DNA from: a candidate division Zixibacteria bacterium SM23_81
GTDB lineage: Bacteria; SM23-81
NCBI GenBank assembly: GCA_001304015.1
Contig: LJUY01000022.1
Coordinates: forward strand, 1-36,995
DNA: 36,995 bases
Reading direction: 5' to 3'
Each line of letters opens with the position of its first letter. Position 1 is the stretch's first letter. A program made the translations under genes and the position numbers. Below the pieces are notes generated by a model. It was not told the DNA's origin. It searched no databases and saw nothing but the letters and a program-made list of their open reading frames with translations. Shown piece by piece: positions 1 to 36,995 of the stretch.

Positions 1-1176
1 TCGCCCTGGTAGGAGGCCAGGATGGCATCCTGGATGAGGGAGGTATCCTGGGGGACTCTTAGTGTTCGGGGGTGAACATCTGTGCATCCGACCCCATATC
101 GACCCATGAGACCGCCGCCAGATCCTGCGGTGACACAGAGAGAATTGCCGGCCAGATGGTAGTCGCCGTTTACCCAGTTGCAGAAGAAGGGATCGTAATC
201 GATATTGCCGCTGCCGGCATAGCCGCCCCTGACATCGCAATAGCTGATCGTAGAGAGATCGGAAGGATATATTTCACTGGCCCAGTTGTAGAAGACGATG
301 CCTGCTTCTGCATAGACCCCGGCCCCCAAAGCCTGGAAATCATCGCCGGCCCGGTTATCGGTTATTGTGCTGCCCAGGGCATCGATGTGGCCGCCTTCTC
401 TGGTGTACAGGGCACCGCCGTTCTGTTGGGCCTTATTCTTGATGAACAGACAGGAGTCAGCCTGAACGGTCGAAGCGGTGCCGCAGTGGATGGCGCCGCC
501 GGTGTGCCGGACGGAGTTGCTGTCGAAGGTGCAGTGTTGAAAGGTGACGTTGGAGGAATTGACCGTTTCCATGCCCCCTCCGTAATCGGCTGTGTTTCCT
601 GAGATGAGGCAGTTTGTGAAGGTGGGCGAAGAGTCATCGCAATATAAACCACCTCCATGATTTCGGTGGTATATACTTTGAGCCAACTGATTATTCGTAA
701 TCTGACAGTCCATAATTTTCGGACTAGCAGCAGCGGCCAGATATATTCCGGTCCCGTAATGATCGTAGTTGCCATTGCCGATTGGCGAGTTGTTGCCTAT
801 CAGGCAGCGTCGGATGGTCGGAGAGGAGGTGGTGCAATAGATTCCCACACCCCGGACACTGGAGGAGGGGCCGCTGTTGTTGACAATACGGCAGTCCTCA
901 ATGTGAGGTTGGGAATTGTTTTTGATGGTCATCCCCCCGCCGTGGGAACCGGAGCAATACCCGTTGGCGATGGTGAAACCGCTTAAAACCGACAAACTGT
1001 CCTCACCGCCAACGGAGTAAAACGCACTCTGATTTGCAGTTGCCCCGCCGCCATCTATAATTGTTTGCGAGATGTGGGAGGTGTCTCCTGAGTGAATGTA
1101 GTTGGAGGTCAGCAGAATCCTTCTGCCCCAGAAGTTAATATTTTCTGGGTAGCTGCCTACGTCCACCAGCACCGTG
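1..1176 (-). repeat. Tandem unit 2 of the beta-helix gene (full length, 392 codons)
   Basis: The motif TCGCCCTGGTAGGAGG occurs at position 1 and again at 1177, giving a period of 1176 bp, exactly 392 codons, so the duplication keeps the frame. Sequence at the very left edge already belongs to the start of a third unit, so the array has at least three members. Confidence 0.85.
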
Positions 1177-1479
1177 TCGCCCTGGTAGGAGGCGAAGATG
1201 GCGTCCTGGATGAGGGAGGTATCCTGGGGGACTCTTAGTGTCCGGGGGTACACATCTGGGCATCCGACCTCATATCGGCCCATGAAGCCGCCGCCAGATC
1301 CTGCGGTGACACAGAGAGAATTGCCAGCCAGATGGTAATCGCCGTGAACCCAGTCGCAGAAAAAGGGGTCATTATCGATATTGCCGCTGCCGGCATAGCC
1401 GCCCCTGACATCGCAATAGCTGATCGTAGAGAGATCGGAAGGATATATTTCACTGGCCCAGTTGTAGAAGACGATGCTG
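1..1479 (-). CDS. Beta-helix repeat protein, continuation after frameshift (runs off left edge)
   Basis: This is the downstream part of the secreted beta-helix gene whose start lies at 2445. I checked every codon of this minus-strand frame (codons whose lowest coordinate is a multiple of 3) from about 1479 to position 1 and found no stop, so about 490 codons stay open to the window edge. It contains the end of repeat unit 1 (residues such as FYNWASEIYPSD and ISYCDVRGGYAGSGNID), then a complete second unit with SLSVLSGFTIANGYCSG and GGGMTIKNN, and the first residues of a third (RTLRVPQDTSLIQDAIL) at the edge. The many G-G-G-[MIL] and NN-[ST]-A turns are typical of pectin-lyase-like parallel beta-helices. 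It is separated from its own signal peptide by the frame change near 1470-1480, so in this assembly it would not be translated as a continuation unless the 32-bp loss is a sequencing or assembly error. Confidence 0.75.
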
Positions 1480-2317
1480 GAAATCATCGCCGGCCCGATT
1501 ATCGGTGATGGTGCTGCGCACGGCATTGATGTGGCCGCCGTCTCTGGTGTACAGGGCGCCCCCGTTCTGTTGGGCCTTATTCTTGATGAACAGACAGGTG
1601 TCCACCTGGACCACTGAGGCGGTGCCGCTGTGGATGGCGCCGCCGGTATAGCGGACATAGTTGCTGTCGAAGGTGCAGTTTTGAAAGGTGACAGAGGAGG
1701 AATTGACCGCTTCCATGCCCCCTCCGTAATCGGCTGTGTTACCGGAGATGTCGCAGTTTATAAAAGTGGGCCAGGAGGCATCACACCAAATACCACCACC
1801 ATAATTTCGTTGATAGTTCTGGGCCAACAGATTATTCGTGATCTGACAGTCGATAATTTGGGGGGCGGCAGCAGCGGCCAGATATATTCCGGCCCCGTAA
1901 TGGTCGTAGTTGCCATTGCCTGTGGGCGAGTTGTTTGCTATCAGGCACCGTCTGAAGCTTGGAGAGGAAGCGGTGCAATATATTCCCACACCACAGACAG
2001 TGGAGGTCGGGCCGCTGTTGTTGACAATGCGGCAATCCTCAATGCGAGGATGGGCATTGTTTTTGATGGTCATCCCCCCGCCGTGGGAACCGGAGCAATA
2101 CCCATTGGTGATGGTGAAACCGCTTAAAACCGATAAACTGTCTTCACTGCCTAAAAAGGAGACCGTTGATTGGCTAACTGCTTGTCCACCTCCGTCAATG
2201 GTGGTCTGAGAGATGTGGATGGTATCTCCGGTTGTGAGGAAAAGAGAGCCCACGGTGATGTGCTTGCCGATGAAGTCGATATTCTCCGGATAAGTACCGT
2301 GGGCTACTAAGACCGTG
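1177..2317 (-). repeat. Tandem unit 1 of the beta-helix gene (with 32-bp and 3-bp losses)
   Basis: This block aligns end to end with 1-1176. The common marker is GTGTC(A/G)CC at 2315 and again at 1174. The unit is 1141 bp against 1176 bp in the neighbouring copy; the difference is one 3-bp indel (one residue near YQRNYGGG against IYHRNHGGG) and the 32-bp deletion near 1476. Identity by eye is very high in the middle and the low-coordinate end, and much lower in the part that follows the signal peptide. Confidence 0.85.
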
Positions 2318-2445
2318 TCACCATCCAAGGCTCCATTTATTCCTCCCTGGATGGTGGTTGAGTCGCCCGGCACGTTTATGATGTGGGCAGATGAGAAAAC
2401 AGCGGTTATGAGAACGATGATTATTGCAATGAAAGACGATTTCAT
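1450..2445 (-). CDS. Secreted parallel beta-helix protein, N-terminal part (frameshifted)
   Basis: The product has a signal peptide (MKSSFIAIIIVLITAVFSSA) followed by one right-handed parallel beta-helix unit: VPGDSTTIQGGINGALDGDTV, then YPENIDF, SGFTITNGYCSG, GGGMTIKNN, and repeated GGGI/GGGM and NN-[ST] turns. I chose the ATG at 2445 over an in-frame ATG at 2508 because 2445 has a strong Shine-Dalgarno (GGGAGGT, 6 nt upstream) and the signal peptide begins there. The frame ends at 1450 with an out-of-frame tail (HRLLQLGQ) just after DDFQ, where the second repeat copy instead continues ALGAGVYAEAG. So this is the front part of a much longer tandem-repeat protein cut by a deletion, not a natural C-terminus. 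Related proteins are secreted or surface-exposed; substrate and role cannot be read here. Transcription probably starts at the promoter at 2744-2772, giving an unusually long leader of roughly 290 nt. Confidence 0.8.
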   Translation of the reverse strand: MKSSFIAIIIVLITAVFSSAHIINVPGDSTTIQGGINGALDGDTVLVAHGTYPENIDFIGKHITVGSLFLTTGDTIHISQTTIDGGGQAVSQSTVSFLGSEDSLSVLSGFTITNGYCSGSHGGGMTIKNNAHPRIEDCRIVNNSGPTSTVCGVGIYCTASSPSFRRCLIANNSPTGNGNYDHYGAGIYLAAAAAPQIIDCQITNNLLAQNYQRNYGGGIWCDASWPTFINCDISGNTADYGGGMEAVNSSSVTFQNCTFDSNYVRYTGGAIHSGTASVVQVDTCLFIKNKAQQNGGALYTRDGGHINAVRSTITDNRAGDDFQHRLLQLGQ

Positions 2446-2582
2446 ATCGACCTCCCATGTTATTGGAGTAACATTTTTTGTGTCAGAAATTTCACTCTTT
2501 ACGTCCAAACGGCAGGAATAAGCTCCAATTCGGTGTGGTGCCGCCCTGTCAATTCACCTGATAACTTCCCAGACACAGGATA

Positions 2583-2680
2583 GCTCTCTCCTCCAGTGGC
2601 TCGGGATGTGATCTCATCTTTGGCAAGCGGGACTAGAGAGCCAATGTCAAAACGCAACTTCCCACGTGCTTTTATCCCAT
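2583..2680 (-). pseudogene. Relic of the 5' end of gene A (the gene at 2974-4695)
   Basis: Read on the minus strand, this stretch follows a duplicated promoter and leader and aligns with the first codons of gene A. After GGGGGTGAT in both, gene A has ATGAAGGCCCTC and this copy has ATAAAAGCACGT; both then run through TTTTGA(T/C)AT. The translations are MKALRKLGFDIAYLALL against IKARGKLRFDIGSLVPL. Over 63 nt I count 39 matches by hand, and many differences fall at third positions. The start codon is ATA and similarity fades after about 20 codons. A two-codon ORF (ATG GGA TAA at 2680-2672) also sits behind the GGGGG. The rest of the 2446-2973 gap holds the promoter at 2744-2772 and the terminator at 2920-2953; I see nothing else in it. 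Confidence 0.6.
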
Positions 2681-2743
2681 CACCCCCTTCAAATGGAGTG
2701 CCCTACGCCGAACCGAGGATGTTTCTATCGATTGTCCAAAACC

Positions 2744-2772
2744 ATTTTAGCAGAGAAAGGTGGGTTTGTCAA
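2744..2772 (-). promoter_or_regulatory. Sigma-70-type promoter for the beta-helix gene
   Basis: On the minus strand: TTGACA (2772-2767), a 17-nt spacer, and TAAAAT (2749-2744). This is close to the sigma-70 consensus. The flanking DNA (GTGTTGACAAACC...GCTAAAAT) is nearly the same as the promoter at 4766-4794, so the two are duplicates. The predicted transcript starts near 2737, far upstream of the coding start at 2445. Confidence 0.75.
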
Positions 2773-2919
2773 CACTTTTTTGGGAATATCGTACTGAAAT
2801 AAATCGCGAGTCGCCCGCTGGTAAGTAAATCGGAATTTGTGAGAAGCTGAAAGAGAGGTGCTGGGAAGGCACACAGGTGAGGTAAGGTTCATCAGGACTG
2901 CTTTTGTGAGCATGAACAG

Positions 2920-2953
2920 AAAAGCCCTCCCAGTCTCCCGAGAGGGCCTTTTG
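2920..2953 (-). terminator. Rho-independent terminator of gene A
   Basis: On the minus strand an AAAAGGCCCTC arm pairs with GAGGGCTTTT across a 12-nt loop, and a short T run follows. It begins about 20 bp past the stop of the gene at 2974-4695. Confidence 0.7.
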
Positions 2954-2973
2954 GCATCGAGCTATGAGAGAGT

Positions 2974-4695
2974 TTATTTCACCAAAAGCATTTTTCTGAC
3001 AAAAGCCTTACTACCGTGCTCCAGCCGATAGAAGTACACCCCGCTGGCCACCCGCTCGCCGTTGTCGTCGAGGCCATTCCAGCCAACCCGATGAGGACCA
3101 GCACCCAGATTTCCGTTCAGGAGGGCATGCACCAGCTGGCCGTTGATATTGTAGATTCTCAAGGCAGCAGGTCCGGCATGGGGAAGATAAAACTCAATTT
3201 GGGTCCTTTCGTTAAAGGGGTTGGGGCGATTTATCAGACGGAAAGGATTGTCCTTAAACACCGGATCCTGACGCGCAACCCGTGTGACATCCTTAAATAT
3301 TGCAGATAGCTGGCGAGCGTCTACCTCGCCGGAAATCCAGTTTGCCTTGTAGGCGAACCGTCCGTGTGCCAGGTAGTGGAGGGCCACGATGGGAAAGGTC
3401 ATTGACTTTCTTTGCATGGGATTCACGATGCGGACCTCTCCCATGTTGATGGCCATTCCGCAGATGTCGCAGTTTTCAACCCCATCCATTTCCATGTAAT
3501 CGACATAGGGGGATTTTCTTAAGAGTTTTTCTCCCCGGTGAACGACAGGCAGCTTGGCGATGGTTTCGATGAACCTCTCGGCCAGCTCGGCACCATCTAG
3601 CAGTCCATTATTGTTGCTGTCGGAGTTGTCCATCAGGGTGTCGAAATAGTCCTCATAATCATCCCTCAAGCCATCGGCGTCGGCGTCGTTGGAAGTCTCG
3701 ATGGAGAAGTGATCGGTGTCATAGTGCGCGAGGACCTCCTTAAGCAGCTTAATGTCAACTCTGCCAAAGTTCACAGTTCCATCGAAGGAAAAGCTACCAT
3801 GCTCCATGTAGTGGAGCCCCACGTAAGGTATATCGATGGAGATGTCCCGCATGGGGTTGTGGATGGTCACATAACCCATGTTGAAGGTCTCACCGCAGAC
3901 CTGACAGTTTTCTATTCCATAGGTCAGATTGTGTTGTACATAGCAGCAGGATTCGGAGGCAATCTCTGGCAGGGAGTTGATGATGGCGATGAACTTGAGG
4001 GCCTCCTCGGGTCCATTGGGGATCTCTGCGGCGGGGTAAGCAAGATGAGTACCTAAGAGTATTTCCTCTGGATAGGTGAGGTAGTCGCCATCTAAGTCCT
4101 CGGCTCCCAGGGAAAGCCAGTGAGAGTCTTGCCCTCGGGCTTTCAGGGGCGTCAGGGCAAACAAGAAGGAGAGGGTGGCGATTGGTAGGGACTTTTTTAC
4201 GAGATGGGGGACGGACGGTCTTTGAGCGTCAAGAAGTGTTCGGCACTCCTGGTGAGTTTTTTGATAATAGGGCAAAAGGGAGGGGGTCGCTCGACATCCG
4301 GGGCAGGCCCAGTGGAACAGAATCTCCTGACCGTTGTCAACAAGGTTGTTCTGTGTGTAACCATTGTCGGCGAAGTTCCTGACGCAGCAGCCAGGATACC
4401 CAAACAGCAAACCTTCGGTCATCACGGTCTGGCGATCCTTGCCCACAGGTTTTTTGTCAAACCTCCGGGTGTAAAAATCCAAATAGCGCGATGACTTGCT
4501 GAAGATCAGCTCCGTGATGGTCCCTCCATTGGCCAGCTTTCTGTCCACCGTGTTGGTCTTGAGACCCAGGTGGCGCAGGGCTTTGATCTGCCCGCGGGAA
4601 AAATTGCTCTCCCAGCGACTCAGGGGCTTGACATCCTTTTTGGTGAGCAAAGCCAGATAAGCGATATCAAAACCCAGCTTTCTGAGGGCCTTCAT
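2974..4695 (-). CDS. Gene A: GYPGCC-domain / duplicated Cys-module exported protein with FlgD-like tail
   Basis: The protein is 573 residues. I chose ATG 4695 because of the GGGGGGTG Shine-Dalgarno; a longer frame from 4827 would translate across the promoter. Residues 1-165 form a Lys/Arg-rich, probably cytosolic domain with GYPGCC (99-104) and CPGC (131-134), reminiscent of DUF483-like GYPxCC proteins. Residues 166-190 (VKKSLPIATLSFLFALTPLKARGQ) look like an internal signal peptide or anchor. Two related segments of about 170 residues follow. Each has EF-hand-like Asp loops (DLDGD 201-205, DADADG 337-342, DSNNNG 359-364) and then NCxxCG, NMGxVxIxNPM and LHYxxHGxF (263-302 and 408-447). Residues 488-573 are a FlgD-Ig/type-9-like C-terminal domain (RPNPFN, GVYFYRLEHG, RKMLLVK). 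I do not recognise the whole protein. The paired cysteines could bind metal or cofactor, or be disulfide-bonded. It has its own promoter and terminator, so it is likely monocistronic. Confidence 0.75.
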   Translation of the reverse strand: MKALRKLGFDIAYLALLTKKDVKPLSRWESNFSRGQIKALRHLGLKTNTVDRKLANGGTITELIFSKSSRYLDFYTRRFDKKPVGKDRQTVMTEGLLFGYPGCCVRNFADNGYTQNNLVDNGQEILFHWACPGCRATPSLLPYYQKTHQECRTLLDAQRPSVPHLVKKSLPIATLSFLFALTPLKARGQDSHWLSLGAEDLDGDYLTYPEEILLGTHLAYPAAEIPNGPEEALKFIAIINSLPEIASESCCYVQHNLTYGIENCQVCGETFNMGYVTIHNPMRDISIDIPYVGLHYMEHGSFSFDGTVNFGRVDIKLLKEVLAHYDTDHFSIETSNDADADGLRDDYEDYFDTLMDNSDSNNNGLLDGAELAERFIETIAKLPVVHRGEKLLRKSPYVDYMEMDGVENCDICGMAINMGEVRIVNPMQRKSMTFPIVALHYLAHGRFAYKANWISGEVDARQLSAIFKDVTRVARQDPVFKDNPFRLINRPNPFNERTQIEFYLPHAGPAALRIYNINGQLVHALLNGNLGAGPHRVGWNGLDDNGERVASGVYFYRLEHGSKAFVRKMLLVK

Positions 4696-4765
4696 AAGAT
4701 CACCCCCCACACAAATGAAGTGCCCCAAACCTAGCCGAGGCAGTTTCTGTCGCCTCTTCAGAACT

Positions 4766-4794
4766 ATTTTAGCAGAAAAAAGAGGGTTTGTCAA
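4766..4794 (-). promoter_or_regulatory. Sigma-70-type promoter of gene A
   Basis: On the minus strand: TTGACA (4794-4789), a 17-nt spacer, and TAAAAT (4771-4766). The transcript would start near 4759, giving a leader of about 65 nt before ATG 4695. The remainder of the 4696-5093 gap holds only the terminator at 4951-4979; a 76-codon minus frame in it shows no coding character. Confidence 0.8.
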
Positions 4795-4950
4795 CACTTT
4801 TCTTGGAAAAGTCGGAAAGAGTTCCATTCAAGGTTCAAGCTGGTCGAAAGTCAATTCGCGCCAGGGCAAGTTCAAGTTTCGTTCTAAGGGGTGCAGAAGG
4901 AAAAGCGCGAGAGCATTTTCCTCCTTAAATTTCGGATCATGCCGACATAA

Positions 4951-4979
4951 GAGAGCCGACCTCTGAGAGGTCGGCCCTG
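4951..4979 (-). terminator. Hairpin terminator of the first ECF operon
   Basis: A perfect 9-bp stem (GCCGACCTC / GAGGTCGGC, 4955-4963 and 4967-4975) closes on a 3-nt loop. On the minus strand it is followed by TCTCTTATGT, a weak T-rich tail. It lies about 120 bp past the PDZ gene. Confidence 0.6.
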
Positions 4980-5093
4980 GAGATTGGGCAAGCGCCAAAC
5001 GACGCTCACGATCTGAGCGCAAAGGACGTAAGGGGGGAGGCAAAGCCCTTGGCCACACTCGGCACTTGCCCGGATAGAAATAACTGTGGAATT

Positions 5094-6113
5094 TTATTTC
5101 ATCTCAAGCTTATCTTTGATGCGACTCAGCTCTTCCTCGAGCTCTTCCAGGCGCGTCTCTAAATCCTCCAGGTCGAAATCCTCCAGATATTTCTCCACCT
5201 CTACGTCGATGTCCTGCAAATCATGGCTGGGAGCCATTATTTTCATGCGCTTGAGCTTTCGGGGAAACTCCTTCAGCTCTTGGCGCAATTTCTTATGATC
5301 GGGTCGCTCCTCTAAGGTGGCCTTCAGCTTCATTTCCTTGCCTTTGCGGAGCACCACCAGCTCTATCTCATCTCCCTCCTCGTGGTCGCCGATGACGTCG
5401 TGAAGATCGGGAGTATCCTCGATACGCTCCCCGTTGGCCTTGATGAGTATATCGCCGGCTTTGAGTCCAGCTTTCTCAGCAGGGCTTTCTGACACCACCT
5501 CGCTGATCAAGATTCCACGGCCGTCTTTGACCTCGAAGTACTTGGCCAGTTGGTCTGTGAGATCGATAGTATGGACTCCCAGCCACAGATCAGAGCCTAA
5601 CCAACTGCACAGGTGCGGGAGGCCTAATAGACTGAGATCATCGTCAAAGTCGAGGAATAGCTTCTTCTTCCCAGTGTCACCCAAGATCTTTATGGTGCAT
5701 GCTTTCTCATGATCGAATTCTCCGACCTTGGCGGTGAGGGTTTTCTTCTTGCCGTCTCGGGAGATATCCACCTTCACCTGGGTATCAGGAGCTGTCTTTC
5801 GCACCAGCTTGGACAGACGGCGGGGGGAAGTGACCTCTTTGCCGTCGTATTTCAGGATGATGTCACCCACCTCGAAACCAGCCTTTTCCGCCGGGCTTTC
5901 CTCGACGACATCCGTGACCAGCACACCCGCATCTGAAGAGATGTCCGTGGCCTCCCGAAGTTCCGGGGTCAGCCGTTGGAGAGAAACACCCAACCAGCCT
6001 TCGTCTTCCCCTGCCACAGCGGTGCCGCTGTAAAAGGTCAGGGCGGAAGCAGCCACTAAGGCCATCAGCGACGGGAGAATCGAAAACGCACCTCTCCGAA
6101 ACGCTGCTTTCAT
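5094..6113 (-). CDS. Exported double-PDZ protein with C-terminal coiled coil
   Basis: The protein is 339 residues. ATG 6113 is preceded by GGAGG and starts a signal peptide or anchor (residues 1-34, ending TAVAG). PDZ domain 1 spans about 38-132 (GWLGVSLQ, SPAEKAGFEVGDIILKYDG). PDZ domain 2 spans about 176-268 (LWLGVHTI, SPAEKAGLKAGDILIKANG). The C-terminus from about 305 is a charged heptad-like helix (LEDLETRLEELEEELSRIK). It resembles the PDZ half of DegP/DegQ/HtrA proteins, but no trypsin-like protease domain is present, so it is more likely a periplasmic adaptor or sensor. It is the last gene of the operon sigma - anti-sigma - repeat protein - PDZ and starts 19 bp after the repeat-protein gene ends, which fits a role in the envelope response of that sigma factor. 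Confidence 0.85.
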   Translation of the reverse strand: MKAAFRRGAFSILPSLMALVAASALTFYSGTAVAGEDEGWLGVSLQRLTPELREATDISSDAGVLVTDVVEESPAEKAGFEVGDIILKYDGKEVTSPRRLSKLVRKTAPDTQVKVDISRDGKKKTLTAKVGEFDHEKACTIKILGDTGKKKLFLDFDDDLSLLGLPHLCSWLGSDLWLGVHTIDLTDQLAKYFEVKDGRGILISEVVSESPAEKAGLKAGDILIKANGERIEDTPDLHDVIGDHEEGDEIELVVLRKGKEMKLKATLEERPDHKKLRQELKEFPRKLKRMKIMAPSHDLQDIDVEVEKYLEDFDLEDLETRLEELEEELSRIKDKLEMK

Positions 6114-6132
6114 GGTAGCACCCTCCTTTCCC

Positions 6133-7683
6133 TTATCTCCCTGAGGAGATGAGATAGATGTTCGAATTGTTAGCATCGAGTTGGATATTCGCTTTTCCCT
6201 GGCCCAGCTTTCCTCGAGCCCACTGAGATGCCCCATCCTTTTTAATCTCCAGGGGAAAGTCGGAGTCGATGGTGCCGTAAAGGGCCTCAGCGGTTATGAA
6301 GGCTGAGGGCTTCGATGGCAGGTTTACCCGGACTACGCCGAAGGCGGTATCTAGACGATAGAGATTCTGGCGGATCTCATCGATGATGAGCTCGATATCT
6401 CCGTTTCGGCTTAAAATGATAACGTCTCCGGCAAGCTTTTCAGCCCGAATACCCCCCTTGGTGTTTTCAATATGTGTTTGCCCCATGACATCGGCGATGC
6501 TCACCGGGGACCCCGAGTTGCTGACATGGAGATCGCCCATCACCCCCATCACCTCCACGTAACCGAGGTGATTTTTGACCCATGCGTCGCCGTCGATGTT
6601 AACCACCTCGATGGGCCCAGCGATGTTTTCCACGTTGACTGCCCCGGAGATCTCCTTTAGGCTCAAGGAGCTGAATTCGTTGCTGGCGACCACATCGCCC
6701 TGAATATTGCTGGCCTCAATGGGACCGAAACTGGTCTCGGCGTGAAGCGGGCCGTTTCCCCCTGTGACGATGATGGGTCCCTGTCTGTTGTGAAGCTCGA
6801 GATCTCCAGCACATTGGTGGATTTCCAGTGAACCATGGCTCGTTCTGGCCCTGAGGCCCTTGGTGAAGCCCTGTACACGTACATCGCCGAAATGGTTCTC
6901 CACTTGAAGAGGACAATCCTGCGGCAGCTCCACCTGTAGAAGCACAGATGTTGCCTGCACCGTTTTAGGGCGAACGTCTGGAAAGCGAGTGCTTACCTTG
7001 ACGATTGAATTCTCCGGGACCACCTTAAAGGTCACCTCGCGGGCGTATCGCTGGGCATCGACTTGGGAGGTGGCCAGGACCTTGATCTCTGCCACCAGGT
7101 TGGCACTGGCTATTGGGGAGCCATTGATCACCACGTCGCCGAACTCGTGGGTCACAAAGAATGGTGGTGAACCTGCGAGCGGGATGGTCTTTTCCAGCCG
7201 ATGGGAAAACGAGGACGCCCAAACAGATTGCAAGTGGTGCTCAAACAGTTGATCGAACTTTGCGCGCCACATGTTCCAAAAATGCTCCTGCTGTCGGTCA
7301 AAGTCGCCCCACCAGCGTTGCCTGGCCAAATCCGAGGTCTGAACTCGGGGAAGCTCCTCGAGATATCTGTGTAAGGCTCTCTGGTAAAGCCGCATCGTGT
7401 GCTGAGAACTCTTCCTAAAATCCTCCAGCTGAGCGTCTAGGTCAGTCTCTGTGATTCGCCAGAGGGAGTCCATCAAATCCTCAGCGGTGGGCACTGTGAG
7501 AAACCACCTGGAGTCCAATTGCCGGATCTGCGTCGTCTGAAGCCCTTTCTGTTGGGCAAAGACGGTGGTGACCATGGCCAGCATGAACAGTGGTATCAAA
7601 GCCGTCGATTTCAGGCTTATGGCCCAGGCATTAATATTGGGCCGAGACGGCCATCTCTCGAAGGGTAGATATTTTGCTGTCAT
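6133..7683 (-). CDS. Exported repeat protein, DUF4097-like, 18-residue periodicity
   Basis: The protein has about 516 residues from ATG 7683. The frame is open further upstream, but that part overlaps the anti-sigma gene deeply and looks like shadow sequence. The start is uncertain: no good Shine-Dalgarno is visible, and translation is probably coupled to the preceding gene, which it overlaps by about 50 bp. A hydrophobic signal sequence (STALIPLFMLAMVTTVFA) is followed by a helical region rich in Trp, Gln and Arg. From about residue 260 there are nine or ten 18-residue strand repeats of the type xxGxVEVxxVxGDLHVxN, as in DUF4097/adhesin-like beta-solenoids. Such proteins are often found beside ECF sigma and anti-sigma genes. 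A role as an envelope component or stress effector is inference from this context. Confidence 0.8.
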   Translation of the reverse strand: MTAKYLPFERWPSRPNINAWAISLKSTALIPLFMLAMVTTVFAQQKGLQTTQIRQLDSRWFLTVPTAEDLMDSLWRITETDLDAQLEDFRKSSQHTMRLYQRALHRYLEELPRVQTSDLARQRWWGDFDRQQEHFWNMWRAKFDQLFEHHLQSVWASSFSHRLEKTIPLAGSPPFFVTHEFGDVVINGSPIASANLVAEIKVLATSQVDAQRYAREVTFKVVPENSIVKVSTRFPDVRPKTVQATSVLLQVELPQDCPLQVENHFGDVRVQGFTKGLRARTSHGSLEIHQCAGDLELHNRQGPIIVTGGNGPLHAETSFGPIEASNIQGDVVASNEFSSLSLKEISGAVNVENIAGPIEVVNIDGDAWVKNHLGYVEVMGVMGDLHVSNSGSPVSIADVMGQTHIENTKGGIRAEKLAGDVIILSRNGDIELIIDEIRQNLYRLDTAFGVVRVNLPSKPSAFITAEALYGTIDSDFPLEIKKDGASQWARGKLGQGKANIQLDANNSNIYLISSGR

Positions 7684-8299
7684 AGGCATCGAAGAGGGCT
7701 CGTTGAGCCCTGATATCGTAAGAGTTTTTCTCCAGGGCGATGCTGCACTCATCGATGGTCTCTTCCAGGTGGACCAGCTTCTGTCGGAAAAGGCCAGCCT
7801 GGTCCGGATCCATTTGGTGAGCTCGGTGGGCAACGATATTCTCTAATGCAGAGATAGAATTTTGATAGTATGTTCGGGCCAGATCGATATCTGATTGGGC
7901 TGCGGCCAGTAACTGAGCTTGACTCTGTGCGGTTTGGGGTGTCGATGTGGGCGAAGAGAAGTGCTGGCGGAGAAAGAAAAGGCTGAGGAATACAGCAGCC
8001 AGGCCCATGGCCCAAGCGATTCTGGGTCGCCAAGCAGACAAAGGAGCTCGGCGAGGGATTTTCGCAGGCACAACGGGCGGTTGGGCCAGGATTCTGCGTT
8101 CAATGGCTGGCCATAGATCGGTGGTCAAGATTGCGGGAGCCAAACTTCTGGCCTGATGCACGAGTTGCCGCAAATCTTCCAGCGCCTTTTGGCATTGAGC
8201 ACAGCCACGAAGATGTGTCTGTACCATAGCTGCTTGATGTGATCTGAGCTCCCCGTCAAGATAAGGGGAGAGTAATCTTTGGATTTTACGGCAATTCAC
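7631..8299 (-). CDS. Zinc-finger anti-sigma factor, single-pass membrane protein
   Basis: The protein is 222 residues with a GTG start directly after the sigma-factor stop (TAGGTG) and a GGGAG Shine-Dalgarno 8 nt upstream. The N-terminus carries the ZAS zinc-binding pattern C3, H29, C33, C36 (CRKIQRLL, HLRGCAQC), which in this family binds the sigma factor. A single transmembrane helix lies at about 93-110 (IAWAMGLAAVFLSLFFL). The outside part is helical (SDIDLARTYYQNSISALENI...). The arrangement fits an anti-sigma factor that holds the co-encoded ECF sigma at the membrane until an envelope signal arrives. Its 3' end overlaps the next gene. Confidence 0.9.
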   Translation of the reverse strand: MNCRKIQRLLSPYLDGELRSHQAAMVQTHLRGCAQCQKALEDLRQLVHQARSLAPAILTTDLWPAIERRILAQPPVVPAKIPRRAPLSAWRPRIAWAMGLAAVFLSLFFLRQHFSSPTSTPQTAQSQAQLLAAAQSDIDLARTYYQNSISALENIVAHRAHQMDPDQAGLFRQKLVHLEETIDECSIALEKNSYDIRAQRALFDAYDSKISTLREMAVSAQY

Positions 8300-8914
8300 C
8301 TATGCTTCTCCCACGGGGACATTGACCATAGCGGAGATCAAGCTGAGGCGTGAGCGCAAGGTCTTTCGCAAATGAGATCGTGCCTTGTGAAGCTGAGATT
8401 TTGAGGTTCCTACCGAGCAGTTTAGCATCTGGGCAATTTCTTGGTGCTGGAATCCTTGGACGTCGTGCAGGACGAACACCATCCTTGATTTGGGAGGCAA
8501 AGAGGCGATGGCTTCTTCCAAAAAGGGCTTGAGCAATCTGGTATCATTCCCTTGGGCTTGGTGGCCCCCTGCCTGGACATATTCACTGGTTTGCGCTTTC
8601 CTGCGCCGTTGTCGCTGCCTGAGAGCGCTCATGGAGATGTTGGTGGCGATCCGGTACAGCCAGGAGCTGAAGGCCGCGTCACCGCGAAAGGAATTTATCT
8701 TTCGGTGTACCTGAACAAAGACGTCTTGGACGATATCCTCGGCATCCTGCACGTTGTTGGTCAGCCGGATGGCCAGCGCATAAACTTTGTCTTTATGCCT
8801 TTTGTAAAGCTCTTCCAGGGCGCCGATATCGCCTTGTTGACATCGTTTGCAGAGAATCAGGTCCCCAACTTTAGCCTCTTTTTGCAAACCCCAACTCCCA
8901 CGGAGGGCTCTCAT
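8300..8914 (-). CDS. ECF RNA polymerase sigma factor
   Basis: The protein is 204 residues from ATG 8914. Region 2 lies at about 34-105 (ELYKRHKDKVYALAIRL, DAEDIVQDVFVQVHRKI, WLYRIATN), and region 4 at about 131-187 (ASLPPKSRMVFVLHDVQGF, EIAQMLNCSVGTSKSQLHKA). There is no region 1 or 3, as expected for ECF sigmas. ATG 8914 has no Shine-Dalgarno. A TTG ten codons in (8887) has GGGAG nearby and would give a more typical N-terminus (QKEAKVGDLILCKRCQQGD), so the exact start is open. It leads a four-gene operon with its anti-sigma. Confidence 0.9.
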   Translation of the reverse strand: MRALRGSWGLQKEAKVGDLILCKRCQQGDIGALEELYKRHKDKVYALAIRLTNNVQDAEDIVQDVFVQVHRKINSFRGDAAFSSWLYRIATNISMSALRQRQRRRKAQTSEYVQAGGHQAQGNDTRLLKPFLEEAIASLPPKSRMVFVLHDVQGFQHQEIAQMLNCSVGTSKSQLHKARSHLRKTLRSRLSLISAMVNVPVGEA

Positions 8915-8923
8915 CGTCTAATA

Positions 8924-8950
8924 GGACGTGTGAGAGGCGGTGAAAGGTTG
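8924..8950 (-). promoter_or_regulatory. Putative ECF-type promoter (autoregulation)
   Basis: On the minus strand CAACC (8950-8946), a 17-nt spacer and CGTCC (8928-8924) match the AAC / CGTC core elements recognised by many ECF sigmas, directly upstream of the ECF gene. The transcript would start almost at ATG 8914, so the message would be nearly leaderless, which agrees with the missing Shine-Dalgarno. Confidence 0.4.
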
Positions 8951-8970
8951 CCAGAAAAATAGGGCAGCAG

Positions 8971-9004
8971 GAAAAAACCCGACGCAAAGAAAGCATCGGG
9001 TTGA
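8971..9004 (-). terminator. Rho-independent terminator of the second ECF operon
   Basis: On the minus strand AACCCGATGC pairs with GCGTCGGGTT (one G-T pair) across a 7-nt loop, followed by six T. It lies about 80 bp past the bactofilin-like gene and separates the two ECF operons. Confidence 0.85.
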
Positions 9005-9081
9005 ATTTTATAAGCATACAAAATGCGACACATCTTTCTAAAGGATCGAGTAGGTCACCTTCGGAGCCATAAGAATATTCC

Positions 9082-10308
9082 TTACCCAGACGCAGTTGAT
9101 GACTCCTCGTGCCCACCATGTTCCTGCGGAGGTGTTGGTGGAATCTGCGTAGTTGGAGCCGGCGCTGGGATCGCAGAGCGGCGGCCAAAGCGAGTCCAGG
9201 CCGCTGCCCCGAGTCCGGCCATGCTCGCCAAGGCGATGATGATCCAGCCGATGAGCTGGAAGAGCCAAAACAGAGGCAGCAGAACCGATCCGCCCAGGGT
9301 CAAGAACCAGGCCAGGATGAGGATCAGCTCTATGGCCAGAGCTCCCACGATGATTTTGGCCATTGGCGTGGGCAGGGTTAAGTTGGAACCACGATGGATC
9401 TTTGTGCCCACAAAGAGGCTCACACCGGCAAATCCCAGGATGCTGGCCACGAAATAGGCGATGGGCTGTATGATAAAAGCAACTGGGATGCCGATGATGG
9501 TCACGCACAACAGCACAAAGAGAGGCATGAAAACGATGTTGGCCGCGAAACCCAGCAATAGGGACTTTAAGGGAGCCTGTTCAATAGTTTCCTGGATTTT
9601 GGTTACATTTTGCGGCGCGAAAAAGGCCGCCAAGGCCACCAGAAATAGGGACATGATGACCAAAGCGATCATGGGAAGGCCGTATCCCATGAACCTGGTG
9701 AAAGGTCGCACGACAAAGACGTGAGGTCTAAAGAAGTTAAAGTTAAATGGCAGCGCCCCAACCCGCTGTCCGCGAATCTGCGAGCCGGGATCTCTCTGAA
9801 GCGTTCCCCCGACGGTGATAACATCGCCTCTGACGATGCCCGTGGATTTGACATGCAGGGGGGCTCCGATGACGGCCACATCACCGGAAACGGTGCCAGC
9901 CACAGTGATGGCCCCCCCGATAGAGACCAGGTCGCCGTCGACCACCTCGCCCTCAGCGACGGTGATGGGCTCGCCTATTTTTATGATGCTTCCACTCTCC
10001 AAGGAGATGGCTTTCAAAGCTGTGTCCAGGTCTGGCACTTTGATGTCCTTACCATCCACCGTGATTTTCTCATCGTCGATGACAATCCCGATCTTCGTTT
10101 TTTTCTCGTCCTCAGAGTCGCGAACGACTACGCCCTGGTCACTGATCTCCACCTCCAGGGCTCGCTTTCCCTTGGGCGGATGTTGCGTTGTGTCGACATC
10201 CTGGGCGTCAACCAGTCTGAGTCCGCTGATCATAACCAGGAGCGTCACATAGAGCATGATGAGACTCTTGAAGGCGCGATCACATTTACGGTGGCATGTT
10301 CTTGCCAT
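9082..10308 (-). CDS. Exported bactofilin-like polymer domain fused to multi-pass membrane domain
   Basis: The protein is 408 residues. ATG 10308 has a GAGGAG Shine-Dalgarno. A signal peptide or first helix spans 14-36 (LIMLYVTLLVMISGLRLVDA). Residues 105-185 carry short beta-helical repeats (GEVVDGDLVSIGGAITVAG, GDVAVIGAPLHV, GDVITVGGTLQ), as in bactofilin or polymer-forming domains. From about 210 to 365 there are four or five transmembrane helices, with a glycine-rich GIPVAFI turn. The tail is Pro/Ala-rich. Proteins with this layout are common in FCB-type genomes and often lie near DUF4097 genes; their function is not known to me. It is the last gene of the operon led by the sigma factor at 11448-12047, 26 bp after the repeat-protein gene. 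Confidence 0.75.
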   Translation of the reverse strand: MARTCHRKCDRAFKSLIMLYVTLLVMISGLRLVDAQDVDTTQHPPKGKRALEVEISDQGVVVRDSEDEKKTKIGIVIDDEKITVDGKDIKVPDLDTALKAISLESGSIIKIGEPITVAEGEVVDGDLVSIGGAITVAGTVSGDVAVIGAPLHVKSTGIVRGDVITVGGTLQRDPGSQIRGQRVGALPFNFNFFRPHVFVVRPFTRFMGYGLPMIALVIMSLFLVALAAFFAPQNVTKIQETIEQAPLKSLLLGFAANIVFMPLFVLLCVTIIGIPVAFIIQPIAYFVASILGFAGVSLFVGTKIHRGSNLTLPTPMAKIIVGALAIELILILAWFLTLGGSVLLPLFWLFQLIGWIIIALASMAGLGAAAWTRFGRRSAIPAPAPTTQIPPTPPQEHGGHEESSTASG

Positions 10309-10334
10309 GAGATACTCCTCAACTATAGAAGAGA

Positions 10335-11426
10335 TCAGTCCGAGGGCAACAGGTCGATATTGCCCCCCGAGGTGGAGAGGTTCAGTTGCGCCCCTCCATC
10401 CCCCATTGTTCCCCGTAGGCGGGTGCGCGAGACCGATTCGATGGTCGTGGGCAATTTGGCGCGGATTCTGCCCCCTGAAGTTTCCAAATCTAACGTGCAG
10501 GATGAGGATTTGGGAATTCGGAAGGTTATCTGCCCGCTGGAGGTATCTACCCGATATCTGCCGTTTTTCTCAATAGCGGTCTCCACCCAAACATCTCCGC
10601 TGCTGGTGTCGATCCACAGATCTCCGCCTCTCTGCTTGACGGTGATATCACCGCTGGTGACGTCGATGTGGACATCTCCGTGTACAGCCTCGACGTTCAC
10701 ATCGCCGCTGGTGCCGTCTATGGTCAAGTTACCCTTGATTCCTTTTCCGATGACGTCTCCGCTGGTAACATCGACTTGGACATCCGCGCCTATGTTTACG
10801 ATCTCCGCATCGCCGCTGGTGGCGTCGATTTTCAGGTTTCCCAGCACATCTTGAGCCAGCATATCTCCACTAACGGCATCGATGCTCAGGTCGCCTCCGA
10901 TTTTCTCTATCTTCACGCCTCCGCTGACCACGTCGACGGTTACCTCTCCATCAATGTTGACAATGTAAATGTCGCCGCTGACACAGCCAGCTTTTACCTC
11001 CACCTGCCGAGGGGTTTGGATATCAAAATCCACCTGAACAGAGGGTTTTTTTCCCAAAAGTTTGCTCAGAACGTCGCCCAAGGATTCCGACCAAGCTCGA
11101 GGTATTTTAGCCTCGATGAACAGACCCTTCTCTCTTTCATCGAAGATGATGTTCACCTTCTGAGCCCACTCCTCGGCCTCTTTTCGGGAGCCTGCCTGAA
11201 CCCGCTTGGTAGCCTTGACGACCACCTGTTTTTGCTCCCCACCCTGGATGTTGATGTCTCCTCTGGTGTTCTGAACCGAGATGAGTGCTCCTGAGGGAAG
11301 AGAAAAACTCTTCTCCTGGGGGAAGGTGTATTCCGTTCCTGAATCTGCCTGGGAAAGGACGGGATTCGTCAGGATTATGGCAAGAAGAATCAAGGCCAAG
11401 GCTGCTCTTGTTATATGGCGCATCAT
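10335..11426 (-). CDS. Exported DUF4097-like protein with near-perfect 18-residue SGD repeats
   Basis: The protein is 363 residues. ATG 11426 has an AGGAGG Shine-Dalgarno 8 nt upstream. The signal peptide is 1-25 (LALILLAIILTNPVLSQA). After about 125 residues come seven or more 18-residue coils with the pattern (T/V/S)SGDVxVxxVxGDLxIDx, for example TSGDVNVEAVHGDVHIDV and TSGDITVKQRGGDLWIDT. This is a regular beta-solenoid of the DUF4097/adhesin type. It follows the sigma gene by 21 bp, with no anti-sigma between them. It is the counterpart of the repeat gene at 6133-7683, which has the same period but a much more irregular sequence. Confidence 0.85.
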   Translation of the reverse strand: MMRHITRAALALILLAIILTNPVLSQADSGTEYTFPQEKSFSLPSGALISVQNTRGDINIQGGEQKQVVVKATKRVQAGSRKEAEEWAQKVNIIFDEREKGLFIEAKIPRAWSESLGDVLSKLLGKKPSVQVDFDIQTPRQVEVKAGCVSGDIYIVNIDGEVTVDVVSGGVKIEKIGGDLSIDAVSGDMLAQDVLGNLKIDATSGDAEIVNIGADVQVDVTSGDVIGKGIKGNLTIDGTSGDVNVEAVHGDVHIDVTSGDITVKQRGGDLWIDTSSGDVWVETAIEKNGRYRVDTSSGQITFRIPKSSSCTLDLETSGGRIRAKLPTTIESVSRTRLRGTMGDGGAQLNLSTSGGNIDLLPSD

Positions 11427-11447
11427 CGTTTATTCCTCCTGAAGGTA

Positions 11448-12047
11448 TCAGAGGCCCTTGAGTTTTTTCTTGAGCAGCTCACGAGCTCGAAATATCTGAG
11501 CTTTTACGGTTCCCAAGGGAATACCCAAGATTTCAGAGATTTCCTCGTACGTGTGGTCTTCCTTATGACGGAGCAAAATAACCCGCTTATAGCGAGGGGG
11601 CAGCGAGTTGATGGCATCATCGATGGAGATCATGCGTTGTTTGCGAACATATTGCCATTCTGGATTCAGAGACCAATCGGGTATTTCTCTTTTAATGCAA
11701 CCGTTCTGGCCGGCGATGGGCTCGTCCAGGGAAAACGTTCGAATTTTTCTTCGCCGGATGTGGTCGAGGCAATGGTTTGAGACAATTTTGCAGAGCCAGG
11801 TGGTGAAAGCATACTCGGGATTGTAGCGGGATAGACACCGAAAGGCTTTGATGAACGATTCCTGAACCAGATCATCGGCCTCTGTAGGATCCTTTACGAT
11901 GCCAAGCGCCAATTGATATGCCAGCCGTCGGTGTCTGTTAAGCAGCTCAGTGAAGGCAGCCTGGTCACCGGAGAGGGCCCGTTGAATCACGTCCCGAACG
12001 CTATCTCCTGATCCGCGGCTTTTCATTTTGTTTACGGGTGGTTTCAT
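11448..12047 (-). CDS. ECF RNA polymerase sigma factor (second)
   Basis: The protein is 199 residues if started at ATG 12047. A longer frame begins at 12104, but that ATG lies inside the predicted promoter, so 12047 (or 12026) is preferred; neither has a clear Shine-Dalgarno. Region 2 lies at about 33-100 (LNRHRRLAYQLALGIVKD, ADDLVQESFIKAFRCL, WLCKIVSNHCLDHIRRRK). Region 4 lies at about 143-195 (AINSLPPRYKRVILLRHKED, EEISEILGIPLGTVKAQI). It is a SigW/RpoE-like ECF sigma, clearly different in sequence from the one at 8300-8914. It leads the operon sigma - 18-residue repeat protein - bactofilin-like protein. No zinc-finger anti-sigma gene is adjacent. Confidence 0.9.
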   Translation of the reverse strand: MKPPVNKMKSRGSGDSVRDVIQRALSGDQAAFTELLNRHRRLAYQLALGIVKDPTEADDLVQESFIKAFRCLSRYNPEYAFTTWLCKIVSNHCLDHIRRRKIRTFSLDEPIAGQNGCIKREIPDWSLNPEWQYVRKQRMISIDDAINSLPPRYKRVILLRHKEDHTYEEISEILGIPLGTVKAQIFRARELLKKKLKGL

Positions 12048-12083
12048 TAAAAAGTTGCATTTTATGTTGGAAGTTAATATCTT

Positions 12084-12112
12084 ACCATAGCGAAAAAAGG
12101 CCACGCTGTCAA
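12084..12112 (-). promoter_or_regulatory. Sigma-70-type promoter of the second ECF operon
   Basis: On the minus strand TTGACA (12112-12107), a 17-nt spacer and TATGGT (12089-12084) form a good housekeeping promoter. Its transcript would start near 12077, downstream of the ATG at 12104, which is why that start was rejected. Unlike the other ECF operon, this one appears driven by the housekeeping sigma. Confidence 0.6.
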
Positions 12113-12189
12113 GAGAAATCAGCCGAACTGAGTCCCTTGCTGAGGCCAGAAACTAGAGCCAAGGTACTCCGGGGAGGGAAAGCTTTTTC

Positions 12190-13011
12190 GTGAGCCAATA
12201 TCTGGGCCAAATGGCCAAGAAGTCCTTCTGGAATGCCTACGATCATCTTGGTGGTTGCATACTAGTGAATCTTTTCTGGTCGCTGCTGAGTCTGCCCTGG
12301 CTTGGCTTAACGGCTCTGCTGCTTACCTTGAGTTGGACGCAGCTTGCGGCCGGAAGAGCCCTGGTGGGCTTGATGCTCTTTATGGTGGGCATTCAACAAT
12401 TGATGGTCTCACCAGTCTCTGCTGCCCTCTGGGCTGTGACTGCCCGGTGGGTGCATTACGGTGGGGCGTCCGGGAAGGAGTTTTTCCGGAACTTTAAAAA
12501 ATTCTTCTTACGGTCCTTGTGCCTATGGCTGTTTTTCACCCTCATTGCCTTTCTTCTGGTCTTGAATGCCGCATTTTATCACCATTTGCCCGAGAAGTTC
12601 TCGTTTCTTGGCGCGTTTGCCGCAGGATTAATGGGCTGGGCGTATCTCTTCTTATGTCTCGTGCAGGTTTACGCGCTTCCCCTTCTTGTGCAGGAAGATC
12701 TGACCGTTAAAAGTGTTCTGCGACGAAGCGCGTTGTTGGTGTTGGACAACATATGGTATTCCCTTTGCCTGGCGCTGATGGTCTTCGCCGTTCTTATGGC
12801 CGGTGTGGTCAGCGTGGCGGGTTTATTGTTTCTTACCGTCGGTTTGGCAGGCGTGTTGACGAACACCGGGTTACGTGAGATCCTGAGGAAATATGAACCT
12901 GAAAAGAGACGGCCAGGCCGGAGAAACTGGGCTGAGATTCGAGAGCGCCAGGGGAAGGCGGAGGAGGAACCTCGAGGCTGGCGGGACCTTTGGAAGCCCT
13001 GGGAGAAATGA
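12190..13011 (+). CDS. YesL/DUF624-like integral membrane protein
   Basis: The protein is 273 residues with a GTG start; GGGGAGGG lies about 10 nt upstream. Five or six hydrophobic helices are visible (for example LVNLFWSLLSLPWLGLTALL, FLGAFAAGLMGWAYLFLCLV and LALMVFAVLMAGVVSVAGLL), with an N-terminal FWNAYDHLGG segment and a basic, polar C-terminal tail (about 235-273). The pattern and length resemble the YesL/DUF624 membrane family, whose function is undetermined. It heads a long co-oriented gene run (acpS, nnr and onward), 63 bp before acpS, and diverges from the sigma-factor gene. Confidence 0.6.
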   Translation: MSQYLGQMAKKSFWNAYDHLGGCILVNLFWSLLSLPWLGLTALLLTLSWTQLAAGRALVGLMLFMVGIQQLMVSPVSAALWAVTARWVHYGGASGKEFFRNFKKFFLRSLCLWLFFTLIAFLLVLNAAFYHHLPEKFSFLGAFAAGLMGWAYLFLCLVQVYALPLLVQEDLTVKSVLRRSALLVLDNIWYSLCLALMVFAVLMAGVVSVAGLLFLTVGLAGVLTNTGLREILRKYEPEKRRPGRRNWAEIRERQGKAEEEPRGWRDLWKPWEK

Positions 13012-13074
13012 TCCGACCATTGCCGTGAGGCGTTGACGTGAAGCCTTCTCGTGTGGGTGAAAGCCAGGAGAGAA

Positions 13075-13464
13075 ATGGTGGTTGTGGCCACGGGAGTTGA
13101 TATTATAGAGGTGCGCCGTATCCGTGAGGCCATGGAGCGCTGGGGAGACCGTTTTTTAAGGCGGATCTTCACACCAGGGGAGATCAGCCATTGTCGTCGA
13201 AAAAGCAGGCCTGAGCTTTCCTTTGCTGCCAGGTATGCCGCCAAGGAAGCAGTCCTGAAAGCACTGGGTATCGGCCTGAGGGGAGGGTTGAGTTGGAAGG
13301 ATGTGGAGATCATCAATGATGTGCGCGGCGCGCCGATGGTAAAGCCCGGCCGGCCCATGATGGAGCTTCTCGGCGAGAAGCGGCTGCTTATCAGCCTCTC
13401 CCACCTCAGGGAAATGGCCGCCGCCGTGGCTCTGTTAGTCGATGATCGAGGAGAGCAAAGATGA
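13075..13464 (+). CDS. acpS: Holo-[acyl-carrier-protein] synthase
   Basis: The protein is 129 residues. AcpS transfers the 4'-phosphopantetheine of CoA to apo-ACP in fatty-acid synthesis. The N-terminus MVVVATGVDIIEV carries the metal-binding Asp (D9), and AARYAAKEAVLKAL carries Glu58, the two residues that define the AcpS active site. The C-terminal LISLSH strand is also typical. ATG 13075 (AGGAG a few nt upstream) gives the family's usual start; a GTG at 13051 would add eight residues. Its stop overlaps the ATG of nnr (ATGA), so the two are translationally coupled, a common bacterial arrangement. Confidence 0.93.
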   Translation: MVVVATGVDIIEVRRIREAMERWGDRFLRRIFTPGEISHCRRKSRPELSFAARYAAKEAVLKALGIGLRGGLSWKDVEIINDVRGAPMVKPGRPMMELLGEKRLLISLSHLREMAAAVALLVDDRGEQR

Positions 13465-15032
13465 AGACCGTAACCGCCCTTCAGATGCGCCATATCGACG
13501 CTCGAACTATCCAAGAGGCGAACGTTCCCGGTTTAGAGCTAATGGAAGCTGCGGGCCAGGGAGCGGCCCGGGTGGCGATGGAAATGCTCAGCGATCCTAA
13601 GGGCAAAACGGTGGTTTATTTCTGTGGGAAAGGAAATAACGGTGGAGATGGTTTCGTCATGGCCCGGCTCTTGACCCAGGAGGGGGTTACGTGCTTGGTC
13701 TATCTTCTTGGGAAGAAGCATGAGGTGAAAGGAGACGCTCTGGAGAATCTCAATCGCCTGACCGCCCAGGGCGTCCAAGTTCGGGAACTGGCCGATATAG
13801 ACGAAATCTCCGGCCTTGAGGGGGCTCATCTGATCGTGGATGCCCTGTTGGGGACCGGCGTCAGCGGTTCTGTGAAAGGCGTGATGGCGCAGGTCATCCA
13901 TCTGATCAACAACTCGGAACTTCCCGTTCTGGCCGTGGATATTCCCTCCGGGGTCAACGGTGACACCGGTGAAATTCTGAGCTGTAGCGTGCGGGCGGAT
14001 CGAACAGCCACCATGGCGCTGCCCAAGCGGGGTTTCTTCTTCTCGCCGGGCCGAGAGCTTGTCGGAGAGCTGACGGTGGTGGACATCGGAGTGCCCTCAT
14101 GGGCCGTGGAGCAGGAGAAGCTAACCGTGGAAACTCTGGAGGGCCATGAGATGGCCAGCCTGATCCCCTCAAGGGCTGCCGACGCGCATAAGGGATCCTG
14201 CGGGCGGGTTTTGGTTCTGGCCGGCTCCGTGGGCATGACCGGAGCGGCTGCCCTGACATCCATGGCCGCCCTTCGCTCCGGGGCCGGGATGGCCATTCTG
14301 GGCATTCCGGAAAGCCTCAACAGCATCATGGAGACGAAGCTCACCGAGGTGATGACCAAGCCCCTTCCGGAGACCGAAACCCACGCTTTAGCCGTCTCCT
14401 CTCTGGAGGCTATCCAGGAGCTCCTTTCCTGGGCAGACGTTCTGGCAATTGGGCCGGGGCTGTCTACTCATCCGGAAACGGTACAGATGGTGCGCCAGTT
14501 GCTCCCCCAGCTGTCCTGTCCCACTGTGGTCGATGCCGATGGCCTGAATGCCATCGCTCAGGACACAAAATTGTTGGAATCGGTGAAGACCCCGCTGGTG
14601 CTGACGCCCCACGCGGGTGAGCTGGCCCGCCTCAGCGGCATCGAGATTCCGGTGAAGACAGAGCAACGTATCGAGGCCGCCACGACCTTGTCACGACGTT
14701 ATGGGGTAGTCTGTGTTTTCAAGGGCGCCCCCACACTCATAGCTAACGAGGATGGCAGTGTGTTCATCAACACCACAGGAAATGCTGGCATGGCCACAGC
14801 CGGCGCTGGAGATGTCCTCACTGGGATGATCGTCGGATTTCTCGCTCAGGGACTCTCGCCCCTTCAGGCAGCCAAGGTGGGAGTCTATCTACACGGACTG
14901 GCCGGCGATGTGGCCAGAGAGGTGCAAGGCGAATGGGGCTTGGTGGCAGGAGATTTGGTGGATGCTATTCCGGAGGCCTTATTCCGAACCTATGGGCAGA
15001 GAGCTAAGAGAAAGGCCCTCCATGATGAATAA
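13461..15032 (+). CDS. nnr: Bifunctional NAD(P)H-hydrate epimerase / ADP-dependent dehydratase
   Basis: The protein is 523 residues, the normal length for the two-domain enzyme that repairs hydrated NADH and NADPH. The N-terminal YjeF_N epimerase has GKGNNGGDGFVMARLL (56-71) and VDALLGTG. The C-terminal ribokinase-like dehydratase starts near 235 (DAHKGSCGRVLVLAGS, GAAALTSMAALRSGAGM) and carries LTPHAGELARL and NAGMATAGAGDVLTGMI, whose GAGD holds the catalytic Asp. The start ATG overlaps the acpS stop, and the 3' end overlaps the next gene by 11 bp. Confidence 0.95.
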   Translation: MKTVTALQMRHIDARTIQEANVPGLELMEAAGQGAARVAMEMLSDPKGKTVVYFCGKGNNGGDGFVMARLLTQEGVTCLVYLLGKKHEVKGDALENLNRLTAQGVQVRELADIDEISGLEGAHLIVDALLGTGVSGSVKGVMAQVIHLINNSELPVLAVDIPSGVNGDTGEILSCSVRADRTATMALPKRGFFFSPGRELVGELTVVDIGVPSWAVEQEKLTVETLEGHEMASLIPSRAADAHKGSCGRVLVLAGSVGMTGAAALTSMAALRSGAGMAILGIPESLNSIMETKLTEVMTKPLPETETHALAVSSLEAIQELLSWADVLAIGPGLSTHPETVQMVRQLLPQLSCPTVVDADGLNAIAQDTKLLESVKTPLVLTPHAGELARLSGIEIPVKTEQRIEAATTLSRRYGVVCVFKGAPTLIANEDGSVFINTTGNAGMATAGAGDVLTGMIVGFLAQGLSPLQAAKVGVYLHGLAGDVAREVQGEWGLVAGDLVDAIPEALFRTYGQRAKRKALHDE

Positions 15033-16224
15033 AGAACTGGTGGAAAAGGTACGGGCCATTGCCCAAGAGATCGAGCCAACCTTGAAAGAGATTCGGCGGC
15101 AGATTCATCGACATCCAGAGAGGGGTTTTCAGGAGCATGAGACGGCCAAGCTGGTGCTTGCTCGGCTTAAAAGGCTGGGGATAAGGGTCCGGGATAAGGT
15201 GGGGCAGACAGGTGTGACGGGTCTGTTGGGGGGCAAGGGTGGTGGCAAAACTGTGGGGCTGCGGGCCGACATGGATGCGCTTCCCATCCAGGAGCATAGC
15301 AGAAACCCCTATAAGTCTCAGATATCTGGCATGATGCACGCCTGCGGCCACGATGCTCACGTGGCTTGTTTGCTGGGTGCCGCAGAAATATTGGCGCGTC
15401 TGGACATCGAAATTCCTGGGTCGGTAAAATTTCTCTTTCAGCCCAATGAAGAAGATGTTCCCAGCGGTGCTTTAGCCATGATAGAGGCGGGTGTTCTGGA
15501 TCGACCCCGTGTCGACGTTCTTATTGCCCTGCATGTAGATCCAGAAACGCCTTGCGGCAAGATTGGCATTAGGGCTGGCGCGATGCTGGCCGAGGCCAGA
15601 GACTTTGCTATCCGCATTCTAGGACGAGCTGGGCATGGCGCCCATCCGCACCAGGCAATCGACGCGATTGTGGCGGCAGCTCACTTCGTCACCCAACTTC
15701 AATCCATCGTGAGTCGGCGAGTCGATCCTCTCGAGGCGGCGGTGGTCTCTGTGGGAGAAATTCGAGGCGGGCATGCCGATAACATCGTCGCGGATCAGGT
15801 GGAGTTGAAAGGGACGGTGAGATGCCTGAATTCCCGTCTGGGAGATGAGCTCGTCCGTGCGCTGGAAGCGGTCCTTCAGGGCGTTACCTCGGCAGCCGGC
15901 GCTCAGGGCCAGATACAGTGGACACAGGGGTGTACGGCGTTGGTCAACGATCCCAAGGTGACCAAAGCAATCCACCGGGCGGCTACACAGCTTTACGGAT
16001 CTGATGCTCCGCATCCCCATATCCCGCAGTCTATGGGGGGCGATGACTTCGCCTACTTCCTTCAACGGGTGCCCGGAGCTATCTTCCTGTTGGGCACCAA
16101 CGATGGGTCGGAGAGAACTTCATATCCCTTGCACCATCCGCAATTTGACATCGACGAGAAAGCTTTAACGGTTGGCGCAGCCGTTATGGCTCAGACGGCC
16201 TTAAACCTCCTTTTGGAAGGCTGA
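15022..16224 (+). CDS. M20-family amidohydrolase (aminoacylase/hippurate-hydrolase type)
   Basis: The protein is 400 residues. The frame is open from 14908, but ATG 15022 gives the normal family N-terminus (ELVEKVRAIAQEIEPTLKEI). Metal and catalytic motifs of the M20D family are present: GLRADMDALP (79-88), HACGHDAHVACLLGAA (106-121; Cys108 and His110), QPNEED with the Glu pair at 143-144, ALHVDP with His171, MGGDDFAYFL (338-347) and LHHPQFDIDE with His371. The usual QPAEEG context is QPNEED here, a mild change. The substrate cannot be read from sequence; N-acyl amino acids or similar small amides are typical. It overlaps the end of nnr, so it is part of the same operon. Confidence 0.88.
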   Translation: MMNKELVEKVRAIAQEIEPTLKEIRRQIHRHPERGFQEHETAKLVLARLKRLGIRVRDKVGQTGVTGLLGGKGGGKTVGLRADMDALPIQEHSRNPYKSQISGMMHACGHDAHVACLLGAAEILARLDIEIPGSVKFLFQPNEEDVPSGALAMIEAGVLDRPRVDVLIALHVDPETPCGKIGIRAGAMLAEARDFAIRILGRAGHGAHPHQAIDAIVAAAHFVTQLQSIVSRRVDPLEAAVVSVGEIRGGHADNIVADQVELKGTVRCLNSRLGDELVRALEAVLQGVTSAAGAQGQIQWTQGCTALVNDPKVTKAIHRAATQLYGSDAPHPHIPQSMGGDDFAYFLQRVPGAIFLLGTNDGSERTSYPLHHPQFDIDEKALTVGAAVMAQTALNLLLEG

Positions 16225-16230
16225 GAGGGC

Positions 16231-17742
16231 TTGACCACGTCTCGGACCACGGGAGCATCTTTGACCAAATTCTGTCTGATTTTGGCTTTTTCCATGGTAC
16301 TTCTCTGTCTTATGGTGGATCAAGCATCGCAAGCGCTCCGATATCAACTGGAGGATTGGGTCAGCTACACCAATTTTCGGTTTGTCACCTCAATCGCCAT
16401 AGATGATCGCCACATCTATTTCGGCACCACCGGCGGAGTGTTGAGATATGATCACTGGGGAGATCGTTGGGAAACTCCGTTAACCACAAGCTCTGGGTTG
16501 CTGGATAACTACGTGCTGGATGTGGCCATCGATGAAACCTCTCATGAGATTTTTTTTAATACCCGCCGGGGTGTTTGCCACTATGATCCAGTTTTGGAGG
16601 ATTGGAGGTTGGGGGGAAGCTTTCCATCAATTCCGCCTCATTCCAATTATCAATACCCAAATCTACTTCCCGATTTTGGACTCAATTTTTACCGTGAGGA
16701 GTGGGGAGCTTATCTCACCGATTTCAACCAGCGGCGCTATCCTCTTACAGCCCATTTGGCCGATATGTGGGGCAACCTGTGGGTCGGGACGGCGGGCCTG
16801 GGAGCTGGGAAGGCTGTGTTGAGAACCGGACGGTTGAAGATGTTCAAATATGGGCCGATAGGGAAGAATGTGGCTGCCTTGGCCTTTGACAGCCAAGGCA
16901 TATGGTTGGGCGGCGTGAATATGTGGGATGATCCCACGGGTATCACCCATATGAACCGAGATCTGCAAACCTGGGACTATTTTGAGGCTCGCTTTGTCGA
17001 TGGGCTGCGTAGCGATGATATCACATCCTTCGCTGTCGGAGGCCACACAGTATGGGTGGGAACTCTGTATGGGCTCTCTTGCTACGATAAAGAAATGACA
17101 GATTGGCGAACCTTCACTTCCTTCGACGGCCTGGCCGATGACTGGATCACGGACATCGTCGTGGACGATGGGATTCTGTGGGTGGGTACTTCCTTCGGCG
17201 CCAGCATGATTGACGCACAGGGTGATAGTCTGTTGCTTGGCGAGGTGCCTTTCATTGGGCGTCAGAGGATTTACGACGTCGAAGCGGATGAGGAGTTCGT
17301 CTGGTTTGTCACAGATCATGGAGTGTATGCCCTGGATAAGATCATGAATCGGTGGGTGAAGCTTACCAGCCCAGATGGCACCATCGACGGGACAGTCACA
17401 GCCATATCTAGTTTCGAGGATGAGATCTGGTTTGGCACTCCTCTCGGCCTTACGGTCTATCAGCAAGCTGGAGAAGTGTGGAAGTGGTTTTCATCACGAC
17501 ACCAACTCTCTGTCGGAAACATACTCTGCCTCAAGGCAGGGAAAAAGGCGGTTTGGGCCGGCACCGAAGCGGGGCTTTGGAAGTACACGCGCCGGACAGG
17601 GCAGTGGAGGGTCTTCACCACAGAGGACGGCTTGTTGGACAACCTCGTTCAGGCCATCCTCCTGGATGGAGATCACATCTGGTTAGGTACTTCAGAAGGG
17701 GTGACCAGATTTTATTGGAATGACCCCATGAGGATCGATTAG
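16231..17742 (+). CDS. Exported beta-propeller protein with Reg_prop-like repeats
   Basis: The protein is about 503 residues from TTG 16231, six bp after the M20 stop. TTG 16261, with GGGAG five nt upstream, is an equally plausible start. The signal sequence is TKFCLILAFSMVLLCLMVDQASQA. The rest is a string of propeller-blade repeats of the type (I/V)W(V/L/F)GTxxGxxxYD followed by W and (T/S)xxDGLxxDxI, for example VWVGTLYGLSCYDKE, DGLADDWITDIVVDDGILWV, VWAGTEAGLWKYTRRTGQW and HIWLGTSEGVTRFYW. These match the two-component regulator propeller family, but no kinase or output domain is attached, so it is probably a stand-alone extracytoplasmic propeller. It lies between two soluble metabolic enzymes and abuts thiL with no gap. 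Confidence 0.85.
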   Translation: MTTSRTTGASLTKFCLILAFSMVLLCLMVDQASQALRYQLEDWVSYTNFRFVTSIAIDDRHIYFGTTGGVLRYDHWGDRWETPLTTSSGLLDNYVLDVAIDETSHEIFFNTRRGVCHYDPVLEDWRLGGSFPSIPPHSNYQYPNLLPDFGLNFYREEWGAYLTDFNQRRYPLTAHLADMWGNLWVGTAGLGAGKAVLRTGRLKMFKYGPIGKNVAALAFDSQGIWLGGVNMWDDPTGITHMNRDLQTWDYFEARFVDGLRSDDITSFAVGGHTVWVGTLYGLSCYDKEMTDWRTFTSFDGLADDWITDIVVDDGILWVGTSFGASMIDAQGDSLLLGEVPFIGRQRIYDVEADEEFVWFVTDHGVYALDKIMNRWVKLTSPDGTIDGTVTAISSFEDEIWFGTPLGLTVYQQAGEVWKWFSSRHQLSVGNILCLKAGKKAVWAGTEAGLWKYTRRTGQWRVFTTEDGLLDNLVQAILLDGDHIWLGTSEGVTRFYWNDPMRID

Positions 17743-18771
17743 ATGAAGTTGGGACAGATTGGTGAGTTCGGCCTCATAGACCGGCTGAAAGAGAGGGTAT
17801 TCCGACCAGACAAAAAGGTGGTGACCGGGATCGGTGACGACGCCGCTGCCTTTCGGGTCTCATCTCGAGAGCTCCTACTTGTGACCACAGATGTCCTGGT
17901 GGAGCGGGTCCATTTTGACCGTCGCATCCACAGCTTTTGGCAGATTGGTTGGCGGGCTATGGTGGCCAATGTCAGCGATATTGCCGCCATGGGTGGACTT
18001 CCACGGTATGCGCTGGTGTCCATATGCCTTCCAGAGACGATGAGCGTTGAGGCGGTAGAGCAGCTCTATGAGGGGATGCAAATAGCAGCCGATGAATATC
18101 ATCTCCAGATCATAGGAGGGGACACTGTCTCCTCGCTTAGAGATATGGCGGTGTCTATCGTTTTATGCGGACAGGTAGAGGAAAAAAGTTTGGTGACCAG
18201 AGGAGGCGCCCAGGCCGGAGATCTCATCTGCGTCACCGGAGAATTGGGTGGATCTCAGGCGGGCCTGGCCATGTTGCAGTTGATGAGTTCAAAACGCAAG
18301 GGAGACGTTTTGCCACTGCCTGTGGAGAAATGGTCTGCAGTTCGGGACCGCCACCTTCAGCCAAGAGCGAGGCTTCGAGAAGCAAGATTGTTGGCCAAGG
18401 GAGGGGTCGTGAACGCCATGATCGATGTCAGTGACGGTCTTGCCGGAGAAGTGGGACACATAGCCGAGGAGAGCTCCGTGGGGGCGGAGATAAAGGAAGC
18501 GCAGATTCCCATCGGGTCGGAAACTAGACGGATTGCGCGCCATCTGGGAGTTCCAGTTCTGGATTTGGCCCTCTGTGGCGGCGAGGACTTCGAGCTGGTT
18601 TTCACCATCCCCGCTGCCGATGCCCATCGCACAGCCGAGCAAATTATAGGAGAAACGGGAACCGCCGTCTCCATCATCGGTAAAGTCCTTCCCGCTGAAG
18701 ACGGGGTCGTTCTCGTTTCCCCTCGAGGAAAGCGAAGACCGATGTTAACGGAAGGATATCGTCATTTTTGA
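17743..18771 (+). CDS. thiL: Thiamine-monophosphate kinase
   Basis: The protein is 342 residues. It phosphorylates thiamine monophosphate to thiamine diphosphate. Family motifs are present: GEFGLIDRL at the N-terminus, VTGIGDDAAAF (27-37) with the metal-binding Asp pair, LLVTTDVLVERVHF (45-58), AMVANVSDIAAMGG (72-85), IIGGDTVSS (123-131) and MIDVSDGLAGE, ending with the GGEDFELVF motif. ATG 17743 directly follows the stop of the propeller gene (TAGATG), so the two are translationally coupled. No other thiamin gene is nearby. Confidence 0.95.
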   Translation: MKLGQIGEFGLIDRLKERVFRPDKKVVTGIGDDAAAFRVSSRELLLVTTDVLVERVHFDRRIHSFWQIGWRAMVANVSDIAAMGGLPRYALVSICLPETMSVEAVEQLYEGMQIAADEYHLQIIGGDTVSSLRDMAVSIVLCGQVEEKSLVTRGGAQAGDLICVTGELGGSQAGLAMLQLMSSKRKGDVLPLPVEKWSAVRDRHLQPRARLREARLLAKGGVVNAMIDVSDGLAGEVGHIAEESSVGAEIKEAQIPIGSETRRIARHLGVPVLDLALCGGEDFELVFTIPAADAHRTAEQIIGETGTAVSIIGKVLPAEDGVVLVSPRGKRRPMLTEGYRHF

Positions 18772-18801
18772 AAGGACCTTTCTTGAGGAAGGGGGTAGCC
18801 C

Positions 18802-20130
18802 ATGAGATCCGAGCATCAAAAACAGGTTTTGGATCAAATCAAAACTCAGAATGTTCGGACTGTTCGGCTCTGTTTCTCAGATATTCTCGGGAGGTTAAAG
18901 GGTTTTGCCGTCCCGGCCAATCGGATGGAAGAGGCTCTCGATGAAGGCCTGGGATTTGACGGCTCCTCCATCGAAGGCTTTTGCCGCATTTTCGAGAGTG
19001 ACCTTTTGGCCATGCCGGACGCAGCCACTTTTCGAGTTCTGCCCTGGACCACCGATGGCGAGAAAATTGGCATGATGTTCTGCGACGTCCTCACACCCGA
19101 GCGAGAGCCATACCCGGGAGATCCCCGCTACGTGCTCAAGCAGAACCTGGAAAAGGCTGCGCAGCTGGGGTATACATTCTACGTGGGGCCGGAGTTAGAG
19201 TATTTCTACTTTCAAGGTGACGCAGATCCCAAGGTCTTGGATCTCGGTGGATACTTCGACATGGCGCCGTTAGATGTCGGCACGCGCCTGCGCAAGAAGA
19301 CGGTTTTCGCCCTGGAGAGAATGGGCATCCCCGTGGAGTACAGCCATCACGAGGTGGCTCCAAGCCAACACGAGATCGACCTCGTTTTCCAGAACGCCCT
19401 GACCATGGCCGATTATGCCATGGCCTATCGCTTGGTGGTCAAAGAAGTGGCGCGGTCGGAGGGAATGTTCGCCTCCTTCATGCCCAAACCCCTATTTGGC
19501 GAGAATGGCAGCGGGATGCACGTGCACCAATCTTTATTTCAGGGTGAGCGAAACGCTTTCTTCGATGCCCAAGATGCTTATCACCTCTCCTCAGTCGCCA
19601 AGAGCTATACAGCGGGCATCTTAGCGCACGCTGCGGAGGTCGTGGTCGTCACCAACCAATGGGTCAACTCTTATAAGCGTTTAGTGCCCGGATACGAAGC
19701 GCCGGCCTATATCTCCTGGGGACAGAAAAATCGATCAGCCCTGGTGAGGGTGCCCCGATATAAGCCGGGAAAGGAGCAGGCGACCCGGGTGGAACTGCGT
19801 TGTCCCGATCCGGCATGCAATCCCTATTTAGCCTTCGCGGTGATGTTAGCCGCGGGTTTGAAAGGCATCTCCGAGAGCTACCAGCTGCCGGAACCCATCG
19901 AAGAAGACATCTATACCATGTCGCCCGATGAAAGAGCAAACAGGGGAATTCTGTCTCTTCCGGATAACCTCTATGCCGGCATTTTGGAGGCTGAGAAGAG
20001 CGAATTGCTGCGGCAGGCTTTGGGGGAGGATATCTTTCATAAGTTCATCGCTAATAAAAAGGTGGAGTGGGATGAGTACAGAGCGCAGGTTACCGACGCC
20101 GAGATCAAAAAGTACCTTCCTATCCTATAA
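18802..20130 (+). CDS. glnA: Glutamine synthetase, type I
   Basis: The protein is 442 residues. It makes glutamine from glutamate, ammonia and ATP. GS-I motifs are present: GFDGSSIEGF (51-60), GPELEYFYF, HHEVAPSQHEID, GSGMHVHQSL, NSYKRLVPGYEAP, NRSALVRVP and ELRCPDPACNPYLAFA. Its length is that of the short GSI-alpha group. The NLYDLPPEE adenylylation site of GSI-beta is absent (the region reads NLYAGILEAEKSELL), so it is probably not controlled by adenylylation. ATG 18802 has a GGGGG-rich Shine-Dalgarno. It is the last gene of the 12.2-20.1 kb run, and no clear terminator follows. Confidence 0.95.
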   Translation: MRSEHQKQVLDQIKTQNVRTVRLCFSDILGRLKGFAVPANRMEEALDEGLGFDGSSIEGFCRIFESDLLAMPDAATFRVLPWTTDGEKIGMMFCDVLTPEREPYPGDPRYVLKQNLEKAAQLGYTFYVGPELEYFYFQGDADPKVLDLGGYFDMAPLDVGTRLRKKTVFALERMGIPVEYSHHEVAPSQHEIDLVFQNALTMADYAMAYRLVVKEVARSEGMFASFMPKPLFGENGSGMHVHQSLFQGERNAFFDAQDAYHLSSVAKSYTAGILAHAAEVVVVTNQWVNSYKRLVPGYEAPAYISWGQKNRSALVRVPRYKPGKEQATRVELRCPDPACNPYLAFAVMLAAGLKGISESYQLPEPIEEDIYTMSPDERANRGILSLPDNLYAGILEAEKSELLRQALGEDIFHKFIANKKVEWDEYRAQVTDAEIKKYLPIL

Positions 20131-20139
20131 ATTGGAGAC

Positions 20140-20168
20140 TTGACAGGTTCGGCCCAGTTTGTTACACT
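20140..20168 (+). promoter_or_regulatory. Sigma-70-type promoter for the secreted protein at 20262
   Basis: TTGACA (20140-20145), a 17-nt spacer and TACACT (20163-20168). The transcript would start near 20175, with a leader of about 87 nt. Confidence 0.6.
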
Positions 20169-20261
20169 TAATGAGGAAGTATGCACAACTCTTGAGCAAT
20201 CTCATGGCATAGGTTATTGTTGACCATGCTCCTTTCGGAACACGCAAAATAGGGGACTAAG

Positions 20262-21989
20262 ATGTTCGGCAGATGGATGTATATTATCGTTTTTCCTTTG
20301 CTCTTGATCTGGTTTTTCTCTAGCCTGGCTGGTGGCGAAAATTCTGGCCATCTGGGCTTTTCTAAAATGAGCCTGGAAGACAGAACTCTTTACTTTCGGA
20401 AGATTGGAGATAACCGGCTCCTGGATTTGGTTGTCGGTAACCAGCTCGTGAGCGAAAATGTTGCTCAGTTCCTTTTCATATGGGCTGACTATTATGCAGA
20501 GAAGCCCTTTGTGCTCAATTCAATCGCGTTGCATCTCCATTTGGATGCCCACATCGTCGATGGAAGCGCCGCCTCCAAAATCGACGTCGATATCATGCGA
20601 AATGGGAGCATCATATCTACAACGAACATTTATGAACTGCCCCCAGGTCATATAGGCGATCGCCAATTGGACCTCTTCACTAATGAGGACATCTATCCCA
20701 CCGTTACCTTCAACCGGGGAGATGAGTTGGGATTCTATTTTCGCCGCACGGACAATTTGAACCCCTGTGATTTTCGTTATAACGGCGCAGCCGATAGAGA
20801 TGATTCCCATCTAACCATAGAATTTGAAAAGCCGAATTTTGCCCTGATTGAGTCTATTCCAATCGCATTTGACCTTACTCTGGAGGAGGGAGAGATCCTC
20901 GATACGACGTTTGAGATTAACAATCTAGGCTTACAGCCCGTGCACTATGATCTGAGCCTGCCCCAAGGACAAGAAACCCTGTACCATCATGACTTAAGTG
21001 CTGCCCTGTGGTGGATTATTTCGGACCAACAGGGACAGGATTATTACAACGTCAGGTTTACGCCGGCCCAAAACTGCACTTTGAAATCAGTCCGCTTTAG
21101 GTTCTTCAGAAACGCATCTTCAGGAAACCCGGATCTCATGATCTACATATGGAATGACTCCGGGGCGTTTCCGGGTGCAAAGCTGGACTCGACGTTGATT
21201 CCCTATGATGCCATCACCTTTTTCCCGGCCTGGCATGTTGTGGAATTGACTGGTGAGGGTCTCCTCATACCAGCACACCAAGACTTTCACGTGGGGTACA
21301 CCTGCATGGGACACAACCCCGGCGATGCCCTGGCGCTCTGTTCCGACGATGGGCTACCCGTAGGAGACCACCGGCGGAGCTCGGGGCTTTATGGCGACAA
21401 CTGGAGAACGGTTTACGAAGAACATGATATAGACGCCAACTTTCAGATTCAAGCGGAGGTGAGATATGGGGACCCACCCGATTGGATTTCCATCGGACCC
21501 CATTCAGACTCTCTCGGTCCCGCTGGCAACGAACAGATCCCGCTGCAGCTGGATGCCACTGGCCTGAGCGGGGGGGTTTACAAGACAAGCGTGGTGGTCA
21601 AGAACGATTCTCCAGACCGCCTGGTCACCATACCTATTACACTGCGAGTGGGCTTGACTCCTGTCGAAGAGCATGTTCCGGATATGCTCCCCCTCCGCTC
21701 CTCGCTGTCTGCCAATTATCCGAACCCCTTCAATGACGGGACCCGCATCGTCTATCAAGTGGGATCATCTGGCACTGGTCATAAAACCCAAGCCGTGCGT
21801 CTGATGGTGTATAACCCTGTGGGTCAGTTGGTGCGAAAGCTAGTCGATCGGCCGCAGGATCCAGGCTCGTACACCGTGAGGTGGGACGGTCGGAACAAAG
21901 CAGGCGTGGAGGTGGCCAGCGGGGTGTACCTCTGCCGGCTTGAGGTGGGGGATTTCCATCAAGTCCGGAAGATGCTATTGATCAGGTAA
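20262..21989 (+). CDS. Secreted multidomain protein with FlgD-Ig-like C-terminal domain
   Basis: The protein is 575 residues; ATG follows AGGGGA. The signal peptide is about 1-25 (YIIVFPLLLIWFFSSLAGG). Two beta-rich lectin- or adhesin-like regions follow (about 40-200 and 240-400; the second has YYNVRFTPAQNCTLKSVRFR and DLMIYIWNDS). Next comes an Ig-like stretch with IPITLRVG. Residues 481-575 are the FlgD-Ig / type-9-like sorting domain (NYPNPFNDGTRIVYQ, VYNPVGQLVRKL, GVYLCRLEVGD, RKMLLIR), close to the tail of the protein at 2974-4695. I do not recognise a catalytic motif. It is probably a surface or secreted binding protein, transcribed alone from the promoter at 20140. Confidence 0.75.
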   Translation: MFGRWMYIIVFPLLLIWFFSSLAGGENSGHLGFSKMSLEDRTLYFRKIGDNRLLDLVVGNQLVSENVAQFLFIWADYYAEKPFVLNSIALHLHLDAHIVDGSAASKIDVDIMRNGSIISTTNIYELPPGHIGDRQLDLFTNEDIYPTVTFNRGDELGFYFRRTDNLNPCDFRYNGAADRDDSHLTIEFEKPNFALIESIPIAFDLTLEEGEILDTTFEINNLGLQPVHYDLSLPQGQETLYHHDLSAALWWIISDQQGQDYYNVRFTPAQNCTLKSVRFRFFRNASSGNPDLMIYIWNDSGAFPGAKLDSTLIPYDAITFFPAWHVVELTGEGLLIPAHQDFHVGYTCMGHNPGDALALCSDDGLPVGDHRRSSGLYGDNWRTVYEEHDIDANFQIQAEVRYGDPPDWISIGPHSDSLGPAGNEQIPLQLDATGLSGGVYKTSVVVKNDSPDRLVTIPITLRVGLTPVEEHVPDMLPLRSSLSANYPNPFNDGTRIVYQVGSSGTGHKTQAVRLMVYNPVGQLVRKLVDRPQDPGSYTVRWDGRNKAGVEVASGVYLCRLEVGDFHQVRKMLLIR

Positions 21990-22345
21990 TAGGGGTATTA
22001 ATCCCGATTTTTGTGTGGAGGATGCCACAAAAAGATTCAATATTTCAAGCGATATCTTGCAGTGTCTGCAAGGAAGATTGGAAATTATCCTTCTAGCATC
22101 AAGGAATCGTTCCTACATGTAACAGGATCATTGGCACATTTTTCTATTTGCACTGGAGGCACAGCCAGGATTCATTTGGGATTGGTGTCAGTGGGATTGA
22201 AAAGCTCTTAAGTGCTATTGACACGCTTCCCTGGCAACACGTTTATGGTCATTGAGGAAGGCACTTGAACCCTCAAGTCCTCGAGCCATGAACCGCCCTC
22301 TTTGCGCAAACGAGATGAACAAGCCTATCGGCAGGCGATGTCCTG
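21990..22345 (+). other. Non-coding gap upstream of the kinase gene
   Basis: A 66-codon plus-strand frame at 22011 has no ribosome-binding site or recognisable motif. The stretch holds two small hairpins (CTTGCA-GTGTC-TGCAAG near 22055 and AGGAA-TCG-TTCCT near 22101) and a TTGACA at 22218-22223 with no good -10 at 17-18 nt. The kinase promoter could lie here but I cannot define it. Confidence 0.4.
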
Positions 22346-25300
22346 ATGGAAAGTGAACAAATCGCCCAGTATAAAATTGAGGAGCTTATAGGACGAGGCG
22401 GAATGGGTGCCGTTTTCAAAGCCAAGGACACCCATTTGGGCCGCACGGTGGCTCTCAAGGTTCTCACAGTTCAGGATCTTCCTGAGGATGAGGTAAAAAA
22501 GAGGTTCCTCCGGGAAGCCAAGGCAGGCGCCCAGTTGAGCCATCCTGGAATTGTGACCATCTTCGAGGTGGGCGAGGATCTCGGCCACCAGTTTATCGCT
22601 ATGGAATATGTCAAAGGCCGAACCCTGCGCCAGCTCATCCAGGCCAAGCCCCCCTCCATCTTGGAGGCCATCGACATCGGCATAGCCGTTGGGCAGGCGC
22701 TGAGTGCCGCTCATGGCGGCGGCATCATTCACAGAGACATCAAGAGCGACAACGTCATGGTCACCGATGAGGGTATCGTGAAGGTTATGGACTTCGGCCT
22801 GGCCAAAATCAAGGGCACATCCATGATCACCAAAGAGGGCGAGATCATGGGCACCGCGGCCTACATGTCGCCTCAACAGGCCACCGGTGAGGTCATCGAT
22901 CATCGCACAGACATATTCTCCTTGGGAGTGGTTTTATACGAGCTACTAACCCGCCAGCGGCCCTTCACCGGCGATCAGGAGATCGTGGTGATCTTCTCTC
23001 TCCTCAACGAAGAGCCCATGGGTATCAGGGAGCTCAATGCGGAAGTGCCTGAAGCGCTGGAGCAGATCGTTTTTAAAGCCCTGCACAAAGAGCCCCAAGA
23101 TAGATATCAGCAGGTGAGCCAGATGGTGGAGGACCTGGAGAAGGTGCGGCAAGCCATTGTGGCGGGTGGAGAAGTCTCCTTGGCGGAGCTTGAACTGGTG
23201 GCTTCAGAAGAAGTGGCCGTCGCTGAGGAGCGAGAATTTCAGGCACAGCTAGTGGGCCGAGAGGGGGAGATGGCGGAATTGCAGAACCTCCTGCATCTCG
23301 CCACCCTAGGTGAAGGGCAGACGGTGCTGATCTCCGGAGAGGCCGGTATCGGCAAGACCAGGTTGGTCGGAGAATTGAGCAAACAGGCCAAGACCAGGAA
23401 GATTAGAACTCTTATCGGACACTGTCTGCATAAAATGAGGAGCTATCCTTATCAGCCTTTCGTGGAGGCCATCCAGGAGTATTTCCAGATTAAGGGGGTT
23501 GATGGCGTCCACAGGCTGGAGGTCTTTTTGGACCAGAGGGCTCCTGAGCTGAAAGCCCAGGCTTCGGTGCTGAAGATCTTTCTCAATCTGGAGGGCCAAG
23601 AACATGCCCAAGTGGTCAACCGAGAGGAGCTGCTGCAGACTATCAACAAGCTTATCGAGCGCGTGGCCATGGAGCGACCGCTGATTCTGTTCGTGGATGA
23701 TCTGCAGTGGGCCGATGCAGACACCCTGAGCCTCTTTCATTACACCTCACGGTGGATACGAAGGGCCAAGGTACTGCTGGTAGGTACCTACCGCCCGGAG
23801 GATGTGAGCCTGCCAGGGGAGGAAGAAACCAAGCTATTGCCCCAAGTACGACGCGAGATGAGCCGGGAGGGTCTGCTTCAAGAAATACCCCTGGAGAGGC
23901 TCCGGGGGGAGCATTTGGCTCCTATGGTGGACTCTCTTTTTCCCAAGGCTGAGTTCGGACAGGATTTTTACCGAACTCTTTTTGTTGAGACAGAGGGGAA
24001 TCCACTCTTCGTCCTGGAAACCTTGAAGCTGATGAAGGCCGAGGGAATTATCTTTCGGGACAACGGCACCTATTGCTTGCGACAGAGTCCGGAGTGCCGG
24101 ACCATCCCCTCAAAGGTGCAAGACGTCATTAAACGAAGGCTCCAGCGACTCGATGACGAGGAGCGAGAGGTTCTGGAGATGGCCTCGGTGGAGGGGGAGA
24201 TCTTCAACTCAGCCACCGTCGCCGATTGTCTGAACCTTAATAAAGTTGTACTTCTTAAGATGTTGCAGCGCCTTGAGCGGGAGCATCACGTGATTCACAC
24301 GGTGGAGCGACGCTATCGGTTCGATCACGCCAAGATCCGGGATCTGCTCTATCAGGAAATCCTCCCTGAGCTGCGGACGGAGTATCATCTCATCGTGGGC
24401 GGTCATCTGCGAGCCCATTTTGCCGAGGACGAGCAGGTCATTCCCCAGATTGCCCACCACCTGGTGGAAGGCGGTGATTTCAAGGGTTCTTTGCCCTTTC
24501 TGATCAAAGCTGGCGAGAGGGCCAAGAGGGTTTTCGCCAATGCCGAGGCCATCGGACATTTCACCAAGGCCCTGGAAATTTTAGAACAGCTTTCATGGGA
24601 CGACACCCAAGAGAGGACCATATCCATGGTGAGTGTACAGGAAGGTTTGGGGGACATCTACGCTCTTACCGGCAGGCATCAGGAGGCGGTGGAGGCCTTC
24701 ACCAGTGCATTGGACTTGGAGGGGCTGCCCAGTGAAAGGTGTTCCTGCCTCATGCGTAAAACCAGCGGCGTCCAGGAAAGACAAGGGGCATTCGACGAAG
24801 CACTGGCCGCCCTGCAGAAAGCTGAGAAGTGTGTGGAGCCCATGGCCCAGGAGGCTCTAGGACGGCAGGAAATGGGTCGGATCTTAATCGATCGCGGGGC
24901 CGTTCACTACAAGATGGGCGAGGTGGAGAAGGCAGAGGAGGAAATCCAAAAGGGTCTGGCGCTTTTAGAGGGAACTGAAGCTCTAGGGCACCAGGCGGCG
25001 GGGTATCATTACTTGGGAGTGGTTAGCCGAAGCCAAGGGGATTATCAGCGGGCTGTTGAAATGCACCAGCGAAGTTTAGGGCTTCGCGAAAAGATCGGTG
25101 ACCGATGGGGAATCGCCCTGTCCTATAACAATCTGGGCATCGCATACAAAAACCAGGGCAAAAGAGATGAGGCCGCTGAGATGTACCAGCGCTGTTTAGA
25201 GATCTTCGAGCAGATTGGCTATAAACTTGGGGTGGCAGGTTTGTACAATAATTTGGGCAGCTTAGCCCAGGATCGCGGCAGCTACGAAAAAGCGCGAGAG

Positions 25301-25909
25301 ATGTTTCAGCGCAGCCTGACCATACGGGAGGAGATCGGCAATCGCCATGGCGTGGCCATGTCTCTGACCAATTTGGGGCTGGTTCATCTGGAGTCTGGCG
25401 ACTACGCCAAAGCACGCGAAAATCTGCAGAAAAGTCTGGAACTGCAACAAGAACTGGGGCTGGGTGATTTCGAATCAATCACGTATAGTTACTTAGCCCA
25501 AGCCTGTGCTCATTTAAACGATTTCGACGCAGCCGGCACGATGGCTGAGGAGGCGGTGGCTCTGGCTGTGGGGGCGGGCCAAAGGAGCAACGAGGGATTG
25601 GCCAGAAGGGTTTGGGGTGAGGTGAGAAGGCATATGGCTGCCCAAGCGGAAGGAGACCAAAGGAAGAAGCTGATCAACGAGGCCAACCTGGAACTGGAGC
25701 GGAGCCTGAAGGTCTTCCAAGAGCTGGGTATGGAGCAGGAGGTTGGCCGCAGCTTGCTGGAAATGGCCCATCTGCACAAGCAGGCCGAGCATCTTGGGCA
25801 AGCCCGAGAATCTGCCGAAAAATCTCGAGCCATTTTTGAGAAGCTGGAGGCCCAGGGTGATTTGAAGCGATCTCAGGATTTCATAGCAGCCCTGTCTGGT
25901 CAGACGTAG
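22346..25909 (+). CDS. Ser/Thr protein kinase - AAA-type ATPase - TPR fusion
   Basis: The protein is 1187 residues. The kinase domain spans about 9-270: GRGGMGAVF loop (16-24), Lys38 in VALKVL, HRDIKSDN (129-136, catalytic Asp131), DFG (149-151), GTAAYMSPQQ activation segment, and DIFSLGVVLYELLT. All residues needed for activity are present. The ATPase domain follows from about 300: VGREGEMAEL, Walker A GEAGIGKT (331-338), Walker B LILFVDD (446-452) and LQWADADTL. It is of the AAA_16/MalT-like type seen in signalling STAND proteins. Residues about 760-1050 hold tandem TPRs of about 40 residues (HYLGVVSRSQGDYQRAVEMH, YNNLGIAYKNQGKRDEAAEM, NNLGSLAQDRGSYEKAREMF). No transmembrane segment is seen, so it is probably a cytosolic signal integrator. 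Partners cannot be read from the neighbourhood. The ribosome-binding site is weak. Confidence 0.9.
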   Translation: MESEQIAQYKIEELIGRGGMGAVFKAKDTHLGRTVALKVLTVQDLPEDEVKKRFLREAKAGAQLSHPGIVTIFEVGEDLGHQFIAMEYVKGRTLRQLIQAKPPSILEAIDIGIAVGQALSAAHGGGIIHRDIKSDNVMVTDEGIVKVMDFGLAKIKGTSMITKEGEIMGTAAYMSPQQATGEVIDHRTDIFSLGVVLYELLTRQRPFTGDQEIVVIFSLLNEEPMGIRELNAEVPEALEQIVFKALHKEPQDRYQQVSQMVEDLEKVRQAIVAGGEVSLAELELVASEEVAVAEEREFQAQLVGREGEMAELQNLLHLATLGEGQTVLISGEAGIGKTRLVGELSKQAKTRKIRTLIGHCLHKMRSYPYQPFVEAIQEYFQIKGVDGVHRLEVFLDQRAPELKAQASVLKIFLNLEGQEHAQVVNREELLQTINKLIERVAMERPLILFVDDLQWADADTLSLFHYTSRWIRRAKVLLVGTYRPEDVSLPGEEETKLLPQVRREMSREGLLQEIPLERLRGEHLAPMVDSLFPKAEFGQDFYRTLFVETEGNPLFVLETLKLMKAEGIIFRDNGTYCLRQSPECRTIPSKVQDVIKRRLQRLDDEEREVLEMASVEGEIFNSATVADCLNLNKVVLLKMLQRLEREHHVIHTVERRYRFDHAKIRDLLYQEILPELRTEYHLIVGGHLRAHFAEDEQVIPQIAHHLVEGGDFKGSLPFLIKAGERAKRVFANAEAIGHFTKALEILEQLSWDDTQERTISMVSVQEGLGDIYALTGRHQEAVEAFTSALDLEGLPSERCSCLMRKTSGVQERQGAFDEALAALQKAEKCVEPMAQEALGRQEMGRILIDRGAVHYKMGEVEKAEEEIQKGLALLEGTEALGHQAAGYHYLGVVSRSQGDYQRAVEMHQRSLGLREKIGDRWGIALSYNNLGIAYKNQGKRDEAAEMYQRCLEIFEQIGYKLGVAGLYNNLGSLAQDRGSYEKAREMFQRSLTIREEIGNRHGVAMSLTNLGLVHLESGDYAKARENLQKSLELQQELGLGDFESITYSYLAQACAHLNDFDAAGTMAEEAVALAVGAGQRSNEGLARRVWGEVRRHMAAQAEGDQRKKLINEANLELERSLKVFQELGMEQEVGRSLLEMAHLHKQAEHLGQARESAEKSRAIFEKLEAQGDLKRSQDFIAALSGQT

Positions 25910-25977
25910 CCCATTTCTAGAGCCTAAGAGGTGGGAAGGGGATACGTTCATTTTTTCTTTCTGAGGGAGTTAAAATC

Positions 25978-26388
25978 ATGTTCTGGCACACGCATAGATT
26001 ATTCGCATTTGGGAGCCATACGCTCTTATCTGTCGCTTTTGCGGTGCTGATTTCTGGGATCTTTATGTGGATCGGAGCGCGACTGGCGGGCATTCAACGG
26101 GCCACTCTGGGCAGGGCCATTTTTGCAGCCATATCCGGCACGGTCATCGTGTGGATCGTGGGAGGCCTTTTCGCCACGACCTTGCCCCTGGGCGGATCCA
26201 TTTTGGGCTTCCTGTTGATTCTTCTTCTGGTGCTATTGGCTACCAGGGTCATCTTCGATACCAGCTTCGGCAAGGCTCTGTTAGCATGGATTTTCTTTAT
26301 CCTGGGCCAAGCAGTGGTTGGCCTCCTGGTGGGTCTTCTCTTCACCAGGAGCATAAGTGCGTTGGTCTCGTTGGGACCTAAGTTTTAG
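25978..26388 (+). CDS. Small four-helix membrane protein, paralogue 1
   Basis: The protein is 136 residues; ATG follows GGGAG. About four transmembrane helices are visible: LLSVAFAVLISGIFMWIGA, a Gly/Val-rich second helix (FAAISGTVIVWIVGG), ILGFLLILLLVLLATRVIF, and ALLAWIFFILGQAVVGLLVG. Shared signatures with the gene at 26558 are ISGIFMWIGA and the IFDTS segment followed by WIFF. I do not recognise the family. Confidence 0.75.
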   Translation: MFWHTHRLFAFGSHTLLSVAFAVLISGIFMWIGARLAGIQRATLGRAIFAAISGTVIVWIVGGLFATTLPLGGSILGFLLILLLVLLATRVIFDTSFGKALLAWIFFILGQAVVGLLVGLLFTRSISALVSLGPKF

Positions 26389-26422
26389 ATAGGTGACCGC
26401 GCTGAAGCTTTCGACTGGGTGT

Positions 26423-26469
26423 CCTTTTTATTACTGCTCATGGCAAGAAGAGCAGTGTAAAGAAAAAGG
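26423..26469. repeat. Long imperfect inverted repeat between the two membrane paralogues
   Basis: CCTTTTTATTACTGCTC (26423-26439) faces GAGCAGTGTAAAGAAAAAGG (26450-26469), giving a stem of about 15 pairs with a small bulge around a 10-nt loop. The A/T arms make it usable as a terminator on either strand, but no clean T tail follows on the plus strand. It could instead be a processing or stability hairpin between the two genes. Confidence 0.5.
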
Positions 26470-26557
26470 GAGTGGTATCCGGGCGTAGCTGCTTTTTGTG
26501 AGGGCATGAAGGACCGCGGATGGGGTCTCCTAACACGCGAACCGAGGGAGGAAACCT

Positions 26558-26962
26558 GTGATCTGGCATAGGTTCTCGGCCATGGGGAGTAGCGCAGTCC
26601 TCTCTCTGGGTATGGGGGTGTTGATTTCCGGGATCTTTATGTGGATCGGAGCCCATCTGACACGCGTTATTCGCCCTTCACCCTTGAGGGCAATTTTGGC
26701 CGCCCTTGCTTGCACGGCCACGGTGTGGGGCACCAGAATTCTGTTGTCCACCGCCCTGCCACTGATGGGGCCAATATTCGGCTTATTCCTGGGCTTTCTT
26801 CTGGCGTTGTTGGTTATCAAGGGGATCTTCGACACCAGCCTTATCCAGGCGCTTGCTATCTGGATTTTCTTTCTCCTGTCCCAAGTTGTGTTTGCAATGC
26901 TCTTCGGCTCTTCCTTTTTTGGCGACCTGAGCAGGTTTTTCTGGAGTAGGGCACCATTCTGA
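26558..26962 (+). CDS. Small four-helix membrane protein, paralogue 2
   Basis: The protein is 134 residues with a GTG start and a strong GGGAGG Shine-Dalgarno 6 nt upstream. It is homologous along its length to the protein at 25978-26388: MGVLISGIFMWIGAHL against FAVLISGIFMWIGARL, and KGIFDTSLIQALAIWIFFLL against RVIFDTSFGKALLAWIFFIL. It also has about four helices. The two are a tandem duplication that has since diverged. The shared IFDTS loop between helices is the most conserved polar motif and may be functional. The family is unknown to me. Confidence 0.75.
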   Translation: MIWHRFSAMGSSAVLSLGMGVLISGIFMWIGAHLTRVIRPSPLRAILAALACTATVWGTRILLSTALPLMGPIFGLFLGFLLALLVIKGIFDTSLIQALAIWIFFLLSQVVFAMLFGSSFFGDLSRFFWSRAPF

Positions 26963-27119
26963 GCAACGGGGTCTTTTTGGGCAGGTTTATTCCGGGGTTA
27001 ACTTTTTGCGGCAACTCCTGGGTAAAAAAATAGTAGAATAGATAACAGGATGCCAGAGACACCGTCAAGTAGTTTGTATAAAATGCGGTGCTATTTTTAT
27101 CGAAACGGGAGGTGGTAAA

Positions 27120-29720
27120 ATGAAACGAGGAGTTCTGGCAATCGTATTGATCGTCACTCTCGCCCTGCTCGTGGGGGTAGAGATGCCCTCTGCTCAGATG
27201 ATCAACACCACCCTGGAAAATGGCATGACGGTGGTGATCAAGGAGAATCATGCCGCCCCGGTGGTCACCGTGGTGATGTATGTCCGCGCGGGTCACATCT
27301 TCGAGGAGGAGTACCTGGGAGCGGGAATCTCACATTACTGCGAGCATCTGGTGGCCATGGGCACGACGAACAAGAGGACCGAGGCGGAGAGCGATGAGAT
27401 CTTGACCATGCTGGGCGGAGCCTCCAATGCCTACACCACCAGTGACCATACCGCCTACTACATATCAACCGCCAAGCAGCATCTGGAGACGGCTATCGAC
27501 TTGGTCTCCGATTGGGTCCTGAACTGTGCCCTTGATCAGCATGAAGTAGAGAGAGAGCATGGCGTGATTACCCGGGAGATCGAGATGGGCCAGGATGAGC
27601 CCCGGCGAAGGATCGGCAAGCTGTATAATGCCGCCATGTTCGTTAAGCACCCGGAGCACCACCCTACAATCGGTTACAAGGACGTGTTTTTGAATCTCAC
27701 TCGCGACGACGTGGTCACATATTACAGCCGGATGTACGTGCCCAACAACATGATTTTCGTCATAGCGGGAGACGTGGACGCCCGGGAAACTCTGGAACTG
27801 GTGAGGAAGTACTGTGCTAATGCGACACGGAAGCCGCTAAGGCAGATTTATCTCCAGACCGACCCGAAACAGATGGGTACCCGACGAGTTACCGACGAGA
27901 TGGACATCGAGACCACCTATATGATGATGGGCTGGCGCACCGTCAAGGTGACTCACCCGGATCTCTATGCTCTCCACCTGCTGGAGGACATCCTCAGCCG
28001 TGGGGAGAGCTCCCGACTGGTCAAAAGGGTCAGGAACGATAAGCAGCTGGTCAACACCATCAGCGCCAGTTCGTATAACCCGTGTTATGATGCCGCCGAT
28101 TTCACCGTCCTGTCCAGCCTGGATATTGAGAACGCGAAGAAGGCAGAGGAGGCCATCCTGGAGGAGATCTACCGGTTACGCGATGAGCTGGTTACGCTCC
28201 AGGAGCTGGAAAAGGCCCAAAATCAGCGTGTCAGTGACCAGGTTTTCTCCAACCAAACGGCGGAAGATCAGGCCATGCAGATCGGCCAGGATCTCATCAG
28301 GACGGGCAATCCTCTGTTCAGCGAGACCTATCTGGAGAGAATCCGGGAGGTCACCCCTGAGGACATTCGTCGTGTGGTGCGGGCATATTTCCAAGATGGC
28401 GCCATGACAGTGGCTGTTCTCAAACCCAAGGGGATCGAACTGCCCGCCGAGGAAGTGGGTGCGGCCGAGCAGGTGGGCAAAGCCAGCCAGGTGAACAAAG
28501 TGGTTCTGGACAACGGTCTCACGCTCCTGTTGAAGAACAATCCCAACTTTCCCCTGGTCTCCATGCACGCCTATCTCAAGGGAGGCGTGCTCTACGAGAG
28601 CCAAGAGGACAACGGGGTGTTTAACTTCACCGCCCGGATGTTGCCAAAAGGCACCAAGAGACGCACCGCCGATCAGATTGCCGAGGAGATCGATACCATG
28701 GGCGGCAGCATCGGATCCTCGGCGGGCAATGACCTCACTCATGTCTCCGTGGAGGTTCTCAAGGAGCATACGGAAAAAGGCCTGGATATCTTGGCCGATA
28801 TGCTCCAGAACGCCATTTTTGATCCCCAGGAGACGGAAAAGATGCGCAAGCTCTTGATGGCACAGATCGAGCGCCAAAATGATGACTGGCGCACCCAATC
28901 GGAGGTATTCTTCCGAAAGACCTTTTTCCGTGAGCACCCCTACCGTTTCGTTCCCGTCGGTGGCGAGAGCAGCGTGGCTGCTTTGACTCGAGAGAATCTA
29001 CAGGAAACGTACCAGCAATATTATGTGCCCAACAACATAGTTCTGGCCATCTTCGGGGATATCGATCTTGGGAAGATGGAGACTCTTGTAAAGAAAAAGT
29101 TCGGTAAGATGAAGAGAAAAGACGTTATTTTTCCTTCTGTTCCCGCTGAGCCGCCCCTGATGGCCAACATAACCGATGAATTGATCACAGATCGACAGCA
29201 AACGGTGATCTACATGGGCTATCCGGGGATGAAGCTGGGAGATCCCGACTGGCACACCATGCGGGTCATCGACGGCATCACCTCGGGAATCGGCTATCCC
29301 GGAGGCTGGTTGCACAACACGCTCCGGGGCAACCAACTGGTCTACTTCGTCCACGCCTGGAACGATGCTCGCTCCCATCCCGGCTATTATGCCATCCAGG
29401 CGGCCACCAATCCAGCCACCGCGGATACGGCCCTGCAGATCATTTTGGAGAAGCAGAAGCTGATCAAGGAGGATGTCTTTACCGACGAGGAGCTGGAGCA
29501 GGCCAAGAGCGCCTGCATCGTCATGCGGGGACTGTACTATAACCAGACCAATTCCGACCAGGCCTCTCAGGCGGCCACCGACGAGATCCGAGGGTTGGGC
29601 TACGATTACTCAGATGACTTCGAGGAGCGTATTAAGGCCGTGACTCGTGAGAACATCAAGCGCGTGGCCAACGAATATTTCCAGAATTATGGGCTGATCA
29701 TGACTAGGCCGGAAAGCTGA
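27120..29720 (+). CDS. M16-family zinc metallopeptidase, two-domain, exported
   Basis: The protein is 866 residues; ATG has GGGAGG upstream. The signal peptide is about 1-25. The first M16 half (about 28-440) carries the inverted zinc motif HYCEH (H72, E75, H76) and a Glu at 153, 76 residues later, the spacing expected for the third ligand. The second half (about 455-866) has the same fold markers (NGLTLLLKNN, GGSIGSSAGNDLTHVSVEVL, YVPNNIVLAIFGDIDLGKME) but no HxxEH (FNFTARML sits there), so it is the inactive partner half that such fused pitrilysin-like peptidases use to close the chamber. It probably degrades peptides in the periplasm or outside. The gap 26963-27119 upstream has no convincing promoter. 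Confidence 0.93.
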   Translation: MKRGVLAIVLIVTLALLVGVEMPSAQMINTTLENGMTVVIKENHAAPVVTVVMYVRAGHIFEEEYLGAGISHYCEHLVAMGTTNKRTEAESDEILTMLGGASNAYTTSDHTAYYISTAKQHLETAIDLVSDWVLNCALDQHEVEREHGVITREIEMGQDEPRRRIGKLYNAAMFVKHPEHHPTIGYKDVFLNLTRDDVVTYYSRMYVPNNMIFVIAGDVDARETLELVRKYCANATRKPLRQIYLQTDPKQMGTRRVTDEMDIETTYMMMGWRTVKVTHPDLYALHLLEDILSRGESSRLVKRVRNDKQLVNTISASSYNPCYDAADFTVLSSLDIENAKKAEEAILEEIYRLRDELVTLQELEKAQNQRVSDQVFSNQTAEDQAMQIGQDLIRTGNPLFSETYLERIREVTPEDIRRVVRAYFQDGAMTVAVLKPKGIELPAEEVGAAEQVGKASQVNKVVLDNGLTLLLKNNPNFPLVSMHAYLKGGVLYESQEDNGVFNFTARMLPKGTKRRTADQIAEEIDTMGGSIGSSAGNDLTHVSVEVLKEHTEKGLDILADMLQNAIFDPQETEKMRKLLMAQIERQNDDWRTQSEVFFRKTFFREHPYRFVPVGGESSVAALTRENLQETYQQYYVPNNIVLAIFGDIDLGKMETLVKKKFGKMKRKDVIFPSVPAEPPLMANITDELITDRQQTVIYMGYPGMKLGDPDWHTMRVIDGITSGIGYPGGWLHNTLRGNQLVYFVHAWNDARSHPGYYAIQAATNPATADTALQIILEKQKLIKEDVFTDEELEQAKSACIVMRGLYYNQTNSDQASQAATDEIRGLGYDYSDDFEERIKAVTRENIKRVANEYFQNYGLIMTRPES

Positions 29721-29826
29721 TGATCTAAAAGCCTGGTGGTGACTAAGAGTATGGTGTTTTCGGATACTGCAATTCGGAACTCGTCCGTCGGCCTCGAAAC
29801 TCGTCACGTCCGTTGTCGATCGAAGC

Positions 29827-29931
29827 TCGTTTGTCGTTCATTCCACGTTAGTGGCTGATAGAACTTGACGACCTTCCACAGACGATTCCCGATTCTCGTT
29901 ACGCGCATCGACACCGCCAAACGACAAACGA
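29827..29931. repeat. Inverted repeat in the 29.7-30.0 kb spacer
   Basis: TCGTTTGTCGTT (29827-29838) and its exact reverse complement AACGACAAACGA (29920-29931) are 81 nt apart. Related short tracts (CTCGTC, GAAACTCGTC, GAAGCTCGTT) recur in 29770-29835. The 29721-30040 spacer has no credible gene; the rest of its content is the hairpin at 29971 and a possible promoter at 29941. It could be a decayed small repeat element. Confidence 0.4.
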
Positions 29932-29940
29932 TTGCTTTAT

Positions 29941-29969
29941 TTGCCATCTAGTCCAAAATCAGTTACATT
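29941..29969 (+). promoter_or_regulatory. Possible sigma-70-type promoter of the TPR/GWxTD gene
   Basis: TTGCCA (29941-29946), a 17-nt spacer and TACATT (29964-29969). The match is fair, but the transcript would start inside the hairpin at 29971-29995, so the two readings compete. Confidence 0.35.
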
Positions 29970-29970
29970 A

Positions 29971-30001
29971 TGGGGAGGAAGTTCAATCCTCCCCATTTTC
30001 T
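29971..30001 (+). terminator. Strong hairpin with T tail
   Basis: TGGGGAGGA and TCCTCCCCA form a perfect 9-bp stem around a 7-nt loop, followed by TTTTCTTT. It would end transcripts from the M16 gene 250 bp upstream. It begins 2 bp after a possible -10 element. Confidence 0.6.
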
Positions 30002-30040
30002 TTGCCATAGGAGAAGTTTCCACACAAGGCCCTGATCTCC

Positions 30041-32113
30041 ATGAGAATATCTGTTTACATATCATTCCTTCTCTCCGCGATTCTCTGCCTGAGCTGCGCC
30101 TCCCGGATCGATCCACACAAGCGGGAGCAGTCTCTCCGGCACTACCAGCAAGGTCTGGAGCTTTACAGATTGGGTGAGGTGGAGAGTGCTGTGTGGGAGC
30201 TGGAGCAGGCCATTCAGTTAGCCCCTCGCTGCGCCAAAGCTCATGATCTGTTGAGCAGGATATATATTCGACGGGGTGATATCCGCGGTCGCTGGCTGGC
30301 TACCAAACGGGCGCTTCGGGCTGTGGCCATAGCACCTCAACATCCTGAATACCGTTATAACCTAGCCATGGTCTACCGGGAGCGGGGCTTTGGGTACAAT
30401 GCCAAAAGGGAGTTAAGGAAAATTCTGAAGCTGGACCCAGACTTCTGGAAAGCTCACTACCAGCTTGGATTGATTGAGGAAGAGGCGGGGTTAAAATACG
30501 AGTCGGAAAGGAGACATCGGGAGGCAGTGGAGTCTCTCCACCGAGCGGCAGAGCTGGCCCCCCAGGAGTATCAGGTGCTGTATCACCTGGGCTTGAACCT
30601 AGAGGAGCTGGACAAATGGGAAGAGGCCGCTAAGCATCTGATGTCCGCTGTGGAGGTTGAGCCCGACAGGCACGAGGCACATTTGCTTCTAGCAATGGCC
30701 TTTCACAGGCTGAGGAGGTTAGAGGAGGCTGAGGGGAGTTACCGAGCAGCCTTGGAGCGAATGATCGAGCAGGACCGGCTTCCCTTCGAGAGCTTGGATT
30801 TTCTGGCCTCTCCAGAGGAGCTGAAAGAATTCCACAGCACGGATCGCAAGGACTTTCTGCGGCGCTTCTGGAAGCAGCGGGATCCCACACCGACAACACC
30901 GGTCAATGAGCGCCAGCTGGAGCACTATCGCCGGGTGGTCCATGCCAACATCCACTTCGCAGCTCCCAAATTAGATATCCCGGGTTGGAAGACCAAGCGC
31001 GGTGAGTTCTACATCAGATATGGAGAACCTACGGTTAAATGGCGAGAGTTGGGGGAGGTTAGAATGGGAGTGGGATTAGTGCCTCCCCGGTGGATCTGGT
31101 CGTATAGTGATGGGGGGCAGGGGGTCAATTTGATCTTCGCCGACACCTTCCTCAACGGTGAGTATAATTTCCCCTTTCCGGACAAGTCTTGGGGATCAGA
31201 CGACTTCCGAAATTCGCCGGCCACCTTGGCCCAGAGGATGATTCAGAGCTTGCCAGAAAGCTACCAGCATGACTATGGCGGCGAACTTCTGGAGTATGCC
31301 AGTCGGACCGTGGAGTTCCGCGGCTCAGATGGCATGACCGAACTGGAGGTGGTCTACGGCATCCCCAATCCTCACCTGGAGTTTTCCCGTTCAGGCCAAA
31401 TGGCCCAAGCGATGATCGAGAGGCGAGCCGTGCTATTTGATATTAACTGGAATGAGGTGGCTCGCAGCGACGAGAAACAGATCTTCGACGTCCCCCCTAC
31501 GCAGGCTATCAACCCCAACAGGATGGTCGTGGAGAAGGCGGATTTCCAGGTGCTGCCCGGGAAGTATCAGCTGGCCTTGAATATCCGCGATCAAAAGTCC
31601 AAGAAGGTGGGCATCGTCAAGACTGAAGTCGATGTGGGACGATACGATCACCAAACCCTGGCCATCTCCTCTCTTGTGCTGGCCAATAAGCTTTACTCGG
31701 ACGAGGGGGAAGATCGATTTCTGCGGGGAGATCTGGTGGTGGTTCCGCGGCTTGGCAGGCTCTTTCAATTCTCCCAGCCTATTTTGGTCTACTACGAGAT
31801 CTATAACCTGACGCTGGACGAATGGGGAGGTACTTGGTACCAGACGGAATACACCATCACCCGCCGCCCAGAGAAAAAAGGCCTGTTGTTAAGAGCGTTG
31901 TCGGCGCTGGCCTCGCCGTTCGGTTCGAAGAAAAAGTGGGAATCGGTATCCAGCACTACGGAGAACCGGGGGGCTTCGGCGACGGAGATCGGCCAGCTGG
32001 AGTTAGATATGTCTAGCGCCATGTTGGGCGAGTACCTGTTGACGTTGACGGTGACCGATATGAACAGCGGCCAGCGAGCAGAGCGTGAGGTTGAGTTCGG
32101 GATAGTGGAGTGA
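30041..32113 (+). CDS. TPR protein with GWxTD-type domain, exported
   Basis: The protein is 690 residues. The N-terminus (ISFLLSAILCLSCAS) is a signal sequence ending in Cys. The lipobox is imperfect (C-L-S-C), so lipidation is only possible. Residues about 30-245 hold about five TPRs (LYRLGEVESAVWELEQAIQL, YNLAMVYRERGFGYNAKREL, YHLGLNLEELDKWEEAAKHL). Residues about 253-330 match the core of the GWxTD domain found in FCB-type genomes (FLRRFWKQRDPTPTTPVNE, then GWKTKRGEFYIRYGEP, with K in place of the final D). The rest is beta-rich with no motif I know. It ends at a palindromic terminator at 32157. A periplasmic or outer-membrane structural role is inference. Confidence 0.8.
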   Translation: MRISVYISFLLSAILCLSCASRIDPHKREQSLRHYQQGLELYRLGEVESAVWELEQAIQLAPRCAKAHDLLSRIYIRRGDIRGRWLATKRALRAVAIAPQHPEYRYNLAMVYRERGFGYNAKRELRKILKLDPDFWKAHYQLGLIEEEAGLKYESERRHREAVESLHRAAELAPQEYQVLYHLGLNLEELDKWEEAAKHLMSAVEVEPDRHEAHLLLAMAFHRLRRLEEAEGSYRAALERMIEQDRLPFESLDFLASPEELKEFHSTDRKDFLRRFWKQRDPTPTTPVNERQLEHYRRVVHANIHFAAPKLDIPGWKTKRGEFYIRYGEPTVKWRELGEVRMGVGLVPPRWIWSYSDGGQGVNLIFADTFLNGEYNFPFPDKSWGSDDFRNSPATLAQRMIQSLPESYQHDYGGELLEYASRTVEFRGSDGMTELEVVYGIPNPHLEFSRSGQMAQAMIERRAVLFDINWNEVARSDEKQIFDVPPTQAINPNRMVVEKADFQVLPGKYQLALNIRDQKSKKVGIVKTEVDVGRYDHQTLAISSLVLANKLYSDEGEDRFLRGDLVVVPRLGRLFQFSQPILVYYEIYNLTLDEWGGTWYQTEYTITRRPEKKGLLLRALSALASPFGSKKKWESVSSTTENRGASATEIGQLELDMSSAMLGEYLLTLTVTDMNSGQRAEREVEFGIVE

Positions 32114-32156
32114 TTTCGTAATGCGCAGACATATGCAAGCGCAAATGGGATTTGTA

Positions 32157-32183
32157 GGGGCACGGCATGCAGTGCCCCTTTTT
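32157..32183 (+). terminator. Terminator formed by dispersed palindrome GGGGCACGGCATGC
   Basis: GGGGCAC (32157-32163) and GTGCCCC (32172-32178) pair around an 8-nt loop, followed by five T. It shares GTAGGGGCACGGCATGC with the hairpin at 34480. It lies 44 bp past the TPR gene. The remaining part of 32114-32414 carries the promoter at 32326 and nothing else I recognise. Confidence 0.8.
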
Positions 32184-32325
32184 ATCAAAGGAAAGGTTGT
32201 TATCAGTTGTAAGGGCGAGGTTTCCTGGCCCTATTTAATGTTCAGCCCGACGTAATGCGTCATTCGTCATGTGTCACCTTTGGGGAAGTATGACAGTGTT
32301 TTTCACGTATCACGCAAAAAAACTC

Positions 32326-32355
32326 TTGACAGATTTCCTACTTTTGTGCTAGAAT
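32326..32355 (+). promoter_or_regulatory. Sigma-70-type promoter of the SBBP propeller gene
   Basis: TTGACA (32326-32331), an 18-nt spacer and TAGAAT (32350-32355). The leader is about 53 nt. The layout and the sequence after the -10 (AAGAAATAGAGAG) resemble the promoter at 34606. Confidence 0.75.
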
Positions 32356-32414
32356 AAGAAATAGAGAGTATTTCTTTAAAAAATCATTTAAGGAATTGGA
32401 AGGAGGGTACAGAA

Positions 32415-34457
32415 ATGCGCCTGACGGCAAAAGCCAGCGCGTTCGTCGTATTGGCTGTGGCAATGCTTTTCGGCAGCATTACCTGGGCAGATTCAACCGA
32501 TGTGGTCTGGAGCTCCTACTTGGGCGGCACCAACATGGATAACAACTACGATCTCGCCCTGGACGGTTCCGGCAACACCTATGTGACCGGGCCCACCCTG
32601 TCAACGGATTTCCCAGTTACTGCCGGGGCTTATGATGAGAGTCACAACAACAACTGGGACATCACCGTGGCCAAGTTCAATACCGACGGCAGCGATCTTG
32701 TCTATGCCACTTATTTGGGCGGAGGTAACGGTGATCACTCCTACGGCATCGTCCTGGATGGAAGCGGTAACGCTTACGTGACAGGATACACCTACTCAAC
32801 CGATTTCCCCGTAACTGCAGGTGTTATACAGGATACCTTCGCAGGGGGCAGTTGGGATGCCTACGTGACCAAGCTGAATGCCGCGGGCGATAATCTTGAT
32901 TACTCCACCTTTCTAGGAGGTAGCTATAACGATGCCGGCTATGGCATCGACGTGGACGGCTCAGGCAATGTCACCATTACCGGACGCACGGAGTCTTCGG
33001 ACTTTCCGGTGACACCCACTGCGTTTGACACCACCTATCATGGGGGCGGCGATGCCTTGGTGGCTCAGCTCAATGCCACGGCCAGCTCCCTTGTGTACTG
33101 TACGTTTCTGGGTGGATATAGCAGCGAGTATGGCCGCAGCGTCGTTTTGGACGATTCAGGGAATGCTTATCTATCTGGGCGCACCGAGTCGCCCGATTTT
33201 CCGGTGACAGCTGCGTCCTTTGACACCAGCTTCAATGGCTGGATGGATGCTTACGCAGTCAAGCTGAACTCTACGGGCAGCAATCTTGACTATGCCACCT
33301 TTCTGGGGGGAACAGAACAGGACGATGGCTTTAACATCATCATAGATGACGCCGGGAAAGCCCATGTTATTGGCGGGACCAAGTCCTCAGATTTTCCCAC
33401 CACCACCGGAGCATTTGACGAAAGCCACAACGGAGGAGAGGACGCATTCCTGGTACAGCTCAGCGCCTCGGGCAGTGATCTCGATTATGGTAGCTTCCTG
33501 GGAGGAGCCTCGGATGATCAGGGGTATGGTATCGATCTGGATGCCTCGGGCAAGGCCTATCTGATTGGACATACCTATTCGACCGGTTTTCCCGTCACTG
33601 CCGACGCGTACGATACCACCCACAATGGCAGCCGGGATGCCTTCGTGGTGCGGTTTGACCTGCCGGGAAACACCCTGGATTACTCTACCTTCCTGGGGGG
33701 CACCTCCTGGGAGTATGGCTATGGCATCGCCCAGGATGGCTCAGGCAATGTGCATCTGAGTGGCACCACCAATTCTTCAGATTTTCCCACCACCGCTGGG
33801 GCTTTCGATGATTCACTGGATGGATACTCAGACACCTGGGTAGCCAAGTTGAATATAGGTGTGGTGGTGACCTATGGTGCCATCGCCGGCAATGTCAGTG
33901 AGGATGGTGGCGGTCCCATTGCGGGCGCCATCGTCACGGCCACTGGGCCATCTTCGGGTTTTGATACGACGGATATCAGTGGCAATTACATCATCGAGGC
34001 TCTGTTGCCCGGTTCATATGATGTCACCGCCACGGCTGCGGGCTATTATCCCGACACTCAGAATGGCGTCACCGTGATAGCAGATGATACCACGGCGGTG
34101 GATTTTCTCCTGAATCCCATCGAGGTGGCCCCACCAGAGGCCGTCGATGACCTGGCCATCGCCCTTTCCAAGACAGACCTGGTTCTGCAATGGTCGGCGG
34201 TGACCACCGACACGAGCGGCAATCCTCTGGTGGTGGATCTTTATCGGCTCTATCGAGACACCGTGGCGTATTTCACCGCGGGTCTTACACCCCTCGACAG
34301 CACTGTTGATCTCTCCTACACGGACAGCACAGGTGTTGTGGGCGACATCGGAACTCAGCATTACTATATTGTAACGGCTGTGTCTGGTGGCAATGAATCG
34401 GAATCCTCGAACATGGTTGGGGAGTTTGACAGGAGCTTGGAAGACGGTTCTAAATAG
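32415..34457 (+). CDS. Secreted SBBP seven-repeat propeller with carboxypeptidase-regulatory-like and FN3-like domains
   Basis: The protein is 680 residues; ATG has GGAGGG 7 nt upstream. The signal peptide is about 1-26. Residues about 36-482 are seven SBBP repeats of 64-65 residues, each starting LGG and containing (D/G)Y(G/D)I, DGSGN(A/V/T)Y(V/L)(T/S)G and T(S/D)(S/T)(D/G)FPVT, with a D-A-(Y/F)-V-x-(K/R) strand (for example LDGSGNAYVTG, STDFPVTAG, WDAYVTKLN). Seven copies fit one complete propeller. A CarboxypepD_reg-like domain follows at about 486-566 (GAIAGNVSEDGGGPIAGAI, DISGNYIIEALLPGSYDVT). The last 110 residues are FN3-like (LQWSAV, YRLYRD, YYIVTAVSGGNES) and end SNMVGEFDRSL. It looks like a surface or secreted binding or structural protein with no catalytic motif. 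It has its own promoter and terminator. Confidence 0.88.
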   Translation: MRLTAKASAFVVLAVAMLFGSITWADSTDVVWSSYLGGTNMDNNYDLALDGSGNTYVTGPTLSTDFPVTAGAYDESHNNNWDITVAKFNTDGSDLVYATYLGGGNGDHSYGIVLDGSGNAYVTGYTYSTDFPVTAGVIQDTFAGGSWDAYVTKLNAAGDNLDYSTFLGGSYNDAGYGIDVDGSGNVTITGRTESSDFPVTPTAFDTTYHGGGDALVAQLNATASSLVYCTFLGGYSSEYGRSVVLDDSGNAYLSGRTESPDFPVTAASFDTSFNGWMDAYAVKLNSTGSNLDYATFLGGTEQDDGFNIIIDDAGKAHVIGGTKSSDFPTTTGAFDESHNGGEDAFLVQLSASGSDLDYGSFLGGASDDQGYGIDLDASGKAYLIGHTYSTGFPVTADAYDTTHNGSRDAFVVRFDLPGNTLDYSTFLGGTSWEYGYGIAQDGSGNVHLSGTTNSSDFPTTAGAFDDSLDGYSDTWVAKLNIGVVVTYGAIAGNVSEDGGGPIAGAIVTATGPSSGFDTTDISGNYIIEALLPGSYDVTATAAGYYPDTQNGVTVIADDTTAVDFLLNPIEVAPPEAVDDLAIALSKTDLVLQWSAVTTDTSGNPLVVDLYRLYRDTVAYFTAGLTPLDSTVDLSYTDSTGVVGDIGTQHYYIVTAVSGGNESESSNMVGEFDRSLEDGSK

Positions 34458-34479
34458 TTTAACTGAAAGCAAGAGAGTA

Positions 34480-34506
34480 GGGGCACGGCATGCCGTGCCC
34501 TTTTTT
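34480..34506 (+). terminator. Terminator formed by dispersed palindrome GGGCACGGCATGCCGTGCCC
   Basis: A perfect 20-bp palindrome (34481-34500) followed by six T, 23 bp past the propeller gene. It shares GTAGGGGCACGGCATGC with the terminator at 32157. The remaining part of 34458-34751 holds the promoter at 34606; a 71-codon plus frame across this region shows no coding character. Confidence 0.85.
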
Positions 34507-34605
34507 GAGGAAAGGGTTCCATCAAATGCAGGTTTTAGGTGGGTTTTTTATTTTGGCACCCAGGAAGACGAAATTTCAAAAGGAAGAGAAAAAAGCGAAT
34601 AGGGC

Positions 34606-34634
34606 TTGACAAATTACTGCTAGTTTGGTAGAAT
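34606..34634 (+). promoter_or_regulatory. Sigma-70-type promoter of the subtilisin-like gene
   Basis: TTGACA (34606-34611), a 17-nt spacer and TAGAAT (34629-34634), followed by AAAAAGAGAG. The transcript would start near 34641, with a leader of about 110 nt before ATG 34752. Confidence 0.75.
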
Positions 34635-34751
34635 AAAAAGAGAGGGTTACGTTCTGTTTCTCAGAATACAGGTTGAGGCTGAAAAAGAGAGGCAGCGGTT
34701 GCATGTCATATTAGATTTTGGATCTGAAAACATATTTAGAGGAGAATCAGC

Positions 34752-36440
34752 ATGTTGCGGCCTTCAGGTATAGCTGGCATAATCTTTTGCGCCACAATCA
34801 TGGTGATCTTAGCTTTCTCGGCTCTCTCCGCGGCCACACCTCTTCAGTATGTACCAGGTCAGATTATCGTTAAGTTCGCTCCGGAGGTGGGAGAAATAAG
34901 AGCGCAGAAGAGCAACAGCGGAATTTCCCTGGGGATCGTCTCCTTGGACCGGAAGCTAGAAAAATACCGGGTTCATGCGATGGATCAGATTTTTGCACAT
35001 AAGGACTCTGAGCTGGCCATGATCTATCAAATGGATTTCGATTTCCAATCCGATGCACTGGAAGTGGCTAGAGATTTCGCCAGGGAAACCCATCTCCTGT
35101 ACGCCGAGCCCCGCTATGTATATAGGCTTTGTGAGGCGCCTAATGACAGTTCTTATGAGAGTGGGTTACAATGGTATTTAGATAAGGTCCAGGGTCCAGA
35201 GGCGTGGGACATCGCCCATGGGGACAGCGAGGTGGTCATCGGGATTGTGGATACGGGCGTGGACTGGGATCATCCGGATCTGGCGGACAACATCTGGTTT
35301 AATTCTGGGGAAGATGTCAATGGGGATGGTCTCATCACGGCCATCGATTGGAATAATGTCGATGATGACGGCAACGGTTTTGTCGATGACTGGCATGGTT
35401 GGGATTTTGGGGGGACAGCCATCGCCGACAACAATCCCAATGAGGATGAGCCCGTACATGGCACTCACGTGGTAACCCACAACGAAGTGGGAGTTGCCGG
35501 CATGTCCTGGAACTGCACCATCATGCCGGTGAAGGTCTCCCGAACCCCGTATCCGGGTTATCTTGCGTACGGTTATGAGGGTATTCAGTACGCTGCAGAC
35601 AACGGTGCCGATGTCATCAATATGAGCTGGGGCCGCATCGGGGGCAATCCCAGTTTCTTCGAGCAGGAGATCATCGACAGCGCCTATGCCAAGGGAGCTA
35701 TTTTAGTAGCTGCTGCTGGGAACGATAGGCCAGGCCAAACCTACGCGCCCCCAGATACCTGTCCGCCGCATTACCCGTCATGGTACCATCACGTCATCGC
35801 CGTGGCCGCCACAGACCAAAACGACAGGGCCACGAGCTTTACTTTTTACGGAACATGGGTGGATGTATCTGCTCCCGGCCAATCCATCTACAACACCTGG
35901 TGGAATGACACCTATACCTGGCTGGGAGGCACCAGCATGGCCTCTCCTCTGGTGGCTGGTGTGGCTGGCCTGGTCAAATCGGTGGACCCCTCATTGAACA
36001 GCGACGGGTTTGAGATACGTATGCAGACGACCTCAGACGATATCGATGGTCTGAACCCCTCCTATGCCGGCTGGCTGGGAGGAGGAAGGGTTAACGCCCG
36101 AAGGGCTCTGGGATCGCAAGCGCCGGAGGTCATCGCCGATTTGAGCATTGCGCTGGAAAGCGGATCCAAAGTCAGCGCCGGCGACTTTCGCCTTTGTTGG
36201 TCTGAGCCCTTCGACGATGAGGGCATAGTTCGTTATGTGGTTTACCGAAGCACGGCGGCCGGCTCTTTGGGCGACTCCCTTGCCGGAACCGCAGATACCA
36301 CCTATCTTGACCTAGGCACCGCCGGTAGTGTGAGCGTCAATTACTTCTACAGTGTCAAGTCAGTAGACGGAACCGGCAACAAGTCGGATGAGTCCAATAA
36401 AGTGGGCGAGTTCGATTGTGGTCTAATCACGGCGCGGTGA
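34752..36440 (+). CDS. Secreted subtilisin-like serine protease (S8) with FN3-like tail; short loop after catalytic His
   Basis: The protein is 562 residues; ATG has GAGGAG upstream. The signal peptide is about 1-28, then an inhibitor-like propeptide (about 30-128; YVPGQIIVKFAPEV, LYAEPRYVYRL). The S8 catalytic residues are Asp167 (IVDTGVDWDHPDL), His236 (HGTHV), Asn324 (VAAAGND) and Ser395 (LGGTSMASPLVAGVAGLVKS). Between Asp and His sit Asp-rich calcium-loop-like inserts (DVNGDG, DDDGNGFVDDWHG). After HGTHV the usual AG(I/T)xxA helix start is missing: HGTHV runs straight into VTHNEVGVAG, about six residues short. Activity may therefore be lost or altered. The last 100 residues are FN3-like (YVVYRSTAAGS, YFYSVKSVDGTGNKS) and end SNKVGEFDCGL, like the neighbour upstream. 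Confidence 0.9.
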   Translation: MLRPSGIAGIIFCATIMVILAFSALSAATPLQYVPGQIIVKFAPEVGEIRAQKSNSGISLGIVSLDRKLEKYRVHAMDQIFAHKDSELAMIYQMDFDFQSDALEVARDFARETHLLYAEPRYVYRLCEAPNDSSYESGLQWYLDKVQGPEAWDIAHGDSEVVIGIVDTGVDWDHPDLADNIWFNSGEDVNGDGLITAIDWNNVDDDGNGFVDDWHGWDFGGTAIADNNPNEDEPVHGTHVVTHNEVGVAGMSWNCTIMPVKVSRTPYPGYLAYGYEGIQYAADNGADVINMSWGRIGGNPSFFEQEIIDSAYAKGAILVAAAGNDRPGQTYAPPDTCPPHYPSWYHHVIAVAATDQNDRATSFTFYGTWVDVSAPGQSIYNTWWNDTYTWLGGTSMASPLVAGVAGLVKSVDPSLNSDGFEIRMQTTSDDIDGLNPSYAGWLGGGRVNARRALGSQAPEVIADLSIALESGSKVSAGDFRLCWSEPFDDEGIVRYVVYRSTAAGSLGDSLAGTADTTYLDLGTAGSVSVNYFYSVKSVDGTGNKSDESNKVGEFDCGLITAR

Positions 36441-36516
36441 GAGACGAATTGAAACTTGGAAATTGTAAAAACAAACTAGCCATTTGCTCGTTCCCACCCC
36501 GAAAATACCCTATTTT

Positions 36517-36563
36517 GTCATTCTGAGGGAAGTCCGAGCACTGCGAGGACGACCGAAGAATCC
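36517..36563 (+). repeat. Dispersed TCATTCTGAG...GAAGAATCC repeat, copy 1
   Basis: TGTCATTCTGAG at 36517 leads to GACCGAAGAATCC ending at 36563. It is one of three related copies in the non-coding 36441-36995 stretch. The sequence around it also has AT-rich tracts and GGCAGGTAGCAGTAGGCAGGAC (36599-36620), a short GGCAG/AGCAG tandem. Confidence 0.55.
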
Positions 36564-36717
36564 GGCCGCTCCCGACCACCACACCACCAGTTGCAGTCGG
36601 CAGGTAGCAGTAGGCAGGACCCTACCCATAACACCGAAAAACAATCTTTTCGAATAGCAAATTGATCATTGCAAATTTTAAGTTTGCCCCTCCCAATCCC
36701 ATGAATATCAATATTTT

Positions 36718-36755
36718 GTCATTCTGAGCGAGTGAAACGACCGAAGAATCTCAGG
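36718..36755 (+). repeat. Dispersed TCATTCTGAG...GAAGAATCTCAG repeat, copy 2
   Basis: TGTCATTCTGAGCGAG (36718-36733) runs to GACCGAAGAATCTCAG (36740-36755). It shares both ends with copy 1 and is the inverse of copy 3. Confidence 0.6.
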
Positions 36756-36819
36756 CGGCAGGTCCAATCAAGGCCGTAAGGCTGTGGCCATTTCTTTTTG
36801 CGCCCCTTAAAACTATCGA

Positions 36820-36929
36820 CTGAGATTCTTCGCTCCGCTGCACGAGATCCGTTTCGGTTGGATTTATTGGTCTCATGGCCCATTTTACGGCAAATCGGTT
36901 TCTTAATCTACCTTTCGCTCAGAATGACA
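36820..36929 (-). repeat. Dispersed CTGAGATTCTTCG...CTCAGAATGACA repeat, copy 3 (inverted)
   Basis: CTGAGATTCTTCG starts at 36820 and CGCTCAGAATGACA ends at 36929; these are the reverse complements of the ends of copy 2. An insertion of about 70 bp separates the two halves compared with copy 2. Copies 2 and 3 face each other and could form a large stem. Confidence 0.55.
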
Positions 36930-36995
36930 TGAAAAGTAGATTCTTATTCACTTAGCATAGTTGGCGATCCGTGAGGGATCGACAGATAATTGGAG

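Follow-up and report, generated by a model that had tools for sequence, protein, structure and literature searches.

A duplicated, putatively metal-binding module in a predicted surface protein and its pairing with a cysteine-rich DUF483-like domain

Proteins of the DUF483 family (PF04467) carry a GYPxCC motif followed by a Cys pair and a Thr, and elsewhere they accompany radical SAM and methyltransferase domains (PMC11437467). Three other described systems are close to parts of the gene analyzed here: 1) bacterial TSP3 repeats (PF18884), with their DxDxDGLxDxEE ... DxDGxxDGxE calcium loops, 2) treble-clef or C2H2-type zinc domains, in which a CxxCG knuckle and a hairpin are followed by a helix with two His four apart, and 3) cargo proteins of the type IX secretion system (T9SS), with their C-terminal sorting domain. 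Outside the Tat pathway, how exported proteins are loaded or otherwise prepared before they exit is a recurring open question.

Our window, which is the whole stretch of DNA analyzed, is 36,995 nucleotides long and comes from the candidate division Zixibacteria bacterium SM23_81. A sequence-only reading of it had drawn attention to a 40-residue pattern that occurs twice in one predicted protein, encoded by gene A. New here are the full unit to which this pattern belongs, its spread, and its near-strict pairing with a predicted cytoplasmic domain with four Cys (the N-domain); we found no paper in the literature on this pair. The more unusual parts of gene A are ones that this reading did not mention, namely the leading His of each module, the signal peptide within the chain, the domain paired with the modules, and the tail for secretion.

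Gene A and its repeated module

Gene A lies in a minus-strand open reading frame (4827-2974) that translates into 617 residues. Its true start is very likely the internal ATG at 4695, because this codon is conserved in orthologs and has a putative promoter upstream. The orthologs, found in two other genomes, share 55% identity over the full length of gene A and align from the Met at 4695, and the promoter-like site sits between this codon and the first ATG of the frame (4827).

2974..4695, minus strand: gene A, 573 residues from the conserved ATG, with the reading frame open upstream to the ATG at 4827
4766..4794, minus strand: candidate promoter of gene A, TTGACA-17-TAAAAT, proposed from the consensus only

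Counted from this start, the residue numbers originally given for the two copies of the pattern (263-302 and 408-447) are exact. A search for an RNA element in the 5' region of gene A gave no match in Rfam.

The duplication is real: NCxxCG, NMGxVxIxNPM, and LHYxxHGxF are found in both copies, each behind the acidic, calcium-type loop that had been described. Since the two copies align with 38% identity over 101 residues (E 3e-21), the repeat is not due to chance. However, the unit is not one of 40 residues but spans about 145 and opens with a conserved His. The leading His is followed by two acidic loops, of which the first is DxDxDxL..EE, and by a helix. Next is the CxxCG knuckle and, after a hairpin, the HxxxH helix; one more hairpin and one more helix close the unit. 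In gene A, these elements are placed as follows.

4120..4122, minus strand: leading His of module 1 (H192), at a position conserved across modules
3712..4098, minus strand: module 1, with calcium loop, CxxC, and HxxxH, from the copy alignment and family conservation
3895-3906, minus strand: CxxC of module 1 (C264 and C267)
3799-3813, minus strand: HxxxH of module 1 (H295 and H299)
3709..3711, minus strand: leading His of module 2 (H329), at a position conserved across modules
3277..3687, minus strand: module 2, with calcium loops, CxxC, and HxxxH, from the copy alignment, family conservation, and an AlphaFold2 model
3460-3471, minus strand: CxxC of module 2 (C409 and C412)
3364-3378, minus strand: HxxxH of module 2 (H440 and H444)

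We aligned six module copies and used them to scan bacterial genomes, which yielded 57 loci; 130 modules from these loci were then aligned. All 130 have the two Cys and, in LHYxxHG, the first His. Because the peptide pattern with which family loci were found covered the His region, we recounted conservation in the 64 modules without a match to it: the two Cys and the first His are found in 64/64, and the second His is found in 61/64. In the whole alignment, the second His of HxxxH is kept in 124/130 modules, being otherwise N, D, or C, and one module of genome G138 has R in its place. The earlier description of the Cys and His positions as fixed therefore holds for both Cys and the first His, but seven modules have N, D, C, or R for the second His, so that a full four-ligand site is not present in every module. 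The acidic loop keeps D1 and D3 in 128/130 modules each, D5 in 123/130, and E12 in 127/130, and the Met of NMG is found in 127/130. Of 125 modules, 116 have the leading His 6-11 residues ahead of the loop's first Asp, the chance expectation from His frequency being 18%, and six further modules keep HQLPL and then have an insertion.

Two copper sites were considered and rejected. An amino-terminal copper motif at the mature end does not agree with the frequent Pro at position 2 or with the presence of the same His ahead of inner modules. A site of the CuA type (two Cys, two His, and one Met), suggested by the near-invariant NMG Met, was discarded because Met is changed to Cys always together with the Gly before the knuckle (3/3). 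These paired changes, which occur in exactly three modules, likely point to a disulfide across the hairpin.

The AlphaFold2 model of module 2 of gene A, computed with 112 sequences, has a pLDDT of 94.5 and a pTM of 0.86. In this model, two short strands flank C409 and C412, and a beta hairpin precedes the HxxxH helix, with H440 and H444 four apart at model helix 100-107. The treble-clef layout (knuckle CxxC, beta hairpin, and helix with the second ligand pair) is thus present in the secondary structure of the model. Covariation, which is weak (Neff 107), picks out hairpin pairs (408-415, 405-418, 420-433, and 421-436), pairs that join the knuckle strand to what follows the His helix (407-451 and 407-454), and one pair between the calcium-loop region and the module end (347-457). 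Because of the last three pairs, we think that the two halves of the module probably pack against each other.

The view that the pattern belongs to no named family survives for one half of the module only. Profile searches of Pfam, NCBIfam, and PDB sequences gave no family for the Cys/His half, but the acidic-loop half is like bacterial TSP3 repeats, with 21 of 112 modules matching the PF18884 profile (best E 4.8e-8); module 2 of gene A itself matches no family at E 0.1. The calcium-loop half resembles TSP3 repeats, but in the modules it always continues into a CxxC/HxxxH half, which TSP3 proteins do not have. Matches to ribosomal eL43 (E 0.06 and up) covered only the CxxCG knuckle region and were dropped. 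The module model matched no solved fold in the PDB, no chain among 999 having a Z of 2 or more, which does not prove a new fold. Neither profile nor fold searches of Pfam and the PDB gave a convincing match to a known treble-clef member, and a treble-clef fold is still compatible with the model. The modules share the knuckle, hairpin, and His helix with treble-clef and C2H2-type zinc domains, and differ from them in being repeated and, by prediction, exported, with an added leading His. The modules with this Cys/His half, predicted to be secreted, make up a family that has not been described.

The idea that the fixed Cys and His make up a metal or cofactor site has gained in weight, since Cys/Cys/His invariance across about ten bacterial groups is now joined by a predicted knuckle-hairpin-HxxxH helix. 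We consider it likely that the modules carry a metal site, and they are putative binders of calcium and zinc, probably of both. A redox or disulfide role for the CxxC, as in an envelope thiol protein, would suit its position within an exported protein and the extra disulfide likely gained in three modules. We find this rather improbable, however, because a CxxCG followed by HxxxH after a hairpin is, in the model, the layout of a zinc site, because no thioredoxin-type match to the module was found in the PDB by sequence or fold, and because conservation is as strict for the first His as for the Cys. Far less probable still is a catalytic metal site of a surface enzyme or toxin, with the N-domain as immunity protein or inhibitor. 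An open site of this kind would agree with three ligands being invariant and a fourth variable, and with invariant residues that are not ligands, e.g., the Met and Gly of NMG. However, up to five tandem copies fit binding or structure better than catalysis, toxins do not usually carry a protective domain on their own chain, and no enzyme or toxin family was matched.

A DUF483-like N-domain linked to the modules

Ahead of its modules, gene A encodes a domain of about 160 residues.

4216..4695, minus strand: predicted cytoplasmic N-domain, DUF483-like, with GYPxCC and CxxC, from an alignment of 50 sequences and an AlphaFold2 model (pLDDT 93.1)

Four Cys (C103, C104, C131, and C134) are each present in 50/50 sequences. 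The DUF483 profile matches 28 of 32 N-domain members at E up to 0.1 (best 1.3e-4), and a profile-profile comparison gave a probability of 93 and an E of 3e-7, while the N-domain of gene A falls below the PF04467 cut-off (14.1 bits vs. 25). From these comparisons, the N-domain is a distant DUF483 relative. It has GYPxCC and the later Cys pair with Thr in common with DUF483, but CxxC where DUF483 has CxxxC, and the radical SAM and methyltransferase company of that family (PMC11437467) was not seen here. At L167, a single genome encodes a pair of DUF483-type proteins near each other, with a YPxCC motif.

The best fold match of the N-domain is PDB 2guk, a Porphyromonas gingivalis protein of unknown function, onto which the first 113 residues of the model superpose with a Z of 10.2 (rmsd 3.4 over 108 residues, 11% identity). 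We take 2guk to be PG1857. PG1857 shares an operon with a flavodoxin, and iron shortage induces it 48-fold (PMC10434189). This connection is a lead for the N-domain, not a test. A structure search for the N-domain in viral proteins gave nothing at E 0.001.

Residues 5-68 of the model also weakly resemble R3H, KhpB/EloR, and Alba-type folds (Z 3.8, 3.5, and 3.0, respectively). Together with the invariant CC and CxxC, this resemblance could suit an RNA- or DNA-binding protein that regulates its own gene, its four Cys sensing metal so that production of the secreted metal-binding protein is adjusted. We regard this as unlikely, since these Z values are in the range of common arrangements and 2guk is a clearly better match.

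The N-domain is fused ahead of the modules at 36 loci, including gene A and a few near-duplicate records. At 16 planctomycete loci, it is encoded instead by a separate gene on the same strand, in which the N-domain begins 47-88 nt after the stop of the module gene. Gene order is therefore opposite in the two cases, with the N-domain first in fused loci and the modules first in planctomycete pairs. These counts refer to loci that reach far enough, six others being cut by contig ends. All module proteins that could be judged are tied to an N-domain, bar one paralog (L083) with no adjoining N-domain, whose genome has another pair. The module gene is rare and patchy, since only five of the 386 genomes nearest to the source genome have full modules; the same five have the N-domain, and none has the N-domain alone. 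A lone planctomycete N-domain copy (G583) lies at a contig edge. Because the link has been kept through two gene orders, it argues that the N-domain and the modules function together.

In the fused genes, no ATG is conserved before the internal signal, i.e., there is no conserved separate translation start for the modules. G138 (L144, 2026-4183) differs from the other fused loci with their single frame: the sequences for the N-domain and for the modules overlap there in two frames, and the latter begins with an ATG and a signal peptide of its own. This overlap may be natural or may come from a sequencing frameshift or an assembly error. At two other loci (L081, 355-2726, and L085, 3-2025), tandem module genes in separate frames have one common downstream N-domain gene.

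Predicted export and a proposed mechanism

Two further features of gene A bear on where its product would be located.

4132..4206, minus strand: predicted internal signal peptide VKKSLPIATLSFLFALTPLKARG, a hydrophobic segment at the same place in fused loci with linker sequence
2989..3225, minus strand: T9SS-type C-terminal sorting domain (TIGR04183 / FlgD_ig), from profile matches above cut-off

The linker between N-domain and modules has a basic start, a hydrophobic core, often an AxA, and then DxHWLPV, and in a Zixibacteria copy (L082) the internal signal ends in a lipobox, LTGC. In gene A, the signal is found about 165 residues into the protein, behind a folded domain. Planctomycete module proteins, which have no N-domain, start with signal-peptide-like N-termini. 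The tail of gene A scores 33.9 bits with TIGR04183 (cut-off 23) and 37.6 bits with PF13860 (cut-off 27), and the source genome encodes SprA (799 bits, at G000:C94), by which we judged the presence of a T9SS. Planctomycete and verrucomicrobial module proteins end in other tails. In its above-cut-off sorting domain and the SprA of its genome, gene A is like T9SS cargo, from which it differs by the predicted cytoplasmic domain of 160 residues before the signal peptide. Because of the internal signal, the planctomycete N-termini, the T9SS tail, and SprA, the modules are most likely outside the cell and the N-domain inside.

An uncut internal anchor would instead make gene A a transmembrane sensor, with modules sensing metal outside and the N-domain relaying the signal inside. 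The order of cytoplasmic domain, hydrophobic segment, and outer modules would indeed suit a type II membrane protein. We nevertheless give this little credence, as the hydrophobic segment has AxA signal-peptidase-like sites and, in one case, a lipobox, as a T9SS tail needs release from the inner membrane, and as planctomycetes encode the two parts as separate proteins.

Our preferred reading, to which we would give slightly less than an even chance, is that gene A encodes a surface metal-binding repeat protein with a cytoplasmic domain that prepares or escorts it before export. The product would be a preprotein in three parts, consisting of the cytoplasmic DUF483-like domain, the internal signal peptide, and the mature surface protein. 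The signal would send the part downstream of it across the inner membrane by Sec and, we infer, then be cut, leaving the N-domain in the cytoplasm, and the mature protein with its two modules would be handed by its tail to the T9SS. In each module, calcium would be bound by the Asp-rich loop, which would also hold the fold. One zinc or iron would be bound in a treble-clef-type knuckle-hairpin-helix by Cys-x2-Cys and His-x3-His, perhaps joined by the leading His. The N-domain would act on the modules before export, and this would account for its fusion to them or its place in an adjacent gene. Most likely, it would mature or escort the Cys/His site, a role that we propose tentatively; the metal site, for which conservation and predicted structure argue, is likelier than this job of the N-domain, for which gene linkage argues.

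More tentative again is the proposal of an undescribed two-part envelope system, in which a four-Cys DUF483-like protein would be dedicated to a secreted repeat protein that binds calcium and, by a new C2H2 fold, a second metal, the two proteins being fused or adjacent in opposite order and the former possibly installing a metal or a modification before export. The pairing would be a dedicated one, of a metal-cluster-like domain in the cytoplasm with a putative metal-binding protein that is secreted, and DUF483-like proteins would gain a possible client. With two small genes, one for the module protein and one for its partner, preparation before export would become testable.

Spread of the family and gene neighborhood

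The modules make up a new family, with an unmatched Cys/His half, that is known here only from metagenome-assembled genomes of uncultured bacteria in about ten groups: Neomarinimicrobiota, Cloacimonadota, WOR-3 and Stahlbacteria, KSB1, Zixibacteria, Poribacteria, Krumholzibacteria, Verrucomicrobiota, and Planctomycetota. Planctomycete loci are mainly from Phycisphaerae and Sedimentisphaerales, and proteins have one to five module copies. Besides the N-domain, no neighbor gene is conserved beyond near relatives. Carriage by viruses or plasmids was not found, the plasmid matches being to the T9SS-type tail only.

Upstream of gene A in the window, minus-strand genes at 5094-8914 encode a two-PDZ protein, a DUF4097 protein, a zf-HC2 anti-sigma-like protein, and an ECF sigma factor, which likely form an envelope-stress operon; this set is not conserved beside modules at other family loci. 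Also on the minus strand, 3-1658 and 1450-2508 each encode a beta-helix protein, with repeats of the Chlamydia PMP type and a weak similarity to NosD. About 100 bases covering the putative promoter and leader of gene A (4696-4804) recur with 79% identity at 2679-2779, upstream of the neighboring beta-helix gene. There are only two copies of this stretch in the whole genome, and in the one at 2679-2779 the duplicated start context runs into a stop codon.
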